This document shows positions 1 through 64,000 of a stretch of 64,000 nt of DNA, piece after piece. The notes beneath the pieces were generated by a model. That model ran no database searches, had not been told where the DNA came from, and worked only from the letters and a program-made list of their open reading frames with translations. The stretch spans positions 37,256 to 101,255 of IMG/VR virus record IMGVR_UViG_3300035670_000078. The stretch is one strand, 5' to 3'. The DNA is from a virus. Position numbers and translations under genes: made by a program. Within the stretch, counting starts at the first letter, position 1; every line of letters begins with the position of its first letter.

Positions 1-13
1 AGGAGGCGGGTCC

Positions 14-235
14 GTGTGGAAGCTAGAGGAACTTGGCGTAATCCTAGAGAAGTTGGCCTCGGCCGAAGGTGAAGAACCCGCGATGTCCATGCACCTCAGG
101 GACATCGCTTGCACGTACCTCGCTGCGCTGATCGAGCATCGCAAGCTGTGCCGATTCACCGAGGAGCTTATGAAGAAGCTCGACGAGTTTAAGAAATCCG
201 AATTATTGCAGGGTGATCCTCGTTGTGACGTGTAA
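14..235 (+). CDS. Small hypothetical protein
   Basis: The 73-residue product is not recognised. It starts at GTG, chosen because a perfect AGGAGG sits at bases 1-6, seven bases upstream. The sequence is mostly charged helix (Lys, Glu, Leu) with no membrane segment or metal motif. It lies upstream of the helicase gene in the same direction, with about 260 non-coding bases between, so it may belong to an early-gene group continuing to the left of the window. The ribosome site makes it a likely real gene; its function is unknown. Confidence 0.6.
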   Translation: MWKLEELGVILEKLASAEGEEPAMSMHLRDIACTYLAALIEHRKLCRFTEELMKKLDEFKKSELLQGDPRCDV

Positions 236-434
236 TCGCAACGCCTGACACCGTAAGGTCGGTCGGGTGCGGATGAACCGTAAAAGCCAGTGGCTGTCCC
301 TGCAGGGGTTCGTTGCCCCCATACACAGCAGCTACTCGCACTACACCGGCGGTCCGGCGTCGTTAGATCCCCTGCTTGAAGGGGGCCGGATACACAAATA
401 AGTAGACGCAAGAGCAATTCTTGCTGTACTAATA
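236..434 (+). other. Non-coding gap, hairpin-rich
   Basis: No convincing gene is present. The stretch is GC-rich with several short self-complementary pieces: AGCC/GGCT near 285-296, a CCCTGCAGGG palindrome near 298-307, and CCCC/GGGG around 370-386. It ends in a terminator. A small untranslated RNA is possible, but no tRNA or tmRNA fold could be built. Confidence 0.25.
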
Positions 435-476
435 AAGACGCCGCAGAGGTAAAAGACCTGCGGCGTCTTACTTTTT
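435..476 (+). terminator. Intrinsic terminator before the helicase gene
   Basis: A 12-base-pair perfect stem (435-446 with 458-469), an 11-base loop and a following T-rich stretch (ACTTTTT). It would stop plus-strand transcription from the first gene or from an RNA in the preceding gap. Confidence 0.7.
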
Positions 477-498
477 GTGTAAAAACCAAGGTGTGGCG

Positions 499-1872
499 AT
501 GTCATCGAAGCGCGGAGTGTCATTGACTGCTTGCCAACAAGCAGCGCTTGACTTGCTCAAAAGCGGAAAGAACGTGTTTCTGACCGGCGACGCAGGTACA
601 GGAAAGAGTACGTTGCTTGACGCCTGGAAGAGAAAGCTTAATCCGAAGCTCGTCGCTGTTACAGCGAGCACGGGTGTAGCTGCACTTCTTGTTGGCGGTC
701 GCACCGTGCACTCGTTCTTCAATATTGGTAAGGGTGAGGAGGACCTCAAAGACCTTCTCAGGAACCGATCCAATACCAGCCGAAGCGCTCAGGCCATCCG
801 GTCCATAAAGACCCTCGTTATCGACGAGGTCTCGATGATCGGCGCCTCGGTCTTCGATAAGATCGAGGCCATCGCGCGCCATGACCGAAAGTCGGACGAA
901 CCGTGGGGAGGTCTTCAGGTCGTTGTCGTCGGAGACGCTGGTCAGCTGCCTCCGGTCAACGACGACTGGTGCTTCATGTCCGAAGCGTGGAAGCGATCCA
1001 AGTTCTCGCCCGCGCTTCTTCGCACACAGGTGCGCACCGAGGACCGAGCGTTCGCTCAGATCCTCCGAGACGTGCGCAACGGGGACATCACCGACCGCGT
1101 GCGCGAGCTTCTCGTAGCCCACACCAACCCGGAGCCCGACGACTCATGGGTTCGATTGCTGCCGAGACGTGCAGACGTCGACCAGTGGAATAATCGCAAG
1201 CTTCACGCCCTAAGCTCACCCATCCAGAGCTACGCCGCAATCAAAGACGGGCACGAAGGGAGCCTCAAGTCCCTCGAGTCGGCCATGCCCGTCCCGATGA
1301 TGCTTCAGTTGGCCGAGGGGGCTTACGTCATGTTCCGGGTAAATCACCCGGAGGGACTGTGGGCTAACGGCACCACGGGCTACGTCGAGAAGCTCACCCC
1401 CTCGTCGGTGACAATTCGCCTCGCCGACGCGAACGGCAGGAAAAGCGACATCGTCTGCGGCGTCACCCGGCACTCATTTAACCTGAAAGGGTGGGACGGA
1501 AGTGTGCTGGCCGAGATCCGGCAATTTCCCGTGCAGCTAGCGTGGGCGGTGACCATTCACAAGAGCCAGGGCGCTACCCTCGAGAGGGCCGCCGTCGATC
1601 TGGCTGGGCTCTGGGAGCCGGGTCAGGCTTACGTGGCGCTATCCCGTCTCCGCAGGCCGGAAGGGCTCGCTGTACTGCGCTGGACCGAAAGCTCCATCGT
1701 GGCCGACGCTGACGTAAAAGCCCTCTACGCCGTCATCGAGAAGTTGCACGACAAGAGGGCTTCCAAGAAGACTGAGGCTTCTCAGGAAGCCGTGCTGTCT
1801 TTCCCAGCATTCGACGACGCTTTCAAAATTCCTGACCTCGGACTGTCCGTCCGAGTGAAGAACGTCGTCTAG
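499..1872 (+). CDS. Pif1/RecD-like SF1 DNA helicase (Dda-type)
   Basis: ATP-driven 5'-3' type helicase of superfamily 1B, 457 residues. Visible motifs: Walker A GDAGTGKS (residues 30-37), Walker B IDEVSM (about 108-113), motif III VGDAGQLPPV (about 144-153), and near the C-terminus TIHKSQG followed by YVALSR, the pattern of Pif1, RecD2 and T4 Dda. ATG at 499 is preferred over an upstream in-frame TTG because an AAGGTG ribosome site lies five bases before it and the extra residues look non-coding. A likely role is fork restart or removal of proteins ahead of the fork. It converges with the next minus-strand gene, sharing four bases at the stop codons. Confidence 0.88.
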   Translation: MSSKRGVSLTACQQAALDLLKSGKNVFLTGDAGTGKSTLLDAWKRKLNPKLVAVTASTGVAALLVGGRTVHSFFNIGKGEEDLKDLLRNRSNTSRSAQAIRSIKTLVIDEVSMIGASVFDKIEAIARHDRKSDEPWGGLQVVVVGDAGQLPPVNDDWCFMSEAWKRSKFSPALLRTQVRTEDRAFAQILRDVRNGDITDRVRELLVAHTNPEPDDSWVRLLPRRADVDQWNNRKLHALSSPIQSYAAIKDGHEGSLKSLESAMPVPMMLQLAEGAYVMFRVNHPEGLWANGTTGYVEKLTPSSVTIRLADANGRKSDIVCGVTRHSFNLKGWDGSVLAEIRQFPVQLAWAVTIHKSQGATLERAAVDLAGLWEPGQAYVALSRLRRPEGLAVLRWTESSIVADADVKALYAVIEKLHDKRASKKTEASQEAVLSFPAFDDAFKIPDLGLSVRVKNVV

Positions 1873-2627
1873 TGATTTTTCAGCTTAGTGTCGTCGCGTC
1901 CGAACTTAGCGAGGACGCCGGCGGCTTCAGTCTTCTCAACGTCTATGACGTTAGGTAGAGACGGAAGTGCTGGGAGCTTCCCGGCGTCCTTGAGCGAGAG
2001 GAGTGTGGTCATGATGCCGCTGATACGCTCCTCAGGGGTGCGCCCGTCGACAATCTTGACGGTGGCGTCAGCATCACCGAGGAATTTCCTCTCGATGGTC
2101 TGCGCTTTCTCCATCGCCTTCGTCAGCATATCCATGTTGGTCACCGCCCAGGTGATGACCTGCTGCATACGAGACAACGGCACCTCTTCATCGTTCATCA
2201 TCTCTTCGATGAGGGCGTTGATCTTCTTCTGCAGCTTCGGGAATACGGTGCTAAGCTGGAGCATCTGAGAGGCGAACGCGTCGACGGTCACCATGATGGA
2301 CCGCGCCGCCATTCCTTCGATGGCCCTCTGCTGAGCCGCATCATCCTGCGCAGCGTTCAGCATCTCAGCCTGCTTCTGCATCAGCGACTTAGTCGCCTTG
2401 GCTCGAGCAGCTCGAGCGGCAAAGACCTGCCGCTCGAACATATCCTTGATCGCCGGCATCGGCGGATCGGTGGGAATCTCAGAAGGCCATCCGGTAAGCC
2501 ACGCACGCTTGGCAATCGTCGGCACGGTGTTGGCCAAGCGCGCGGCCTGGGAATAATCGTTCTTCCCGATGATACGGAACGCCTTCACCAGCTCATCGTA
2601 GGTTTTGGGGGTGGGGCGCAGTCGCAT
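1869..2627 (-). CDS. Helix-turn-helix protein with long coiled coil; possible small terminase subunit
   Basis: 252 residues. Residues 8-45 resemble a helix-turn-helix (NDYSQAARLANTVPTIAKRA); the remainder is mostly Ala/Gln/Met-rich helix. A DNA-binding N-terminus followed by an oligomerising helical region is the architecture of phage small terminase subunits, but no family signature was recognised and no large terminase gene lies beside it. It follows gene 2630-3232 by two bases, so the two are probably co-translated. The small-terminase idea is inference. Confidence 0.6.
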   Translation of the reverse strand: MRLRPTPKTYDELVKAFRIIGKNDYSQAARLANTVPTIAKRAWLTGWPSEIPTDPPMPAIKDMFERQVFAARAARAKATKSLMQKQAEMLNAAQDDAAQQRAIEGMAARSIMVTVDAFASQMLQLSTVFPKLQKKINALIEEMMNDEEVPLSRMQQVITWAVTNMDMLTKAMEKAQTIERKFLGDADATVKIVDGRTPEERISGIMTTLLSLKDAGKLPALPSLPNVIDVEKTEAAGVLAKFGRDDTKLKNH

Positions 2628-2629
2628 AA

Positions 2630-3232
2630 TCAGCTCCAGCGGTTGCTACGGGATTTCTTCGGCTCGTCCTTACGAAGCATCTTCTCGAGGTCGGCCACGC
2701 GCTTGGCAACGTGCTTTCCCTTGAGCGTCTCCATGGCATGACCGACCTTGGCGTAGTACGTCAAGTCAGACTTCACTTCGCCCGGTCTGAGGTCTTGGCA
2801 GCGCTTGAAGCCTTTGTCGATCAGGTCGGGATCGGGCTCCACCTCGATCTTAGGCACAGCCGCACCGAGGCTCGCCACATAGGCGCTGATCTTCCAACGA
2901 GTCAGAGTGATCGAATGGTAGTTCAGGGCGTCCGCGATGACATTGACAGGGTAGCCAAGCTCGGCGAGTGCGAGAGCATGAACCCGCTCCCCATCGTGCG
3001 TACGAAGGTGACCGAAGAACACCGTCCGGCGCTTGATGTGGTCCTTCATGTCGAGGATATTGCGGCACTTATCGACGAGACGCTCGGGGAGCTGCGACTC
3101 GCTTCGATTATGCTGCCTGTGTGTCGGGGCGAACGTGACTTTCTTCGCCTCACCGAGAATCGAGATGACCTCCTCGGTTAGCTCAGGACCGAACACGTCG
3201 ACTGCGATGAGGTAGGACCGCTGCTTTTCCAT
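2630..3232 (-). CDS. Hypothetical DNA-binding protein (helix-turn-helix)
   Basis: 200 residues. A central segment (about residues 88-115) contains ALAELGYPVNVIADALNYHS followed by TRWK, the shape of a helix-turn-helix of the kind that scans for a recognition sequence. The C-terminus is Lys/Arg-rich, suiting nucleic-acid contact. ATG at 3232 has AGGAG nine bases upstream. It is separated from the preceding AT-hook gene by a strong hairpin, so it may have its own promoter or depend on read-through. Function unknown. Confidence 0.6.
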   Translation of the reverse strand: MEKQRSYLIAVDVFGPELTEEVISILGEAKKVTFAPTHRQHNRSESQLPERLVDKCRNILDMKDHIKRRTVFFGHLRTHDGERVHALALAELGYPVNVIADALNYHSITLTRWKISAYVASLGAAVPKIEVEPDPDLIDKGFKRCQDLRPGEVKSDLTYYAKVGHAMETLKGKHVAKRVADLEKMLRKDEPKKSRSNRWS

Positions 3233-3246
3233 GAATCACTCCTAAC

Positions 3247-3277
3247 AAAAACGGCCAGCACTGAGGCTGGCCGTTTT
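3247..3277 (-). terminator. Strong A/T-flanked hairpin terminator
   Basis: A 12-base-pair stem AAAACGGCCAGC (3248-3259) with GCTGGCCGTTTT (3266-3277) and a six-base loop. With A-runs on one side and T-runs on the other it can act in both directions. On the minus strand it follows the AT-hook gene. Confidence 0.85.
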
Positions 3278-3300
3278 CACGCCGGCGGCGAGGTTAAAGC

Positions 3301-3780
3301 TCAGGAGGGCTCGGCGTAGACGCCGTCCTTACCGAACTTACCACCGCGATCCAGCGTCGCAATGAAGGCCGCAACGGCCCCCTTGGGATGCCCGATGCCA
3401 ACAAGCTGCGAACCGAGCTGATCGCGCGTGACCTTGCCCTGAGCACTGAGCGTCTTGAGGACGTCAGCCATCTTGGGGCGATCAGACGACGCGGCAGCGC
3501 TGGCGGCCTTCTGCTCGGCGGTGAGCGGCTTACGGCCGCGCTTCTTCGGCGCCTCGTCAGAAGTTGCGACAACAGCGGCCTCAACGGCCTCGGCCTTGGT
3601 GGCGGGCTTAACAACGCCGGGCTTGCGACCCCGACGCTGCTTCTCCGCAACAACCTCCTGCGGCTGCTGCGAAGCGAACTGGAGGGCGCTCACGACCTGA
3701 GCGATGGAGGTCGTGGGAACGTTCACCTTCCAGTCATTGGTGGAGACGATAGTGAATCCGTTAACGTTCTTGATCTGCAC
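3301..3780 (-). CDS. AT-hook DNA-binding protein
   Basis: 159 residues with two AT-hook-like motifs, RRGRKPG (about residues 49-55) and KKRGRKPL (about 79-86), in a low-complexity Ala/Lys/Glu linker. The C-terminal 55 residues look like a small winged-helix-type domain ending in a hairpin (GGKFGKDGVY). AT hooks bind the minor groove of A/T-rich DNA, so a chromatin-like or regulatory role is plausible. GTG start with GAAGGAAC upstream. It is followed by a strong terminator, so it may be made as a single-gene message. No enzymatic motif is visible. Confidence 0.7.
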   Translation of the reverse strand: MQIKNVNGFTIVSTNDWKVNVPTTSIAQVVSALQFASQQPQEVVAEKQRRGRKPGVVKPATKAEAVEAAVVATSDEAPKKRGRKPLTAEQKAASAAASSDRPKMADVLKTLSAQGKVTRDQLGSQLVGIGHPKGAVAAFIATLDRGGKFGKDGVYAEPS

Positions 3781-3890
3781 AGTGGGTTCCTTCGGCGTGT
3801 AAAAAGCCGTTCTTGGATTAGGTTAAGGCGTTCGCCTTGTTCCTGCTGCGGAAAATGCGACTGATAGCGTGTTCAGTCAATAGAAAATCA

Positions 3891-5432
3891 CTAAAACGAC
3901 ATGCGAATGCCGTCCAAACTTTCTACGAGAGCCGGGTTGTGCGTGATGACAATCACTGGACGGGTCTGCCCGATCCTAGACAATAGATCGCAAGCGGCCT
4001 GCACACCGTCGGTATCGAGGGCGTCAAACGCCTCATCGAAAACCAACGTACCCTTTGAGCGGGACAGGGAGGCCAGGGCGAGGAGCAGGGAAAGATCAAC
4101 GCGACGGCGCTGCCCACCTGACAAAGCCTTGTACCCCTGACCACCGCCGTACCCGTCGATCTGGATCTCGATCTTGTCTTGGATCTTCCCGTTGCCGAGT
4201 TCTGTCTGAGCAGACAGACCGAGCTTCACCCCGGTGCACAACCAGCCAAGGTAGGTGTTGGCAAGCTCCTCAAGAGAGGACAGTGCCTTCGACAAAATAC
4301 GGGAGCGCACACCGCGCACGCCGAGGACCCTAATGGTGTGCTCGAGAACGGTCGCCTCGTCGGTCACGAACTCGAGGTCGAAGTTCAGGACGTTGATAGC
4401 CTCCTGCTCGACCTTGAACTGCTCACGAAGCTCGGCCAGCTTCTTACGGACACTCTCAGTCTGGGCGGACGTGGCCTTGGCGATCGTCGCCTGCAGCTCC
4501 CTCAGGCGCGCGTCTAGCTCCTCGACCTCCTTATTGGCTTCGAGCATCTCCGTGCGGCACTCGTCCTCAATGCGAACGAGCGTGTCTGAGGCTGCCTTGA
4601 GGTCGTCGTCCTGTTTCTTCAACAGGTCAGCAGGGATCGGCTGCTGGCAGGCATAGCAGGTGCCGTTCGTGTGCTTCAGCTTCGCCGTCGAGAGGAGACT
4701 GACCTGAGCCTTCGACTGGCTGATCTTCAGTAGCAGGTCATTATTTCTACGGCTGAGTTCAGTGCGGCGGCTCATCCTCTCAGAGACCTCTGCTTTGACG
4801 GCATCGAGGTCAACGTCGGCGTCGATGCCGCTCTTGGCGAGGATGTCCTTGAGGCTGATCGCCTGATGCTTCAAAGACTCGATCTTCTGCTGCGCGACGG
4901 CGATGTCGGTCCGCACACCGTTCATCCGAACCTGCACAGCCTGAAGCTCCTTCTTCGCATGGCTGGCGGCGTCATCGAAGACGGCGACGCCGATGAGCTT
5001 CTCGAGCAGACGCTTTCGCTCGGCGTCGGTCGCCCCAGAGAAAAGGGCGGCGTCGGAGCTTGAGAAGACATGCGTCCGCCTCCACGTCAGGAGGTCACCG
5101 ATCTCGACTTCGAGAGCGTCTTGTGCTTTGGTGTTCGTCTCGAATACGACCGGCGGCTTGCCGGTGTAGTTCCAGGTGAGCTTCTGGGATCGTTGAGATC
5201 CGCGAGTGACCTCCAGCTTGTCGGTCACGAGTCGGACCTCGCACCTCGTAGTCGTGGGCGCCGCGTCGCGTAGAGTCTTGCCCCAAGCTGCCCATGCAGG
5301 TGCTTCTAGACACCTTACAGTCTTTCCTGTACCATTCTTACCTGTGACGGTAACAATTCCTGTCTCCGGGAACTCAACCGAGGTCTCCGGGAAGTCAGCG
5401 AATCCTCTAAACCAGACCTTTTTTATAAGCAT
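3891..5432 (-). CDS. SbcC/Rad50-like ATPase (T4 gp46-like recombination nuclease subunit)
   Basis: 513 residues, about the length of T4 gp46. Walker A GKNGTGKT (31-38), a coiled coil split by the zinc hook CYAC (C259, C262), the ABC signature LSGGQRRR and Walker B LVFDEAFDALD near the C-terminus. This is the ATPase that works with an Mre11/SbcD nuclease to process DNA ends. Two in-frame ATGs exist; 5432 is preferred because AAGGA lies about nine bases upstream. Its expected partner is nine kilobases away on the other strand (14282-15334). The start overlaps the divergent gene's first codon by two bases. Confidence 0.9.
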   Translation of the reverse strand: MLIKKVWFRGFADFPETSVEFPETGIVTVTGKNGTGKTVRCLEAPAWAAWGKTLRDAAPTTTRCEVRLVTDKLEVTRGSQRSQKLTWNYTGKPPVVFETNTKAQDALEVEIGDLLTWRRTHVFSSSDAALFSGATDAERKRLLEKLIGVAVFDDAASHAKKELQAVQVRMNGVRTDIAVAQQKIESLKHQAISLKDILAKSGIDADVDLDAVKAEVSERMSRRTELSRRNNDLLLKISQSKAQVSLLSTAKLKHTNGTCYACQQPIPADLLKKQDDDLKAASDTLVRIEDECRTEMLEANKEVEELDARLRELQATIAKATSAQTESVRKKLAELREQFKVEQEAINVLNFDLEFVTDEATVLEHTIRVLGVRGVRSRILSKALSSLEELANTYLGWLCTGVKLGLSAQTELGNGKIQDKIEIQIDGYGGGQGYKALSGGQRRRVDLSLLLALASLSRSKGTLVFDEAFDALDTDGVQAACDLLSRIGQTRPVIVITHNPALVESLDGIRMSF

Positions 5433-6267
5433 GAACTTTGAATCCTTCTTCGGCATCAGCCCCGTGCGTGAAGGCCGAGCAACAACTTATACTGTAAATG
5501 TAGCTTTGGCTACAGGAACAGACCCCTACAAAGAGATAGCTGCGCTTAGCGTGAAGCTGCCTCCTTTGCCAAGCATTCCTGCTCAAGCTAAGGCCTGGTC
5601 CGGCGTCGCTCACCTACTTGAGATTTGGCAGCAAGCGGCCAAGTGGACCAACGTTCCAGAGGACAAACGGAAGAAGGCCGAGTGGGTGTGGAAGAACAGC
5701 CTCAAGCGAGAGAACACGCAGGCTGCCATGCTTGAGGCCGTCGAGCAGCTTCACAAGCTAAGGGAGGAGGGCAGCCAGCTCTGTCCCCTTCTATGGGCGT
5801 GGTGGAGAACCAACCAGCTCCTCGAAGAGGGAAAGAGCGGTCTCGAGTTCCTCTCGGTATGGTCGGCGGCCGCACTCAAGTCGCCGAAGGTGCGACGCTG
5901 GTTCTATCAAGAGGTGGACCAGGAGAACATCCTACGTCGTCAAGTGTGGCCGGACTCGGTGTCAACTCTACTTGACATAGTAAAAACATTTGAAGCTGAG
6001 GCTAAAAGACTGTCAGATCAAGCTGCGCATAAGCAACTTTGGTTAGAAAAGTACAGTCAACCTTACAAAGATACGCTTGAGTCAGCTCAGTTCATACAAA
6101 AGTCGGCTCAAAACCGTGTCAATGAGCGTGCTGCGCGGTACGATCTTGGTGTTTGGTTGTCAGCTAATCTTGTTGAGTATCTTGGTCTTGCAGGAACTAG
6201 CTCTAGCGTTGTTCAAAAGAGCTTGCAGTCCAGCACCCGGCTGCGTAAGACATCAAAGCGTCGCTGA
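5431..6267 (+). CDS. Hypothetical helical protein
   Basis: About 278 residues, not recognised; rich in Trp, Lys, Glu and Ala and predicted mostly helical. The start is uncertain. ATG at 5431 has no good ribosome site and overlaps the divergent SbcC start; GTG at 5464 or 5551 are alternatives. The coding character is clear from about 5550 onward. Around 5970-6250 base composition falls (24 of 60 G+C at 6001-6060, against 37 of 60 at 5821-5880). It leads the replication block, 26 bases before the helicase gene, so a helicase-loading or replication-accessory role is possible but unproven. Confidence 0.6.
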   Translation: MNFESFFGISPVREGRATTYTVNVALATGTDPYKEIAALSVKLPPLPSIPAQAKAWSGVAHLLEIWQQAAKWTNVPEDKRKKAEWVWKNSLKRENTQAAMLEAVEQLHKLREEGSQLCPLLWAWWRTNQLLEEGKSGLEFLSVWSAAALKSPKVRRWFYQEVDQENILRRQVWPDSVSTLLDIVKTFEAEAKRLSDQAAHKQLWLEKYSQPYKDTLESAQFIQKSAQNRVNERAARYDLGVWLSANLVEYLGLAGTSSSVVQKSLQSSTRLRKTSKRR

Positions 6268-6293
6268 GCTTCAACCCAGTCAGGAGAGTCTGA

Positions 6294-7673
6294 GTGGACT
6301 CGTATAACTTTCATCCGCAATTCGAGCAGGCGGTTCTTTATTACCTTTGCTCGGAAAAGAAGTTCTTTCATCTGTACCACAAGTACATCCAAGCGGATCT
6401 ACTTCAGACAGAGTCGGCAAAGCTGGCCCTATCGGCCGCCAAGTCCATCTACAAGGACATCTCTGATGCCCCCGGCAGCACCACGATGGTTCTGCAGCGC
6501 GTCAAGAGTAAGGTCATCAGCGGCGACGTCACCGTTGACGCATACAATGAACTGTCGTTCTACCTCGACGACGTGCCGAACATTTCGGACTGGCGGGCGG
6601 TGGGGAGCGAACTGACCCCGACCTTGAAGGAATCGCTCCGTCACGCCGCCGTTCTCAAAGCCATCGAGTCCCGTCAGGGCAAGAAGTCGATGGCCGATAC
6701 TGCTGCTTACATGCAGGAGATCGAGAACATCGGTCAGTACGTCGAGGGCAAAGCGCCCCTGTCATTCGATGACATCGACGGCCGTGACGCCTTTTCCGCC
6801 CTCGAGGAAATGATCGACATCGGCCGTATGCGGACAGGTATCGACGAACTCGACCTGACCCTGGGCGGCGGACCGCCGTGCGGCACGCTCTCGGTATTCG
6901 TTGCTCGCCCCGGCGGCGGTAAGAGCATGTGCCTGTCGCAAATCGGCGCCCATGCGTTTGCGGCTGAGGGCAAGCAGGTAGCGCACGTCACCATTTCCGA
7001 GGTACCCGCCCATATCATCATGGCGCGTGTGCTCGCCCCGATTCTCGGCACCAAGATTTCGGACATCACGCGCGAGCCGCCTGAGGCTCGCAGGCTGTGG
7101 CAGGCTTATAAGCAAAGGGCAGACGCGAACCTCGGCGGCTACAAGACCTTCGAGTTCACGTCAAAGACGCCGGTCAGCCAGATCCGCGCTGAGGTGATGG
7201 GCTTCTACCAGAAGAACTTCAAGTCCAAGCCGGACGTCATCATCTTCGATTATCTCGGCCTGTCTTCGTCGCTCAAGGCACCGAAGGGCGCCAATTCCTA
7301 CACGCAGGGCGAATATATCACCGGCGAGCTGCTCGACTGGGCGCAGTCGGAAAAGGTCTGGATCTTCACCGCCGCGCAGAGCCAGCGCATGAAGGCCAAG
7401 GGTGGCAAGGCGATTATCGGCCTCGATGATATCGCCGACAGCTACCATATCGTCCGCATCGCCGACATCGTCATCACGATCAACACGGACGAGGACGAGC
7501 CCGGAGTTTTTCAGGGCAGCTTCCATTTCGCGAAGAACCGCTTCGGACCGTCGGGCGGAACGACCAGCCGAAATCCCGTCAACTGGGATACCGGCCTCGT
7601 CGCGCCGTCGTCGTTCTTCCAAGCCAAGGCCACCCGTTACTGGGCAGACCAGCAGCCCTACTTCGTGAACTAG
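6294..7673 (+). CDS. DnaB-like replicative DNA helicase
   Basis: 459 residues. RecA-fold core with Walker A ARPGGGKS (204-211), a glutamate-bearing strand HVTISE (231-236) and Walker B DVIIFDYLGL (D319). The N-terminal 150 residues are helical, as in DnaB and T4 gp41. It should form the hexameric ring unwinding DNA at the fork. GTG start at 6294, chosen for CAGGAGA seven bases upstream. It is directly followed by the primase gene one base after its stop, so helicase and primase are made together. Confidence 0.88.
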   Translation: MDSYNFHPQFEQAVLYYLCSEKKFFHLYHKYIQADLLQTESAKLALSAAKSIYKDISDAPGSTTMVLQRVKSKVISGDVTVDAYNELSFYLDDVPNISDWRAVGSELTPTLKESLRHAAVLKAIESRQGKKSMADTAAYMQEIENIGQYVEGKAPLSFDDIDGRDAFSALEEMIDIGRMRTGIDELDLTLGGGPPCGTLSVFVARPGGGKSMCLSQIGAHAFAAEGKQVAHVTISEVPAHIIMARVLAPILGTKISDITREPPEARRLWQAYKQRADANLGGYKTFEFTSKTPVSQIRAEVMGFYQKNFKSKPDVIIFDYLGLSSSLKAPKGANSYTQGEYITGELLDWAQSEKVWIFTAAQSQRMKAKGGKAIIGLDDIADSYHIVRIADIVITINTDEDEPGVFQGSFHFAKNRFGPSGGTTSRNPVNWDTGLVAPSSFFQAKATRYWADQQPYFVN

Positions 7674-7674
7674 C

Positions 7675-8568
7675 ATGTCGGGATATATTCGCGGCTCCTC
7701 CGAGGTACTCGAGGCGATCGCGGACATACGCCCCAGCCCATCAGGCTGGATTCGGGCGGTGTGTCCCTATTGCCTCGCGTCTGGACACGAAACCAACAAG
7801 AAGAAGCTCTCGGTCAGCCTTGAGACCGGGTTCTTTCAGTGCTGGCGCGCTGACTGCGGGGCGAAGGGATTTATCGAGGTCGATGAGAGGGCGCTGAAGA
7901 AATACAAGAAGGCACCGACCGAGGAGAAGCCGGACGACGGGCGCGTTCCTCTGCCTGCTGACTTCACCCCGCTGAACACGTTCAGCGATGCGATCTCGCT
8001 CAAGAAGTTCTACGCCTACCTCAAGACACGGTTCGTAAAGGACCAGACGATCGTCGAGGCAAACCTCGGGGCGTGCCTCGTTGGCGAGTACGCCAACAAG
8101 GTCGTCATCCCCGTCTATCATCGGGGAGAGGTGGCTGGGTTCACCTCACGATCAGTGGTGGGCAAGGATTTTATGAACCCACCGAAGTTCAAGCGAACGC
8201 ACTACATGCTCAACGGCGACGCCCTGCTCGAGGAGAGCACCGAGCCCGTGGTCATCGTAGAGGGGCCGTTTGACTGTCTGCGCCACTGGCCCTATGCCGT
8301 CGCCTGCTTTGGCAAGCCGACACACCACCATGAGAAATTGATCCGCGAGGCCAAGCGACCTGTGATAATTGGTCTCGACGCCGACGCCCAGATGGAGGGC
8401 TGGGGCCTCGCTATGAAGCTCGAACTTGAAGGCCGTGACGTCAGGTTCCTGAAAATTCGGCCGGGTACCGATCCGGGCAAAACCCCACACGAAGAATTCA
8501 TGGAATGGGCCTCGACAGCGCCGAGAGCTTCGTCTACTAATCCATCAACGTCTAGCATCCTGAAGTAA
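7675..8568 (+). CDS. DnaG-like DNA primase
   Basis: 297 residues. N-terminal zinc-binding domain with C30, C33, C56 and C61 (CPYC and CWRADC), then a Toprim domain with IVEGPFD (E196, D200) and GLDADAQ (D235, D237). It synthesises RNA primers on the lagging strand. Shorter than bacterial DnaG, with no C-terminal helicase-binding domain, which is usual for phage primases encoded next to their helicase. A perfect hairpin spans the 3' end, with the TAA stop inside its loop. Confidence 0.88.
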   Translation: MSGYIRGSSEVLEAIADIRPSPSGWIRAVCPYCLASGHETNKKKLSVSLETGFFQCWRADCGAKGFIEVDERALKKYKKAPTEEKPDDGRVPLPADFTPLNTFSDAISLKKFYAYLKTRFVKDQTIVEANLGACLVGEYANKVVIPVYHRGEVAGFTSRSVVGKDFMNPPKFKRTHYMLNGDALLEESTEPVVIVEGPFDCLRHWPYAVACFGKPTHHHEKLIREAKRPVIIGLDADAQMEGWGLAMKLELEGRDVRFLKIRPGTDPGKTPHEEFMEWASTAPRASSTNPSTSSILK

Positions 8569-8577
8569 TCAGGATGC
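8555..8577 (+). promoter_or_regulatory. Hairpin spanning the primase stop codon
   Basis: A nine-base-pair perfect stem GCATCCTGA/TCAGGATGC with a five-base loop whose last three bases are the primase TAA stop. No T-run follows, so it looks more like an mRNA-end or coupling element than an intrinsic terminator. Confidence 0.45.
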
Positions 8578-8601
8578 AGCCTTCCCACAAAAGGAATAAC
8601 T

Positions 8602-9834
8602 GTGAAGTACAGTAGTGCAACAGGTTTTGTTCGTATCGACGGTGTCGAGTCGCTTTTCAACGTCTCCGAAGACGGAAGTATCTACCTCTCCGTGAAGCTC
8701 GACAATTTCGACAAGGCGATCGAGTGGCTCAAGAGCCTCGAGGGCGAGGTCGCTCAGCCAGTCGAGAAGGTTGAGAAGCCTAAGAAGGTCAAGCCGCCTG
8801 AGCCTGTAGTCGAGGCACCTGCGCCAGCCCCGGCACCCGAGCCTCCAAAAGAGACGGTCGAGATCCTCTTCAACGTCGTCGAAAAGGCCGTGCCCGAGCC
8901 CGTGAAGCTGCCCGAGCCTGTGGAGGTCGTCGCGGCGGTTGTCGAGCCTCAGCTTGATCTCTTCAAGCCTGCGCCAGAGCCCGAGCCAGTGGAGCCCGAG
9001 CCCGAAAAGTTCGAGGCGCCGTCCGAGACCTCTGACGCTCCCCAGCCGAAAAGGCGTGGTCGCCCTCCCGGATCCAAGAATAAGGTGCGCGAGGCTCAGG
9101 CGTCAGAAGACGCTCCGCTGAGGATTCCTGCTCCGGCAAAGCCTATCGAGAGCCTGCCCATTACTAAGCTGGTGACTCCGGCCAAGATCGAGGAGGTGCG
9201 GAAAGCCACCGAGGTTGGTCTCGTTATCCGCCGGGTCCTCAAGATGGAGAACACCTCTTTCCCGATTGAGGTCCGTCCTGCTGGCCTTGGTTGGTCGGCA
9301 AGCTGCCCGCAGCTGCCTGATCTCCAGGGCGTCGGCACGAACGAGACGGACGCGGTGAACGACCTCCGCATGGCTATCGCTGACTGGCACAGCGCTATGC
9401 AGAAGCAGGCCGCCAAGTCGGCGGCTGCTGCGGCCGCTGGCCTGCCTGTCGAGCCTGAGCCGGTCAAGCTCACCCCGAGGGAGAAGATGGTCACGATCCA
9501 TCCCACCCCCGAGGCAGCGCAGGCCATCCCGCCCGTGTACGATTCGCTCGAGGACCTCGGCGACGAGTGCGTGAAGTGTCAGAGCCCCGGTGAGGCTGTC
9601 CGTCTCGCCATCTTCTTCCACTTCGACAACAACGCTGAGCATCTCAGCAAGCCCTACGAGGCTCTGCTCAAGTACACCGCGACGTACATGACGAGCATCT
9701 GGCCCCGCGTTCCGGCGCTTCAGGGCAAGAAGATCCGCTCGCCAGAGAAGCAGCTCGACCTCGCGCGCACGTACCTCGACCAGTACCTCCGCGTTAAGAA
9801 CGGCAAGTCGCCTGTCGGCAACGACGAGGATTGA
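8602..9834 (+). CDS. AT-hook protein with HicB-like domain, replication region
   Basis: 410 residues. Residues 1-50 form a small beta-rich start; about 50-150 are a Pro/Glu/Val-rich linker. An AT-hook RRGRPPGSK follows near residue 153. About residues 215-265 read like a HicB fold (SFPIEVRPAGLGWSASCPQL then a helix TDAVNDLRMAIADW), the strand pattern found in HicB antitoxins. The C-terminal 110 residues are helical and unrecognised. GTG start with AAGGAA upstream. It lies between primase and polymerase and ends three bases before the polymerase start, suggesting a replisome or regulatory role. No HicA toxin gene is adjacent. Confidence 0.65.
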   Translation: MKYSSATGFVRIDGVESLFNVSEDGSIYLSVKLDNFDKAIEWLKSLEGEVAQPVEKVEKPKKVKPPEPVVEAPAPAPAPEPPKETVEILFNVVEKAVPEPVKLPEPVEVVAAVVEPQLDLFKPAPEPEPVEPEPEKFEAPSETSDAPQPKRRGRPPGSKNKVREAQASEDAPLRIPAPAKPIESLPITKLVTPAKIEEVRKATEVGLVIRRVLKMENTSFPIEVRPAGLGWSASCPQLPDLQGVGTNETDAVNDLRMAIADWHSAMQKQAAKSAAAAAAGLPVEPEPVKLTPREKMVTIHPTPEAAQAIPPVYDSLEDLGDECVKCQSPGEAVRLAIFFHFDNNAEHLSKPYEALLKYTATYMTSIWPRVPALQGKKIRSPEKQLDLARTYLDQYLRVKNGKSPVGNDED

Positions 9835-9837
9835 GAA

Positions 9838-12834
9838 ATGCGCACGGTCAACCTCTACCCGAACCACGTAGACACAGCGCCCATTCTTCAGGATGGCGCT
9901 TGGCCTCTCAACGAGCCTAAGAAATCAATCTTCAAGGTCACCGCCAAGGGGGGTGAGAAGCTGGTAGGGTTGATCGGCGACGGTTGCACCATGTGCAGCC
10001 GCTCGAAGAAGCGCATGGAAGACACGATCCAGAAGCCGCGCCTGCTCCGGGGTAAGAAGCCGGAGCAGGGCCGCGTTCTGTGTGTCTTCAGCTACCTGAC
10101 CTACGGCGCATCGGTCGACAGCATGGTCAACCTCATCAGGAGCCAAGGCTTCGAGGGTGACCTGCTGCTCGACCTCTGCATCCGTTGCGGGCCGGGTAAC
10201 GTCACAGACAGTCAGATAAATCAGTGCGGAAACTACTTGAGGATGTCCTACAAGCAGTTCAAGCCTGACAGGATTCTTTGCTTCGGAACGACCGCCGCCA
10301 AGACCGTCCTCGGTATGGCGGTGCCGTCGTGGACGAACCGTTGGTGCTGGACGACCATCCCCGCTGAGGCGGTCACGGACGACGATGGCGTCGTCTCCGA
10401 TAAGCGCGTGCCGGTCGTGTCCTTGATGGACCCCGCCAACTTCAATAAATCAAAGGTGCACCGGGAAATCATAAGCGCCGAGGTCGATTGGGCGCTCACC
10501 TCCAATTTCCCGGACCACCGCCCTGTAGGAATCGCCTACATCCTCGAGACCGAGGATGACCTGCCTCTTCTCGAGCAGTGGGTCGAGCGTGTCAGGCAGA
10601 CCACAGGATGGATTGCCTACGACGTCGAGACGAACGGGGTCATGCACAACCCCGACTTTTCCATCATCATGTGCTCGGTCGCGGCCACCTCTATCCCGCA
10701 CGTCATTCTGTGGGACCAAGAGTCTCTCAAGAACAAGGCGCTGCTCGACCGGCTCACCGAACTCCTGACCGACGGAACGATCAGGAAGCGTGGGGCGAAC
10801 GAGAAGTACGACGCCCTCTCGTGGCTCATCTGGAAAGGTATAGAGGTAACGCCCGTCGATGGTGACTGCCGCCTTGAGATGAAGCTCGCCAACGCCGATT
10901 CAAAGGCCGACCTCGAATCCATGGGCTTCTACGTGGGCGTAAATGCGCACAAGTCGGAAGCGAAAGAGTGGATGGAGATGGCCGTGGTGAAGGCCAAGGA
11001 GGACCTCGATCCTGACCTTGAGGGCGTCAACGCCAAGGCCTACGCCTACAAGTACCTGCCTTCCGAGGTTCTCGCCCGATATAACGGGCTGGACACGAAG
11101 GTCACCGCCGCTGTGTGCCAGCACGCACGGTCATCCCTCGGGCCGCTGGAAAATACGCTCCACCGCCTCGTCCTTCCCGCCTCTGAGCTATTTAAGCGGA
11201 TCGAGTACAAGGGGATGATGGTCGACACCAAGGGCATCGAGGCGGCCCGCCTTTTCCTCGAGACCGAGATCGCCAACCTCGCCCCGAGGTTCGCACGGGA
11301 AAACCTCGACCCCGACAAGCCCGAAACGATTCGAGCGTGGCTTGAGCACATGGGGATCGCGTCGCCCATCAAGACCGACACCGGGCTCGCCAGCACGAAC
11401 GCCAAAGCCCTCAAGCTCATCGAGGGCAAGAACGAGCTGATCGCGTCGATCCTGCATCACCGCAAGCTCGCTAAGCTGCTGTCGAGCTACGCCGATACCC
11501 TGCCCGGATATATTCGGGCCGACGGTCGGGTGCACCCGAGCTTCCTTCTGGATGGCGCCCGGTCGGGCCGATTGAGTTGCATCGCAGGCGACTGTGAGAT
11601 GCTTACAGAGCACGGCTGGATTCGCATGGCTGTGCTCAAAGAGCTTCTCGCCTGGAAGAAAGTACATACCGTCACACACCAGAATAAGTGGCAGCAAGTT
11701 GTTGATTGTTGGTCTAACGGTGTCCGGCCTACGGTGGTTGTCAAAACGTCAGGCGGAAAAGAGATCCGCGTTACGCCTGACCACAAGCTCTACACATACG
11801 GCTCCGGTGCAGGGTCGTGGGTAGAAGCTAAGGACGCCAAGGGTAAGCTGGTTCTGGTCAACAACATGGTAAACAAGTCGGCGGCCAGGGTTCCGGCCTA
11901 CGACAAAGTTGTCGATATAGTTGATGCGGGAGAGTGCGAAGTTTTCGACTTCACTGTCGAGAACGATCATTCGGCGTGCATCGAGGGCCTCTTCGCCCAC
12001 AACTGCACGTCGCCCGCCCTGCAGACAATACCTTCACGCGGAGACATGGCTAAGCTGATCAAGAACTGCTTCGTGGCCTCTTCCGGCTACAAGCTGGTCG
12101 CGCTCGACTTCTCCATCCTCGAGATCCGTATCGCAGCGGTCCTGTCAGAGGACCCTGACATGGCCCTCGCCGCGCAGACCGACTTCCACACGGAGACAGC
12201 CAAGTCGCTCGCCCACCTCGCTTGGAACATGACTGCGGAAGCTGTCGAAGCGGAGATCAAGGGCGGCAACAAGAGCAAGCGTGACGTGTCCAAGACCCTC
12301 GGCTTCGCGATCCTTTACGGCGCCGGTGCTCAGAGCATCGCCGAGCGGGTCGGCTGCTCTGAGGCTGCAGCCGACAAGCTCATCAACGGCTTCCTCACGA
12401 AGTACAAGCGGCTGAAGGCGTGGATGCGCGAGCAGGTGGACTTCGCCCGCAAGCACGCTGCGGTGGATATCCCGTGGCTCGATGGTTCCATCGGGCGCCG
12501 CCGCCCTCTGCTTAACATTCACTCAGCTGACAAGGGTGAGCGGGGTAATGCTGAGCGCGCTGCAGTAAATAGCCCTATTCAAAGCCTTGCTAGCGACATC
12601 TGTCTTAGCTCCGCTGTTAAGATTGATGCTTGGTATAGGGCTAATTCTATCCCTGCAAACATAGTTTGCTTGGTTCACGACTCAATTATTTCTGAGGTGC
12701 GCGAAGATTTTGTTGACGAGGTCACCAAAACTAAGGCACACATGATGACGTCCTGGCCGACAGGACTTGTCCCGCTCAAGGTTGAAGCTGAAATAGGCTA
12801 TGCCTGGGGCTCAATGAAGAAGGTGGATGTGTGA
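9838..12834 (+). CDS. Family A DNA polymerase with UDG-like N-terminal domain and intein
   Basis: 998 residues as encoded, 856 after splicing. N-terminal uracil-DNA-glycosylase-like domain with an iron-sulfur cysteine pattern C50-X2-C53, C114-X15-C130 (fusion known from phage SPO1), but no GExPG catalytic motif is visible. 3'-5' exonuclease motifs: YDVETNG (D262, E264), NEKYD (321-325), YNGLD (415-419). Polymerase motif A LDFSILEIR (D757, E762, R764); motif B KTLGFAILYG (K819, F823, Y827); motif C VHDS (D948) in place of the usual HDE. An intein (residues 581-722) splits GRLS from CTSPALQ. G+C falls from 40 of 60 at 12421-12480 to 51 of 120 at 12601-12720. Main replicative polymerase. Confidence 0.93.
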   Translation: MRTVNLYPNHVDTAPILQDGAWPLNEPKKSIFKVTAKGGEKLVGLIGDGCTMCSRSKKRMEDTIQKPRLLRGKKPEQGRVLCVFSYLTYGASVDSMVNLIRSQGFEGDLLLDLCIRCGPGNVTDSQINQCGNYLRMSYKQFKPDRILCFGTTAAKTVLGMAVPSWTNRWCWTTIPAEAVTDDDGVVSDKRVPVVSLMDPANFNKSKVHREIISAEVDWALTSNFPDHRPVGIAYILETEDDLPLLEQWVERVRQTTGWIAYDVETNGVMHNPDFSIIMCSVAATSIPHVILWDQESLKNKALLDRLTELLTDGTIRKRGANEKYDALSWLIWKGIEVTPVDGDCRLEMKLANADSKADLESMGFYVGVNAHKSEAKEWMEMAVVKAKEDLDPDLEGVNAKAYAYKYLPSEVLARYNGLDTKVTAAVCQHARSSLGPLENTLHRLVLPASELFKRIEYKGMMVDTKGIEAARLFLETEIANLAPRFARENLDPDKPETIRAWLEHMGIASPIKTDTGLASTNAKALKLIEGKNELIASILHHRKLAKLLSSYADTLPGYIRADGRVHPSFLLDGARSGRLSCIAGDCEMLTEHGWIRMAVLKELLAWKKVHTVTHQNKWQQVVDCWSNGVRPTVVVKTSGGKEIRVTPDHKLYTYGSGAGSWVEAKDAKGKLVLVNNMVNKSAARVPAYDKVVDIVDAGECEVFDFTVENDHSACIEGLFAHNCTSPALQTIPSRGDMAKLIKNCFVASSGYKLVALDFSILEIRIAAVLSEDPDMALAAQTDFHTETAKSLAHLAWNMTAEAVEAEIKGGNKSKRDVSKTLGFAILYGAGAQSIAERVGCSEAAADKLINGFLTKYKRLKAWMREQVDFARKHAAVDIPWLDGSIGRRRPLLNIHSADKGERGNAERAAVNSPIQSLASDICLSSAVKIDAWYRANSIPANIVCLVHDSIISEVREDFVDEVTKTKAHMMTSWPTGLVPLKVEAEIGYAWGSMKKVDV
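11578..12003 (+). mobile_element. Mini-intein in DNA polymerase, 142 residues
   Basis: An in-frame protein-splicing element starting at a cysteine (CIAGDCEMLTEHGW, block A) and ending FAHN before C+1 (block G). Block B is IRVTPDHKLYT with the TxxH motif; block F is EVFDFTVENDHSACIEG. All residues for class 1 splicing are present: Cys1, block-B Thr and His, penultimate His, terminal Asn and Cys+1. No LAGLIDADG or HNH endonuclease is present, so it cannot home on its own. Splicing would restore GRLS-CTSPALQTIP, the conserved template/primer-contact segment of family A polymerases. Confidence 0.93.
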
Positions 12835-13241
12835 GCAACCAATTTGTGGCAGTCATCGACAGCGAAAAGATCAAGCAAGAGATGGCTACTCTTCCAGGCG
12901 ACTACGCCTCGGTTGTAGAGGAGCTTGCCAAAGCGCGTGTTTCCCGTGCGCGTGCAGAGCAGGAGCTTAAGATGCTCCGCTTTGTTGTTGAAAAGCACGA
13001 GCGCGACCTGTACAAGAACGGCATCGTCGACAAGAAACCGACGGAAGATGCTATCAAGATGGAAGTTGCCTTGCACCCGAAGGTCAAGGTAGCTCAGGAA
13101 GTGCTTCTCGAAGCAGAGGAGAAGTGCTACCTGCTGGAGGCTAAGAAAGAAGCCTTCAACTGCAAGCGCGATATGTTGGTGTCCCTCTCGGCCCTTCAGC
13201 GCGCTGAACTCGATACTCTGCGTTTCTCTGGCGCCCGCTAA
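12831..13241 (+). CDS. Hypothetical coiled-coil protein
   Basis: 136 residues, nearly all charged helix with heptad-like Leu/Val spacing (about residues 15-125), so a coiled coil or helical bundle. No catalytic motif. GTG start overlapping the polymerase stop by four bases (GTGA), which implies translational coupling to polymerase. It precedes the single-strand binding protein. A replication accessory or structural role is inference. Confidence 0.7.
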   Translation: MSNQFVAVIDSEKIKQEMATLPGDYASVVEELAKARVSRARAEQELKMLRFVVEKHERDLYKNGIVDKKPTEDAIKMEVALHPKVKVAQEVLLEAEEKCYLLEAKKEAFNCKRDMLVSLSALQRAELDTLRFSGAR

Positions 13242-13271
13242 CCAACACTGTCTCAACGAAAGGTGTGAACT

Positions 13272-14147
13272 ATGTCCTACGATTACTTTGGTGAACTCGA
13301 CGCTGCGACCCTCAAGAGCCAGGAGAAGGCCGACCGCTCCGCTTTCGGCAACTCCAAGTACCTGTCGTGGAAGGAAGGCCCTGCCTCCCGCCACCTGCGC
13401 TTCTACGCGCGCCGTGGTGAGGTTCCGTTCCTCCCGTCCAAGACCCACTGGTTCGATGACATGGGCGACGGCAAGGGCGGCTCGATGGTCTGCCGCACCC
13501 TCATTGGCGAGCACTGCCCGGTCTGCGACTTTGCGGCGAAGCTCTCGATGACTGGCAAGGCTGAGGACCAGAAGCTCGCTGACCGTATCAAGGCGGGCAG
13601 CGAATATCTGGCCAACGTCGAGGATGTCACCTGCGACCCCGGCTCGGTGAAGATCATGCGGGTCAAGCTGACCCTCTACAAGCTCCTCATCGGCACCGAC
13701 GAGAAGAGCCGCCTCACCAGCCTGCATCACCGCCTCGGTGACTTCACGCACCCGCAGAACGGCTACCTCATCGAGGTGTCCAAGTACGAGACCTCGCCGT
13801 GGTACACCGCTCAGGCCGCTATCAGCCGCGAGACCGGCGGCATTGTCCGCGCTCCCGCCAAGATTGAACTCGGTCCTAAGCTCCACGAGCTGAAGAACGA
13901 GGTCGTTGTGGGTGACGTCGATCTGGCTCTCGGCATGGTAGATTACCTCGAGGGCAAAGGCCCCGGTATCCGCACTAAGGACGGTGGCAACAGCAACCGT
14001 TCCGCCCCGCGCCTGGCTGGGAACCGTCCGAACCTCGGCGGTTCTCAGCTGGGGCTGGGCAATCAGCAGGCGCCTGCTTCTCGCGGACCCCGCGCGCAGG
14101 ATACCGTCAACGCCAAGATTGACGACTCATTCTTCTCTGAGGACTGA
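13272..14147 (+). CDS. Single-stranded DNA-binding protein (T4 gp32-like)
   Basis: 291 residues. A zinc-ribbon-like segment CRTLIGEHCPVC (about residues 75-86) lies in an aromatic-rich core, as in gp32-type SSBs. The C-terminal 60 residues are a flexible Gly/Ser/Asn/Arg-rich linker ending in the acidic tip DDSFFSED, the typical partner-binding tail of SSBs. It would coat single-stranded DNA at the fork and in recombination. ATG with AAAGGTG upstream. A structured segment and a strong terminator follow, so its message ends here, consistent with high-level, separate expression. Confidence 0.8.
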   Translation: MSYDYFGELDAATLKSQEKADRSAFGNSKYLSWKEGPASRHLRFYARRGEVPFLPSKTHWFDDMGDGKGGSMVCRTLIGEHCPVCDFAAKLSMTGKAEDQKLADRIKAGSEYLANVEDVTCDPGSVKIMRVKLTLYKLLIGTDEKSRLTSLHHRLGDFTHPQNGYLIEVSKYETSPWYTAQAAISRETGGIVRAPAKIELGPKLHELKNEVVVGDVDLALGMVDYLEGKGPGIRTKDGGNSNRSAPRLAGNRPNLGGSQLGLGNQQAPASRGPRAQDTVNAKIDDSFFSED

Positions 14148-14160
14148 GTCGTTTTCGGCT

Positions 14161-14221
14161 CCGACTGCTAACCGGCTTGCGAGATTGCTGAAGCGTGTGA
14201 CTGGGAGGCGGTAGCAGTCGG
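14161..14221 (+). ncRNA. Possible structured RNA element, 61 bases
   Basis: A 10-base-pair perfect outer stem CCGACTGCTA (14161-14170) with TAGCAGTCGG (14212-14221) encloses 41 bases that can form an inner GCTT/AAGC hairpin. It sits just after the SSB stop and immediately before an intrinsic terminator. It could be a 3' untranslated structure protecting the SSB message or a small processed RNA. No match to a known class is recognised. Confidence 0.4.
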
Positions 14222-14233
14222 AAGTCTTAGCCC

Positions 14234-14270
14234 GCAGCTTGGAAGCTCTGTCCAAGCTGCCGGCTTTTTT
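14234..14270 (+). terminator. Intrinsic terminator after SSB
   Basis: Ten-base-pair stem GCAGCTTGGA/TCCAAGCTGC (14234-14243, 14251-14260), seven-base loop, then CGGC and six T. A textbook rho-independent terminator separating the replisome genes from the recombination genes. Confidence 0.9.
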
Positions 14271-14281
14271 ATGGGGGACGC

Positions 14282-15334
14282 ATGATTATCGCAGTCGTAG
14301 CTGACGTTCACGTCGGCAACCACACAGCATTTTCAGGCGAGACTGTGGGGCGGATGAACGAGCGGTGCCGCTCGATTATCAAGACGCTCGACCTCGCTTT
14401 CGAGGCGGCTCACGAAGCGTTTGCCAGCGATTTTGTCATCGCAGGCGACCTGTTCGACACGGACCATCCCTACCCGGACATGATCGGTGCCGTCCTCGAG
14501 GTTTTCCTGAAGTGGAAGGCCAAGGGCATGAACATCCATCTGCTGGTCGGCAACCATGACCAGCACAGCTCCGCGCCGGGGGATAATGCGCTCACACCGT
14601 TCAAGTCGATTGCGGCTGTGTACGAAGAGCCGTTCGTTCTCGAGCGCGAACCGTGCATCCTGTTCCTTCCCTACGGTCACAAGCTACCGGACCGGGTCGA
14701 GGGCGTTGACTACGTGATCGCCCACCACGGCATCGCCGACGACGCCACGCACCCGATTAAGGCGAGCGCGCCGTTTGTCAGGAAGGCCAAGGACCTTCAA
14801 GCTTGGATGGATACCAACGAGGTGTCCGGCTACCTGTCGGGCGACTGGCACGAGCATCAGCGCTGGGGGAATATCATCCAGATAGGCGCCCTCGCTCCTG
14901 TGAACTGGACCAACCGAGCCTACGTCCCGAAGAAATACGATCCCTACGGGTCGGTCATCTTCGCCGATTTCGGTTCGCTCAAGCGGCAGGTCATCCACGG
15001 GCCGCGATTCATGCGCGCTGACACTAGCGCGGAAGCTCTGTTGCTTTACAATAAGGCTACGGCGGAAGGAATGTGGCCGTACATCGACCTTATTGCTGAG
15101 GCTGTTGACCTGCCAAAGCACGTGATGCAGCAGGTGCGGGTCAGCCCTTCCGCTGTGCAAAAGGAAGCTCAGGTCGCAAAGGTGGCTGAAGCCCTGCGGA
15201 CCGGCGCCTCCCTAGAGGATGAAATCAGAGAGTACGTGGACAACGACCCAGACACGCCCGCTGAACTGAAGGCGCAGGTTGTCGAGGCCACGATTAAATC
15301 TATCAGAAGGGCTAAAGCCCAGGATACGGGGTGA
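14282..15334 (+). CDS. SbcD/Mre11-like nuclease (T4 gp47-like)
   Basis: 350 residues. All metallophosphoesterase motifs are visible: ADVHVGN (D8, H10), AGDLFD (D56), VGNHD (N91, H92, D93), IAHHG (H148/H149) and GDWHEH (H190, H192). It is the two-metal nuclease subunit that pairs with the SbcC-like ATPase at 3891-5432 to resect DNA ends and join recombination to replication. The C-terminal 90 residues are helical and probably contact the ATPase. First gene of a coupled set (this gene, RuvC-like, UvsW-like, acidic protein), each overlapping the next by four bases. Confidence 0.9.
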   Translation: MIIAVVADVHVGNHTAFSGETVGRMNERCRSIIKTLDLAFEAAHEAFASDFVIAGDLFDTDHPYPDMIGAVLEVFLKWKAKGMNIHLLVGNHDQHSSAPGDNALTPFKSIAAVYEEPFVLEREPCILFLPYGHKLPDRVEGVDYVIAHHGIADDATHPIKASAPFVRKAKDLQAWMDTNEVSGYLSGDWHEHQRWGNIIQIGALAPVNWTNRAYVPKKYDPYGSVIFADFGSLKRQVIHGPRFMRADTSAEALLLYNKATAEGMWPYIDLIAEAVDLPKHVMQQVRVSPSAVQKEAQVAKVAEALRTGASLEDEIREYVDNDPDTPAELKAQVVEATIKSIRRAKAQDTG

Positions 15335-15915
15335 ACATGTCTGACTTGTGGATCAGTGTTGACGCGGCGGCGAATACCGGTGTGTGCGTGTGGGACGGAA
15401 AGGAGCCTCTCTGTCTTTATGACGTGTGGGTGACCAAGGCCGGTAGGCCGATGTGCACCGCGCTCCCCATTCCCGGCAAAGAGAAGCACAAGTACAACAA
15501 GAGCGTCTCCGTTGACGCCTCTGCCTACCACAAGGTGGCCGGCGCCTCCCTTCGTGGGGTGTGGGAGCTAATCAGCTGCGACGGCGACATCAAGCATCTG
15601 GTCATGGAGCGCTCGAGCTTCAAGAGCCAGAAGTCGACGATGCTCATGGGCGAGATGCGCGGCAAGATCATCGCCTTTCTTGGAGCCGAGGAGCCCGGAG
15701 GACCGGAGCTTCACTTCGTAGATCCTAACACTTGGCATGACGCCTCGAAGCAGATCTACGAGGTCGTCTGGCCTAAGGGCGACAATGGCAAGCTCGGTAA
15801 GGAGGTCAGCGTGAAGCTCGCCGAGCGCGCCCTCAAGGTGCGCCCCACTTCCGACGATCAGGCCGATGCCTATCACGTCGGTCGATGGTTCCTTGAGTGC
15901 GGGGGTCTTCTGTGA
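15331..15915 (+). CDS. RuvC-like Holliday-junction resolvase
   Basis: About 194 residues. RNase H-fold acidic residues are spaced as in RuvC: ISVDAAANTG (first Asp), HLVMERSS (Glu) and TSDDQADAYHVG (Asp pair near the C-terminus). It should cut branched DNA during recombination or before packaging. GTG at 15331 overlaps the nuclease stop (GTGA); ATG at 15337 is an alternative start. It lies between an Mre11-like nuclease and a UvsW-like helicase, which fits a branch-processing pathway. Confidence 0.8.
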   Translation: MNMSDLWISVDAAANTGVCVWDGKEPLCLYDVWVTKAGRPMCTALPIPGKEKHKYNKSVSVDASAYHKVAGASLRGVWELISCDGDIKHLVMERSSFKSQKSTMLMGEMRGKIIAFLGAEEPGGPELHFVDPNTWHDASKQIYEVVWPKGDNGKLGKEVSVKLAERALKVRPTSDDQADAYHVGRWFLECGGLL

Positions 15916-17303
15916 GGTTGGTACTTCACAACACCTACGCCGAGGTCGAGGGGTTTGATGACGATGAGGAGCCGACGCTGCTCCGCTCGATCCTCACCTT
16001 CGAGACGAAACAGTGGGTGCCGAGGATGCGACAGTTCGTCCCAGCCCGGCTGCCCATGCTCGATGAGCGCCGCATGACTTTCCCCATCGGCCACACGCCG
16101 ACCGTGCGGATGCTTTTCTCGCAGGAAGGCAAAACCGTGACGGTCACGAGTGCACGCACTCGTCCGGGCGGTGAGCTGAACCTCAAGGTGCTCGACGACC
16201 TCGGTAAGGTCCCCCGGCCTTTTCAGCGCGCCGCCATCGAAAAGGTGATGGCCAGATCCTATGGGATCGTGAAGGCGCCGCTCGGCTCGGGAAAAACGCT
16301 GTGCGCTGTCGGCTGCATGGCGGTCGCTGGTGATATCAACTGGGTCGTCTTCTGCCCGAAGGACACCCTCGTCGATCAGATGGCGGCTGAGTACGAAGCT
16401 GCGCTGGCCGAAAAGCCGGGGATGATCAAGCAGGGCTGCTTCAAGCCGAAGCGCGTCACGATCATCACCTTCAGCCAAGCCCGCTCGAAATGGGAGCAGG
16501 TGAAGCCGATCCTCGAGAAGGCGCAGGGAATTATCGTCGACGAGGTCCACACGGCCAGCGCGGCGAGCCATCTGCAGGCAATCAAAGCCTGCACCAACGC
16601 CTACTACCGGGTCGGCTTCTCAGCCACCCCGCTCGACCGCTCTGACGAAAAGAGCATCCTCGCCATCGGTGAGTTCGGTCCCATCGCTTACGAGATCAGC
16701 ACGACCGAGCTGATGGACCTCGGCTATGTCGCCAAGCCGAAGATCAAGTTCGTGAGCTTCTTCCACGCAGAGGACGGGAAAGCCGCGAGATATTCCGAGC
16801 CCGCTGCCCTTTACCGGCACTGCATCGTCAAGAACGACAAGCGGAACGAGCTGCTGGCGCGCATCGCTGTCAAGGCGCAGAAGCCCAGCATCCTTTTCGT
16901 TCTTCGCAACGAGCACGTCAGCATGGTGCACGAGAAGATCAGCGCCGCAGGAATATCCGCAGCGTCGGTCGACCAACGCACCCACCCGGAAAGGCGTCAG
17001 GAGATAATCGCCAAGACCCGCAAGGGTGAGTTCGACGTGATCGTGGCGTCGGCTGTGTTTAATGACGGCGTCAACATCCCTGAATTGGCGTCTGTCATCG
17101 TCGCCACCGGATATAAGTCCACCATCGCCACCCTTCAGCGTCTAGGGCGCGGGGCGCGCATCGCAGAGGGAAAGACCGAGTTCGAGGTGTGGGATATTGG
17201 TGACACGGGCGCCTTCGGAAGCCTTCACACTCAAGCCCGTGATAAGGCTTACAAGCGTGAGGGTTACGAGACGCAATTCATCCAAGCCGGAGACCTGAAA
17301 TGA
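15912..17303 (+). CDS. SF2 DNA helicase, UvsW-like
   Basis: 463 residues. Walker A APLGSGKT (122-129), motif II DEVH (210-213), motif III FSATP (236-240) and motif VI QRLGRGAR near residue 420. The N-terminal 100 residues form a small basic and beta-rich domain before the Q-like PRPFQ. T4 UvsW unwinds branched DNA and R-loops and moves replication from origins to recombination intermediates; the same role is inferred here. GTG at 15912 is chosen because it overlaps the previous stop (GTGA) and has GGGGGT upstream; an in-frame GTG 15 bases earlier is less likely. Confidence 0.85.
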   Translation: MRLVLHNTYAEVEGFDDDEEPTLLRSILTFETKQWVPRMRQFVPARLPMLDERRMTFPIGHTPTVRMLFSQEGKTVTVTSARTRPGGELNLKVLDDLGKVPRPFQRAAIEKVMARSYGIVKAPLGSGKTLCAVGCMAVAGDINWVVFCPKDTLVDQMAAEYEAALAEKPGMIKQGCFKPKRVTIITFSQARSKWEQVKPILEKAQGIIVDEVHTASAASHLQAIKACTNAYYRVGFSATPLDRSDEKSILAIGEFGPIAYEISTTELMDLGYVAKPKIKFVSFFHAEDGKAARYSEPAALYRHCIVKNDKRNELLARIAVKAQKPSILFVLRNEHVSMVHEKISAAGISAASVDQRTHPERRQEIIAKTRKGEFDVIVASAVFNDGVNIPELASVIVATGYKSTIATLQRLGRGARIAEGKTEFEVWDIGDTGAFGSLHTQARDKAYKREGYETQFIQAGDLK

Positions 17304-17605
17304 TCGGACCTGAAGACGATGACGATATCGATCTCCCTGAGGACCTCGACGACATTGACGACGAGGACCTCCTCAAGTTCGAGTTCACCGAAGAGGAGTT
17401 CGACGACGAGTCAGTCTTCCAAGATGATGACGACTACTCGCCGCCAGACGAAGAGGACGACCTAGATTCCTTCTTCGAGGATGATGACGAGCCCGAAGAG
17501 GAAGCAGAGGACGAAGACGAGAATGAGCCCGACCTCGATGAAGACTCAGACCTCGAGGATGAAGAAGAGGACGAGGATGATGACGACGATGAAGACTACA
17601 ACTGA
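17300..17605 (+). CDS. Extremely acidic protein, possible DNA mimic
   Basis: 101 residues, of which 64 are Asp or Glu (38 D and 26 E by hand count) with one Lys. Short hydrophobic patches (LLKFEFTEEEF, SFFE) could give it some fold. ATG overlaps the helicase stop (ATGA), so it is coupled to the UvsW-like gene. Highly acidic small phage proteins can imitate DNA and block restriction enzymes or nucleoid proteins (T7 Ocr is the known case), or act as flexible tails for partner binding. No specific family is recognised. A genuine gene is supported by the coupling and the long open frame. Confidence 0.75.
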   Translation: MIGPEDDDDIDLPEDLDDIDDEDLLKFEFTEEEFDDESVFQDDDDYSPPDEEDDLDSFFEDDDEPEEEAEDEDENEPDLDEDSDLEDEEEDEDDDDDEDYN

Positions 17606-17626
17606 TTGAGCATCCATGGCTCAATC
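17604..17626. terminator. Convergent hairpin between the two gene blocks
   Basis: Eight-base-pair stem GATTGAGC (17604-17611) and GCTCAATC (17619-17626), seven-base loop. It overlaps the stop codons of both converging genes. No long T-run, so it is probably a weak bidirectional terminator. Confidence 0.55.
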
Positions 17627-18013
17627 AAGCCCGACGCCGCCCACGACCAGTAGTTTCCCTGGCGTTGTGGCGGCGTACCAGTCTCCGCTGACGTCAATCC
17701 AGATGTCGTAGAAGTAAGTACCTACCGAAAGAGGGGCACCTGAGCCCCTCGTGTCGTTTGGGCTCATGATAAAACGAACCGTGCCCTCTGTGGCATCGAC
17801 AAAGGTCGCCTCTGTCGGAACAGAAGTGTCCTTCGACAGGCGAACGTCATCAACACCGCTGGCCGGGTTGTAAACGTAGCCGATGTTCATGATGACACGC
17901 GACCCGCTGATGTCGTTTCCGCCCGCGTGGCTGATCTTAAACACCCAGTCCATGCGGGTTGACCCAGCCACGATCGAAAGGTCTGGTCCTGGTGATGGTG
18001 CCTTGGCCGACAT
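17621..18013 (-). CDS. Putative tail or baseplate accessory protein
   Basis: 130 residues with a beta-sandwich look: alternating hydrophobic strands and conserved-looking SVGTYFYDIWID. This pattern resembles the N-terminal domain of baseplate upper proteins that hold receptor-binding parts, but the match is by eye only. It is last in the late minus-strand block, next to the repeat-rich protein. Its stop codon is inside the convergent hairpin. Confidence 0.5.
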   Translation of the reverse strand: MSAKAPSPGPDLSIVAGSTRMDWVFKISHAGGNDISGSRVIMNIGYVYNPASGVDDVRLSKDTSVPTEATFVDATEGTVRFIMSPNDTRGSGAPLSVGTYFYDIWIDVSGDWYAATTPGKLLVVGGVGLD

Positions 18014-18016
18014 ACC

Positions 18017-19384
18017 TTACCCCTTGCACTTGATCAGCGTTGCGTAAGTCCCCGGCTCGTTAACGAGCGTGGCCTGGTAGCCGGGTTCGTTAACGAGCCT
18101 GGTGTTGATGCACCTCAACACGTAAGAGCCGCCCCACGATGCGACGCATTCGAGGACCACGTTCCAGTCGACGGGCACAGGTCCGATGCCGAGCCCTTCC
18201 CATAGCACCGTGGCCGCATCGCTCGTGCTCATCGCCGAGCCAGCCGTTGCGCCAGAGACGGCGTCGCAGGTCAGGGCGAGGCTAGTCGCCATATCCGATG
18301 CGGCAAAGGTCAGCGAGCGGAAGGTCGGCGTCAGCGTCTGCGACGACGAGAGCGCCGAGCCCTTCGTCGCACCGCTGACGAACTGGTGATAGATGTCGAC
18401 GATGGTGTCGACGCGGACCGTGCACCCTGTGCCCGTCGAGCCTGTCAGGCGCGTCGTCGGATAGGTCACGCCGGCAGTGTACCCAGTGCCGGCTTGGTAA
18501 ATCTGCACGAAGTTGACGGATGTTCCGAATATGCCTTTGACTTGCACCTGGCCATCGTTATTTCCGCCGTCAATTCGCAAAATCTGGTCGAACGAATAAC
18601 CGGTCCCAGACGCCACGCGAGACACCGTGCGCATCGGGCCGGTAGGGTCATCGATGCTTACAGACCACATCGAGTCCACGACCGTCGAAAAGACCGAGTC
18701 CCAGCTCGTCGAGAGCGCGAGCGTGGTCGACATGTCCGCGCTCGATATCAGCTGTGCGATAACATCCCAGCTCGACGACAGAGTGAGTGCAGTGGACGCC
18801 TCCGATTCGACAACCGTGACTTCCTGCCCTTCAAAAGAAACGGACAAGGTCAGGGAGGCCGAGGCGTCTGCGCTAACCATCTGACGAGAGATGACGTCAA
18901 ACAGCGGGGTGAGCGTCGCCGACGTAGCGAAATCAGACTGGGCGATGGCCTGAGCGAGGAAGTCAGGCGTCGCGGTCAGCGCAGTTGTGGCTACGGATTG
19001 AGCCACTGCGGACGAATCGAACAGCGGCGACAGGGAGAGCGTCGTAGCACTGCTGGACTGAGCAAGCGCGGAACTGTCGAACTGTGCGGACGCCGCGAGG
19101 GTTGTAGACGACGGGGACGACGCTATGGCTGACGAGTCGAAGCTCGAAGAGAGTGCCGCACCTGCGGAGAGGTCGGACTCGACGACGGTCACCGTCTGCG
19201 AGTCGAAGCTGGGCGAGAGCGCCAGCGTGACCGTCGCATCGGCTGCGACCACCGTAACCGTCTCGCCGACGAAGGCCGAGGTCGCCGTGAGCGTCGTCGC
19301 AAACTCGGTGTCGGTCGTCGCCGCGCCACCGGCTGCAATGAGCGTAGCCAGGGGTCTAGTTGCTAATGGGTACGCGCCGAGCAT
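18017..19384 (-). CDS. Repeat-rich tail/adhesin protein
   Basis: 455 residues. Residues 26-238 consist of about ten degenerate 20-23-residue Ser/Thr/Ala repeats with the core TTLSLSPLFDSSAVAQS. The middle is Gly/Thr-rich and beta-like. The C-terminus repeats LVNEPG twice and ends in ATLIKCKG. No enzymatic motif. ATG with GAGGTGACAC upstream. Downstream of the glycine-rich fibre genes, it is probably a surface or fibre component; length variation of the repeat would be easy by recombination. Function is not established. Confidence 0.6.
   Translation of the reverse strand: MLGAYPLATRPLATLIAAGGAATTDTEFATTLTATSAFVGETVTVVAADATVTLALSPSFDSQTVTVVESDLSAGAALSSSFDSSAIASSPSSTTLAASAQFDSSALAQSSSATTLSLSPLFDSSAVAQSVATTALTATPDFLAQAIAQSDFATSATLTPLFDVISRQMVSADASASLTLSVSFEGQEVTVVESEASTALTLSSSWDVIAQLISSADMSTTLALSTSWDSVFSTVVDSMWSVSIDDPTGPMRTVSRVASGTGYSFDQILRIDGGNNDGQVQVKGIFGTSVNFVQIYQAGTGYTAGVTYPTTRLTGSTGTGCTVRVDTIVDIYHQFVSGATKGSALSSSQTLTPTFRSLTFAASDMATSLALTCDAVSGATAGSAMSTSDAATVLWEGLGIGPVPVDWNVVLECVASWGGSYVLRCINTRLVNEPGYQATLVNEPGTYATLIKCKG
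18671..19309 (-). repeat. Ten degenerate 60-70-base coding repeats
   Basis: The DNA encodes about ten copies of a Ser/Thr/Ala-rich unit ending FDSSA-A(Q/S)S or EVTVVES. Copies diverge at the DNA level, so selection on the protein pattern rather than recent duplication is likely. Confidence 0.65.
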
Positions 19385-19392
19385 GTGTCACC

Positions 19393-20280
19393 TCACCAGC
19401 ACTGAATGATTACTACGCCAGGACCGCCGTCGCCACCTCTGCCGCTGCTATTAGCGGCGACGAGGCTTCCACCCCCACCGCCACCGCCGGCCCCCCACGC
19501 ACTGCCCGCACCACCACCTATTCCATTGACCCCTGTAACAGCGCTCGCACCACCACCACAACCACCATATATCTTTAGAGGAAATATCGTGGCCCAGCTA
19601 AACCCATTATTTAATGGACGAGCACCTGAGCTTATTACAAACGGAGTACCTGCCAGGCCCGAAATGGAACCACCCGAACTACCCGCGCCTCCGGCGCCGG
19701 AGGCGCCGCCGTATATCTGAGACGATGTGCTTTGAGTAATACCGTTACCGCTAGCCGAGTTGGTAGGTGCGGTGGCCCCTGCGTTACCAGCGATTGATAA
19801 GAACGAACCTAGGAGGGCGAACGGTCGCGCGCTGGCGATGGTACCGCCAGCTCCACCAGCGGTGTAGGCGCCACCGCTACCCGCATTAGCTTCAAGGTAT
19901 AGATATTGAGCTGTGGTAGACGGCGCCATCGAGACGACGGTGGCGGTCGGCGCGTAGGTCACATTTCCAGCGTTACCAGTAGTATTACTAACAGGCGCCC
20001 CACCACTACCGCCAGGAGACACTTGGATATACAGAGAATCTGGCAGCATAAAGATTGGGATGGTGAGACGCGACACTGCGCCAGACCCCCCTCCGCCACC
20101 ACCGCCAAAGTTTGCTCCAGTAGCACCAGAGGCGCCGCCTCCACCTGGCCCGATGGCGTAAATCGACACCATGACAAATCCGCGCGGCTTATTCCATATC
20201 TGCCATGAATCGGTTGATGTGCCTTGCGGCAGGAAGACCGACAGACCTGGAATCTCTGGAACGTGCGATAGGTCAATCAT
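19393..20280 (-). CDS. Glycine-rich adhesin paralog 1
   Basis: 295 residues. A conserved head (MIDLSHVPE, then QIWNKPRGFVMVSIYAIGPG) is followed by many poly-glycine tracts and the ending GGDGGPGVVIIQCW. The two genes upstream share head, glycine tracts and ending, so these are tandem paralogs. Glycine-rich repeats of this kind form polyglycine-II lattices in the adhesin tip of phage S16 (gp38); a receptor-binding or fibre-tip role is inferred from that. Reverse-strand frames read as poly-proline and are shadows. Confidence 0.65.
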   Translation of the reverse strand: MIDLSHVPEIPGLSVFLPQGTSTDSWQIWNKPRGFVMVSIYAIGPGGGGASGATGANFGGGGGGGSGAVSRLTIPIFMLPDSLYIQVSPGGSGGAPVSNTTGNAGNVTYAPTATVVSMAPSTTAQYLYLEANAGSGGAYTAGGAGGTIASARPFALLGSFLSIAGNAGATAPTNSASGNGITQSTSSQIYGGASGAGGAGSSGGSISGLAGTPFVISSGARPLNNGFSWATIFPLKIYGGCGGGASAVTGVNGIGGGAGSAWGAGGGGGGGSLVAANSSGRGGDGGPGVVIIQCW

Positions 20281-20283
20281 GGG

Positions 20284-21174
20284 TCACCACGCAATGATGC
20301 AGGCATAAGCTGGTCCGCCTTGTCCGCCTGAGGAAGTACTGCCATTTCCAGAACCTCCGCCCCCACCACCAGCCCCATAACCCACCGCAGAGCCGCCCGC
20401 GCCACCGATGGTAGGGCCACCCGTTCCACTACTACTGCCACCGATACCGCCTACGGATAGGAATAGCGGCGGGATGAACATTCCGTTGGACCCCGGATTC
20501 GCTTTAGGAAGAGCACCGCTAATAGAAGGTACTATTAACGGAATCTCAGAAGTGAAACCTCCGCTTGAACTGCCAGAGCTGCCGCCTGCACCACCGCCGC
20601 CGCAACCGCCCAGGATGGGCAATCCTGTCGCTATGGTAATAGCGCTAGATGCACCTTGAGGCCCAGAGGTGCCTGCGCGGCCTGCTTGCAGGTTAAAAAA
20701 CAGCGCAGAGGATATCAATCTAGCGTTGGTACTGCTTATGGCGGCCCCACCGCTACCACCAGAACCAGCCACCGAGCTGGTGCCGTTACCCCCAGCGTTA
20801 CCACCGTTTGCATCGAGGTACAAAGAAGGTGGTGCCGAGCTACCTGACCCATAGTTGCCTATTTTAGCCTTAGCTCCAGCAGTTGCGGAACCGCCTATGG
20901 GAGCCCCTGAACCAGACAAGCCAGAGAATATCACATAAAGCGTGTTCGGTATGAAGCTGGCTAAGAAAAGGCCCTGTGAAAGCCCTCCGCTACCACCGCC
21001 ACCGCCACCGCCACCACCTGCGTTTGAGGAGCCCGAGCCACCACCTCCACCACCTCCAAGACACATCATAAAAACAAGCGTTGTGTTAGGAGGCTTTTGC
21101 CATACGCGGATTCCGCTTGGCCCTATGAACTCAGTCACCGTTGCATTTTGCGGTAGGTGTGAAAAGTCGAACAT
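20284..21174 (-). CDS. Glycine-rich adhesin paralog 2
   Basis: 296 residues. Same plan as its neighbours: head MFDFSHLPQ with RVWQKPPNTTLVFMMCLGG, glycine-rich body, ending GGQGGPAYACIIAW. The body differs strongly from the paralogs in the spacing and sequence between glycine runs, as expected if those loops contact different surface targets. Three bases separate it from paralog 1, so the three genes are co-translated. Confidence 0.65.
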   Translation of the reverse strand: MFDFSHLPQNATVTEFIGPSGIRVWQKPPNTTLVFMMCLGGGGGGGSGSSNAGGGGGGGGGSGGLSQGLFLASFIPNTLYVIFSGLSGSGAPIGGSATAGAKAKIGNYGSGSSAPPSLYLDANGGNAGGNGTSSVAGSGGSGGAAISSTNARLISSALFFNLQAGRAGTSGPQGASSAITIATGLPILGGCGGGGAGGSSGSSSGGFTSEIPLIVPSISGALPKANPGSNGMFIPPLFLSVGGIGGSSSGTGGPTIGGAGGSAVGYGAGGGGGGSGNGSTSSGGQGGPAYACIIAW

Positions 21175-21177
21175 AGC

Positions 21178-22128
21178 TCACCAGCTCGCAATGATGACTA
21201 GGCCAGGCCCGCCATCGCCACCGTTGCCGGCGCGGAGCGTAGTCGAGGTGTGAGCACCTCCGCCACCGCCACCCGCACCCCAGACAGCTCCATGCCCACC
21301 GCTCTGCGCATCGTTTAGTGAGCTCTTGCTTGCACCACCGCCAACACCACCGTAAAAGTACCCAGCGTAAACGAACCCTGATGAGGCGTAGTCAGTTGAG
21401 TCAATGTCTCCACCACTGACAGCGCTCAGCAGTGTATTAGCGACAGCGTTGTAACCGCCACCGCTATACGAAACGTCGGAAGTGCCCTTGATCGCGCCGC
21501 CGCCAGCAGGTCCAGATAATATCAAGCTAGTGAAAGGCGTAATGGAGGACCCTATAGAAATACCGCCAGTTGCACCAGCAACACCACTTGTAAACGCACG
21601 GTTTAGTGCCATTTGCCCAAGAGGTGCTGACGTAGCGATGGCGCTCGATCCTGCGGTGCCGCCAGTCGCGATACCACGGCCAGAGACACCACCACCAGGT
21701 GCGGCCGTACCAGATACGCCTATCAAGTTTCCGACGGTCGTCGACGGGTACACGGCGACGTAAGACAGAGCCCCCGCTGCACCATTTGTTGCCGAAGTAG
21801 ATCCGGTAGCAGAGCCCGTACCACCGCGTCCACCAACACCACCAGAGCGACTGAGGACATATAGCTTGTCTGGTAGCACCCACGCTGGAAACAGGTAACG
21901 CGAAATTCCACTACTCCCGCCACCGCCACCGCCATACAAGCCGCTAGCCCAGAAGCCAGTATCACCACCCCCTCCACCACCGCCAGAAGAGATGAGCAAC
22001 ATCGCTACCATGGTGACGCCGCGTGGCTTATTCCACACGCGCCAACAGGTAAGGGTGGTGCTTGAATCCTCACCAGGAAACCACACCACGCGCTCGCTCG
22101 GCTCTGGCAGGTGGAGGAGGTCAATCAT
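21178..22128 (-). CDS. Glycine-rich adhesin paralog 3
   Basis: 316 residues, longest of the three. Head MIDLLHLPEPSERVVWF with CWRVWNKPRGVTMVAML, glycine runs throughout, ending GGDGGPGLVIIASW. The W-NKPRG motif in the head is shared with paralog 1. Its start overlaps the stop of the upstream structural gene. Probably a tail-fibre tip or decoration; three variants may widen host range. Confidence 0.65.
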   Translation of the reverse strand: MIDLLHLPEPSERVVWFPGEDSSTTLTCWRVWNKPRGVTMVAMLLISSGGGGGGGDTGFWASGLYGGGGGGSSGISRYLFPAWVLPDKLYVLSRSGGVGGRGGTGSATGSTSATNGAAGALSYVAVYPSTTVGNLIGVSGTAAPGGGVSGRGIATGGTAGSSAIATSAPLGQMALNRAFTSGVAGATGGISIGSSITPFTSLILSGPAGGGAIKGTSDVSYSGGGYNAVANTLLSAVSGGDIDSTDYASSGFVYAGYFYGGVGGGASKSSLNDAQSGGHGAVWGAGGGGGGAHTSTTLRAGNGGDGGPGLVIIASW

Positions 22129-22559
22129 CAGTACTTCCCACCGAAGATGGTGACGGTCAGCTCGCAGCTACCACCCGGCGCAGTGCCAACTGTGACGTAA
22201 ATGGCATAACCTGGTGGAAGTGCCATATTTAAGCCGTAATCAAAATCCGGCAGCGGAGCGGTGGCCGATGTCGTCGTGGACGGCAGGCCAAGCTCGCCGA
22301 TGAGGGCAGAGTTCGATGCCGTTCCGACCGCGCTACCGTTGTTGAGCCAGAAACGCACGACCGTCGCGGCGCTGTTGTTGGCTGGATTGACCTTCACGCG
22401 CGCATTGCGCACGAAACCACCATTAGTCGCATCAGCAGTGAACGCGAGGTAGCTCGTGCCGCTGGTGAGGTCGATGGTGTTGTTCGCGGTATCAATGCTC
22501 TCAGCCCACTGAATATCAGCGACGCGCGAGAAGATGGGCTCACTGTTTGGCGCTGCCAT
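22128..22559 (-). CDS. Putative virion structural protein
   Basis: 143 residues, beta-rich, with the pattern of a single jelly-roll-like domain: alternating strands and Asn/Thr/Ala turns (ARVKVNPANNSAATVVRFWL, LPPGYAIYVTVG). ATG at 22559 is chosen over a preceding GTG because a GGGGGTG ribosome site precedes it and it overlaps the upstream stop (ATGA). It lies in the fibre cluster and is probably a small tail-associated protein. Confidence 0.55.
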   Translation of the reverse strand: MAAPNSEPIFSRVADIQWAESIDTANNTIDLTSGTSYLAFTADATNGGFVRNARVKVNPANNSAATVVRFWLNNGSAVGTASNSALIGELGLPSTTTSATAPLPDFDYGLNMALPPGYAIYVTVGTAPGGSCELTVTIFGGKY

Positions 22560-22846
22560 CACTCACCCCCTTCAGGTACAGGCGTCGGCTCAGGCGGCGT
22601 CGGCTGATACGGTGCTAGGTACATTGAAACCACGAGCGTCGCCTTCTTGGGGCGCTCGATGACGCACGCGCAGCGCATCCCATTGATCTCAACCCACGCG
22701 CGCAGGTCTTCGGCTTGAGAGAATGGCACGACGATTTCGCAGACGGTTTGACCAGCGGCGAGCGCCGCGCTGATAGCCGCCTCCACGCTGGCCTTGCTCT
22801 CATCGAGAGTCGGCTCAACAGGCGGTGTGGGTACGGGGAAAGGCAT
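22559..22846 (-). CDS. Small hypothetical protein in fibre cluster
   Basis: 95 residues. Proline-rich termini flank an alpha-beta core (EAAISAALAAGQTVCEIVVP, RAWVEINGMRCACVIERP). Not recognised. Overlaps the next gene by a base at the stop, so co-translated with it. May be an assembly helper or small structural part for the fibre proteins. Confidence 0.5.
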   Translation of the reverse strand: MPFPVPTPPVEPTLDESKASVEAAISAALAAGQTVCEIVVPFSQAEDLRAWVEINGMRCACVIERPKKATLVVSMYLAPYQPTPPEPTPVPEGGE

Positions 22847-22854
22847 ATATCCTC

Positions 22855-23229
22855 TCAGGGTAGGAAGTTGCGTTGCGAAAGCAGGATGGCGCGGCCTGCG
22901 CCAATCATCCGCTCGGCCTGATAACCAAGCAACGACGCGAAGACTTTCTTCGTGCCAGCCGAGAACGTGACGGCGTTATTGCTGTTGCTCGACTGAATGA
23001 CGGTCTCGCGAACGAGGGTCGTCGACGCGGACAGGTAGCCGATGCCCGTCTCCCATTCCGACTCATCATCGTTCTGGATGACGTATGAAAAACGCTTGGA
23101 CTCGATGCCGCCATTGCCGAAGGCCGTGTTGAACGTCACGCGGCCCGTCGGAGCGGTGCCTGAGAGCGTCATGTCGGACGAGCCGGTCGTCGTGGTCGTG
23201 TCCTCGACGCGGTCATAAAAGCTGGGCAT
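22855..23229 (-). CDS. Conserved phage virion protein (fibre attachment type)
   Basis: 124 residues. The pattern DRVEDTTTTTGSSDMTLSG, then WETGIGYLSAST and VTFSAGTKKVFASL, is a widespread short beta domain seen in many tail-fibre and virion proteins of tailed phages, often found ahead of collar or fibre domains. Here it is a stand-alone gene. Exact role unknown; a trimeric fibre-base domain is a reasonable guess. Confidence 0.65.
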   Translation of the reverse strand: MPSFYDRVEDTTTTTGSSDMTLSGTAPTGRVTFNTAFGNGGIESKRFSYVIQNDDESEWETGIGYLSASTTLVRETVIQSSNSNNAVTFSAGTKKVFASLLGYQAERMIGAGRAILLSQRNFLP

Positions 23230-23240
23230 CGCTTACCTCA

Positions 23241-23678
23241 TCAGTCGAGCGTGATGGTCGACGTCGTCTTGACGCGCGGGATGACGCCCGTGGTCACCGA
23301 GATTGACGGCGAGAGCGCGCCGTAAAGCACCAGCTTGCCAGTGCCAGAGGAGGCCGTGCCGAGACCGACGTGCGTGATGGTTGCAGTGCCGCCGGTGGCT
23401 TCGGGGAAGTCCACATTGGCCGTCGGCGAGGCCGAGTTGCCAGTGACGGTCCATCCGCCTGCAGTACGCGCCACAGCAACGCGAGCGTAGCTCGTGTAGC
23501 TCGTCTCGTTCGTGCTCTGCGTGCCGGTCTCGCCAGGCGACGAGGTGTGAAGCGAGAGATAGAACGAGCCTGCTGTCGTGCTACCGCGCAGCCCCGTCGC
23601 GTCGCCGATGTCGGCGATGTCGGAGTTGTTGAGCAGGTGAAGCAGCATTTCATTTTCGAGGGTATTGCTGAACGACAT
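23241..23678 (-). CDS. Phage tail fibre protein (short beta family)
   Basis: 145 residues. It matches a common tail-fibre-associated family: N-terminal helix SFSNTLENEMLLHLLNN, then FYLSLHTSSPGETGT, TSYTSYARVAVAR and ITHVGLGTASSGTGKLVLYGAL. The family is found beside receptor-binding proteins of many phages, where its exact place in the virion is usually not known. It is first after the lysis genes, with a structured 104-base gap upstream. Confidence 0.65.
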   Translation of the reverse strand: MSFSNTLENEMLLHLLNNSDIADIGDATGLRGSTTAGSFYLSLHTSSPGETGTQSTNETSYTSYARVAVARTAGGWTVTGNSASPTANVDFPEATGGTATITHVGLGTASSGTGKLVLYGALSPSISVTTGVIPRVKTTSTITLD

Positions 23679-23704
23679 CGGAGTTTCTCCTTGGAGACCG
23701 TAAA

Positions 23705-23742
23705 GCCTCTTGGAAGAGGCATCGCCTGCGACAGACGATGCC
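23705..23742 (-). promoter_or_regulatory. Two stacked hairpins between lysis and fibre genes
   Basis: GCCTCTT/AAGAGGC (23705-23720) and GCATCG/CGATGC (about 23720-23742). On the minus strand the second hairpin met by polymerase is followed by TTTA, so this may be a weak terminator between the lysis genes and the fibre genes. Confidence 0.4.
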
Positions 23743-23782
23743 GCGCGGGGGCGCTGTGGCGCACGGCGCGGCGTTGACTACT

Positions 23783-24223
23783 CTAGTTGGCAGCCATGAC
23801 TGCGAAAGCCGCCGCCGTACCACCGACTACGACCCCGACTGTTAGCATGAACCAAGGCCGCTCGTAAAACGGAACGGGCTTGATAACCTCAACGGTCAGC
23901 GGAGGACGGCGCTCACAGGCCAAGCGAGCGTCATCGAGCAGCTTGACTTCTTGGGTGTGCTTTTCCTCAAGCAACGTCAGCTTACGGCCGCAGGTGAAAA
24001 TCTCGAGATGCTCATCGTCGCACTCGGCATCGATGAGCAGATCAATCAGGTCATCCGGGTCAACGAGGTCACCGTCGAACGGAGCGCGCTCACCCTTCTT
24101 GAGGTGGACAGCATTGTAGGCTGGCTCAGGCTCGGCGGCTCTGGCGTAAAAGCAAGCTTTCGTACTTAGCAGCCCAAAAGCAAAAGCCAATACCACGACG
24201 GCTGCAATCTTAGCAGGTTTCAT
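23783..24223 (-). CDS. Membrane protein, probable lysis accessory
   Basis: 146 residues. N-terminal hydrophobic signal-like segment (residues 5-24, with Cys24 after LLSTKA), an acidic helical middle with two Cys, and a second membrane segment (about 123-143, WFMLTVGVVVGGTAAAFAVM). GERAPFDGDLVD resembles a short motif of phage membrane proteins near lysis cassettes. Spanin or periplasmic regulator are the likely roles. Overlaps the upstream small gene by four bases. A signal-peptide check would decide whether Cys24 is a lipobox cysteine. Confidence 0.5.
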   Translation of the reverse strand: MKPAKIAAVVVLAFAFGLLSTKACFYARAAEPEPAYNAVHLKKGERAPFDGDLVDPDDLIDLLIDAECDDEHLEIFTCGRKLTLLEEKHTQEVKLLDDARLACERRPPLTVEVIKPVPFYERPWFMLTVGVVVGGTAAAFAVMAAN

Positions 24224-24438
24224 CGCTTGAGCCCTTTTAATGCAGCGCGAACGGCCGCGTCTTTGGCCATAAGCAAGTACTCAAGACAAATAGCTCGCTG
24301 CCTGCAGTCAGGCAGCGAGCTATAGGCTTGATAGGCAAGGTTGGAGAAGTGCATACTTATAGAGCGCATAGGCTCTGTCAGATGACCGTAAGAGAAGTAA
24401 GCAAGCTCTTCAGGCGGCGCTACGGGGTCAGGAGTCAT
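24220..24438 (-). CDS. Small Acb2-like helical protein (possible anti-CBASS sponge)
   Basis: 72 residues. The pattern FSYGHL...M.SISMHFSNLA....LPDCRQRAICLEYLLMAKDAAVRAAL resembles the helical-hairpin family that includes phage Acb2, a cyclic-nucleotide sponge that blocks CBASS defence; members share an N-terminal aromatic-Tyr/His, a P-x-x-R-x-x-A centre and a C-terminal A-x-x-A-x-x-A helix. The similarity is by eye and partial, so the assignment is tentative. Coupled by ATGA to the spanin-like gene. Confidence 0.45.
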   Translation of the reverse strand: MTPDPVAPPEELAYFSYGHLTEPMRSISMHFSNLAYQAYSSLPDCRQRAICLEYLLMAKDAAVRAALKGLKR

Positions 24439-24821
24439 TTACGCCTCTTTTGCTTCCAGGCGTTGAACTTATCAACGGCGGTGCCTGACCGTACCACCGC
24501 ATCTTTAGCCTCGGAAGTCTTAGAATCATTAGCTTTATTTAACAAATCTCGGTCTTGGTCAATTTTCTTAAGCTCGGCTTTGACCTCGGCAGAGATCGCT
24601 GCGCGCTTTGCGCTAAGCTCTCGTTCTCGTTCAGCTGCTGCGGCAGCTTCTCGAGCCCTAGCTTCAGCTTCAGACTTTTGCCTAAGCGCATCCTCCAACT
24701 TTTCGGAGGTAGCATCCAAGAGATTCATCGCTCTTTTCCACTGCCAGATTGCGCAGAGCAAAATTGCGAGTAAAGAGACGAGAGTCCAAACGATCCATCT
24801 TGGTAGATTGAAGAACTTCAT
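24435..24821 (-). CDS. Inner-membrane spanin-like protein (Rz type)
   Basis: 128 residues. One N-terminal membrane segment (about 8-26, WIVWTLVSLLAILLCAIW) then a long charged Ala/Glu/Lys coiled coil to about 110 and a basic tail. This is the layout of an i-spanin, which spans the periplasm and fuses inner and outer membranes at lysis. No obvious lipoprotein o-spanin is embedded within it; gene 23783-24223 is a candidate partner. Overlaps its neighbours by four bases on both sides. Confidence 0.55.
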   Translation of the reverse strand: MKFFNLPRWIVWTLVSLLAILLCAIWQWKRAMNLLDATSEKLEDALRQKSEAEARAREAAAAAERERELSAKRAAISAEVKAELKKIDQDRDLLNKANDSKTSEAKDAVVRSGTAVDKFNAWKQKRRK

Positions 24822-25111
24822 GTGTACGTCTCCTCTCTCACATCGCCGTCGAAATACTCAAACTTGTAACTTTGAAGCTTGCCGCACTTCTTACAGGCCG
24901 TGTCCGTTCGCCAACCCATAAGCATTTGAGTTTCAGGTTTGGTTACGAACACATGCTCGCAAGACTCTTCACTGACGATCTTTCGCTGCCTTTCGATAAA
25001 GCCAGCCATCATGTGATAGCCCGGCCAGTGCGTACCGAAACGCTTCACGGCATCCATCTGTGTGCTGATCAGCCAGTCGAGAAGCTCGACTTTATCGGCC
25101 TGATCGTTCAT
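24818..25111 (-). CDS. Hypothetical zinc-ribbon-like protein
   Basis: 97 residues. Start at 25111 (MNDQADKVELLDW) chosen because it overlaps the endolysin stop as ATGA; longer in-frame reading is arginine-rich antisense shadow. The N-terminal half is amphipathic helix with FGTHWPGYHMMAGF; the C-terminal half has C-E-H and CKKCGK, together a possible zinc ribbon. Function unknown; position suggests lysis-cassette membership by coupling only. Confidence 0.6.
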   Translation of the reverse strand: MNDQADKVELLDWLISTQMDAVKRFGTHWPGYHMMAGFIERQRKIVSEESCEHVFVTKPETQMLMGWRTDTACKKCGKLQSYKFEYFDGDVREETYT

Positions 25112-25809
25112 TCCGGCCACCGCATAATATCGGCGAAGCCGGGGCGGTAGAGATGCTTGCAGACGGCGATGGGCCGAGTCTGGCGGATGACGCCCTGGAA
25201 CCGCTGACCTTTCGGACCACGTCCGGTGGCGTTCCCCTCGACGGTGTCGAAGGTCTTGGCGACGGGGTCCCACGAGTCGACGACGGTGATGTGCTGGCCG
25301 AACCGATCGGTGCCGTTGACGATGAGGATGTCGCCCATCTGCGGCTCGAACTTCTCGACGAGCGCGATCTTGGCCGCGTCGTTTCCGAGAAGCTCAGCGA
25401 ACTTTCGCTCGACCGTGCCCTCGGGGGCCTTCTTCATGTAGCTGACGAACTTGTTGGGCGGGCTCTGGTAACGAGCGTACCGGAAAAGCCGGTAGGTCGA
25501 TGCGAGGTAGTGCTTGCGGATATCGGGGTCGAGCGCCTGCCAAGCGTGCGAGGCGAATGCGCCGCACCACTCGAAGTCACCATCCCAGCGATAATCCTTG
25601 GTGGTCATGCTGACAGAGGGCCAGCCAAGACCCTGAGAGGGGGACTTGATGCAGAGGTTGATGAAGGCGCGGTCATCGTCAAAGGACGGGTCTCCCCACG
25701 CCTTGCGCGTGGGGTCCATGATGCCCTTGTTCCACGCCACGACCGCGAGCCGTAGGGCTTCCTGCCCTGCCTTCTTGATGGCTTCCTTCTGCTGCTCAAT
25801 CGTCATCAT
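25108..25809 (-). CDS. Putative endolysin, CHAP/NlpC-like peptidase
   Basis: 233 residues. The cysteine-histidine peptidase pattern is visible: EWCGAFASHAW (C82), GDILIVNG before GQHITVV (H173) and TVEGN (191-193), as in CHAP-fold peptidoglycan amidases. No separate cell-wall-binding domain and no signal peptide, so it would need a holin (candidate at 26927-27217). It is the best endolysin candidate in the window, apart from the tail-borne amidase. ATG with AGAGGTG upstream. Confidence 0.65.
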   Translation of the reverse strand: MMTIEQQKEAIKKAGQEALRLAVVAWNKGIMDPTRKAWGDPSFDDDRAFINLCIKSPSQGLGWPSVSMTTKDYRWDGDFEWCGAFASHAWQALDPDIRKHYLASTYRLFRYARYQSPPNKFVSYMKKAPEGTVERKFAELLGNDAAKIALVEKFEPQMGDILIVNGTDRFGQHITVVDSWDPVAKTFDTVEGNATGRGPKGQRFQGVIRQTRPIAVCKHLYRPGFADIMRWPE

Positions 25810-25812
25810 AGA

Positions 25813-25986
25813 TCACCACCTCTTAGACAGGGTCTCTTCGCCCTGGTTGTCAGACTTGAACGTATCCACCTCTGCGGATGCGCGGCCTTTCCTCACGCTG
25901 TTTAGCAGCGCCTTACATTTCGCGCAGCGGTTGTCGTCGCGCGGCTCGTGAATGTGCGGGGTCGTCTCGTCAGTCAGCTGAGCCAT
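25813..25986 (-). CDS. Small CxxC protein, 57 residues
   Basis: A short open frame translates to MAQLTDETTPHIHEP..., with CAKC at residues 21-24 and a His pair at 11-13, so a metal-binding finger is possible. ATG at 25986 has GAGAGG nine bases upstream; the frame overlaps the HNH gene end by 17 bases and stops three bases before the endolysin start region. Strong ribosome site and tight packing support a real gene. Function unknown. Confidence 0.6.
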   Translation of the reverse strand: MAQLTDETTPHIHEPRDDNRCAKCKALLNSVRKGRASAEVDTFKSDNQGEETLSKRW

Positions 25987-26632
25987 TGAAGTACCTCTCT
26001 GGGACGCGGTCGCGCTGCAGGAATCTTTGGTGCCAAACCTGAACGGTCTTCACAGACACGTCAAAGGCGGTGGCGATCTTCTTGACGCTCTCCCCCTTCA
26101 GGAGGAGCAGGTGCATCTGATATCGGTCATCCCACTCGGTCTTGGAAAAGGACGAGTGGTTGGAGATCGACAGGTCCCGCATGTTCTCTTCGTGAGTACC
26201 TGCGTAGAGGTGCTCCGGGTTGATGCACAGGCGGTTGTCGCACTTGTGACAGATCATTAATCCGTCTGGGATCTCACCATGGAAAAGGCGATAGCTGGTC
26301 CGGTGAGCGGTCACCATCTTGTCGCCGTCACGGATGGTGCCGTAGCCGCCGATGTTCAGGCGCCCTTTCCATTCCCAGCAGCCCGAAGGCTTTTCCTCAT
26401 AGAGACGGCAAAGGCGGTGAAACATCGGAACGGCTCGACCGGCGTCAGCGCAGGTGGTCGAGCAGTATTTCCGGTCGCTGGCCGTCTTCTCGGTGAGGAT
26501 GAAGACCTTGCCGCACTCATCGCAGGCGAACTTGACCTTAGGCTTCTTCCGCTTGTCTTTCTTCGGGCGCGGCGCGTCGTCCCATCGCTTGAAGACCTTC
26601 TTTACCTCAACGACCTTTTCAACGATCGGCAT
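25970..26632 (-). CDS. HNH homing endonuclease with zinc finger
   Basis: About 220 residues. N-terminal zinc finger (C37, C40, C57, C61), then an HNH nuclease core: CWEWKG, MICHKCDNRLCINPEHLYAGTHEENMRD (H129, H141, N150). A C-terminal helix-turn-helix IATAFDVSVKTVQVWHQ is the usual DNA-recognition part. ATG at 26632 preferred over 26653 because GGGGAGG precedes it. Free-standing HNH genes of this design spread between phages by cutting at their target; here it lies between the lysis genes. Confidence 0.85.
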   Translation of the reverse strand: MPIVEKVVEVKKVFKRWDDAPRPKKDKRKKPKVKFACDECGKVFILTEKTASDRKYCSTTCADAGRAVPMFHRLCRLYEEKPSGCWEWKGRLNIGGYGTIRDGDKMVTAHRTSYRLFHGEIPDGLMICHKCDNRLCINPEHLYAGTHEENMRDLSISNHSSFSKTEWDDRYQMHLLLLKGESVKKIATAFDVSVKTVQVWHQRFLQRDRVPERYFNGSAD

Positions 26633-26879
26633 GGTCGCCCTCCCCGTGGACATGCCAGTGCGTGCCCGTCCATATACAAAGCTTTCTCGTTCTAGGGTTG
26701 AACCAAAGCTTTCCCTTTGGAACAGGAAGCTCTATCCACGCACGGCCCTCCCATCGAAAAAGGAGGCCTTGGTCCACCCTAAAACAAACACAGCCCGTAT
26801 TCGGGCTGCGAGGGAAAGCGATGGTTTCGCAATCGGCGACTGCGGTTTTGAACGGGCTGCGCACTATTGGTTGAACCAA
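26619..26879 (-). CDS. Small hypothetical protein
   Basis: 86 residues. Trp/Arg-rich with repeated W-G/T patterns (FRWEGRAWIELPVPKGKLWF, IWTGTHWHVHGEGDH), looking like a small beta barrel or hairpin repeat. TTG start at 26879 chosen for CGGAGG upstream; overlaps the HNH gene start by 14 bases. The DNA here is AT-richer than its flanks. Not recognised. Confidence 0.5.
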   Translation of the reverse strand: MVQPIVRSPFKTAVADCETIAFPRSPNTGCVCFRVDQGLLFRWEGRAWIELPVPKGKLWFNPRTRKLCIWTGTHWHVHGEGDHADR

Positions 26880-26926
26880 GGGATCCTCCGAAGAGGGTCT
26901 AACCTTTTCGTGGCGCGTTCAGGAAG

Positions 26927-27217
26927 TCAATCCTTCTCAACTTTGCTGTCACCTTTACGGCGGACAAAGCGCTTGGCTACTCCAGAAACCACAGGACCAA
27001 GCTCAACCATACCGAGACCGAGCGCGATGCCGAACGCCCAATAATCAGGCGCTACAAGCTGCTCGACGATAAGTGCGCCAAGCGTGGCCGCGACGATCAG
27101 CACGACAAGACGGCCGATACGCTCTTTGCTACCAGGAATAGCAACAAGCGAGCGCACCGACTGAGCGGCGAGAGCGAGGGCAACGACCACGGCTGCGACG
27201 ATTGCTTCAGTGCTCAT
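26927..27217 (-). CDS. Putative holin
   Basis: 96 residues with three hydrophobic stretches (about 5-22, 36-54, 60-78) and a highly charged Lys/Arg-rich tail (RFVRRKGDSKVEKD). Size, membrane segments and basic C-terminus fit a holin, which opens the inner membrane for the endolysin. Position beside a membrane coiled-coil protein and near the endolysin supports this. Exact holin class not recognised. Confidence 0.55.
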   Translation of the reverse strand: MSTEAIVAAVVVALALAAQSVRSLVAIPGSKERIGRLVVLIVAATLGALIVEQLVAPDYWAFGIALGLGMVELGPVVSGVAKRFVRRKGDSKVEKD

Positions 27218-27534
27218 TTGTCTGACCTCATCAACTGAAGCTTGATCACGTCGAGGGAGCCCTCGACCTTCTCAAGCTTGCCAAGGATGACCTGCTGAAA
27301 CTTGATCGTGTCAGCGTTGGACGTTTCGAGTTCTTGAAGGCGCCGGTCGTGCTCAGCCCACTTCGCTTCAAATGTTGCGCGAGCGGCTCCCTCACCGAGG
27401 AGGAAGCCAACACCCGTACCGACACCACCGGAGCCGAGTACGATCGCAATCCATGCGAGGCGCCCCCAGGTCACAAGACGGTTAATACGCTCAACAGCCC
27501 GTGTGGTGGGTCCGGTGGGTTCAGAGTCGGACAT
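27214..27534 (-). CDS. Membrane-anchored coiled-coil protein, lysis cassette
   Basis: 106 residues. One membrane segment (about 24-47, GRLAWIAIVLGSGGVGTGVGFLLG) followed by a coiled coil to the end. Overlaps the holin candidate by four bases. Could be an antiholin, a haemolysin-XhlA-like accessory or a spanin. The paired order of a membrane coiled-coil protein followed by a holin is common in phage lysis modules. Confidence 0.5.
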   Translation of the reverse strand: MSDSEPTGPTTRAVERINRLVTWGRLAWIAIVLGSGGVGTGVGFLLGEGAARATFEAKWAEHDRRLQELETSNADTIKFQQVILGKLEKVEGSLDVIKLQLMRSDK

Positions 27535-27567
27535 GTCTTTGTCTCCCGCAAAAATTCAAAGAGCGTG

Positions 27568-27903
27568 TCAGGGCGAAACGAGCCAAGCCTGCCAATCAAG
27601 GTCGCCCTTGGCGTAAACAGGATCAGAGGTCGTGACCTTCAGGGCTTTCCAGCGGCCGCGAATCACCTTCAGGGTGCCGGACGCGAGCGAGCCCGGATAC
27701 GCAATCCAGGTTGACTCGTCGAGGCCGAGGACCTCAACAGTGGCCGAGGCGTTGCACTGGAGGATCAGAACAGGAAATAGCTCCGGCGACCAGCCGAGCG
27801 TTCCATAGGTCAACACAACCGCGCCGCTGACAGGGGAAATAGGCCCTGTCAGCGCGGACTTGTGGTTGTTCAAAGACGGGGGCAGAATCGTGTAGTCGGC
27901 CAT
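27568..27903 (-). CDS. Hypothetical protein, single beta domain
   Basis: 111 residues, predicted beta-sandwich (VVLTYGTLGWSPELFPVLILQC, ATVEVLGLDESTWIAYPG, LKVIRGRWKALKVTT). No membrane segment. Its ribosome site AAGAGGTG lies within a perfect hairpin just before ATG, so translation may be controlled. Probably a virion or tail protein joined to the baseplate genes upstream; function unknown. Confidence 0.5.
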   Translation of the reverse strand: MADYTILPPSLNNHKSALTGPISPVSGAVVLTYGTLGWSPELFPVLILQCNASATVEVLGLDESTWIAYPGSLASGTLKVIRGRWKALKVTTSDPVYAKGDLDWQAWLVSP

Positions 27904-27906
27904 CTT

Positions 27907-27928
27907 GCACCTCTTAGGTCAGAGGTGC
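27907..27928 (-). promoter_or_regulatory. Hairpin sequestering a ribosome site
   Basis: Eight-base-pair stem GCACCTCT/AGAGGTGC with a six-base loop. On the minus strand the 3' arm is the AGAGGTG ribosome site of gene 27568-27903, four bases from its ATG. The hairpin would hide the site until melted. Confidence 0.5.
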
Positions 27929-27961
27929 CTTTGTACCGCTAGCTCAGGCAAGCCTCAACGT

Positions 27962-29116
27962 TCAAACAACTGAAGCTCTCAAGAGAACGTGCGATCCGGC
28001 GGGGCACAACTTGTTCAACTGGTCCTCGATCTCGGGCGCCACGTGACCGTCGTACAGATAAATCGGCTGCGCGTCGTCGACGGAAATACTCGTGACCGAG
28101 CGCGTCACCCTGAACGTGGGCGTACCGCTGTCCACATACGCGACAGGGCTGCCTTCCGACGTCGTAGCAATCTTAAACGTCGTCGAAGACAGCGGCAGGC
28201 AGTAGTAGTCCGTGCTCGAGGACAGGCCAGACGGTAGCGCACCACCTGTGTCAGCAGAAAACCGTATACCTGTGTTCTTGTAGTAGTTGTGCGCAATCGA
28301 AGTCGTGAAGACGATCGTGTTGTCGTCCAAGTCTTCGCTCGCGGTCACCTCGTAGGTATTTCCGGCGATCTCGTCTGCGGTATCGGTGTCGATCAAGAAC
28401 CCGGTGTTGGGGAAGTCATCCGTCGTGCAGATCGGCGTGTCGCCTGGACCTTGAGGTCCATCGGCCGTCGGGCACGCCCCTGGGGTGGCGTTGGTATAAT
28501 CGGTCGGGTTGACGATGAACGTCTCAGGCACGTCGGTGACGTAGGAGAGGAACACGAACTCGACCGTGCACTCGACACCACCGGAGTAGGTTCGACCGTT
28601 CCATGTCGGATAGCTCGGTCCCGCCTGCCGCTCGTACACTCGGAACGGGAGCAGGTGAACGTCCTCGCCGACAGGCTCGAGATCGACGTACTCTTCCCAG
28701 CTCGGCTGATCCCAGTAGGCCGACTTGTACGGGGTGAGCCGGAGGTACTTGTCACCGTCCTCGCGATCGATGCTCCAGTACAGCTTCGTACCAATGCGAA
28801 CAAACCTGTAGACGTGAGAGCGGTCCCACCCGTCTTCTCGGTACAGCCGTTTATCGGCGCCGTCCGCATAGTAGATGTCTTTGAAGACCTCGTTGTAGCC
28901 CTGGAAAATACCCTCGACCGCACCGAACAAGGTCGGGAAAAGGTCACGCGGCCCGAGAGCTACGAGCTTGAGCGCCTTGCGCCAGCTATTTTCCGGGATG
29001 GCCTTGGCCCAGGTAAACGAGTAGAGGTTCGCGATCTTATCGAAGGCGGACTTCTCTGCCTTGTGAACCAGCGTATCCCGCCAGCATTCTTCAGTCTGAG
29101 GCCACGAGAAGTGCAT
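27962..29116 (-). CDS. Putative baseplate-proximal tail protein
   Basis: 384 residues. An N-terminal mostly helical 100 residues (MHFSWPQTEECW...) changes to a beta-rich middle and a C-terminal TSITAHNYYKNTGIRF-type sandwich. Residues 330-384 end in an acidic strand series. Located after the baseplate J and fibre genes, in the place where tail protein I or distal baseplate parts usually are, but no family motif was recognised. Function inferred from position only. Confidence 0.5.
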   Translation of the reverse strand: MHFSWPQTEECWRDTLVHKAEKSAFDKIANLYSFTWAKAIPENSWRKALKLVALGPRDLFPTLFGAVEGIFQGYNEVFKDIYYADGADKRLYREDGWDRSHVYRFVRIGTKLYWSIDREDGDKYLRLTPYKSAYWDQPSWEEYVDLEPVGEDVHLLPFRVYERQAGPSYPTWNGRTYSGGVECTVEFVFLSYVTDVPETFIVNPTDYTNATPGACPTADGPQGPGDTPICTTDDFPNTGFLIDTDTADEIAGNTYEVTASEDLDDNTIVFTTSIAHNYYKNTGIRFSADTGGALPSGLSSSTDYYCLPLSSTTFKIATTSEGSPVAYVDSGTPTFRVTRSVTSISVDDAQPIYLYDGHVAPEIEDQLNKLCPAGSHVLLRASVV

Positions 29117-29130
29117 GGTCTACCTCACGC

Positions 29131-29892
29131 TCACGGGAATGACGCCGTGACGATAATCCCTGGGGTGTAATCTGACGGCTCGACGGACTTCGAATCGAAG
29201 GTGACCTTCGAGCCGCTCGGGATGTTGTCGTAGACGTCATCGCCCTCTAGCTCGAGGAGAGCGGTCTGCGTCTTCGATCCGTAGTAGAACTTCCGACCGG
29301 CGACGTAGAAATAGCCGGACCGCTGGAAGCCGAGGGTGCTCTTCACCATCATGTAGGTGCCGAGCGCGGTGTAGTTCTGAGTGAGGTGGGTGACCGGCAC
29401 GCCACCGAGGTACTGAAGCTCCTTTCCGAACATGTAGGTGACGGACTCGAGGAGCTTCATCGGGAACGGCAGCGGGTAGGCGTTGTAGTTGATCCACGAC
29501 GGATTGGTCGGGATCGAGAACGCCACGAGGCCGCTGTTGCCCACCGAATAAAACGCCCGGACGTAATAGGTTCGTCCGGGGCGCAGGAGGTCTGTCGTCA
29601 GCCGAAACTCGGTCGAACTCAACGCCTCAACCGACACCAGCGCGGACACACCGTCGAGGAGAAACTCCCAGCCGGTGACGGTCACGGCCGTACTCAGCTC
29701 GACGTCGACGTGATTGATATCCACCAGCGTCGGCGTGATCGTCGCGAAATTCGGCGTGATCGCGACGAACGGGGCGCCTCTCCAGTCATAGGAGAGGTCC
29801 GAGGTGTCGGTCCCATTACTGACAGGAACCCTGACAAAGGGCGCTCCCCTGTAGTCGTAGTTCAGGGCGACACTGTTGGTGGTGGTCGTCAC
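29131..29892 (-). CDS. Tail protein with duplicated YD-RGAPFV motif
   Basis: 253 residues. The N-terminus repeats the 12-residue motif LNYDYRGAPFVRV and LSYDWRGAPFVAI (about residues 10-22 and 34-46). An immunoglobulin-like domain follows (VDVELSTAVTVTGWEFLLDG...) and then a segment with tail-protein character. GTG start with AGGCGGTG upstream. Probably links spike or fibre proteins to the baseplate; unrecognised otherwise. Confidence 0.5.
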   Translation of the reverse strand: MTTTTNSVALNYDYRGAPFVRVPVSNGTDTSDLSYDWRGAPFVAITPNFATITPTLVDINHVDVELSTAVTVTGWEFLLDGVSALVSVEALSSTEFRLTTDLLRPGRTYYVRAFYSVGNSGLVAFSIPTNPSWINYNAYPLPFPMKLLESVTYMFGKELQYLGGVPVTHLTQNYTALGTYMMVKSTLGFQRSGYFYVAGRKFYYGSKTQTALLELEGDDVYDNIPSGSKVTFDSKSVEPSDYTPGIIVTASFP

Positions 29893-29893
29893 G

Positions 29894-32800
29894 TCACACC
29901 GCCTGGCTGATGGAGATGTCGTCGATATAGACGGTCTGCGGGGCGCTGGTCACGAACCAGACCTTGACACCAAGCTCCACGACACCGCGCGCGGTTGGGG
30001 TGAAAGTGATGGTCACGTTTTCCCAGCTGGTGTCAGCGGCCTTCACGGTCTCGACGTCGAGAGGCACGCCCGCGACTTGGTCACCCTTGCAGATAAATGA
30101 CCCCTCGATGTCGGCAGCATCGCTCTTCTGCATCCACAGCGATGCGGTAACGAGGAGGTTCGCTTCGACCGGCACCTGCGCGACGGGCAGGTAGTACGGC
30201 CAGCCCTCGTCGCGATATGGACCCATCGGCGAGGTGAGGGTGATACCCCACATCAAACCGCTACCACCGGATCGAGTCGTTGCTTGGCTGACAACCTCAA
30301 CACCCTGGTCGAAGAGGTAGTTCTGACCAGTGCCGTCGTGGCTCTTAGAGTCGAACTTGGCAGACTTCAAAGATGGGTACGGGTAGACGTCGTAGGTGCA
30401 GCTGGTGAACGTCAGGCCGCGACCGTAATTGTGACCGCCGAGCATGAAGACTCCTGCGGTGCAGTTGCTGAACGTGCCTGCCTTGATCTCGTTATCGGAC
30501 GACGCGGCCATGTACGCACCATAAGAGCAGTACTGGCAGGCAATATCCTCGATAACGTTGTCGGCCGCGCCTGCAGAAAAGGTCACGCCGTTGACGCAGT
30601 TAGTGAGATTATCGATGTCAGCTGTATTATTGGTGCATCCAGCCATCGACAGGCCAGTGACGCAGTAGTTCGCACGCAAAGACTCAATGGTGTTCAGCTC
30701 GCAGTTATTGAGAACAACACCTTGTGTGAGACAGTGCGTCGCGACCACGTCAGTAATCGTATTTCTAAACGCAGCTGAATCTTCAATTCTCAGCCCGGTG
30801 TCGTAGCGCGAAAACTGAAAACGCTCGACGGTATTGTACGCCTTGGAGGTATAAAACCCTGTACCCGTGCCGGCATGTCCGTCGAAGATGGTCGTGCCGT
30901 TCTGTGTACCGCCTACGGGGTCCCAGCCACCGGAGTATAGGATGTTGTTTCCGTAAGCACCGTTGTCAGTGGCTCGATTAGCGTAGCCGCTGGTCTGAAT
31001 AGAGATGATCGGCTTACGGATGTAGGTTGTCACGTTAGCAGTCGTGCCGATATAGCCGCGTCGCGCTGATCCCTTAGGAACAAAGTTAGACGTCGGAAAA
31101 GACCCGAGCATGACCACACGACCGCTGATCGACTCAATCGAGTAGGCGTACTCGCTACCACCGTGGGCAGCGCTGTTCTTTGTGATCAGCGACTGCAGAT
31201 TCAAACCGCTAGCTGTGCAGGCGATGATGTTGTCTATTTCGATCGTCGCGTTAAGCGCCGTGGCGGTATCCGAGTAGAGCGCGATTGACTGGATGGAAGC
31301 CCCGAAATTACCGCCGCCAACACGAGCTAGGGTAAGCGGATACCACTTCTGAGACGCCGGAAGGGCGGTCAGCTTGATGGTATCGACGACTGTCTGGCCC
31401 GAGCTGTCGGAGCACAGGCAAAGCTTCCACTCGTTCGCTGCTGGCGCGTCGCCGTTTGCGTAAGCCCAGAAAGAGAGCTTGCTGTAGCTGCTGAGGTCGA
31501 GCGTGGATGGGAGAGCGCGGTAACACAGGCGCGCAGGGATTCCGCCAGCCACCAGATTGCTACCGATCTGAAACTCGATGTGCTTGTCACCCTGCGGTGA
31601 TTCCCAGCCAGAGGCGTTGTCTTTCAGAGTGAAGTTACCCGCCGAAACAGCTGCGATATCCAAGGTACAGCCCGTACCAGAGCCGTTCAGCGTAGCGACT
31701 CCAGAGCCCGCCGTGTACCCACCGAGAGCCGACTGGTCTTCGAGGTCAACGGTGAGGACGTCACCGTCATCGACGGTCAGGACGTCGAGCAGGCAGTTGG
31801 TGATACCCGTTCCGCCAGTGGTGCTCAGACCAGAAGCCACCGAGTAGCCAGTACCGCCAGTCAGGACAGTCACAGCGGTCACCGCATTATCGGGCAGCCC
31901 TGAGGTCGCCGTCACTGAGACGGAGGCCGCGTTATCGCCAGCCTGGATAAAGAGGGTGTCACCAATAGTGTACCCCGTGCCGCCATCGTTGATTGCTACG
32001 GTGAGGACAGGGCCGGTGGTCGCAACCGTGAGTACACGAACAGTGGCGTCTGAAGGGCCGTCGTCGATCGTCAGGATGTCGTCGACCTGATAACCTTTAC
32101 CACCCGCCGTAACGGTAATGACGTCAGAAACGTACCCAGTAACCCCCGTCCATGCGACCTCACAGTTATCGACTGTGGCGGTCTGTGCGGCATCGAGGTA
32201 AACGACCTGCGCCGTGATATTCCGAGCAGTCCCGCCGGAACCAGCACCCGCACCATTTCCAGCGCGGTTAGCTCCTGTCTCTGGGTCTACAAGCTCGAAC
32301 GTGTTTGGCGTCTTGTTAGCCACACGCCACACGCCGTTAGCGTTGGTGTTCGTCGCATGGTCATAGATGCGTACATAGTCGCCGTCGATGAAGCCGTGGC
32401 TCGTAGCGGTGACGACGATCGGGGTCGCGTCGGTGCTCGACGTGATGGCCTTCTCGTCTCCAAGAACACCGCCCGTCCACTGAGCGCCGCCGACAGAAGC
32501 AGGGTCACCGCTCTTGGCGTGACGGATGGTGTCGCCGGGCTGGATTCGAGCTGACGTAGCTCCGTACTGCGTCGTCAGCCACGCATCGGCCCACGAGCTT
32601 CCCCCGCGCGGCGTGACGGTGCCGCTGGCGTCACCAGTGGTCTGCCACGTCGCGCCGACGAGGTCAAAGTTGTCGTTGTCGATCTTCGTGATCTTCCAAG
32701 CGTTGTTCAGCCACGAATCGAAGTCGGTGAGATCGACGACCGCTCCGGTGACAAGCCCGTGACTGACTTTCGTGATTCGGGTGATGGTCCCGCTCGGGTT

Positions 32801-32902
32801 GCTGGCCGTGCAGCTGGTCAGAGGCGTGCGGGCCGAATCGCTCCCTGGGGTGCCTGAAACGGAGCCGTCATCGACAAAGAAGATAGCGTTGGAGTAGGCC
32901 AT
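29894..32902 (-). CDS. Tail spike with parallel beta-helix
   Basis: 1002 residues. N-terminal 200 residues hold short Ig-like repeats. About 200-450 contain Gly/Thr-rich repeats (GGTGYSVASGLSTTGGTG and similar). A right-handed beta-helix of NTI/NTA/DNVIED type spans about 690-860, as in pectate lyase-like phage depolymerases. The C-terminal 130 residues form a beta sandwich with SFICKGDQVAGVPLD (carbohydrate-binding-like). Likely cleaves or binds a host surface polysaccharide. No catalytic triad could be identified by eye. Confidence 0.7.
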   Translation of the reverse strand: MAYSNAIFFVDDGSVSGTPGSDSARTPLTSCTASNPSGTITRITKVSHGLVTGAVVDLTDFDSWLNNAWKITKIDNDNFDLVGATWQTTGDASGTVTPRGGSSWADAWLTTQYGATSARIQPGDTIRHAKSGDPASVGGAQWTGGVLGDEKAITSSTDATPIVVTATSHGFIDGDYVRIYDHATNTNANGVWRVANKTPNTFELVDPETGANRAGNGAGAGSGGTARNITAQVVYLDAAQTATVDNCEVAWTGVTGYVSDVITVTAGGKGYQVDDILTIDDGPSDATVRVLTVATTGPVLTVAINDGGTGYTIGDTLFIQAGDNAASVSVTATSGLPDNAVTAVTVLTGGTGYSVASGLSTTGGTGITNCLLDVLTVDDGDVLTVDLEDQSALGGYTAGSGVATLNGSGTGCTLDIAAVSAGNFTLKDNASGWESPQGDKHIEFQIGSNLVAGGIPARLCYRALPSTLDLSSYSKLSFWAYANGDAPAANEWKLCLCSDSSGQTVVDTIKLTALPASQKWYPLTLARVGGGNFGASIQSIALYSDTATALNATIEIDNIIACTASGLNLQSLITKNSAAHGGSEYAYSIESISGRVVMLGSFPTSNFVPKGSARRGYIGTTANVTTYIRKPIISIQTSGYANRATDNGAYGNNILYSGGWDPVGGTQNGTTIFDGHAGTGTGFYTSKAYNTVERFQFSRYDTGLRIEDSAAFRNTITDVVATHCLTQGVVLNNCELNTIESLRANYCVTGLSMAGCTNNTADIDNLTNCVNGVTFSAGAADNVIEDIACQYCSYGAYMAASSDNEIKAGTFSNCTAGVFMLGGHNYGRGLTFTSCTYDVYPYPSLKSAKFDSKSHDGTGQNYLFDQGVEVVSQATTRSGGSGLMWGITLTSPMGPYRDEGWPYYLPVAQVPVEANLLVTASLWMQKSDAADIEGSFICKGDQVAGVPLDVETVKAADTSWENVTITFTPTARGVVELGVKVWFVTSAPQTVYIDDISISQAV

Positions 32903-32919
32903 GCTCGGCTCCGAAGCGA

Positions 32920-33546
32920 TTAGTCGCTCTTGTCAGGGTAAGCGTGAACAAACACAGTGTTGGGGAGGCCAGACCGGATACCGCTGACCTCGTTGCTGTC
33001 GGGCACGGGGACAGCGAGGAGCGTCTCGGGGACGTACACAGCGATGTCGAACTTGTCGGACACGCGGATCGTGTACTCGCCGAGTGGTGTCGGCGGCGAG
33101 CCGAAGACGAGGCTCGTGCCGTTCGGCTCGGGCTGGATCTCCGTGCCGCCGTCCTGCACCCCGCCATAGCATCCGGGCTCGAGGATCGGATGCGACTGTC
33201 CGGCAGCGTCGATCAGGTCAACCCGGTATGGGCCGTCGTAGAGGACCTGACCGGCAGAGTGCAGCTCCACCGTGTAGCCGCCCTCCTGAGAAAGCCAGTA
33301 CGGGTCGGGGTTCCGTAGCGGGCTGTACTCAGGGCTGTTGTAGGACCAGTACCCGCCGAAATTGAACGACACGATGAACGTAACGTCAGCGGTGGAAAAT
33401 GGGTCCCCTGAACCGAGCGCGGGGAAATAGTCCCCAGGAAAGTCAGGGTACTCCAGTGGAGCACCAGCCCCAGCACTTCCGTAGGGGCCAGAGAACCCAG
33501 GGTAAGAAGTAGGGTCACCCGCGCCGGTAAAGGGGAAGCTGCTCAT
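32920..33546 (-). CDS. Putative tail fibre-associated protein
   Basis: 208 residues. Pro/Gly/Tyr/Phe-rich N-terminus (about residues 1-50, low complexity) and a beta domain (YTVELHSAGQVLYDGPYRVDL, SLVFGSPPTPLGEYTIRVSDKF) like an Ig or bacterial adhesin module. Overlaps the fibre gene upstream by four bases. Likely the partner or cap of that fibre. No functional motif. Confidence 0.5.
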   Translation of the reverse strand: MSSFPFTGAGDPTSYPGFSGPYGSAGAGAPLEYPDFPGDYFPALGSGDPFSTADVTFIVSFNFGGYWSYNSPEYSPLRNPDPYWLSQEGGYTVELHSAGQVLYDGPYRVDLIDAAGQSHPILEPGCYGGVQDGGTEIQPEPNGTSLVFGSPPTPLGEYTIRVSDKFDIAVYVPETLLAVPVPDSNEVSGIRSGLPNTVFVHAYPDKSD

Positions 33547-35282
33547 GGAAGGGTGTCCGAGTGCCAGAACTCAATGTGAACTGTCTTGAGCGTGACGTCA
33601 CCAGCGCCCGACGCTGTGGTCGCCTTTATAGCGAAGGGAATCGCAGCGGTGTCTGTGACAGACGAGGTGCTCAAGCTGCCCGCGCCGTAGACCCCGTCAC
33701 TGTCGCGTGACTCGCTCCAATAGACCTGGGTGGATGAGCCGGTGCGCTGAAGCACAAAGTCTAGCTTGATCCAGCCATTGTTAGCCGCCGAGGTGCGGGT
33801 CGCGATGGTGACCGGAGTCGAATTAATCGTGACGGTTACCGTCTTAGAGTGGTTGTTGGCCGCCGTCGCGAACAGTGCCCATCCGACAATCTTGTCCCCG
33901 TTCACATGAAGCATGTTGGCAGGGAGATTGATGGGTCCCCAGAGTGTCTGCTCAGACGTACCCGTTGTCGTGGTGTTTGAGTACTGGCTGGCGATGCAAA
34001 CAGGCACACTGTTGTAGTTAGCGCTGCCACCGAGATTGGTCTCAAGACCAGCCATCTGAATAGCGCTACCAGCGGTCAGCGTGATAGCGGTTGCAGCTTG
34101 GATCTGAATGGCGCCGACAGTATTCGTGAGCGTCATCGCGCCGACGACATCACTGGTGACCGAGTTGGTCTTGATGATGTCCGCTTGAAGGTCGTAGCTG
34201 TGCGTACCTTTACCAAGTACGGTGACACCCCCACCGGTCGTGTCCGCTTCGATGATGTCGACATCGAGGTCGGCGGTGTGCGTGCCGCGACCACGCGCGA
34301 TAACTGAAGTGTTGTTAGAGTAAGGCTCAAGGTACGTGGACCTGACCTCGCAGTTGCAGTCGAGGCTGTTGGACCGAACTAGGGTGTCACCCGTGGCATA
34401 AAGCATCAGGTCGTTACTGCCGCCCGCGACTGACCCAGCCTCTACGCGGTTGGTATAGACTCTGTCAGATGAGGTCGCTACGGTGACATCGCCGTCCTTC
34501 ACAAGGACACCTTCAACAGTCACCCCCGAGTTCGTGGTGTACTCGTTGATTGTGTTCATGGCCGTAAGGCCGCTGCATCCAAAGTTACCTATCACAGTGG
34601 TCGGTGACGCATAGACGATGAGGCTCGAGCTACCGCCAGCTGCGGACCCGCCGATAAGGATATTGGTGTAGAGAGCATCGCTGGAGGTGGCGGCCTTTAC
34701 ATCACCGTCCTTCAGCAGCACCCCGTCGACGTACACGCCATTGGCCGAGGTGTACTCCTGAATGGTGTTAGCCTTGATGACACCAGGCGATACCCAGATG
34801 TCATCAAGCTTGCCCTCATGCGCATCGACCGCATCGACGAGAGGCCAGAGGCCATCCTCGAGCCAATCTCGCTCGCCGTAGGCGACCTTCTTCAGACCGG
34901 CGAACTCGGTCAGCACCCGGATCTCGAAAAAGGCCGAGGCGGGCGGCACTGCAAACGAGTAGGGCGAGGACAGGCTCTGGATGGGCACAGGTGCCGAGTG
35001 GCTGCTGTCACTCAGGTCGTTCGTCACGACGAGGAAGACGCGATAGGTACCGGCCCTGTCGAGCGGCCCGAGGGTGGGCGACGCCAGCGTGTCATCGTTG
35101 AACGTCGCAGCCGATCCGGTCGGGGCGCTGAGCAAGTACCACTGATAGGTGGAAATGCTCGAGCCGCTGCCCGGCGTCGAAGACGTGCCGCTCAAGGTTC
35201 GCAACGGCGGGGTGGGCGAGAGGTCCGAGTAATTGATCTCGGACGTGCCCGTGATTGTGATGACGGCGATTGGATCAGCCAT
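33543..35282 (-). CDS. Tail fibre protein with Ig-like head
   Basis: 579 residues. Residues 1-115 resemble a PKD/Ig-like domain (PTGSAATFNDDT...RAGTYRVFLVVTND). About 165-300 contain a duplicated segment NTI(Q/N)EYT-(A/T)N-GV-V-GVL-KDGDV-ATSSD-(A/V)YTN. A beta-rich tail with TLWGPINLPANMLHVNGDKIVG follows, typical of fibre tips of siphophages and myophages. No collagen-like or chaperone domain seen. ATG preceded by a spaced GGGTGGG. Confidence 0.6.
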   Translation of the reverse strand: MADPIAVITITGTSEINYSDLSPTPPLRTLSGTSSTPGSGSSISTYQWYLLSAPTGSAATFNDDTLASPTLGPLDRAGTYRVFLVVTNDLSDSSHSAPVPIQSLSSPYSFAVPPASAFFEIRVLTEFAGLKKVAYGERDWLEDGLWPLVDAVDAHEGKLDDIWVSPGVIKANTIQEYTSANGVYVDGVLLKDGDVKAATSSDALYTNILIGGSAAGGSSSLIVYASPTTVIGNFGCSGLTAMNTINEYTTNSGVTVEGVLVKDGDVTVATSSDRVYTNRVEAGSVAGGSNDLMLYATGDTLVRSNSLDCNCEVRSTYLEPYSNNTSVIARGRGTHTADLDVDIIEADTTGGGVTVLGKGTHSYDLQADIIKTNSVTSDVVGAMTLTNTVGAIQIQAATAITLTAGSAIQMAGLETNLGGSANYNSVPVCIASQYSNTTTTGTSEQTLWGPINLPANMLHVNGDKIVGWALFATAANNHSKTVTVTINSTPVTIATRTSAANNGWIKLDFVLQRTGSSTQVYWSESRDSDGVYGAGSLSTSSVTDTAAIPFAIKATTASGAGDVTLKTVHIEFWHSDTLP

Positions 35283-35312
35283 TGATATTACCCACCCTTC
35301 ACAATGATTTTA

Positions 35313-36599
35313 TTAGGTGCTGAGGTAGTTCCACGGATTGCCCGTCTTGTTGATCAGGCACATTGAGAACTTGCCCTCGATAGCGCTACCAGCCGAATCT
35401 TTGATTCGAATGGTGAGTTGATGCGTGCTTGTCCACTCATAGTGAACAAATCGTATGCTACCCGTACCACCAGTACCCTCAGCACTTAGCAACACAGCGA
35501 CGGTGTTGTAAGAGATGTAGGAGCTGCCGTCAGAATAGAAGTCAAAAACCGTGACCCCTGTGGTACCGTACGTGATCGATATGAGGGGGTCGGCCAAGAG
35601 CGCGGAGGTGTAGGTGTGTTCCTCCGCGTCGGTATCCACCTCGGCCACGAATAGCGTGGCAGTCTTCGGGTATGAAGACTTCAGGGTGTCAGTGTCCTCC
35701 ACGGTCGTGGAGACAATGTTGTTAACATCTGACTCAATCGAGGTGAGTGTGGTCTCAGCTGTAGCCAAGTCAGCATTGAGCTGCTTTATACCACGGGGAA
35801 GCGCGTAGCCTGTCCAGCGATACGCCTGCTCAGAAATTCCTGATGTGATGGATCCCTGCGAATCCAGCGCAAAATCGCTGTCGTAAGCGTGCTGGATGCT
35901 TCCGAGCGCCTCACGAAAAAGGCGAGCGATGCCCACGTAGCCTTCGTCCCAGTCGACACCGAGACCGACGTCACCGCCAAACGCTCTAGCCAGACCCGCG
36001 TTGTCAACGCCGCCGCCAAAACCATCGAAGGCCGAGATCTTATAGATCGAAGGTACCCCGCTGGGGTTGGTGAACTTCACGTAAAGAAAAGGGAACCAAC
36101 CCTCGGAACGGAGCAGTCCATCGTAGGTCAGGGCGGTGCCGAACTCAGCGATCTCACGCGATCGGGTGTTCGCGACGCCGACCTTCTTTTCTTGAGCAAG
36201 CGCGTCGTAATAGGCGCGGTTGTCCTCGTCGTGCTCAAGCTCAGACCGCCTGAAGAAGATGTACCCGTCATCCCCTTCGGCAGTACCGAACGAACTGATG
36301 TCGACGACGTCACCACCAGCCACGTAGGCGGGGTCCCACCGGACCACACCGCCGTCGATCACGACGTTCGAGTCTGTGGCCAAGGCTGCATAACCAAGCC
36401 GGCAGGCGCCGATAGTCACAGTCCCGACCGTGCTATCATAGGTTGCGACGACATCGCTGAGCAGCCCGCCACAGGGGCCGAGCAATGCACCAACCGTCCG
36501 CATGATATTTTCGCCGACGAGGTCGCTGATCGCTTCAAGGTCAGCTTTATCAAGGCGCTGGTTGGTCAGCGGGAAAATGGGCCGGTCACCTGTGGCCAT
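35313..36599 (-). CDS. Baseplate or fibre-adaptor protein
   Basis: 428 residues. N-terminal helix region IFPLTNQRLDKADLEAISDLVGEN, a beta-rich core (YDSTVGTVTIGACRLGYAAL), a helical coiled region around 285-330 (LNADLATAETTLTSIESDVNN) and a C-terminal beta sandwich (VLLSAEGTGGTGSIRFVHYEW). Adaptor proteins linking fibres to the baseplate have such mixed organisation. Position immediately after the baseplate J gene supports a peripheral baseplate role. Confidence 0.5.
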   Translation of the reverse strand: MATGDRPIFPLTNQRLDKADLEAISDLVGENIMRTVGALLGPCGGLLSDVVATYDSTVGTVTIGACRLGYAALATDSNVVIDGGVVRWDPAYVAGGDVVDISSFGTAEGDDGYIFFRRSELEHDEDNRAYYDALAQEKKVGVANTRSREIAEFGTALTYDGLLRSEGWFPFLYVKFTNPSGVPSIYKISAFDGFGGGVDNAGLARAFGGDVGLGVDWDEGYVGIARLFREALGSIQHAYDSDFALDSQGSITSGISEQAYRWTGYALPRGIKQLNADLATAETTLTSIESDVNNIVSTTVEDTDTLKSSYPKTATLFVAEVDTDAEEHTYTSALLADPLISITYGTTGVTVFDFYSDGSSYISYNTVAVLLSAEGTGGTGSIRFVHYEWTSTHQLTIRIKDSAGSAIEGKFSMCLINKTGNPWNYLST

Positions 36600-36602
36600 A
36601 GA

Positions 36603-36884
36603 TCACCCCTTCTTGCGCTTCTTCTTACTTACAGGTCTTTCATCTGGCTCTTCTTCTGGTTGAGAGCGCCAGATCTCTTCACTAGGTCTGACGACATCCA
36701 CACAGATCCAAGCTGCTCTGTCAACATCATCCATCAAAGGGTTCTCCGGGAACTTCTCACAGATAGCGGCGCTTGCAATCCCGGAGCTGCTTCTTATCCA
36801 GACGTATGCTTCAGTATCAGTATCAAAATCCTCTTCCGTTGGCCTTCCGTCTTCCCACCGCACGAAGACTCGGATCACGGTCAC
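36603..36884 (-). CDS. Small hypothetical baseplate-region protein
   Basis: 93 residues with an alpha-beta start (TVIRVFVRWEDGRPTEEDF), two Cys and a highly charged Glu-then-Lys tail (EEEPDERPVSKKKRKKG). Overlaps the baseplate J gene stop by four bases. Not recognised; probably an assembly accessory. Confidence 0.5.
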   Translation of the reverse strand: MTVIRVFVRWEDGRPTEEDFDTDTEAYVWIRSSSGIASAAICEKFPENPLMDDVDRAAWICVDVVRPSEEIWRSQPEEEPDERPVSKKKRKKG

Positions 36885-38233
36885 CTCAATGTGATGTCGT
36901 TGTAGTAGCAGACGAACTTTGTTCGTGGCGTCGCTGGGTACCGGTCAGTCTGGTCAAACTTGATGTTGCGTACGCCAGGGATGTTGATCAGCTCACCGCA
37001 GAGGCGGAAAATGAGGAGTGGTGATCCTGGGAGGACGCGAGACACGTACTCGGACGTGGCTCGTTTCACCGTGTCGAACACATCGCTGATATCGTAGCCC
37101 GGATAGACCGTAACATTGGCACTAAGCTTGAGGCTCGTAACAGTCGGAACGACGACGCGAACTCGAGAGCCTGCGGCTCGGCAGTTCGCTTCGACGTACG
37201 CTTGAAGCTCGGCGGGAAGCCCGGTGTAAACCTGATGCCCGCCTGTAGACCACTCGTCGCCTGCAGCGAGGGGCAACGACGTGGAGTTAGGCTTCGCCAG
37301 CATCACACCCCGCTCCTCGACAACAAGGAAGTCCGAGGTCGGAGCGGTGTAGGTGACACCGCTCACCGTTAGATTTGGAGCCGTTGCGGCGGGTGATTCA
37401 AAGGTGAACTGATGCCTGGCTGATGTGGAGTCGATGTCAGGAACCACACCACTTTGAGTATTAGCCGCTCGCGTGCTGCCAATAAAACCAAAGCCGTCGT
37501 CGATCAGAAGCTCGCAATATCCGCGCGTGTCTGGGTCTTCCCAGACACGCGCGTATCGGACACGTTGATCTGTGCTGGTCGGGATGTAGTTGACGGCCAG
37601 CGCCTCGATCGCTGTGTTGGTGGTGCGCGTCAGGGCATTGAGCCAAAGCTCGGCGCGTCCGCGAAGCTCATCATCAGACTCGCGCTCGGAGCCGCCACCA
37701 ACACCCACCAGATTGCGCACCTGATAAACATCAGAGGGTGCCGACAGGAGGACGTTGATAGCCCCCGGAGGGGCGTTCGTTAGCGTGCCGACGGCAACAC
37801 TTCGGACACTGATGCCCGTGGCCGTAAGGCTTGCAGCATCGAAGGTGATGGTGTCGGTGTTGACGTACCTAAGGTCAGGGGCGTCTTCTCGGCTGAACGA
37901 CAGCTCGCCAGGACCGTAGCTGACAGTGGTCCCGGACGTACTTCTCCAGAGCGTGACATTTCCACCTCGAGCAGGTCGAGGCTCACGACGCCGCTCAAAG
38001 CCTGTGGGGAGCTGAGCGATACGGTCGTCCAGCAGCTGTCCACGCGCATTAAACAGATGCGACTGGTGGAAGTCGGAGAGTTTGAACTGAACGCTCGACA
38101 TCTCGTCCGAGACCACGCCGAGAATCGAACCGAACTCGCTGCCCTCGCTGAGGTCAATCAGCCGGGACGTGGCGATGAGGCGCGTGAGCATCCGGCGCCG
38201 GATCTCATCGGGGTACTCAGGGGTGAACGGCAT
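36881..38233 (-). CDS. Baseplate J-like wedge protein
   Basis: 450 residues. The N-terminal TRLIATSRLIDLSEGSEFGSIL, a central ERESDDELRGRAELWL and the following ALTRTTNTAIEALAV are the family pattern of phage Mu gp47 / P2 gpJ, equivalent to T4 gp6. It forms the ring of wedges around the tail tube and changes shape when the sheath contracts. Placement between the LysM/gp25 protein and the fibres is the usual order. Length is close to the family. Confidence 0.85.
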   Translation of the reverse strand: MPFTPEYPDEIRRRMLTRLIATSRLIDLSEGSEFGSILGVVSDEMSSVQFKLSDFHQSHLFNARGQLLDDRIAQLPTGFERRREPRPARGGNVTLWRSTSGTTVSYGPGELSFSREDAPDLRYVNTDTITFDAASLTATGISVRSVAVGTLTNAPPGAINVLLSAPSDVYQVRNLVGVGGGSERESDDELRGRAELWLNALTRTTNTAIEALAVNYIPTSTDQRVRYARVWEDPDTRGYCELLIDDGFGFIGSTRAANTQSGVVPDIDSTSARHQFTFESPAATAPNLTVSGVTYTAPTSDFLVVEERGVMLAKPNSTSLPLAAGDEWSTGGHQVYTGLPAELQAYVEANCRAAGSRVRVVVPTVTSLKLSANVTVYPGYDISDVFDTVKRATSEYVSRVLPGSPLLIFRLCGELINIPGVRNIKFDQTDRYPATPRTKFVCYYNDITLR

Positions 38234-38242
38234 CGTCGCCTC

Positions 38243-40030
38243 TCAGAAGGGGTAGGAGACACCGGTTCTGGTCTTCTCCTGCAGCGCCGTGATGATGGCC
38301 ATCTTCACGTCGATGTTGCCAGCCTCGGTGGTCATGTTCATCTCAGTCACGCGAGAAACACGGTGGTCCGACAGGGTCTGGTTTAGGATGTTGCTGTACA
38401 CTTGGCCAGCAAGATCGCTGCCCTCACTATCACCGACGAGCTTCGGCAGTCCGAAGTCAGGGTAGCTTCGATTCTCGCCGACGACGGTCAGCATCCGATG
38501 CCTGAAGTTCTGGTAGAAATTGGCCAGACCAGAAACCGTAGCGATGTCGGTGCCGTCGCCGACGGCGACAAGGTCACCGTCTCGGAAGAGAAGGTTCCGA
38601 CCATAGAAGGTGTCCGGGTCGATATTCTTGACACCGTTAATCGACGGCACGAGGAGGCGATCACCGGGTACGAGCGGCGTGCCGTCGTTCTTTGTGCGCG
38701 CGTCCTGCATCCTGTTCAGCTCGACAATTCGAGCCCAGTAGTTCCGTCCCCCGAGGTATTGAGCGGCGATGTCAAAGACGTTGGACTGGCTCTGCGTCAC
38801 GACAATGGAGATGACCGGATTACCGTTGTTGGGCAAAGGCCTAGGCGCCGTACTATTGGCAGCATTAGGCGGCACGTCTCCGATACGGAGGATCGGCACG
38901 CCGAGGTTGAGGCTTCCGATGAAGACCTCACACTGAATACTGAGGTCAAGCACCCACCTCAAAAACGAGTCGAGCAGGCCCTTCCAAGCAGCGAGCTGAG
39001 AGAACGTCAGTCGTTTCCGATAGGACGTTATCGCTTCCATCGTCTCTAGGCATAGGTAGTAGAGACGATACCAAAAATACCAGTCGTAGATGGTCGGATT
39101 GGGTATCGTCCTGACGTACTTCATTACTTTTAGCACGTGATTTGGTATGTTTCGTTCCAAATCAGGCGGCGCTTCGAGAACTCCTTTTGTCGCGAAATAA
39201 TAGCAATCGTGCGCAGGATCGGTATGATCTTGATCGACAGCCTCGCCGCCTTTGCTAGAGGCAAAGGCGTTGTCAGGATTCCAGGCTCTGCTGGGGACTC
39301 CATTAGTTACAAGCATCAGTTCGTAACTATAGCTGACACGAGACGAGCCGGAGTCACGTTGGTATCGGAAGGACGTGACGGTGGTTTCCCAGGCTTCTCC
39401 CTCCCACAAAGCTCTGAACACAAGCTTCGTCACCTTTTTTGCGTTGGCGCGGTAGAAGGCGTTCATCGTGTTGGACGCCGCGTGCGCGTAACTTTCTAGG
39501 AGGTTGCGAAGTTTAGCGAACCTCTGAAGCTGAGAGTTAGTGAAACCGCTTCGCCCTCTTATTCTGAAAGTCCTTTGCTTAAACCCGGAGTGCTCCTCGT
39601 ATGGAGTGCCGCCCAGGGTCCACGTTCTCGTGACCGCATTAGGCTGATCCATCTCGATAGAGGTCACGAACGGGAGCGACAGCACTGTGTTGGGGTTATC
39701 ACCACCTTCTTTAAACAACTGCAGTATGTAGTTGTGAGGGTGATTGCCGATTGTATAAAACCCCTCCTTTTGGGGAGGCGTCTTACTGTCCTCTGAACCA
39801 CTAGCTCCACTAGGTCGTGAACTAGCTCGGTCTGCTCGTGTAGTGTTGTTAGTTTCGATAAACTGCCTGTTTAGGCAAGCAGCTTCATCCTCACTGTTCT
39901 CTAGCGCGTAGCAATCTTCCATAGAAGATGGTGCGGTGGGCGCATCAGTAGCTTTCGTCTTAAGCCTCGACTTACTCGCAGATGCGGCCTGAACGGCGGA
40001 CCTGCGCGCGGGATCTGTAAAAAAGCCCAC
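38243..40030 (-). CDS. Baseplate protein: LysM plus gp25/gpW-like fusion
   Basis: 595 residues. The N-terminal 300 residues resemble tail-hub or DNA-circulation-type domains (IEMDQPNAVTRTWTLGG...QRTFRIRGRSG). A LysM-like segment is at about 405-465 (VTQSQSNVFDIAAQYLGG, NYWARIVELNRM, LVPGDRLLVPS). The C-terminal 88 residues match gp25/gpW baseplate proteins (MLTVVGENRSYPDFG, HRVSRVTEMNM, IITALQEKTRT). In most myophages these are separate genes. GTG start with GGAGGG upstream. Should sit at the hub/wedge junction. Confidence 0.75.
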   Translation of the reverse strand: MGFFTDPARRSAVQAASASKSRLKTKATDAPTAPSSMEDCYALENSEDEAACLNRQFIETNNTTRADRASSRPSGASGSEDSKTPPQKEGFYTIGNHPHNYILQLFKEGGDNPNTVLSLPFVTSIEMDQPNAVTRTWTLGGTPYEEHSGFKQRTFRIRGRSGFTNSQLQRFAKLRNLLESYAHAASNTMNAFYRANAKKVTKLVFRALWEGEAWETTVTSFRYQRDSGSSRVSYSYELMLVTNGVPSRAWNPDNAFASSKGGEAVDQDHTDPAHDCYYFATKGVLEAPPDLERNIPNHVLKVMKYVRTIPNPTIYDWYFWYRLYYLCLETMEAITSYRKRLTFSQLAAWKGLLDSFLRWVLDLSIQCEVFIGSLNLGVPILRIGDVPPNAANSTAPRPLPNNGNPVISIVVTQSQSNVFDIAAQYLGGRNYWARIVELNRMQDARTKNDGTPLVPGDRLLVPSINGVKNIDPDTFYGRNLLFRDGDLVAVGDGTDIATVSGLANFYQNFRHRMLTVVGENRSYPDFGLPKLVGDSEGSDLAGQVYSNILNQTLSDHRVSRVTEMNMTTEAGNIDVKMAIITALQEKTRTGVSYPF

Positions 40031-40051
40031 AGCTACCCTCCATCGGGACGG

Positions 40052-40876
40052 TTATGTCCCTGCCTCTACGTGAGATGCTAAGCGAAGCACTGCGCTACGG
40101 ACGGTGGTTGGGTCCAGCTCCGTAGGAGGCTCTGGCGGTGACGAAACGACCGTGCTGACGGGGATCGCAGCCGTAGGTCCAGCCGGTCCCGTGACCAGGA
40201 ACAACTGAGACGCCCATTGATAGAGTGAGTTGGCCCATTCCGTCATCGCAGCGCAGTACGCGATGATAGTGTCATCACGCTCTTTAAACGGAGTGGCGAG
40301 AACCGGGCCATCGCTCGCGTCTGTACCCTTAGGCACCATCACCCTACCACTGTCAGCGATAAGCTCGATGTTGCGTGCGGACACAATGACGGCGTCGTTG
40401 CCGGCCGTCTCGTCTCTGATAACGATCTTCGTGTTGTCGTTCTGAATGATGACGTCGTTGATTGTCACGGACGGCGGATTGCCACTCGCTTCTGTCTTTG
40501 GTGGATCTGGTGGCGGTGTCGGTGGTGGTGGCGGGGTTCCGGGGCCGGTGGCTGTGGGCTCATAGTAGATACTTGGGTTGTCAATCCGACCGAGGATCAC
40601 AGGACCACGACCACCGCTGCGGGTCAGAGCGATCACGAGGGGGTAGGTGCCGTCGTTCAGGTCCTCACCGTTCCAAGGTGTAGAAGGAGCCCCGATTCGA
40701 TTCGTGTTGCCGTTGAAGACTGGGCAGTTGAAGTGAAGTACACCACCCTCTGGACTAAACACGTCGCAGCGATGGTCCCCGCTGTCGTTGGCGTAGCTTC
40801 GAATGGCGTACATGATCTCGCAGCCGCCGGCACCGAGAACGCGGCCAATGGGAGAAGGTCTGAACTTGCTGACCAT
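40052..40876 (-). CDS. Baseplate spike protein (gpV/gp5 OB-fold type)
   Basis: 274 residues. The start RPSPIGRVLGAGGCEIMYAIRSYANDSG followed by a short beta barrel and TYPLVIALTRSGGRGPVILGRI fits the OB-fold of spike proteins. A poly-proline linker (GTPPPPPTPPPDPP) follows, then short beta strands (INDVIIQNDNTKIVIRDE) like a needle and an alpha tail. ATG at 40876 preferred over 40882 because GAGGGG is six bases before it. It should form the membrane-puncturing trimer below the hub. Confidence 0.7.
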   Translation of the reverse strand: MVSKFRPSPIGRVLGAGGCEIMYAIRSYANDSGDHRCDVFSPEGGVLHFNCPVFNGNTNRIGAPSTPWNGEDLNDGTYPLVIALTRSGGRGPVILGRIDNPSIYYEPTATGPGTPPPPPTPPPDPPKTEASGNPPSVTINDVIIQNDNTKIVIRDETAGNDAVIVSARNIELIADSGRVMVPKGTDASDGPVLATPFKERDDTIIAYCAAMTEWANSLYQWASQLFLVTGPAGPTAAIPVSTVVSSPPEPPTELDPTTVRSAVLRLASHVEAGT

Positions 40877-40890
40877 TACCATCCCCTCAG

Positions 40891-43626
40891 TTACTTGTAG
40901 TTCTTAGCGCGGTTAACGACGTCATACAGGTCAGTGCCGAGAGCGTCGTACCTGTTGGAGTATATCTGCCTGTGATGATACACGCCACCTTTACCCAACT
41001 TACCGCTGGCACCTTTCTCTTTAAAGATCTCTTTCATCTCACTGTCTTTAAGCACAATCATGTTGTACCGGGTATCGTAGCCGTCGACCTTGGTCGCTAT
41101 GAGAGGGAACCCCACGTGCCTGTTAAGAGACCCTAGTAGAATAGCTAGCGCATTCAGCTGGACTTGGCTCGGTACCCACAGAGCGGACTTAGTGGTCTCG
41201 TTCACGTACTTTGATCCTGACCACTTCCAAACTTTAAACCCAGTAGAAGCAACACCACCTACTGTGTTCACTGGATTCTCAACAAGTACCCAGCCTCGCT
41301 CTTTGGCCTTAGCTACCTTTTCAGGTGTATCTACAAACTTTATTTCTGGGCAGATAAGATCGATACCAACGGACACTGCGTTAGTAGGATAACCAGGTAC
41401 ACCGCCATGGTATACGACTTTATCCAAGTCGGCGTACTGGTAAATGGCTCCGTTAGGATCGATACCGAAGTGTGACGAGACGTAGCTGGTGCCGTCTTTA
41501 GGCTTCAAGTCGTCTATGGATTTTTGAAAGAAATCTTTAAGTGAAACAGCCGTCGAATACACGCTGCCCGCGTCATAATGAATGATGGCGGCGTTGAAAT
41601 CGCTAGACTTTCTGTTGTAGTAGCCAGAAGTTCCAACTTCGTCGTAATTTATCAGGTACCTGAATGCCCCGCCCGGTGGTGAAGCAGTGTAGCCGTAGTC
41701 GTTACCAGCAATCAAAATACTGCCAGTCGAGACAGGAGTCTGCTTACCATCGAACTTGGATCCTCGAGCGTTCTGGGTCCTCGGCTTCGGAGCGACCGGC
41801 TCTCTGAGGGGAACGAGGGTGTCTCGGGAGAGTGCATCCGCAGAGACACCTACGTGCCCTCGGCTGTACTCAATCGTGGTGGAGGCCGCTTCGATACCAC
41901 CATCGCGAATCGAGAACGTGTGACCGATCGTTTCGCAGTACCCGTAGATGACATCGAGCTTGCGGTCCAAGGACATCGCAAAGCCCTCCCCGTGCCTAAG
42001 CATGAGGACCTTATCGACGACGGGAGAAATGCCTTCGTTGGTGATCGCCTCGGTCAGGTTCAGACTGATCGTACCCTTCAGGTACATGTGATTGTTTTTG
42101 TAGAACTGCATGAACTGCGCACAGATGGTGCGCATGAAGGTGACCCAGTCACCGCCCTCAGCACTCGTAGCCGGATCAATCGGAAGCGGTTTCTGCCCTT
42201 CTGCGGCGCGCTTTTTGTTCTCAAGCGCGCGCTCGCGTAGCTTCTTAGAGATGTTGAGGTTGTACGTCCATGTAGGCTTAGAGAGACGAAGGCCGTGGCG
42301 AGCGATCTCCTCGTCATAGGTGATCGGCAACCCCGCGCCAAGCACACCCTCGATGCCGGACTTCTCATCGAAAGAGAGCTTGATTGAGCTGCAATTGATT
42401 CGGTTCCGGTCGTCCCGAGACCAGGTCATCGAGCGGACCAAGCTGGTGTCGATATTGGTCAGTGTGGTGTAGTCCCAGGTGACCTGCTCAAACGCATTGT
42501 CAAGAAGCTCAGTGGCCTTGGCGTTAGCGGCGGTCTTCAGGTAATCGATGCGTGCGGCGGCTTCTTGGGCTCTTACATTAGCCGCCGCCTTGGTGGCCTC
42601 GTCGGGGTTGCTGTTGCCATCAGCTGCTAGCTGGCTCAGCTCCCACTGATACGCTCTCTCCACCTCATCGTGCTTGTAAGCGACGTGGGCTACAGCCGCT
42701 TCCCTGAGAGGCTTATCCCGGAACGGCTTCATCCTGAGGATCAGCGTGTGATGACCTCCGAAATATTCGTTGGTAACTCCCCAATTTTGTGAGCTACTTT
42801 GAGACCCTTGAACACCGCTAGCACCTGGTGCTGTCTGTGGTGCCAAGGGCTCAAAAGACGGAAACAACTCAATCAACATCGGCTCAGGTACAAAAGTACC
42901 TGTGAAAAAATCAACGACTGAGTTCTCGTAAGCACCCATAGCGGATTGAATCCGTGTTGGGGAACCTCCACCGATGTCAATCGACTCTACAGGCCGATAT
43001 TTCCAGGCAGCATTAAAAAGCGCATCGTCGGTAACGACCCATATCCGATCAGCTAAGATGTTCGAAATGGCTTGCCCGTTAAAAGTTCCATTTAACGGCA
43101 GCTTGATCTTACTGACGATCTGTTTAAATAAGTCCGTGAACGCCTTACCGAGCGCACCGGCCGTGTATTCGGTGACGACGGTGCTGATGAGCTTTGACCA
43201 TGTGGGCATCGAGAAGACCGTACCCACGTCCTCTGTCCACCCGAGGACAGAGTAGATGTTGACGGTCGACAGGAAGTTCCACCAGCTGGTGGCCTTGAAG
43301 ACACACGGCTGTGTAGAGACTCCACCGATCGGCGACACGCCGATGCCGCCGCTGGTGGAGTCAACATGAAGAAGGCCGGCGCTGAGCACGCCGGTGTTCT
43401 GTGCCGAGGCTGACGTGATTCGAAAATCGATCCAGTCACCCTCCATGACACGTGTAAAGGAGTCTCCCACCGTAGCCTTCCAAGTAACGGTGAGAGACTG
43501 CCAGGGGGCCGAGATGGATTGAAACCACTCGACCTTTAGGACATCGTCAGTGAGGTCGTCTACTTCCGTACGACCATGCCTAAGCACTTTAACAGTTATT
43601 CTTGGAAGGTTAGGCATTGGACGCAT
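40891..43626 (-). CDS. Tail hub protein with N-acetylmuramoyl-L-alanine amidase domain
   Basis: 911 residues. Residues 1-240 look like a hub domain (WFQSISAPWQSLTVTWKATVG) and 300-500 form long helices. About 676-911 are an Amidase_2 domain: IIHYDAG (His ligand), SHFGIDPNGAIYQYADLD, VVYHGG (His), VGIDLICPE and HHRQIYSNRYDALG (third ligand region). It would cut peptidoglycan during DNA injection, a tail-borne lysin. ATG with AAGGAG upstream. It is next to the tape measure, the usual place for such hub lysins. Confidence 0.82.
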   Translation of the reverse strand: MRPMPNLPRITVKVLRHGRTEVDDLTDDVLKVEWFQSISAPWQSLTVTWKATVGDSFTRVMEGDWIDFRITSASAQNTGVLSAGLLHVDSTSGGIGVSPIGGVSTQPCVFKATSWWNFLSTVNIYSVLGWTEDVGTVFSMPTWSKLISTVVTEYTAGALGKAFTDLFKQIVSKIKLPLNGTFNGQAISNILADRIWVVTDDALFNAAWKYRPVESIDIGGGSPTRIQSAMGAYENSVVDFFTGTFVPEPMLIELFPSFEPLAPQTAPGASGVQGSQSSSQNWGVTNEYFGGHHTLILRMKPFRDKPLREAAVAHVAYKHDEVERAYQWELSQLAADGNSNPDEATKAAANVRAQEAAARIDYLKTAANAKATELLDNAFEQVTWDYTTLTNIDTSLVRSMTWSRDDRNRINCSSIKLSFDEKSGIEGVLGAGLPITYDEEIARHGLRLSKPTWTYNLNISKKLRERALENKKRAAEGQKPLPIDPATSAEGGDWVTFMRTICAQFMQFYKNNHMYLKGTISLNLTEAITNEGISPVVDKVLMLRHGEGFAMSLDRKLDVIYGYCETIGHTFSIRDGGIEAASTTIEYSRGHVGVSADALSRDTLVPLREPVAPKPRTQNARGSKFDGKQTPVSTGSILIAGNDYGYTASPPGGAFRYLINYDEVGTSGYYNRKSSDFNAAIIHYDAGSVYSTAVSLKDFFQKSIDDLKPKDGTSYVSSHFGIDPNGAIYQYADLDKVVYHGGVPGYPTNAVSVGIDLICPEIKFVDTPEKVAKAKERGWVLVENPVNTVGGVASTGFKVWKWSGSKYVNETTKSALWVPSQVQLNALAILLGSLNRHVGFPLIATKVDGYDTRYNMIVLKDSEMKEIFKEKGASGKLGKGGVYHHRQIYSNRYDALGTDLYDVVNRAKNYK

Positions 43627-43648
43627 CTACGGACTCCTTGGAAGGCTG

Positions 43649-46600
43649 TCAGAAACCAACAAGCGCGCCTAGCGAATTTGCAATTCGGTCCAGCTTAACT
43701 GCAATGTCGTCCAAGGAGGCTTGTCTAGAAGCAGCACGCTCTTCCTCCGAAACCGACTTGTCTGCCTTGGATCTCTCGATGTCCAGCCTATTAGCAATTT
43801 CGCCTGGCTTAGTGGTCGAAAGGAACGGAAAGAGCTTGTACAGCTCATTTTCAATGCCTTCCATGAAGGTCATCTCTTTAGGTCTCGCGGCCATGAACTT
43901 ACCTACATCAGACCGGGCCAAGTTACCTGTGGCTTGGATACCGTATCCCGCCAGCTCTGGACCAAGACGAGACCGAGTGAACTCGATGAACTCGGGGGAG
44001 CTTGTGTCCATGGTTCTAGCCATTTCCATGGCTTTACCAGGATCACCTCCCGATCTCTCTAAGGCGTACAAGAAAGCCATAGAGTTGGTAAGCGACCGGT
44101 AGGGGGCTGACAGTGTCTGATAAGCCCCCCGGCTTAGCTGCATCATGTTAGACTTAGCCATGCCGATGACACCAGGCGTAATACCCGCCTCACTCAATCC
44201 TCGAGTATGTGCTGCGAGGCTCGTGAGGTCCGTAAACATTCCCTCTCGATTCATGGCGAGGGCTGTGCCCATGACCTGGGACGCTGCTGAAACAGGCAAT
44301 CCGCCGCGTATCGCCGCCGCAAAGTTGCTGAGCGCCGTGGAGCTGACTCCTCCGGTGAGCTTGTTTACGCCGAGGCCGATATTAGACAGCCCCATTCCCT
44401 GCATGGCGATCGCGGATTGCACGGCGTTCATGCCGAGGCCGCTACTCTTAGCGATGGCGGTCGCGTAGGCTCCGATAGCAAGCTCGCTAACGCCTGCTTG
44501 ATAAGGCACGTTTCCGTAGCCGCCGGTACCCATAGAGGGTTGGAACCTGCCACCAGGCCCGACAAAAGACAGCTCTTTTCCGTATAAGGACCGAGCTAGC
44601 CTCTGAATAGGAATGCCCTCGGCACTGATAGCACTTGCAGCCTTAAGCATCTCAGAGCCGGAGACAGCGCCGCCGTAGCCAAATCGATCCATGGCCGTGT
44701 TAAGAACGCCTTCAAGAAAGTCGCGTTCTTTATTCATGACAGCCATTCGAGCGCCCGCTGTCAGGAACTTCGCTTGCTCAGTTGTTAAGTTTAATACGCC
44801 TGGTTTGTACTTTGTGGTAAGCGCAAAGGCGCTATTTTTTGAGCTTATCTCTCCGACTTCAGAATTGTATCTTTTAGCACCATCTCTTATCGCAGAGATA
44901 GCCTCTATGCCATACTTTTCATAAAAGTAATCAAGGTCTACTGGACCAGTTTTAAATGTCTCAAATCCAGTATTAAAAGCAGCTGCTACAGGGCTAGGGT
45001 TAAGAATCTGAGCAAGCTCCAGATGGCGCTCAGTGCGAAGCTGACCGACCTCCTGCCTAATTTTAGCCCCGCGCTCTGCGAAGCTTCCAAATACATTTGT
45101 GGCAGCGCTGAGGATGGTAGCTCCGATAAGTCCGCCAAAGGCTCCAAGCGTACCCTTTTGTATAAAGTTATTTGTAGCTAGGTCTTGAAGAGCACCTGCT
45201 CCCCCCATAAGACCTCTAGTCGCTACGTAACTAGGAAGCTCTGCACCAGACACTCCCGCCATGCCGCCAAAAAATCCAGCAGCACGGCCGCCGAGACCTC
45301 GAACAAGATAAGTAAGACCGAGTGCTTCTCTTGAAGTAAAATCGGCCTGCTGTTTGGTGGCGTCCTTTGTGGCCTTGGTGTTGTTCACCAGCTCTCTGGT
45401 GACCTGCGCCCGCGCCTCGTTGCCCTTCGCAACGAGGTCGAGGGCTTCTTGAAGCTCAGGCTTAAGGATGTCCGTGGCCGACAGCATCTCCTTGCCACGA
45501 GCGATATCCCGGTCCGCCTGTGCAAGTCGAGCGCGCTGCTCTTCAGTCATTGTGGGGGCGGCGCGCTTGCCGGGCGCGGTGACGTCGACCGGGCCGAGCA
45601 TGGCCTCTTTGAGTTTCGCCGCCGACACTGTCTCACGCTTGGCGATTGCCTCGCGAGCCTTTCTAATCTCGCGCTCTGTCGCGGGCTTGTACTCCTTAAA
45701 TCCAGCTCGCAGGCCCGACATCTCAATGTCGTATTCTGTCTCGTAGCGAGCCCTGGCGACGGGATCTAGGTCCGGGTCCTGAATCCGCCTGAAGAGGTCC
45801 TGAGTTCTCATCAGGCCTTCTTCAAACATCGCGGCCAGACGCGGGCTGCGTGAAATGGCCTGCAGTACACGCTCTGAGCGCGCCCCCCGCTTCATCTGAG
45901 CCAGCTCAGGCGACTGCTCACGCCTACGGCGCCTTACGTCGCGCTCTCCAGAAGCAATTGTGGCGCGCTCAGAGTTGTACTTCGCCGAAAAGTCATTGAA
46001 CAGATCGTTGGCCTGCTGCAGGGCAATACCCTGTATTTCTCCCCCTAGCGCCTCATTGCTAGACAGATCAAATAGATCTTCAAGCCTAGTAGCCGTAGGA
46101 TCGAAATACCCCGGTCTGTAGCCGAGGTCAGCTTCTCTGAGTGATTTTAGACGCGCCTTGAGCTGAGAAACCGGAAGGGCTTTGACCTTAGCTAGCGTGC
46201 CCTTGCCACCCGCCGTCTTAATTTCAGCTTCAGCGACCTGGCCCGTCGTGGCTGCGCGAATAAAGACGTCACGGCGCGCGTGGGCTAGCTGTATCTGAGC
46301 AGCAGAAAGGTCCTGCATCGTCGCCGGGTCGATGACACCGGACTCAAACCCAGCTTGCGCGATGTTACGGATGACGCCGGCTCGGCCCGCCATGAAGGGG
46401 GCCACGTACCGCATCGAATTGATGCCGGCCATTGCGGCCCAGTACTGGGGGGAGGACTTCGCCGGCGGCTGAAACACACCCTCTTTATTATAGAGGGGCG
46501 CCAGATACTTGGGGGCCAGCTGCTCTATCGCCTGATGCGCTTGGGCTCTGGCCGTGTCAGGGTCAACGCCCAAGCGCTCTAGGCTAGCTTGCGTGGCTTG

Positions 46601-46669
46601 GCGAGTCTGGGTTATGTGCTCTCTGATGTTTAAAAGGATATCGAGTGTGTGTTGATTCGAACTCGCCAC
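43649..46669 (-). CDS. Tape measure protein
   Basis: 1006 residues, largest gene of the tail block. Helical with coiled coils (about 120-420), hydrophobic Gly/Ala segments (about 450-530, LVRGLGGRAAGFFGGMAGVSG and GTLGAFGGLIGATILSAATN), typical of tape measures. At about 1.5 angstrom per residue the tail would be near 150 nm (inference). GTG start with AGGAGACG upstream. Preceded by the chaperone pair, followed by the hub lysin, the usual order. Around 44820-44940 composition is AT-rich (22 of 60 at 44881-44940). Confidence 0.88.
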   Translation of the reverse strand: MASSNQHTLDILLNIREHITQTRQATQASLERLGVDPDTARAQAHQAIEQLAPKYLAPLYNKEGVFQPPAKSSPQYWAAMAGINSMRYVAPFMAGRAGVIRNIAQAGFESGVIDPATMQDLSAAQIQLAHARRDVFIRAATTGQVAEAEIKTAGGKGTLAKVKALPVSQLKARLKSLREADLGYRPGYFDPTATRLEDLFDLSSNEALGGEIQGIALQQANDLFNDFSAKYNSERATIASGERDVRRRRREQSPELAQMKRGARSERVLQAISRSPRLAAMFEEGLMRTQDLFRRIQDPDLDPVARARYETEYDIEMSGLRAGFKEYKPATEREIRKAREAIAKRETVSAAKLKEAMLGPVDVTAPGKRAAPTMTEEQRARLAQADRDIARGKEMLSATDILKPELQEALDLVAKGNEARAQVTRELVNNTKATKDATKQQADFTSREALGLTYLVRGLGGRAAGFFGGMAGVSGAELPSYVATRGLMGGAGALQDLATNNFIQKGTLGAFGGLIGATILSAATNVFGSFAERGAKIRQEVGQLRTERHLELAQILNPSPVAAAFNTGFETFKTGPVDLDYFYEKYGIEAISAIRDGAKRYNSEVGEISSKNSAFALTTKYKPGVLNLTTEQAKFLTAGARMAVMNKERDFLEGVLNTAMDRFGYGGAVSGSEMLKAASAISAEGIPIQRLARSLYGKELSFVGPGGRFQPSMGTGGYGNVPYQAGVSELAIGAYATAIAKSSGLGMNAVQSAIAMQGMGLSNIGLGVNKLTGGVSSTALSNFAAAIRGGLPVSAASQVMGTALAMNREGMFTDLTSLAAHTRGLSEAGITPGVIGMAKSNMMQLSRGAYQTLSAPYRSLTNSMAFLYALERSGGDPGKAMEMARTMDTSSPEFIEFTRSRLGPELAGYGIQATGNLARSDVGKFMAARPKEMTFMEGIENELYKLFPFLSTTKPGEIANRLDIERSKADKSVSEEERAASRQASLDDIAVKLDRIANSLGALVGF

Positions 46670-46670
46670 T

Positions 46671-46914
46671 TCACGTCTCCTTTAAAACATACTTTTTGTA
46701 GAACTGCGCTTCTAGCTGATCGATCTGGTAGTCCCCTGTAGTTATGGGGCCTTCCTGCTTATCAGGGGTCTCTGCGGCCTTGGCATCGAGCCACCTGCCG
46801 TAGATTTGATTCCAGATATCGTCATCGCACCGCATCAGCGCATGCTCAAAATACTCCTCCTCCGCGACGCAGAGTTGCGTAGGGGAGTATTTACTGGCCG
46901 GTAACGGGGGGAGG
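46671..46914 (-). CDS. Tail assembly chaperone frameshift extension (gpT-like)
   Basis: About 78 residues (SSLPPLPASKYSP... to VLKET) in the frame +1 (or -2) relative to the short chaperone. There is no good start codon: the frame's first start is a TTG at 47042 without a ribosome site. The acidic middle EEEYFEHALMRCDDDIW and the C-terminal DYQIDQLEAQFYKKYV resemble gpT tails. Joined to the short form it gives a fusion of about 240 residues. Overlap with the tape measure start is two bases. Confidence 0.65.
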
Positions 46915-47388
46915 CTTGATTTGAGTAAGTACCATTCCCCCCGGCTTCTTATCTTCGCCACCCGTTCGATAGTCTCCGCGAAACCAGGCAGCCCGGTGGC
47001 TGGTAACCGCTTCGTAAACTTGCAACGAAATAGTTTCGTCAAGTTCGAACGCGGTCTTAAGCCACTCGGGTACCTCTTTCCCCCACATCACAAGGACCGT
47101 GGCGCGAGCCAGGCAAATACGCTTGCCGTACTCGGGGAGATAATCGAAGTCGACGCCAGCGAACATCGCGGACAGCTGCGTCACGCGCATAAGCTCGTCT
47201 TGCGTAAAGATTCGCACATCGAGCGACGCCTCGTACTCTTCGCCTTCAGGGTCGACGTACTCAACCTTGAAAGTAGCCACCGGAGGAACCAGGGCGCGCT
47301 TGGTAGCCTTGGCAGGCTTGGACTTCAACTCGCGCTCATAGCGGAGCTGCTCAAGCTCATCGAGCTTGTCATCGTAGGAAGGCTTCAT
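46891..47388 (-). CDS. Tail assembly chaperone, short form (gpG-like)
   Basis: 165 residues, alpha-rich after a charged start (YDDKLDELEQLRYERELKSK), with a domain IFTQDELMRVTQLSAMFAGV...VLVMWGKEVPEWLKTAFELDE typical of chaperones upstream of tape measures. The frame ends KPPPVTGQ just past a C6 run. A second frame continues without a start codon, indicating programmed frameshifting. The short form should bind tape measure and keep it soluble during tail assembly. ATG with AAGGTG upstream. Confidence 0.75.
   Translation of the reverse strand: MKPSYDDKLDELEQLRYERELKSKPAKATKRALVPPVATFKVEYVDPEGEEYEASLDVRIFTQDELMRVTQLSAMFAGVDFDYLPEYGKRICLARATVLVMWGKEVPEWLKTAFELDETISLQVYEAVTSHRAAWFRGDYRTGGEDKKPGGMVLTQIKPPPVTGQ
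46906..46942 (-). promoter_or_regulatory. Candidate ribosomal frameshift sites (C6 and G6 runs)
   Basis: On the minus strand the overlap holds GGGGGG (46942-46937) in CCG-GGG-GGA and CCCCCC (46911-46906) in CCT-CCC-CCC-G. Either allows tRNA slippage by +1 or -2 while keeping pairing. The C-run is nearest the stop of the first frame and is the more likely site. Confidence 0.5.
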
Positions 47389-47410
47389 TTTTAGGCACCT
47401 TACAAAGATG

Positions 47411-47447
47411 CTGAAAACCCCGCCTGACTATCAGGCGGGGTTTTCAG
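47411..47447 (-). terminator. Strong terminator between tube and chaperone genes
   Basis: A perfect 17-base-pair stem CTGAAAACCCCGCCTGA/TCAGGCGGGGTTTTCAG with a three-base loop, containing a T-run in both directions. It lies eight bases after the tube gene and before the chaperone gene. It should reduce downstream transcription, raising sheath and tube over chaperone and tape measure. Confidence 0.9.
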
Positions 47448-47454
47448 CGAGGGA

Positions 47455-47949
47455 TCAAGTGGACGCTTGCTCCACCCTGCTCTCGATGATGCGGATCGCA
47501 ACCCAAGAGCAAGACTCCATCAACACCGACCCGTTGTTGTACGTGATCGAGCGGCTAGAAGGCTTCCAGCCGATAATCGTGTACACGGGTGCGGGATTCA
47601 CGCCGCTAGTGGTGACTCCGGCCGTGTCCTCAAGCGTGAACTCCTTCTCAAGGAGCTTGATGAGGTCGGGAGTGTCGTTCGCCTGGTTGTACCAAAGCGG
47701 CTGACCGCCGCTAGTGGTTTGATGGGCAAGCGGCTCACTGTAGACGCGGAAACGGTCGAACGACCCGGAGACCTTCACGCCGACCAGCTCATGGGTCTGC
47801 GTGTAGACGTCACCGAGAACGTCGATCGGGAATTGGGAGTACGCCTCCTCAGCGCGGAAACCCGTGGCCCATCCGATCGGCACGCCGCCGACCTTAATGA
47901 TACCGCGAGCGGCTGAGAATGCCTGCTTAACAAGATTAGGTGCAGCCAT
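47455..47949 (-). CDS. Tail tube protein
   Basis: 164 residues. The pattern NLVKQAFSAARGIIKVGGVPIGW, an acidic middle and TLEDTAGVTTSGVNP...YTIIGWKPSSRSITYNNG fits tail-tube proteins of the gp19/FII type. It follows the sheath gene and precedes the chaperones, the conserved order. ATG. Should stack as hexamers forming the DNA channel inside the sheath. Confidence 0.8.
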   Translation of the reverse strand: MAAPNLVKQAFSAARGIIKVGGVPIGWATGFRAEEAYSQFPIDVLGDVYTQTHELVGVKVSGSFDRFRVYSEPLAHQTTSGGQPLWYNQANDTPDLIKLLEKEFTLEDTAGVTTSGVNPAPVYTIIGWKPSSRSITYNNGSVLMESCSWVAIRIIESRVEQAST

Positions 47950-47959
47950 CGCTTACCTC

Positions 47960-50071
47960 TCAGAAGGTCTGGGTCACCGGCGCCGAAACCTTGGCGCGGA
48001 TAACGATGAAGTTGACGGGGTAGACCGGCGTGAACTCGTAGTCGACCTCGAAGCGGTCAGCGTACGACCTGATCGAAACCTTCGTCTGGTCGAAGGTCTT
48101 GATGATGCCATAGCGCTTCTGGCGGTCAAGCTCGCCAATCACAGCCGCGCGAACATCGGCGCCAGTGGCGACCGCGCCGTTGTCGAGGGTCATCAGGCCA
48201 CGGAGCGCGCGACGCATGCTCTTCAGCGAAAGCATGAGCGAGCGGACCGAGGTGCGCTCCGTGCGGCGGACGTCCTGGTCAGCCGTGTAGGAGGTGATGT
48301 CGCGCTGAACCTGCGGGGACTGGCCCGGCGGATCAATGAGGAACACGAAGCCACTCTTGATGAGGGCCTCGCGGGACTCACGCGAGTAGAGCGCCGAGTT
48401 ACGGCGGTAGGCCGTGACGCGAGGCGAGCGGTAGGTCAGGGGGACCAGACCGGACGTGGACGCATCGAAGGCCGCCATCAGCACCGCATTCCAGTAGGGG
48501 AGCATCTCCTCAACCTGGTTGTTGTACTGGACGAGCGAGACCGCGTCGATCGGCATCGAGACGTACTCGCTGCCGAGCGTGACCTGACGAGCGGTGAGCT
48601 GCGCGTAGGTCTCGTCGTCGCCGACCGGAAGCCACAGGATGCGCTCGTTGGCGCCGACGCCCCACATACGCTGAACGTGAGCGATGAACTTCGGCAGGAT
48701 CGTGTCCGAAGCCGCCGCCGTGCCCGTGGGGTCGTAGAGCGGGGCGACGATGTCGATGTCGTACCACTCAAGCTCACCGAGAGCATTTTCCCAGTCAGTG
48801 GCCGTCGCAGAGACCTGCGAGCCACCGGCGAGGTAGAAGGCCGTCGGGGTCGTCGTGATATTCGGCTCGTTGTCACCAACGCGCTCGACCTCGACGAGTA
48901 GAGACTGGGCCGCGATCGTGCTCGCGATTTTCCAGAGGTTGGCCGTCAGGTCGACATCGAGCACCGTCACGGCGAGGTCGTCGAGTTCCGCGATCTTGAC
49001 CGAGGTCGTGCGGGTCGACGAGGTCGTGACCACAAAGCCCGTGCTCGCGAAGCCCGAGATGTAGCTGATCACGTCGGCGACGTAGGTCTGGCCGGCGGCC
49101 TCGTTGAAGGTCGGGAAGACCGCGCCGGTGATGGTGATCTCACCGTTGAAGCTGACCGAGGTCGCCTCTTGGAAACGAACGTAGACGGGGCCGGTCCACG
49201 ACTTGGTGGAGACCTTGGCGGTCTGCGCCTCGATATCGGTCTTGGTCCAGCTGAGGGTCTCGGTCTCAGCCGCGCCGGTGTCTTTGTTGATACCGGAGAT
49301 GACAATTCCGAGGGGGCCGGTCGTGATGGTGGCCGCAGCGTCCGAGTTGAAGGTGAGGACACCGTCAACCGGGGCGTAGCTGTACCAAGACCAAGCCGAC
49401 GAGCCGGTGACCTTGACGCAGCCCTCATCGACAACGCGCGAGAACGTGACGTCGATGTCCGAGCCGGACTTCTCGAGGCTAACAGCGCCGGACACCGAGC
49501 CGGTGACGCCGGCATTGTCCTCGAAACCAGTCGGGATGGTGACCGCCGGGCTGTAGGTGGGATTGTAGTCGAGCGTGAGCAGCGTCGGCTCAGCCGCAAC
49601 GCGGAAGTTCTCGACGTACGAGCCATTGCGGATCGAGACGTCCCAGCCACCGAGGGTGGCGTTCTCGACAATCTGGAAACGGGTACGGTTACCCTCGGTG
49701 CCCCACTGCTTGGCCGAAAGCTTCAGAACGTTGGCCGAGCCGCTGTCCTGAAGGTAGCCGAAAGCCTGCGTGGTCGCAGTCGGGGAGATGAGGTACACGC
49801 CCGCCGGGCTGTTCTGCGCCGCCGGGTCGTTAGAGGCGTCGAAGATGATGTTCGACAGCTTCTTGAGAGTGGTGTTGGACGGCGAAAGCGCGTCAAACGT
49901 GGCCTGATCGGTCGAGAGGTAGGGCGTATTCTGCTCGAGGAACGGGAACTCGCCGACAACGGCGAGGACGCTCGTGAGCGGAGCCCTACTCTGGAGCTTC
50001 AGGAATTCAGGGATGGCGTAGACACCGGGGATCCCGGTCTCCTGCCCATTGATAACAATGCTACCAGCCAT
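47960..50071 (-). CDS. Tail sheath protein
   Basis: 703 residues, rather long for a sheath. N-terminal IPGVYAIPEFLKLQSRAPLTSVLAVVGEFPF is the sheath start; the C-terminal 200 residues include TERTSVRSLMLSLKSMRRALRGLM and RSYADRFEVDYEFTPVYPVNFIVI, the conserved core of contractile sheath proteins. The central part (about 200-450) is a beta-rich insertion that may form an extra surface domain. Sheath plus tube makes the tail contractile and places the phage among myoviruses. Confidence 0.88.
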   Translation of the reverse strand: MAGSIVINGQETGIPGVYAIPEFLKLQSRAPLTSVLAVVGEFPFLEQNTPYLSTDQATFDALSPSNTTLKKLSNIIFDASNDPAAQNSPAGVYLISPTATTQAFGYLQDSGSANVLKLSAKQWGTEGNRTRFQIVENATLGGWDVSIRNGSYVENFRVAAEPTLLTLDYNPTYSPAVTIPTGFEDNAGVTGSVSGAVSLEKSGSDIDVTFSRVVDEGCVKVTGSSAWSWYSYAPVDGVLTFNSDAAATITTGPLGIVISGINKDTGAAETETLSWTKTDIEAQTAKVSTKSWTGPVYVRFQEATSVSFNGEITITGAVFPTFNEAAGQTYVADVISYISGFASTGFVVTTSSTRTTSVKIAELDDLAVTVLDVDLTANLWKIASTIAAQSLLVEVERVGDNEPNITTTPTAFYLAGGSQVSATATDWENALGELEWYDIDIVAPLYDPTGTAAASDTILPKFIAHVQRMWGVGANERILWLPVGDDETYAQLTARQVTLGSEYVSMPIDAVSLVQYNNQVEEMLPYWNAVLMAAFDASTSGLVPLTYRSPRVTAYRRNSALYSRESREALIKSGFVFLIDPPGQSPQVQRDITSYTADQDVRRTERTSVRSLMLSLKSMRRALRGLMTLDNGAVATGADVRAAVIGELDRQKRYGIIKTFDQTKVSIRSYADRFEVDYEFTPVYPVNFIVIRAKVSAPVTQTF

Positions 50072-50081
50072 TGGTCAGCTC

Positions 50082-50810
50082 CTAGTCGTCAGGCGTGGGG
50101 GTGACCCCGCCAGCAGTTGTGCCGTTCAGCTCTTCGTACGTTCGAGTCTCTGGGTTCGGCACGGAGTTCACGAAAGTGCCGGACCTGTGTACGAGAATCT
50201 TTTTCGGTGAGACGATCTGACCACCGAAAGGTCTAAGGGCGAAGACACTGTCTACACCCCAAGTTTGTTTGCGCACGTACTTCAGTACCGTCTCATTTCC
50301 GGCTGCGACTTCTACCGGAGCCAGATCAGATGTTCGTATCCACAGGGGGCGGTTGATGCCCTTTTCGATGAACCAGTCCTGATCGAAAATCAGCGTGCTC
50401 TTGATGAACAAGTCAAGCAGACGAAGAACTTCTCGGTTTGGCGCCATGATGTAAACGCCGATCGATTCAGTCTGCGGAGTTGATGCTTCCAGCTCTCTGA
50501 CGTCGGGCGAGACGCTCGTCAGCGTAGGTCCGACGGAATATCCTACGGGCAGTTGGGGCTCGCAGTTCTCACAGACGATGCTGATGATAATGTGGCTGTC
50601 TTTGTAGACGACGGGCGAGAACGCAGCCTCGACGCGGAATCCGTCGGGTCCCCAGGAGTTGATCTGATCCCACACCATCTCAATGAGTTCGGGAGAAATG
50701 GTGGCGCCGAAGACCGCCTCAAAGTCCGCTAGGTCACCTTCAAAAAATCGAATCCTAGCGTTCTCGATAGACGTCTCAAAAAGGAGGTCACTGAGTATGT
50801 CGTAGGCCAT
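50082..50810 (-). CDS. Putative neck / tail-terminator protein
   Basis: 242 residues. Alpha-beta start (AYDILSDLLFETSIENARIRFF) and a beta-rich centre (SIGVYIMAPNREVLRLLDLFIKS). Position directly before the sheath gene is where head-to-tail joining or tail-terminator proteins are encoded. No family motif clearly recognised. ATG with GAGAGGG upstream. Confidence 0.5.
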   Translation of the reverse strand: MAYDILSDLLFETSIENARIRFFEGDLADFEAVFGATISPELIEMVWDQINSWGPDGFRVEAAFSPVVYKDSHIIISIVCENCEPQLPVGYSVGPTLTSVSPDVRELEASTPQTESIGVYIMAPNREVLRLLDLFIKSTLIFDQDWFIEKGINRPLWIRTSDLAPVEVAAGNETVLKYVRKQTWGVDSVFALRPFGGQIVSPKKILVHRSGTFVNSVPNPETRTYEELNGTTAGGVTPTPDD

Positions 50811-50820
50811 GTATACCCTC

Positions 50821-52326
50821 TCAGCTACCGGACCAGTTCGCAGACTTTCCTCGCCGCGACTCGTTCAGAGCGTCAGCCACCATGTTAGCTTTTTCAATTT
50901 CTGCGTTGTCTCCGACTTTATCTTTGAACACGTAGCGCTCTTTATTGACGATCGCTTTGGCGTTCTCAAGATACATGCTCCGATACTGCTCCCACTTCTG
51001 CTCAGGGTTCTTCGGGAAGTCGCGGGCAATCAGTTCACGGGCCTTGGCCTCAACGCGCGAGTCGTAGCTCATCTCCTTGGTCGGAGACGCTTGAACGACC
51101 TGAGCTGCAGGAGGTGTCACGACGGCTGGCGCGGGCGATTGCGTTTGAGACCTAGCCGCCATGCTAGCAACAACCGGATCAACGGCGGCGGGAGCAGCGG
51201 ACGTGGAGCTCTTTGCAGCGAACGTAGGGGTTGTAGACGCGATTGGAGCTGAGACCGGAGCGGACGTTGAACGAGACGGTCCTTCTGTTACGGTACCGAG
51301 GTTGATCGGAGCGGCACGCGAATACTTCGGGATGAGGTTGGTGTTGGACCGGAGTACGTTACGGAATCCCTTGTCGACCAGGATGGTAGCGATGCGACGC
51401 ACCAGATCGTCACCGTTAGGGTCGCCAGAAATAATGTTAGCGGGCGGGATACCAACAGCGCGCCAGCGGTTTCTCTGCTTCGGACTGTCACTGATAGTTC
51501 TGAACGTAGCGAACGAGACCTTTCGACCAGCAGCCCGTACGCGCATATTCGCGAATATATGCTGTCGGTGTTGAATCTCCTCACTCTTCTGCAAAGTCTC
51601 AGACCAGAGAATGGTTTTCGTATTTCCAAGCCGAGCAATCGCTTTCTTTTCCAAGTTGGCGCGACCATCGCTAACGCCCGTACGGCGTCGCACACGATCT
51701 CTGCTTGCTTTAGCAGCCTTTACAGCCTTAGCAAGACCAAGCTTGAATGCTTTATCGGCCTTCTGAGCAAATTCACCGGCAAGGTTACCCTCGTTGTCGG
51801 TCTCGAATTTCTGCTTCATCCAGTCGGTAACAACTGTCTCGATGGCACTTTGGCTATTACCAAGGTCAAACTTTATGACCTTCCAGTGCCTTGACTCAGA
51901 TTGCCAAGTAGTGGCAACGTTAGCAGGCTTTCCGCTATAGAGCAGCAGCGGCCTGAGGTCTTTCGGTGTGCCGTCGTAGGTGCCGATACCATCGTTGATG
52001 GTAGACCCATTACTCTGCGGTGGTGCCCAGCCCGCCTCAATCTTTGCAGCGTCGGCGGTGCCGAGCGAGAGGATGATGCTGTCCCCCTTGAGGACAACAG
52101 GCTCGATACCTTGGAGGTATCGAGCGAGGTACTTGGCTCGCGAGCCTGTAAGCTTTTTCGTGGCGAGTGCTCGCCACTCAGCGTCTATGAGCTTAACGAT
52201 CTCTTTACGAAGTCGCTGGGTAATGTCAGCGAGGTAGCGCTGCTTTATCTCGTTAACCAGCTTACCAACTTGCTGATTTGTAGCCTCATCAAGCTTTATC
52301 TGCGCGTTGGAGCGTTTTATTCTCAT
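50821..52326 (-). CDS. Putative neck or tail-completion protein
   Basis: 501 residues. N-terminal helical region (about 1-75), a mixed core to about 340 with many Lys/Arg (KASRDRVRRRTGVSDGRANL), a Ser/Thr/Pro/Ala linker (about 355-425) and a C-terminal charged helix. Overlaps the previous gene's end by four bases. The position between connector and sheath suggests a head-tail joining role. Function not established. Confidence 0.5.
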   Translation of the reverse strand: MRIKRSNAQIKLDEATNQQVGKLVNEIKQRYLADITQRLRKEIVKLIDAEWRALATKKLTGSRAKYLARYLQGIEPVVLKGDSIILSLGTADAAKIEAGWAPPQSNGSTINDGIGTYDGTPKDLRPLLLYSGKPANVATTWQSESRHWKVIKFDLGNSQSAIETVVTDWMKQKFETDNEGNLAGEFAQKADKAFKLGLAKAVKAAKASRDRVRRRTGVSDGRANLEKKAIARLGNTKTILWSETLQKSEEIQHRQHIFANMRVRAAGRKVSFATFRTISDSPKQRNRWRAVGIPPANIISGDPNGDDLVRRIATILVDKGFRNVLRSNTNLIPKYSRAAPINLGTVTEGPSRSTSAPVSAPIASTTPTFAAKSSTSAAPAAVDPVVASMAARSQTQSPAPAVVTPPAAQVVQASPTKEMSYDSRVEAKARELIARDFPKNPEQKWEQYRSMYLENAKAIVNKERYVFKDKVGDNAEIEKANMVADALNESRRGKSANWSGS

Positions 52327-53198
52327 GGAAGCTCATCAGAAGGCGATGCCTCTGCCCCCGTGACATCACCGACAACAGGCGGATTCCTGGCGCCGAAGAA
52401 CTCAGGTACGCAAACCACCTTGACGGGATGAAGCCCTAGCTGCCGGTCATCCATGGTGGCAGCGTCATTCTGGTAGAGGTCGCGCTGGGCGTACGGAAAA
52501 CCTCTGACCACGAAGGACGGCCGGCCGTAATACCTGATCGCGAGCCTGGAGCCGATGGGAGGTGCCCCAGCACCAGCGATCGACCAATCAAGGTCGCCGT
52601 CGTCGTTGACGGTGAAATGCTCGTTCTCGGTGTACTCCGTCGCGAGCAACTCACCGTTCAGCCCTGCAGCCCGGCAATAAAGCACGCCGATCTCGGCCCG
52701 CTCGGGTTCGGTCTGGTCGCCCTCGGAGCCGAGGTACATGAGACGCTTCACGATCGGGAAGCGCGGACGCTCGATAGTCGCGGAGTGTCTGAAGCCCGTC
52801 TCCTCGTAAACGACCACACCCCGAGTTAGAGTGAACCGGTCGTTCATTGCAGGTAGGTGCTCGGGCAAAAGCGTAATGAAGACCGAGCCTTCAGAGTACC
52901 TTCCGTAGAGGTTGAAGAACTTCTGGTCGAACATCGCGTCCGTCAGCATCCCGATGGTGGTCTGACGGTTCGAATAGATGACGCCGCTACCCTTGCAGCC
53001 CGGACAGTCGATTCTGTTCTGCGAGATGAGTGTGGTTCTGGTGGACGACGTGACGCGCGCTTGGCACGGGCAGGACATCGCCCAGTCCCAGGTGAGTTCT
53101 CGCCCTTTCTGGAAAAGGGCACGCCTGAACTCCTCGAGATCGAAATCGACGGTATCGGGCTCGATGTACTTCGGGAGGACGAGGCGTAGTTGCGGCAT
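52323..53198 (-). CDS. Head closure / adaptor-type protein with Cys cluster
   Basis: 291 residues. A possible zinc ribbon C-P-C (residues about 43-45) and CPGCKGSG (about 68-75) sits near the N-terminus. The rest is beta-rich (FTLTRGVVVYEETGFRHS, RLAIRYYGRPSFVV), suiting a head-completion protein. Overlaps its neighbour by ATGA. A structural zinc in an adaptor is unusual but known in phage. Function inferred from position. Confidence 0.5.
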   Translation of the reverse strand: MPQLRLVLPKYIEPDTVDFDLEEFRRALFQKGRELTWDWAMSCPCQARVTSSTRTTLISQNRIDCPGCKGSGVIYSNRQTTIGMLTDAMFDQKFFNLYGRYSEGSVFITLLPEHLPAMNDRFTLTRGVVVYEETGFRHSATIERPRFPIVKRLMYLGSEGDQTEPERAEIGVLYCRAAGLNGELLATEYTENEHFTVNDDGDLDWSIAGAGAPPIGSRLAIRYYGRPSFVVRGFPYAQRDLYQNDAATMDDRQLGLHPVKVVCVPEFFGARNPPVVGDVTGAEASPSDELP

Positions 53199-53206
53199 GT
53201 GTCACC

Positions 53207-54151
53207 TCAGACAGAGAATCCGCGAACCGGGGTGTAGTCGGAGTGAAGGGCGCGCATGGCACTCTCAGCCGCGAGCCTGAGTTCCTTCTGCCAGTTGGCA
53301 TACGGTCCTCGAGGATCGATGCTCTTGGCCTGGCGCATACCGTCGATCTGCAGGTGTTTATCGGTGACGCCGGCCCCGTAAATCAGAGTACCGGCCAAGC
53401 TTAGCATCGGGATGGCGGCGAGCGCCGAGACGGCCGAAAGAGCCGAACCTGGGTAAGCGAGATGAATGGCTTCACCTGAGTACGTCGCGGGAAAGGTACC
53501 GCTGACCTTGTAGGTCGACCCATTGACAACAGCGGCGATGCGACGCGGGTGCCCGCCAATCTTGACCCACTGACCAGACTCAAGACCGTAAGCAGCGTTG
53601 GTCGTGTCGTCGGTAATGGTGACTGTGTTGGAATTGGCGACGGTGTTATGCGTGCCGACCAGCAGAGAGTCGAAGCCGGCATAGAAATCGATCTTAATGA
53701 GACCGGGCATATACTCAGGGCGGTCATTCCATCCGACACCCCAGTAGGTAAGGAAGAATGGATGTGTGCTGAGTGTGGGTCCGGGCACGATCTGCACCTG
53801 CCCGTATTTGTTCGATCGAAGCAGCGTTCGGTCAGGCTCAAGGTCGTAGCCTGGGAAATTAGCCCAGACGATCGAGATCTTATCGACCTTTCGCAGAGGG
53901 CGACGGAGCGTCTTCTTCAGGTAGAAGGTCTCGTCGTGCCACTCGAGCGAATCGTGCCGCTCTTCGTGAAGCTTGCGGTGGTCGGTACGCAGGGTGAGGC
54001 CGGTCATCTCCTCGACCTCAGCCACTGCGTTATCAATCGACCGGTAGAAATAGTCGTCCGACACCGGGGTACCATCACGCCCGACAAACTTCACCGTCGG
54101 GAGGACGGCATTCTTGATGTACTCTGGCGTGATGATATCGGTGATCGGCAT
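53207..54151 (-). CDS. Head-tail connector (gp6/gp15-like adaptor)
   Basis: 314 residues. Helical N-terminal part typical of adaptor proteins (SDDYFYRSIDNAVAEVEEMTGL), then beta strands (YWGVGWNDRPEYMPGLIKIDFYAGFD) and a C-terminal helix RQAKSIDPRGPYANWQKELRLAAESAM. It follows the decoration-like protein and precedes neck proteins; a ring below the portal is expected. Confidence 0.65.
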   Translation of the reverse strand: MPITDIITPEYIKNAVLPTVKFVGRDGTPVSDDYFYRSIDNAVAEVEEMTGLTLRTDHRKLHEERHDSLEWHDETFYLKKTLRRPLRKVDKISIVWANFPGYDLEPDRTLLRSNKYGQVQIVPGPTLSTHPFFLTYWGVGWNDRPEYMPGLIKIDFYAGFDSLLVGTHNTVANSNTVTITDDTTNAAYGLESGQWVKIGGHPRRIAAVVNGSTYKVSGTFPATYSGEAIHLAYPGSALSAVSALAAIPMLSLAGTLIYGAGVTDKHLQIDGMRQAKSIDPRGPYANWQKELRLAAESAMRALHSDYTPVRGFSV

Positions 54152-54154
54152 GAC

Positions 54155-54628
54155 TCAGGCTCCCTTCAAAAGCTCGACGAGCTTGGCCTTGGTGGCATTT
54201 GACGGGTACTTGATCTCAAAGGCGTCGCAGAGGTCGCGAAGTTCCGCTGCAGTCAACTTTGAGTAGTCTTCAGTCGCAGCCTTCGATGCAACTACCGGCG
54301 CTGGCGCGGGGGCAATTTCCGCCGGGAGGATATCAACGAACACGTTATCGTCGTCCTCGTCTTCATCCTCGACCGGAACGATGAGGTTCGGGGTCTTAGG
54401 CTCGCTGGGCTTCACAGCGAAATTGAAGACAGGCAGGTCGGGCTTCTTTTCAGGCTCAGCGACATCGGCCCGCTCAACCCATTTCAGGTAGACCTCGAGC
54501 TTCATAGAAGAAACCTGAAGGTCCGTAGGTTGGGGGTCGAGGACGCCGTCAGCGTCGACAGAAAAGAGAAGAGGTCCGAAGGCGATCTTCCCGTTGGAAG
54601 GAATTTCACGAAGAGCGCGCAGCCGCAT
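54155..54628 (-). CDS. Head protein with C-terminal SAP/HeH-like domain
   Basis: 157 residues. Beta-rich N-terminus (LREIPSNGKIAFGPLLFSVDAD), an acidic Pro/Asp/Glu linker (about 60-120) and a C-terminal 35-residue helix-extended loop-helix (LTAAELRDLCDAFEIKYPSN...KLVELLKGA) like SAP/HeH DNA-binding motifs. In other phages this small domain occurs on head-completion or decoration proteins. It is first after the capsid gene, behind a terminator. Confidence 0.6.
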   Translation of the reverse strand: MRLRALREIPSNGKIAFGPLLFSVDADGVLDPQPTDLQVSSMKLEVYLKWVERADVAEPEKKPDLPVFNFAVKPSEPKTPNLIVPVEDEDEDDDNVFVDILPAEIAPAPAPVVASKAATEDYSKLTAAELRDLCDAFEIKYPSNATKAKLVELLKGA

Positions 54629-54649
54629 ATTTGTTCTCCTTGAAACAAG

Positions 54650-54681
54650 AAGGGGGAGGCGGCGTGGGCCTCCTCCCCCTT
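54650..54681 (-). terminator. Terminator after the major capsid gene
   Basis: Ten-base-pair stem AAGGGGGAGG (54650-54659) with CCTCCCCCTT (54672-54681), 12-base loop. It lies 31 bases after the capsid stop on the minus strand and would cap the capsid message, with some read-through to the connector genes. Confidence 0.75.
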
Positions 54682-54711
54682 CAAGTTAGCCGATCAGGCC
54701 GTTATCAGCTA

Positions 54712-56205
54712 TCAAGCGTAGCCGACGTTGTCCAGGATCCAGTGCTTCTGGGGAACGCCCATTTTGAGCGCGCCGAAGAGCATGATCATGAACTGGGTCG
54801 TGGCGCTGCGCGACACGGTGATCGGGCGGCGGGTGAGGTCAAGGAAGTTGACCCACTCCATGCAGTCGCGGCGGTTGGTGAGGATGTACACCGGCGACTT
54901 CTGCGGGCGGTGCTCGTTGATCTCGTCGAAGCGGGTGTGGGTACCCGAGGCAACGAGGTTGCGAGCAAAGCGGCCGACGAACCAGTACTCGTTCTGGTCA
55001 GCCGGGGCGCCAGCGCCCGTCGCAACGTCAGCGCGGAAGACGTTGTAGTAACGGATCGAGTTCGTGCCGTAGGAGGGCACGCCCGCGTCGTTGATGGTGA
55101 AGCGGCTGGAACCGCCCGCCGCCGAGTGCGAAACCGCCGCCGAAGCCGCGAAGTTGACCGCGCCCTCGTCGCCGATGCCTTCGACGATGTAGTGGAAGTC
55201 CTTGCCCGTCACGTCGGCGGTCTTGAACTTCGAGCCGGTGACCGACGCCTGGTAGGCGATGGACGGCGCGATGACAGCCGGAGCGCCGTCGCCCTCGGGG
55301 CGCGAGATCGGGTGCTCGCGGTGCGAGAGGAAGGGGATCGACAGGATGGGGATATTCCCGTGAGCCGTCGAGACGAAGAGCTTGCCGACGCCGCCGTAGA
55401 TGTCGCGCTGCTGCGAGATCTCCATACGGCCGTACTTGCTGAGCATCTGGTTCTGGAGGTTCGTCCACACGCGGTGGTCGCACCAGATCTCAGTGGGCTT
55501 CGCGTAGTACGGAGGATTGGTCATACGACCAATGATCTCCTGAAGCTCCTCGAGGGAGGTCACGGAGCCTTCGGCATCGCGGAAGTTCGACGGAGCGCCG
55601 GAGCGGATCGACTTGTAGATACCGTCGTACTCGAGCGGGTTGATGGACGAGTCGCCGTGGAAGAGGAAGGACTCCATCTTCTGGACGAGTTCCATCATGC
55701 CGTCCATCGAGGCGATCGAGATCGCCTGGGGCGACGGGTGCATCATGCCGGTCATCGACGCGACGTCGGTGATCTGGCGGAAGGTCGCGGCGTACTTGAC
55801 GCGGACAACCTTACGCTCGAACGACGACTCGCTGATGGCGGGGACGCCACCTTCGCGGACGAACGGGTTCAGCGCTGCCGAGCCGTAGCTGCGGCGAACG
55901 TTGTACTCGTGCATCGGGGACGAAGCCGAGGTCTTGGCGAGGAGCTTCCAAGCGACAATGTGCTCATCGTCGAAGGTCGCGTTGTCCAGCATGGGCTGGA
56001 TGGACTGGGGAACGAGCGGGGCGAACTCGCCGCCGGGGAGCGTGCCACTGTCGTAGCCAACGCCCTGGAGCGGGTAGTTCACACCACCCTTACGGAGGCC
56101 AAGCATCGCCGCCGAGCGGAGAGCCTGGTTGAGCTTACGAAGCTCGCCGACGCTGGCGTCAAAGCCTTCCGGCGGCAGCCCTGCGAGAAGATCCTGAGGA
56201 ATCAT
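54712..56205 (-). CDS. Major capsid protein (HK97 fold)
   Basis: 497 residues. Helical N-terminus then the peptide NYPLQGVGYDSG (43-54) and EFAPLVPQSIQ (60-70), a beta-rich core with ATFRQITDVASMTGMMHP and ESFLFHGDSSINPLEYDG, and a C-terminal P/T-rich region. The pattern fits the larger HK97-fold capsids of SPO1-type phages. Preceded by scaffold and protease genes, followed by a terminator. The shared N-terminal peptide also occurs in the protease. Assembly of the icosahedral shell. Confidence 0.88.
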   Translation of the reverse strand: MIPQDLLAGLPPEGFDASVGELRKLNQALRSAAMLGLRKGGVNYPLQGVGYDSGTLPGGEFAPLVPQSIQPMLDNATFDDEHIVAWKLLAKTSASSPMHEYNVRRSYGSAALNPFVREGGVPAISESSFERKVVRVKYAATFRQITDVASMTGMMHPSPQAISIASMDGMMELVQKMESFLFHGDSSINPLEYDGIYKSIRSGAPSNFRDAEGSVTSLEELQEIIGRMTNPPYYAKPTEIWCDHRVWTNLQNQMLSKYGRMEISQQRDIYGGVGKLFVSTAHGNIPILSIPFLSHREHPISRPEGDGAPAVIAPSIAYQASVTGSKFKTADVTGKDFHYIVEGIGDEGAVNFAASAAVSHSAAGGSSRFTINDAGVPSYGTNSIRYYNVFRADVATGAGAPADQNEYWFVGRFARNLVASGTHTRFDEINEHRPQKSPVYILTNRRDCMEWVNFLDLTRRPITVSRSATTQFMIMLFGALKMGVPQKHWILDNVGYA

Positions 56206-56236
56206 GCGTTAGTCTCCTGTGTCAGAGGCCGTCAGA

Positions 56237-56989
56237 TCAGGCCTGAAGCCCGAGGTTGTAGCGGGTGTTGACGTCGCTCGGGAGCGCGCCGGAGAAGATC
56301 TCACCAAGCGCGAAGCGAAGCTCCTGCTTGCGGTCCTCAGCGGTGCCACCCTTGGCGATGTTCTCGTTGCAGAACTGCTCGACCTTGGTGAAGAGAGCAA
56401 GCTCGCGGTCAACTTCGATGTTGCCGGTGGCCTGCGCAACGACACCGTCAGCCGCGCCGCGAGCCGCCTCAGCGGGGTGCGGGACGACGGCGGTCGCCTG
56501 GGTCGACTTCGGGCCGCCCTTCGTGATGGCCTCAAGGCCCTTACGAAGCTCGGCAACAGTGTTGGTCAGCTCTGCATTGCGGCGGTCCATCTCGGCGAGG
56601 GTCGTGAGGACCGTCTTCTCGATGTTGCCGAGGGCGGTGAGACCCTTGACGAGCTGGGTGTAGTGGCGGTCCGACTGAGCCGAGAGCGCCGAGACCGAAG
56701 CCTCAATGTCAACGAGAGCCGACGCGCTGTCGACGTCCTCGTTGCCAACGAAGCGGGAGCCGCCCTTGACGATCTTGGCCGGGGCTGCGGGGGCAACCTC
56801 AGCGACAAAGGACTTGGCCAGTTCGTCGATGAGCTTGCTCATCTCGGCCTGACCGATAATGGGAGCCGCGCCGAGGTCGTCCTCGAGCTGGCCCTTGTGG
56901 ATCTTCTCGACGCAGATGGCTCGGGCTTCATCGTCGCCGAGCGTCGGAAGGAGCTTCTGAAACAGCTCGCTCGCCTTTCCCTTGATCAT
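56237..56989 (-). CDS. Scaffold protein
   Basis: 250 residues. Charged helical N-terminus (SELFQKLLPTLGDDEARAI), an Ala-rich linker, a coiled coil (about 90-150, VSALSAQSDRHYTQLVKGLTAL) and a C-terminal helical segment. Low aromatic content and placement between protease and capsid are typical of phage scaffolds, which guide prohead assembly and are then removed or cleaved. ATG overlaps the protease stop (ATGA). Confidence 0.7.
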   Translation of the reverse strand: MIKGKASELFQKLLPTLGDDEARAICVEKIHKGQLEDDLGAAPIIGQAEMSKLIDELAKSFVAEVAPAAPAKIVKGGSRFVGNEDVDSASALVDIEASVSALSAQSDRHYTQLVKGLTALGNIEKTVLTTLAEMDRRNAELTNTVAELRKGLEAITKGGPKSTQATAVVPHPAEAARGAADGVVAQATGNIEVDRELALFTKVEQFCNENIAKGGTAEDRKQELRFALGEIFSGALPSDVNTRYNLGLQA

Positions 56990-57861
56990 GGTTTTCCTGC
57001 CTTGTTTTGGGGTCCGACGCGAAGGCCCTTCGCCGTCAGGGACTGAACGATATAATCGAAAACACTTTCTGCCTGTGACCAGGTAAGTTCCTGCGACCAG
57101 GTCTTGGCGATTTGCATCACCAATTTCTCGCGATCAATTGATTGGGCACCTTGAAGAGACTGCGCAACCAATGGAGCAATCTCACCAACGTAGCCGGCAC
57201 CCTGCATGGGATAACCAACCTGCGCTTTGGTGATGGTTGCACCATTAGCTGACATCATCATGGGCTCCCACCAAGAGTCATGATTTCTTGGAGCAGCGGT
57301 AACCGCAAGCCACTTTACGCGGCCTTTTGCGATACGCTTCCCGACGCGCTGCTTGACGCCGCCCTCGATGGAAAATCCAATCGAGCGCTGGGCACCAGCC
57401 CGCTTCATAACTCTGGCTTTCTTGTAAGTGACGCGGCCCATCTTATCTTCAAGATAGAGGTCAGCGACGACCTTAGTCGCCTTGACCATCTGCCCCGTGA
57501 TCGCCGACTTGATCTCAGTCAGCTCAATGCCCACCGGGTAGCCGATGGTATTGACCACTCCGACGGGATGCTCAAGCAAAATCAGCCCGTGGCCCTTTTG
57601 CCCGCCCTTACCGATGAAGTAATCCCACTCGAGACCTTCCTGATCGACGATGTCACCATCCTCGTCAGGCGCCTCAGACGTGGCGATTCCAGAAATGCGG
57701 CCAAGCCTCGGCTTGGTCTTAGTCCCCTTGGAAAAACCTTCGATCGTTACCGAGGCCGGCGTCCAAAGACGGAACCGGTCCTCGTCAAGAAAGATCGAAG
57801 AGTCAAACCCGGAGGAAAGACCGCCGAAGCTAACAAGCTGTGGTTGTGCAGCAGTGTTCAC
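56986..57861 (-). CDS. Prohead protease (HK97 gp4/S78 type)
   Basis: 291 residues. Serine-protease motifs LLEHP (H98) and RSIGFSIEGG (S160 or S164), with VTAAPRN downstream, are those of HK97-like prohead proteases. The C-terminal quarter carries YPMQGAGY...EIAPLVAQSLQ (about 217-238), nearly the same as a segment of the capsid protein. GTG start with AGGAG eleven bases upstream. It would cleave scaffold and capsid termini during maturation. Confidence 0.82.
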   Translation of the reverse strand: MNTAAQPQLVSFGGLSSGFDSSIFLDEDRFRLWTPASVTIEGFSKGTKTKPRLGRISGIATSEAPDEDGDIVDQEGLEWDYFIGKGGQKGHGLILLEHPVGVVNTIGYPVGIELTEIKSAITGQMVKATKVVADLYLEDKMGRVTYKKARVMKRAGAQRSIGFSIEGGVKQRVGKRIAKGRVKWLAVTAAPRNHDSWWEPMMMSANGATITKAQVGYPMQGAGYVGEIAPLVAQSLQGAQSIDREKLVMQIAKTWSQELTWSQAESVFDYIVQSLTAKGLRVGPQNKAGKP

Positions 57862-57908
57862 GATTGGAAAACTCCTCTCGTGAACAATGCCCTAGCAATC
57901 ACAGGAGT

Positions 57909-59366
57909 TCAATTACCAACTACAGCCTTAGCGTCATCTTCCGTATCAGCTTGCTGGTTGGCGAGCTGATCTTGGATGTAGGCGGTGTAGAGGGCATTGA
58001 GAGGACGCTTCGAGACCGGGTCATCCCAGGGCTCGAGGCCGCGCTCAAGACGAAGCTCGTTCGGTGAGAGGAACGAGGAGACCGCCTTGAGGTCCAGCTC
58101 GATCTTCTTCTCTTCCGTGACCGCATCAAAGCCTCGGAAGGTGAGCCGGTATCCAGGCCAGTGAGGAGCAATGAGGAACTCATTGATCCAGCGCTGGATA
58201 GTCCGCATGAGCGGACGAAGGCCACGCTCCTTAGAGGCGATAATCCGATCAGTCGGAGAAGCCGAGCCAACCTGCGTCCTCTGGTTCTCCGTTCCGAAGA
58301 TGTCGCCCAGCTCGGCGGGGTCCATCTGGAACAGAGAGCACAGCTGCTTCTTCAGGAAGTTAATCCACTCGGAGAACTCCATCTCCTTGTTGGTCGATCC
58401 GAGAGGGTGGACCTTCAAGTATTCTTGGAGCGCCGGATTAACCTGGAAGAGCGGCGTGCGACGCGAATGTCGGATACCGGAGGTGGAGACCTCGATAACC
58501 CGCTGAAGCGTCGACATGCGGTCATCGGAGCCGATGATACCGGCCTCGATCAGGTTCTGGGAGTGGATACCCGTCGTGTAGTTGACGGTGTTGTGCGTGA
58601 TGGCGTTGACGAGGGCGGCCACGATGGAGACCGCCTTCTCAAGCTCAGGAGCGCCGTAGCCATTCCGATACATGAAGGTCTCGCGGTTGCGGATCCACCA
58701 TGACATCGTGTCGGGCGAGAACTCATTGACGATGCGGTTGTTGAGGACCTGGATATATCCGGTGTCCCGGATATCCCAGCGCATGTCTTTGATCTGGCTA
58801 CGGTCGGGAGCCTTCCGTCGCATCGTGGTCGGATCGGCGGGAACGAAGGCGCCGGGCTTGCCGGTCGTCACGTTCATCACCTTTTCCACGTTGACCTGAT
58901 CATACACGAGCGTGTCGTGAACGATCGCTCGGAGGAACGACTCGAACCCACCGGGGAAATAGGTGCCACCGCCGTTCAGGATGAACTCCTGAATCTCAGC
59001 GATGGTGGACCTATCCCGGCGAGTCAGGACGCGCTTCTTGTCATCGGGAGTGATGACATGGCCGAGGCTGTACGGATCAGGCTGCTGAACAGCGAAGTCA
59101 GAAGCCTGATTCATACGGGTCAGCAGGATCGCCGCGATATACGGGATGCGGGACATCGCCCGCAGCGTCGTATACGAGAGGATGCCCGTACCTTGATGGA
59201 TGTCCGACGGGAACATCGACTGGGCGGTGAGCCACATTGAGCTCATCGGGTCGAGGTTCGCCGCCTTAGGCGACGCCAAGCGCACTTCCCCGCCGGGCTT
59301 CAGTAGCTCCTTAGGGAGATCGCCCTTGGCGATGGTCTCAGAGCTGTCGGCGGTTTTGTCTGTCAC
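57909..59366 (-). CDS. Portal protein
   Basis: 485 residues. The N-terminus LSYTTLRAMSRIPYIAAILLTRMNQ, core FSPDTMSWWIRNRETFMYRNGYG with helical AVSIVAALVNAITHNTVNY, and FSEWINFLKKQLCSLFQMDPAELGD are the pattern of phage portals. The C-terminus is helical and charged (crown). GTG start overlapping the upstream stop (GTGA). It forms the 12-fold ring through which DNA enters and leaves the head. Confidence 0.88.
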   Translation of the reverse strand: MTDKTADSSETIAKGDLPKELLKPGGEVRLASPKAANLDPMSSMWLTAQSMFPSDIHQGTGILSYTTLRAMSRIPYIAAILLTRMNQASDFAVQQPDPYSLGHVITPDDKKRVLTRRDRSTIAEIQEFILNGGGTYFPGGFESFLRAIVHDTLVYDQVNVEKVMNVTTGKPGAFVPADPTTMRRKAPDRSQIKDMRWDIRDTGYIQVLNNRIVNEFSPDTMSWWIRNRETFMYRNGYGAPELEKAVSIVAALVNAITHNTVNYTTGIHSQNLIEAGIIGSDDRMSTLQRVIEVSTSGIRHSRRTPLFQVNPALQEYLKVHPLGSTNKEMEFSEWINFLKKQLCSLFQMDPAELGDIFGTENQRTQVGSASPTDRIIASKERGLRPLMRTIQRWINEFLIAPHWPGYRLTFRGFDAVTEEKKIELDLKAVSSFLSPNELRLERGLEPWDDPVSKRPLNALYTAYIQDQLANQQADTEDDAKAVVGN

Positions 59367-62300
59367 GAGAGCTTACCTTTGACGTCCACGTAGCGAGCGC
59401 GGAGAGCGAGGGGTCCCTTCGCCATGCGAAGGTAGTGGGCTTGGCTTCGGACTGAGGCGGGGGCGAAGGCTAGGTCCTCGGCGAAGTCTGAGAAGTCACC
59501 AACTGACTCCTTGATATATTCATCAAGTTCGTTGGTCGGCACAAGACCTTTCGCAAGCCAAGCGTCGAGAGGGTCGATCGCCGACTTACCGGTCTCGACG
59601 AGACCGGCGACAGCCATGTTGGCCTTCTTGATCTCGTCCTTGCTCACCTCGGGCTCAGCCTTCTCCACCTTCTTGCCCGTGGCATCGGCAAGCATGGACT
59701 GAGCGCGCTTCCTAATCCCAGCCTTCACCGAGTCGGGGATCTGGGTACCCTCGAGGCGGGCGAGAGCGTTGCGGAGGTGAGGGAGGTCAACCTTTCCGTT
59801 CTTGTCCTTATAAGGAAGGTGACGGAGCGACCGGGGCGTGGTCTTGCCCTCACCATCCTTCTTTCCGCCGGACTCGACGTAGAGGAAGGCAGAGTCGGGC
59901 AGGTCGTTGACATAGGCGGTCGTCCAGACAGCCTTGCGCACCGGCTCGATCTCGTTGTCCTCCTCGGCAAGCTTGAGGACCTCGTTGTAGTCGCGGTTGA
60001 GAACCGCAACGCTCATGGCCTTCATCACGTCGTCGCTAAGCTCGCCAGCCTTCGACCGGCGAAGAGCGTTGACGTAAGCAGCCTGAGCCTGCGCACGGAT
60101 AAGCTCGTGCTCGGGCTGCTTGGTTCCCCAGTCAGCAAGCTCGACGGAGGACTTCACGACCTTTTCCTTATGGCGCCACTGCTTACACGACCAGTACTTG
60201 GCGGTGAGGATGTCCTTGCCCGCTGCCGTGTCGCAGCCGTGGCGGCTGCGGAAATTCTTGCGGCGCTCGGGATCGTCGCGGCGGATTTCCATGTTGGCGT
60301 CGCCAAACCGGATCACGCGCGTCTTGCCCTGAGCGTTGCGAGCGTTGACGACAAACTTCTTCTTGCCGTAGCCGGGCTCACCCTGACGGATGCGGCGGGG
60401 CTTGTTGTAGTCGTCGGGGATGCTGTCAGCCTTCACGACATCGACGTGGGTCGTCATGTCGGTGGCCTTGATGATCGACGGCTCGTTGACCGAATCGTCC
60501 TCCCACTCCTCGCAATCCTCGCAGCCTTCGCACTCAGCGCAGTCACCTTCCGTCTCAAGGAAGGGCTGGTGGTACTCGAGGAGCATCTTCTGGAGCTGAT
60601 CGATACCGAGGCTGCCACGGCGGCCGGTCCCATCGTGCGCGACGTGAAGCATCTGCCCGACGCGATCCTCGATGGAGACAAAGCCGTCGACGAACTTCTC
60701 GCCCGTGTGGATCGGGCAGTGGAACTTCACGCCCGGCGTCACGATGTTGGCGAAGTGGTCGCTCTCGACAAGCGAGAGGAACGCCGTCTTGTCGTAGACG
60801 TAGCGCGCCCGATTATCCCCGCGAGCCGGGGACAGCCGTGCGAGGAACTGGCCGCCCTTCTCGATCGCGTCGTCCAGCACCGCTGCCTTTGAAGACAGCG
60901 AGTTCTGGCCAGGCGTGGTCGACTTCTGTACAGCAGTCGCCGTCGTGAAGCTTGACGTCGGCAGATCGCTTGAAGTTGTAAGAGTCTGAACAGGAGAGGA
61001 TTTCTCGGCCTCGGTCGGAGAGCATGTCTGGGTTCCTTTATTGATCTTGTGCTTCTTTGACTGAAGCGTCTGAAGGATGCGCTGGATATCTGACTCGCGG
61101 CCCTCGATCGTGCCGTAAGCCTTTCGAACGGTCATCTCAGCGCGCTTGAGGTCCTCGGGGTCCGTCACGTCGCGCTCATCCCGCTTGATCTCAGCGCGGA
61201 TCTGCTCCTTCGGGTTTGCGGTCGAGTACGGGTCGGCGGCGCGCTTGAGGTCCTCGAAAGCCTTCGGGAACGCCTTGGCAGCCCCGAGATTCTCGAGGTA
61301 ACCCATCGCGATGCCAGGCGGGCAGTACGACATACCCTCAGGGCAGGGAGGATGGCCGAACTGGCGGGCGACCTTATCGGAGGCCTTGCGCACGCAAGCA
61401 GCTGCCTTGGCCATACCGTCGTTGGCGATGTCGAACTTAGGCGTCTTCGACAGATAATCGGCGCACATGATGGCCGCATTGGCGTGCATCATGGTCTCGC
61501 CATCGAAATGACCGACGCCGGCCTTCTTGATGAGCTTCTTAACCTGCGAGGGCTTGGCGTTGAAGAGCCTTCCCTCACCGGATTGACGCCGAGAAGCGAC
61601 GTGCTCAGCGACAACGGGCTCATGAACCGAGGCCATGTAGGCGTGCCCACGAGGGTGGGCGAACATGAAGTGGGCTTTGTCAGGGTGCTCGACGTCTTCC
61701 GTCGAGCCTCCCTTCTGCAACCCGGCCGTCGAACGGAGGAACCAAGCCGCTTTGTCGTGGTCAGCGGCCCGCTTGCCGAGGATATCGACCGTTCCGGCGT
61801 CATTTTCGGCCTCAGCGGCCTCGACACCCTGCTCGCAAAGCTCACAAAGCTGCTCATGGGCCGCGATCAGCTCGACCAACATGCCCTGAGCGTCGGCCGG
61901 CATGGCTCGAGGCTCGATCGAAACCTCATCGACGACGATTTGGAAGCCGCGAATGCGCTCGGCGAGCAGGTCAACGGCGTCAGCGAGGTCATCGTACTGG
62001 TCGCCGAAGAGCACATGGAGCTGCGGGAAGGTCGGGCCGGTCACGTTCCAGTGGAAAGACTGGGTGCGGTCGCGCAGAGCGATCGACGCGGTGAGGATTT
62101 CGCGCAGCTTGTCGGTCGTCTGGCCCTTAAAGAGGTCAGGATTGCCCGACTTCTTCATCTTACGGGCAACGTGGGTGGCCTCGGGGTGCAGCGCCAGCAC
62201 GTTATTGACGGGGTGACCGGTCTTCAGATGCACCAGCGCGGCCATGGCGGCTTCGCGGTCGGGGCTATCGGACTTGCAGCACTCAGCGAGGTACTCCTGA

Positions 62301-62704
62301 GCCTTCGCCATGGCGTCAGCGGCGCCCTTGGTGTCGTCATGGACCTTGGAATAACGGTTCCAATGGAACCGCTTGGTGTAGGAGCGGCGATCGCTGCCCT
62401 TATCATCCTTCCACATCAGCACGGGCTTCTTATCGATATCGCCCTCGGCGTCGATATCCACATGCTGGGGATGGGTTTCCTTCGACGGCTTATGGCCATC
62501 GAGGTCGTATTGAGCCTGCGCCTTCATCCAGGCATCGCCATCCTGACCTTTTTCAAAGTCGGGGGCGGCGCCTTTGGGGGCGGCAGTACCAACGGAGTTT
62601 ACGCCGTCCTTCACCTGGGTCCACTCCTTAGATGTGGAGGTGGGTTTCTCCCAGACGGAGCCATCGGCGCGCTGACGAACTGTACCTGCGGGATCTGCTT
62701 TCAT
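59363..62704 (-). CDS. 1113-residue virion-associated fusion protein with Dps domain
   Basis: Domains by residue: 1-90 low-complexity start; about 90-185 a segment resembling topoisomerase IB (WKDDKGSDRRSYTKRFHW, ALVHLKTGHPVN); 190-330 a Dps-like ferritin domain with HWNVTG (H218), LH (H230) and DAVDLLAERI (D245, E249); about 340-485 an unrecognised helical domain; 550-620 a Ser/Thr linker; a CX2CX2CX2C cluster at 722-731; about 768-845 a conserved phage-type domain (RFGDANMEIRRDDPERRKNFRSRHGC); 925-1005 a domain like the C-termini of phage head proteins (LPDSAFLYVESGGKK). The gene overlaps portal by GTGA. Probably a head core or capsid-internal protein; iron handling is inference. Confidence 0.75.
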   Translation of the reverse strand: MKADPAGTVRQRADGSVWEKPTSTSKEWTQVKDGVNSVGTAAPKGAAPDFEKGQDGDAWMKAQAQYDLDGHKPSKETHPQHVDIDAEGDIDKKPVLMWKDDKGSDRRSYTKRFHWNRYSKVHDDTKGAADAMAKAQEYLAECCKSDSPDREAAMAALVHLKTGHPVNNVLALHPEATHVARKMKKSGNPDLFKGQTTDKLREILTASIALRDRTQSFHWNVTGPTFPQLHVLFGDQYDDLADAVDLLAERIRGFQIVVDEVSIEPRAMPADAQGMLVELIAAHEQLCELCEQGVEAAEAENDAGTVDILGKRAADHDKAAWFLRSTAGLQKGGSTEDVEHPDKAHFMFAHPRGHAYMASVHEPVVAEHVASRRQSGEGRLFNAKPSQVKKLIKKAGVGHFDGETMMHANAAIMCADYLSKTPKFDIANDGMAKAAACVRKASDKVARQFGHPPCPEGMSYCPPGIAMGYLENLGAAKAFPKAFEDLKRAADPYSTANPKEQIRAEIKRDERDVTDPEDLKRAEMTVRKAYGTIEGRESDIQRILQTLQSKKHKINKGTQTCSPTEAEKSSPVQTLTTSSDLPTSSFTTATAVQKSTTPGQNSLSSKAAVLDDAIEKGGQFLARLSPARGDNRARYVYDKTAFLSLVESDHFANIVTPGVKFHCPIHTGEKFVDGFVSIEDRVGQMLHVAHDGTGRRGSLGIDQLQKMLLEYHQPFLETEGDCAECEGCEDCEEWEDDSVNEPSIIKATDMTTHVDVVKADSIPDDYNKPRRIRQGEPGYGKKKFVVNARNAQGKTRVIRFGDANMEIRRDDPERRKNFRSRHGCDTAAGKDILTAKYWSCKQWRHKEKVVKSSVELADWGTKQPEHELIRAQAQAAYVNALRRSKAGELSDDVMKAMSVAVLNRDYNEVLKLAEEDNEIEPVRKAVWTTAYVNDLPDSAFLYVESGGKKDGEGKTTPRSLRHLPYKDKNGKVDLPHLRNALARLEGTQIPDSVKAGIRKRAQSMLADATGKKVEKAEPEVSKDEIKKANMAVAGLVETGKSAIDPLDAWLAKGLVPTNELDEYIKESVGDFSDFAEDLAFAPASVRSQAHYLRMAKGPLALRARYVDVKGKLS

Positions 62705-62732
62705 GCCCGCATAAATGCCACAGCGCGGGAGG

Positions 62733-63524
62733 TTAGTCCACCTGTTGCGCCTGAACGATTTGAAAAACGTCCCAGATCAGTTTGAAAATATCAACCTGAT
62801 ATTCAAAGACTGTAACAGCGTCGGGACCATTTTCGCACAGCTCGATCGTGGCGGCCGGACCATTCATCGGACCGTTGACGGCGAGGGAGTCAAACCCGCT
62901 CACCCAGACCAGCGTCCAGCTATCATTAAGAAGCATGAGGCGCGGCTGCGGCAGCTGCGGGAAAACCTCGCGCAGCTGCCGCATCAGGGGGCGGATGATA
63001 TTCACCAGCAAAGCATCCCGGACCGGATCGGTGCGCGCCCGGCGGCGCTTCTTGGGCAGCGGCTTTTTGGCGGGCGGGACCAGGGCGGCCGGCTCGCGCT
63101 CATCATGCGGGGCATGGGCGGCCCAAACCACATCCTCATATGAAGATACCTGGATGGGATCGAGATAGACCTTCTCCCCATACCAACGGCAAACGGCCAC
63201 ATGAACGATCCGCCACGCCTCAAGCTCATGCAGATGCGGGGGGATATCCTTCAGATGCGTTTGCCCCACATGCTGGCGAAGCCACCGAAGGGGATTGGAC
63301 GCCAACCGCCGAAGCTCCCCATCGGTGAGCATCGTGGGGGTATTGGGCCATTTATGCTTCCGGCCCTCCCGCCGCTCCTCGCGATGGCAAATATTGCAGA
63401 GCCCCCGGCTGTTGTAAAAACGCCCCGGCTTCCCCAGACCGCATTTGCGGCAAACGGGGCAATAGACGGGGAAAGGCCGACCGCCCAGATACGCGCCGCT
63501 CTTCCTCGCCTTCGAAACGCCCAT
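62733..63524 (-). CDS. Hypothetical zinc-finger protein
   Basis: 263 residues from ATG 63524; an in-frame GTG/ATG region further upstream to 63560 is less likely. An N-terminal zinc finger CPVCRKCGLGKPG...CNICHREE (about 23-50), a mixed core with RWLRQHVGQTHLKDIPPHLHELE, a Lys/Arg-rich linker (PPAKKPLPKKRRRARTD) and a C-terminal hydrophobic helix. Not recognised; terminase or packaging-related roles are possible from its place ahead of portal, but no ATPase motif is present. No strong ribosome site. Confidence 0.5.
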   Translation of the reverse strand: MGVSKARKSGAYLGGRPFPVYCPVCRKCGLGKPGRFYNSRGLCNICHREERREGRKHKWPNTPTMLTDGELRRLASNPLRWLRQHVGQTHLKDIPPHLHELEAWRIVHVAVCRWYGEKVYLDPIQVSSYEDVVWAAHAPHDEREPAALVPPAKKPLPKKRRRARTDPVRDALLVNIIRPLMRQLREVFPQLPQPRLMLLNDSWTLVWVSGFDSLAVNGPMNGPAATIELCENGPDAVTVFEYQVDIFKLIWDVFQIVQAQQVD

Positions 63525-63669
63525 GGGCGTTAGGGTGGCACGGGCGGGCGGAAAGCACAAGGAAACGGAAACAAGGCACCCCCACTAGGGCGAAGCCAAA
63601 AACGCGCACCCGCCCGGAGGGCAGGTGACCCGAAATAATCGGACCAGGGATAATCGGTCCATGGATAAT

Positions 63670-63683
63670 CCCCCCCCCCCCCC
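63670..63683. repeat. C14 homopolymer inside the repeat array
   Basis: Fourteen consecutive C between two array units, followed by AGGGATAATC. Either a slippage-prone locus or a consensus artefact. Confidence 0.7.
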
Positions 63684-63903
63684 AGGGATAATCGGACCGG
63701 GGATAACCGCTCACGGATAATCAAGCCGTGGATTATCCGACCGGCGACCGGGGATAATCGATCCGTGGCCCAAATAATCGGGGCGAGGATAATCGGACCG
63801 GGGTGCCGCGACCAAATAATCGGGGACCGTGGGGTAGGGGGTGGGGGGTGGGGCGTATCATTATATATGAACGTGGGTGCCGTGTGCCGGTGTGCGGGGA
63901 TCG

Positions 63904-63925
63904 GTGTGTGTGTGTGTGTGTGTGT
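63904..63925. repeat. (GT)11 microsatellite
   Basis: Eleven GT units, 63904-63925. Simple GT tracts are uncommon in phage genomes and form Z-DNA-prone, slippage-prone DNA. Confidence 0.75.
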
Positions 63926-64000
63926 AGGGGGCCGGGGATAATGGGACCGGTGGTGCGGGAAGAAATGGGGCCGATGCCTGGGGGCCGGGGATAATGGATT

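Follow-up and report, generated by a model that had tools for sequence, protein, structure and literature searches.

A viral family A DNA polymerase gene interrupted in frame by 142 codons raises the question of what those codons are: a working intein, the relic of a mobile element, or a device that controls the polymerase. The gene lies in the window, the 64,000-nucleotide stretch of DNA analysed here, which is part of an IMG/VR viral record of 101,255 bases; the genome may be incomplete. Its neighbours form a replication cluster (DnaB-like helicase, primase, SSB-like, SbcD-like and RuvC-like proteins and a helicase). The open reading frame (ORF) scores 243 bits against Pfam DNA_pol_A, and its N-terminal domain scores 25.8 bits against Pfam UDG (cut-off 24.3). 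A related polymerase, L103, apparently also has a Cys-rich UDG-like start.

Table 1. Features of the interrupted polymerase gene, its intein and the free-standing HNH gene, in window coordinates
Feature	Coordinates	Strand	Description	Basis
Family A DNA polymerase gene with intein	9838..12834	+	998 aa; 856 aa when spliced	ORF, Pfam, Klenow/Taq matches
N-extein	9838..11577	+	Residues 1-580, C-terminal ...DGARSGRLS	
Uracil-DNA-glycosylase-like domain	10111..10455	+	Polymerase N-terminus, residues 92-206	Pfam UDG
Mini-intein	11578..12003	+	142 aa, Cys1 to Asn142; polymerase residues 581-722	
Block A nucleophile	11578..11580	+	Cys1	Sequence; invariant in 20 inteins
Block B	11773..11784	+	TPDH (TxxH motif, residues 66-69)	T66 and H69 invariant
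Short linker	11788..11937	+	Without endonuclease; relatives have theirs at this place, in frame or in +1	Alignments, closed frames
Block F and C-terminus	11938..12003	+	Ends in His141-Asn142	D124, H141 and N142 invariant; AlphaFold2 strands 107-127, 132-135, 138-141
C-extein	12004..12831	+	First residue Cys+1 (CTSPALQTIP...), polymerase domain	
Free-standing HNH_3 protein	25970-26653	-	Cys-rich N-terminus, C-terminal HTH	Not obviously kin to intein nucleases

The insert translates to CIAGDCEML...TPDHKLYT...VFDFTVENDHSACIEGLFAHN, with Cys as the next residue, at 12004. Residues C1, T66, H69, D124, H141 and N142 are invariant in an alignment of 20 inteins at the polA site. The insert scored above cut-off against Pfam Intein_splicing (41.7 bits, cut-off 35.8) and against the NCBIfam model TIGR01445 intein_Nterm (37.1 bits, cut-off 24.5), and slightly under it against the C-terminal model TIGR01443 (12.8 bits, cut-off 15.6). 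The hallmarks of a class 1 intein are present: block A with its Cys1 nucleophile and a TIGR01445 match, the block B TxxH motif as T66-P-D-H69, and block F ending in H141-N142 with Cys at the +1 position, where C, S or T is expected. The insertion is in frame, in a conserved polA motif, and intein-free homologues exist (L082 and Klenow). An AlphaFold2 model, calculated from the alignment of the 20 same-site inteins, gave a pLDDT of 93.9 and a pTM of 0.87. Its top PDB matches by Foldseek were all inteins, namely those of Mtu RecA (2in0, E 5e-10, TM 0.80), Npu DnaB (4o1r, 0.78) and Ssp DnaB, and the predicted fold is HINT. Residues 70-120 make up a short linker. No nuclease domain was found in any frame of the element, Intein_splicing being the only Pfam match and the +1 and +2 frames containing stops. 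The description in the earlier note, of all splicing residues within 142 residues and no homing endonuclease, thus holds to the exact coordinates, and the product sizes that it predicts, 856 and 142 residues, agree with the arithmetic. By every feature that could be tested in the sequence, the element is confirmed as a class 1 mini-intein, and it is predicted to splice.

The insertion point, GRLS^CTSPALQTIP, aligns with GRLS^S in the Klenow polymerase of Escherichia coli, which places the intein in the family A segment that the earlier note had named. The break falls directly after the motif with what we take to be the equivalent of Klenow Arg668, contacting the primer terminus. The polymerase of L082 is uninterrupted here and reads GRLSCQNPALQTIP; since it is intein-free, Cys+1 exists without the intein. 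L082 therefore supplies the empty site that had been proposed for a search among related phages, and it reads straight through, with no sign of the conserved loop that the earlier note had named as evidence against an intein. The intein models, the Klenow alignment and L082 rule out a conserved polymerase loop as the identity of the insert.

The polymerase would be translated as a 998-residue precursor, in which Cys1 would attack the Ser580-Cys1 bond and Cys+1 would then receive the N-extein. Cyclisation of Asn142 would follow, with the 856-residue polymerase religated across GRLS-CTSP. Because the intein adjoins the Arg668-equivalent primer contact, the precursor should have no activity until it is spliced.

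The same polA position is shared by more than 25 distinct viral inteins, according to pattern and homology scans. A DNA pattern for HNC..P.LQ.IP matched 23 viral stretches, every one a polA intein at the GRLS site, and two later scans found further same-site viral inteins. No bacterial genome was a carrier among the pattern and homology matches; seven pattern matches in genome_contigs, considered as bacterial or prophage carriers, were short non-polymerase frames of chance-like character. A search of the phage collection returned no close intein relatives, and scans with P0001 and A1 returned L002 and otherwise weak matches only. L002 is the sister of the window, its polymerase being 85% identical in the C-terminal part and 77% in the N-terminal part. 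Its same-site intein has 453 residues, and the splicing domains are about 57-60% identical. Inteins with an in-frame HNH domain occupy the site in L012, L019-L021, L024, L030, L031 and L174, and L179 has an in-frame domain judged by eye to be LAGLIDADG-like. L182 has an intein without a homing endonuclease (HEN), whose two halves are read in different frames on either side of a G-run around 6285 on the reverse strand, which suggests a sequencing error or a frameshift.

Some further insertions were seen in passing. The polymerases of L100, L029 and L022 have an apparent second insertion further downstream, which in L100 reads as an intein, DY^CLTG...SSN^SQIE, that contains an HNH-like stretch in frame. 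L022 and L034 have an identical-looking intein in polymerases with different N-terminal parts, which suggests recent recombination. In other genes, a phage head-morphogenesis-like protein (L008, 3441-6893) contains an intein whose in-frame insert resembles an EDHD/DUF559-type nuclease, and a ribonucleotide-reductase-like protein (L003, 3366-6023) also contains an intein.

The +1 frame of the intein contains a nuclease ORF in 19 distinct relatives, L002 among them (HNH; DUF559-type in two). The +1-frame DUF559 inteins are those of L002, L025 and, as a partial sequence, L180. The DUF559 ORF of L002 has 363 codons (6910-8001; 37.3 bits, cut-off 20.6), and no free-standing phage relatives of it were found. 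Across it the intein frame has 0 stops where 14-19 are expected, an outcome reached in 0 of 10,000 trials under each of four nulls. HNH_3 ORFs of 178-189 codons were present in the +1 frame of 11 distinct inteins in the first set, and a homology scan added six more distinct inteins with a +1-frame HNH. Over the 19 distinct +1-frame inteins, the intein frame has 0 stops against 142.9 expected from synonymous shuffles. These stop-count nulls rule out chance openness of the intein frame across the nuclease ORF. A spurious +1 ORF was likewise rejected, because it matches Pfam HNH_3 or DUF559 and shows codon-position conservation. Read from the same bases, the HNH frame has a mean identity of 0.475 and the intein frame 0.273, the former being higher in 55 of 55 pairs, and the HNH-frame identities at codon positions 1, 2 and 3 are 0.573, 0.634 and 0.451. 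We therefore regard the HNH frame in these inteins as the protein under selection. Shine-Dalgarno-like 4-mers precede 10 of 13 +1-frame nuclease starts (1.3 expected; P = 5e-9, an approximate value since the rows are related), the starts having been picked by the conserved MS[VI]SK motif and not by the Shine-Dalgarno sequence; in the larger set, they precede 15 of 19 starts. When the L023 intein was modelled in frame with AlphaFold2, the splicing domain scored mostly 84-98 per 10-residue block and residues 90-240 scored below 50, as would be expected for a tolerated loop. The window mini-intein has no +1-frame nuclease ORF.

The phage-database sequences most closely related to the +1-frame HNH ORFs are HNH genes located within or next to introns of phage DNA polymerase genes. 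The first exons of these polA genes stop a few codons past GRLS (GRLSSSNPNL, GRLSGSRP, RLSSSKP). A search of four intron-bearing loci with Rfam at the gathering threshold gave no group I intron match, so the intron class is taken from annotation and the literature. The intron-borne HNH homologues serve as a negative control: the frame that the inteins keep open is interrupted in them by 7-26 stops. One member of the same HNH family, located in a group I intron, has been proven to be a nicking homing endonuclease: I-PfoP3I of Pf-WMP3 cuts intron-less polA at a point 4 nt upstream of where the intron inserts (PMC3428280). Counting from the exon end RLSSSKP, this cut falls ~8 nt downstream of the intein site.

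A tree of the splicing domains has two clades: the inteins with in-frame HNH (99/97), and the window together with the overprinted lineage, whose nucleases lie in the +1 frame. The window and L002 are sisters (100/99) within the overprinted lineage; the deeper node that joins them to the other overprinted inteins has a support of only 80/84. By descent, then, the window splicing domain groups with the inteins that have overprinted HENs, and since the window and L002 sit inside this lineage, a nuclease was lost or replaced at least once on the way to the window. Nuclease type changes 4 times on the intein tree (minimum 3) and 8 times on the polymerase tree (shuffled mean 8.1), the types forming clades on the former and being scattered over the latter. 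The two trees disagree, and the inteins must therefore have moved between polymerases. We judge the splicing domain to be under purifying selection between the window and L002 (dN 0.26, dS saturated; identity by codon position 0.75/0.80/0.45). The gene lost by the window lineage may have been either DUF559 or HNH. One branch alone parts the window from L002, so L002 may instead have gained its DUF559 gene; moreover, the L002 insert overlaps a strand that is canonical in the window intein, so that a simple deletion from an L002-like ancestor fits poorly.

The suggestion that the mini-intein is a relic is thus strengthened, as its nearest same-site relatives have nuclease genes, the trees disagree, and its branch lies inside a nuclease-bearing lineage. 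The window element is very probably a splicing-competent, homing-defunct class 1 survivor of a mobile polA intein lineage. We infer the loss of a nuclease in the window lineage, splicing, and endonuclease activity in the relatives. The ancestors would have been mobile inteins that homed into the exact polA site; with the endonuclease lost, persistence would now depend on vertical inheritance and splicing competence. In most relatives, the endonuclease would be made from the separate +1-frame ORF inside the intein, usually from its own Shine-Dalgarno site, and the intein frame would read through this ORF as a disordered loop.

A history without loss, in which the window form was always nuclease-free and L002 and others gained their nuclease genes independently, seems unlikely. 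The occurrence of DUF559 in L002 and L025 as opposed to HNH in relatives points to repeated gains, and the window has kept the canonical strand at the insertion point. However, every other member of the lineage has a nuclease and the branch of the window and L002 lies inside it, so this history, too, calls for one loss or more, or else for a branching at a very early stage. Continued spread by a nuclease acting in trans, from a co-infecting phage or from the phage's own free-standing HNH gene, is very improbable. The available phage genome, possibly incomplete, does contain one free-standing HNH gene (and no DUF559 gene), and a homologous enzyme cuts the polA site in another phage, but the architecture of the window HNH protein differs from that of the site-specific HNH family and nothing ties the protein to polA. 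The earlier claim that the element cannot spread by homing is accordingly right in that it has no nuclease of its own, and too strict in that a nuclease in trans could still mobilize it.

The activity of the element can also be read in other ways. Splicing that is regulated by redox state, metal or temperature, restraining the polymerase until conditions suit the phage, would make sense of the interruption of an essential polymerase segment in the precursor. It could likewise account for the purifying selection on the splicing domain and for the retention in L002 of all five cysteines (1, 6, 44, 120 and 134), four of them non-catalytic. Yet purifying selection would be expected just as much if splicing were simply required, the shared cysteines are weak evidence and a control element was not found, and we consider such a switch quite improbable. 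A degenerate insert, unable to splice and tolerated as a loop, is scarcely credible: the C-terminal model score is marginal, but the catalytic residues are all intact, the HINT fold is predicted with high confidence, the codon-position bias is that of a constrained protein, and the primer-contact segment could hardly accept 142 extra residues.

With the window element taken as a homing-defunct survivor, we lean towards a wider reading. It would be the stripped remnant of a distinct class of mobile inteins with a separate, translated endonuclease gene overprinted in the +1 frame; a polA-cutting HNH family would move back and forth between inteins and group I introns whose sites nearly coincide, and DUF559 would have entered the same arrangement. 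If so, homing and splicing are encoded in two frames of the same DNA and not in two domains of a single protein. Expression of the +1-frame nucleases would mean that an intein can be mobile without a fused endonuclease domain, and that frame-restricted annotation overlooks the nucleases of a whole intein lineage. Alone, the window mini-intein is an ordinary, well-formed splicing element. Its value is that of a control: the one site occurs naturally in a series of states, namely empty, with a mini-intein, and with inteins that carry HNH or LAGLIDADG in frame or HNH or DUF559 in the +1 frame, and group I introns with the same HNH family lie next to it. With such a series, the cycle by which homing elements are gained and lost can be tested directly.

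Several known systems resemble parts of this picture. The 'fractured genes' of Dassa (2009) are reportedly split inteins accompanied by free-standing nuclease genes of the EDxHD type. Their nuclease ORF, like that of the window's relatives, is not fused in frame; in the relatives, however, a continuous intein frame spans it. A 2025 preprint by Gosselin et al. is said to describe actinobacteriophage inteins of 'non-canonical architecture', which may be the same arrangement, so the priority of the +1-frame finding is uncertain. That preprint is cited for overlapping reading frames in actinophages in a paper on the ShiLan domain, an out-of-frame HNH in a phage methylase insertion without splicing motifs or a detectable RBS (PMC11855218). 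Leaving aside the content of the preprint, we found no literature report of an out-of-frame nuclease ORF inside true inteins; the one published precedent for out-of-frame HNH insertions is the ShiLan domain, which is not an intein. In the ShiLan domain/Pacc40 insertion, as in the window's relatives, the nuclease ORF lies in another frame and the host frame stays open (PMC11855218), but ShiLan is thought to be retained in the protein, whereas the elements in polA are true inteins and most have a Shine-Dalgarno sequence before the nuclease start. I-PfoP3I and related intron HNH genes of T7-like and N4-like phages belong to the same HNH family and sit at nearly the same polA site (PMC3428280); they differ in that their carrier is a ribozyme intron and their other frames contain stops. 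The mini-intein itself shares its size, TxxH motif, His-Asn end and HINT fold with the inteins of Spirulina DnaX (7cfv), Npu DnaB (4o1r) and Mtu RecA (2in0), from which it differs in host gene and insertion site, with at most about 27% identity.

Follow-up and report, generated by a model that had tools for sequence, protein, structure and literature searches.

A Dps domain within a head-operon protein of an uncultivated tailed phage, and its recurrent fusion to head proteins in other phages

An open question in tailed phages is by what means oxidative damage to the packaged DNA is kept in check, and to our knowledge phage DNA receives no repair inside the particle. The stretch of 64,000 nucleotides analysed here (the window), which constitutes the final 64 kb of a 101,255-bp IMG/VR virus record, encodes on its complementary strand a multidomain protein of 1113 amino acids (positions 59363-62704, an open reading frame with an ATG start), in which a preliminary description had recognized a Dps ferritin-like domain. 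The locus thereby raises two questions, namely whether this domain is a genuine Dps, and what such a domain would do in a protein encoded beside the genes for the virus head.

The identification was confirmed, and residues 195-328 (61721-62122, complementary strand) correspond to a genuine Dps domain. Profile searches gave significant matches far beyond chance, with residues 198-326 matching the Pfam Ferritin family PF00210 at an E value of 1.8e-18 (67.3 bits, cut-off 24.5), and the domain matching the PHROG Dps family phrog_3636 at 1.3e-20; the top match among solved structures was PDB chain 8ff9, the Dps protein PA0962 of P. aeruginosa (9e-16). The NCBIfam Dps equivalog was also matched at 2.6e-11, with 43.9 bits, under the model's own cut-off of 114. 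An AlphaFold model of residues 1-500, built on an alignment containing Dps homologues, displayed a four-helix bundle at residues 195-327 with pLDDT about 96 (predicted helices 195-220, 226-252, 272-299 and 303-327), the remainder being mostly at 30-79, and the best 50 PDB matches retrieved by Foldseek were all Dps structures, with TM about 0.8 on the target. Residues 253-271, between helices 2 and 3, were modelled as a loop that falls short of the usual Dps length by about 8 residues, and the short BC helix was absent from this loop in the AlphaFold model; such a helix is common in Dps, but its predicted absence does not seem decisive given the agreement of sequence, fold and ligands. This domain is the sole ferritin-family match of the whole record.

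The preliminary description had also placed four ferroxidase residues in the arrangement of E. coli Dps, together with a glycine and a neighbouring aspartate where that protein has D67, and the residues were found where it had put them. On the complementary strand, H218 (62051-62053), H230 (62015-62017), D245 (61970-61972) and E249 (61958-61960) are the counterparts of H51, H63, D78 and E82 of E. coli Dps and of H37, H49, D64 and E68 of PA0962, while the D67 position of the window domain is occupied by G234 (62003-62005) rather than by an aspartate, D235 being adjacent. In Fe-soaked PA0962 crystals, the ligands are H37 and H49 of one subunit, and D64 and E68 of the other (PMC10002758). The four residues kept in the window domain are thus the four ligands of PA0962, so that Gly234 removes no observed ligand of that protein, and the D67 position, not being among these ligands, was treated as non-defining. 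As the ligands are supplied by two subunits, activity requires at least a dimer, whose interface may differ from that of usual Dps given Gly234 and the shorter, helix-less loop of the model. The H/H/D/E ligands were invariant in every domain compared, whether fused (31/31), free viral (115/115) or bacterial (60/60), although these sets were collected with peptide patterns including FHWNVTGP or HWNV, and the invariance of the first histidine is therefore partly built in. Glycine at the D67 position is frequent in viral domains (22 of the 31 fused and 55 of the 115 free ones) and occurred in none of the 60 bacterial domains, which mostly carry glutamate there; directly after this position, 29 of the 31 fused domains have an acidic residue.

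A misassembled or frame-fused reading frame holding a decayed Dps was also considered, and the single contig available to the preliminary description was the only point in favour of this explanation. A 100% identical copy and a 73% identical homologue of the 1113-residue protein were found in contigs from two other metagenomes (L001 and L002, respectively), and the presence of the same fusion in other samples indicates that it is not an assembly artefact. Furthermore, dN/dS between the window protein and the L002 homologue was 0.055 for the Dps domain, the lowest among ten segments, and 0.192 for the whole protein, showing that purifying selection acts on the domain. With these copies, this value and dozens of similar fusions described below, an artefactual reading frame was rejected, its probability being practically negligible. 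Within the protein, the Dps domain is flanked by about 190 and 785 residues, and Pfam and PHROG searches gave no protease match in any part of it; scans for further relatives of its N-terminal half yielded nothing new.

The gene leads directly into a set of head genes on the same strand, in line with the head-gene context previously proposed for the Dps module. Its stop overlaps the start of the portal gene by 4 bp (GTGA, 59363-59366), an overlap also present by coordinates in L002, and this arrangement makes it likely that both genes are translationally coupled. The portal protein (57909-59366; phrog_12, 2.6e-27) is distantly SPO1-like, with about 30% identity to SPO1 gp3.1, and is followed by a head maturation protease (56986-57861; phrog_1028, 3.2e-15), a putative scaffold (56237-56989), designated by its position between the protease and the major head protein and displaying no family match, and the major head protein (54712-56205; phrog_752, 1.3e-47). 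The same order of fusion, portal, protease, scaffold-position gene and major head protein is kept in L002. Both the portal and the capsid protein are distantly related to their counterparts in SPO1-type phages, and tail sheath and baseplate proteins are also encoded in the window, so that the virus is a myovirus. The gene preceding the fusion (62733-63560, complementary strand) has a weak HNH-endonuclease match and is kept in L002 as well, and the end of the record (63530-64000) is repeat-rich and of low complexity, with runs encoding THTHTH and PGPIIP.

Scanning viral contigs with the window Dps domain retrieved mainly free-standing genes and three other long reading frames. One of these (L040) carries an N-terminal Dps followed by about 1280 residues; another (L054, 632-5701) holds, in a single reading frame, two Dps domains in tandem together with a prohead protease of the Peptidase_S78 family; and the third (L106) combines Peptidase_S78_2 with Dps, according to Pfam. 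Upstream of the L054 fusion is a fragment that was identified by eye as a Mu F-like minor head protein. A scan with the L040 domain gave no new relatives, and many more fusions were found with the Dps domains of L054 and L120. In PHROG and Pfam searches, the protease was N-terminal to Dps in seven contigs (L123, L124, L132, L139, L297, L134 and L135) and C-terminal to it in seven others (L131, L307, L148, L260, L257, L136 and L138), and it formed part of polyproteins of up to 2334 residues encoded beside the capsid gene in L120, L129, L234, L242, L255 and L235. Pfam recognized both Peptidase_S78 and Ferritin in one reading frame in L339, L344, L131, L260, L138, L132 and L054, the best values in fused reading frames being 1.6e-48 and 5e-17, respectively. 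Three-part fusions of a HAD/PNK-type phosphatase domain, Dps and prohead protease were present in L131 (2694-4631), L307, L148 and L339 (5332-7347), and the giant polyproteins of L129 (712-7713, 2334 residues) and L120 (1690-6909, 1740 residues), which contain portal/protease-family regions with Dps near the C-terminus, directly precede the major head protein. In L256 (5721-7423), Dps is encoded by a free-standing gene that lies between those for portal and major head protein, and the start of this gene overlaps the prohead protease gene at its end; in L040 the Dps fusion comes after the portal and a DarB-like/methylase/minor-head module. In L150 (5951-15734), the portal precedes a run of large proteins, whose domains are of the DNA methyltransferase, DarB-like and minor-head-protein types, and the Dps fusion comes next.

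A protease domain was present in 28 of the 34 fused reading frames tallied, and in 33 of them a head gene was found in the reading frame itself or within three genes of it; for free Dps genes the neighbour tally gave 8/150, a contrast that is biased because its seeds came from the same loci. A scan with the L106 domain returned 19 loci, 18 of them fused and all 18 with a protease, adding 17 contigs to the set. In total, about 51 contigs, some of them near-identical copies, have Dps inside a long reading frame, and about 45 of these include a head-maturation protease domain. The link to head genes anticipated from the window thus recurs in many unrelated environmental phages, whose Dps domains time and again share a polypeptide with a prohead protease or lie beside portal and capsid genes. 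The additional claim that Dps is normally free-standing and that its fusion is unusual stands for bacteria, with none fused among the 61 bacterial Dps reading frames examined, but not for phages, in which fusions are common even though most phage Dps genes in our set are free-standing; the fusion in the window therefore belongs to a recurrent class. All fused examples come from uncultivated contigs, and no Dps fusion was found among INPHARED isolates. Support from another source was provided by BFVD, where UniProt entries named "Prohead protease" display a Dps fold (e.g., A0A6J7WIS1, A0A6J7XDU5 and A0A6J7WPK9). With its separate protease gene, the window protein falls outside the protease-Dps subset, and is related to it in kind as a head-operon Dps fusion.

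A quick tree separated two sets, both with an SH-aLRT of 100: the window and L040 domains fell within a group of 28 rows of bacterial-type Dps, and the protease-type fusions within a phage clade of 73 rows. A clade comprising every fused row was not rejected by the AU test (p = 0.081), and neither was a single clade of protease-type fusions (p = 0.53); the fusion in the window likely arose separately, a separate origin that the AU test does not prove. Repeated independent fusion is also likely, and the swapped domain orders and different partners argue for it more strongly than the Dps tree.

With the integration of these findings, our preferred reading, to which we assign a probability of roughly 0.5, is that the 1113-residue protein is a head-associated cargo whose Dps domain guards packaged or injected DNA. 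The domain would enter the prohead as part of a polypeptide expressed from, and coupled to, the portal-protease-scaffold-capsid operon; in the head, Dps domains would pair or form oligomers, and their inter-subunit sites would oxidise Fe2+ with H2O2, keeping iron and peroxide from yielding hydroxyl radicals beside the packaged DNA, a protection that might also cover freshly injected DNA. Most of the other fusion phages would accomplish the same job by directly joining Dps to the prohead protease, which acts inside the prohead. We infer each of the steps past synthesis with the head proteins, from head entry and oligomerisation to the oxidation of iron and the protection of DNA. Regarding targeting, the most economical reading is that a partner working in the prohead, or coupled to the portal, carries the domain into the head, and a recurrent link to head proteases and head genes, as observed, would be expected of a domain brought there; as the window Dps is not fused to a protease, its own targeting to the head is argued from gene position and analogy. 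The long flanking segments could hinder assembly of a 12-mer. The broader idea of a cage within a cage, in which fusions with prohead proteases or portal-linked proteins let many tailed phages place Dps oligomers in the head as the genome's ferroxidase guard, is offered as a tentative and rather doubtful one.

Three other roles were weighed against that of a head-borne guard. The protein might be an effector that is packaged and ejected with the DNA, its Dps domain scavenging iron or peroxide during the first minutes in the new host, in the manner of packaged P1 Dar, T4 Alt or polyvalent proteins; the multidomain string of modules does resemble the polyvalent proteins encoded beside virion genes (PMC5512222), the L040 fusion is located in a DarB-like module, and HAD/PNK-type phosphatases are found among other fusion partners. 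Nevertheless, the commonest form of the fusion, that with a prohead protease, points to the prohead stage, and we regard an injected effector as unlikely. As a rule, such proteases do not outlast maturation, during which they are removed or digested. That same stage would suit a Dps fold serving mainly as an oligomerising core, which would nucleate or count protease or scaffold in the prohead and for which iron would be secondary: Dps is a self-assembling cage, its partners are prohead-interior proteins, and its position varies around the protease. Such an assembly module would have no need of the four ligands that are invariant in every fused domain, an argument not fully independent for the first ligand in a set partly selected by HWN, and we consider this explanation quite improbable. 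At least as improbable is a stress protein working within the infected cell, before or after excision, to raise the oxidative tolerance of the host, as proposed for the free Dps and Mn-catalase of gut phages, Gratiaviridae (Benler et al., PMC8008677); free-standing genes are indeed the majority of phage Dps genes in the set, but an intracellular role fails to explain the frequent joining to head proteases and late head genes. Taken together, a role that is structural alone is disfavoured by the invariant ligands, and one confined to the cell interior by the link to head proteases.

Comparison with known systems delimits what is new in this locus. PA0962 (PDB 8ff9; PMC10002758) is the best match of the window domain in sequence and fold, with the same four ligands from two subunits, but it is a free-standing protein of 156 residues with Glu at the D67 position and a long loop with a two-turn helix. 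Free-standing phage Dps proteins are already known (PMC6669764, PMC8008677), including those of the Lactobacillus phage Semele group (PMC6669764), Gratiaviridae (PMC8008677) and Proteus phage Privateer; these are likewise phage-encoded, but, unlike the window domain, they are separate unfused genes in a metabolism region or untied to head genes. Prohead serine proteases of the Peptidase_S78/XkdF type are head-morphogenesis proteins, and it is to them that Dps is usually fused in the other phages, whereas in the window the Dps domain resides in a protein encoded upstream of the portal. Regarding head cargo, P1 DarA/DarB (DarB in the head) and the T4 cargo are established packaged proteins (PMC9024508), while for the "polyvalent" phage proteins packaging has been inferred (PMC5512222). 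P1 DarA/DarB, T4 IPs/Alt and the polyvalent proteins are encoded with head genes and often multidomain, a likeness to the window protein that is drawn from the genes; nonetheless, the known cargo targets restriction or host enzymes, not iron as proposed for Dps, and the word ferritin is absent from the main text of Iyer et al. (PMC5512222). A further parallel is gp217 of the Vi01-like phage Sajous1, a ferritin-like protein detected by mass spectrometry of phage preparations (PMC10892097), which differs from the window protein in being a separate gene near a tail completion gene, read as a putative "Ferrojan horse" entry factor (PMC10892097).

No description of a Dps or ferritin domain fused to a prohead or capsid protease was found in the open-access literature; the "DPs" of a paper on phage 7-7-1 are decoration proteins, unrelated to Dps. 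Our results thus place a known domain, Dps, in a head-protein setting that is new, recurs among phages and is suggestive of a function. If the proposed role is true, the widespread fusion of Dps to head proteins would be a direct answer to how packaged DNA is protected from oxidation, would bring to light a class of head cargo that was not expected, and would supply natural models for placing ferritin-like cages in capsids; Dps cages within heads would, in turn, be a phage counterpart of the Dps-protected bacterial nucleoid.

As for the remainder of the 1113-residue protein, residues 93-194 and 331-480 (within 61200-62430) resemble, by eye, a topoisomerase IB split by the Dps insert. A split domain of this type was not supported, judging from very shallow alignments: Pfam gave no topoisomerase IB match, PF01028 being absent from the record, and no meaningful PDB match was obtained; hhalign against bacterial topoisomerase IB reproduced the by-eye register, but with a probability of 0.3% and P about 0.2, and 683/2000 shuffles scored equally high; and residues 331-500 were modelled at pLDDT 56, with no Foldseek match better than E 3.5. 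Two other modules were traced to other phages. An HVA1-type module (phrog_7595, 1.9e-10) at residues 764-843 (60176-60415, complementary strand) is also present in gp55 of Roseobacter phage CRP-6, three genes upstream of the capsid gene, and the module at residues 917-1003 (59696-59956, complementary strand), which includes SLRHLPYKDKNGKVDLPHLRNALARL, has a 65% identical stretch in the Thermoanaerobacterium phage THSA-485A, where it belongs to gene three of a run headed by the large terminase. Two non-Dps modules of the protein thus recur near head genes in other phages. Finally, a protein homologous to the C-terminal part of the 1113-residue protein (L035, 1-2355) carries an extra insert of about 120 residues with a motif (RNDGIYVKTGEHKWSRQGE) resembling the N-terminus of the window protein, which indicates that modules have been swapped in and out.
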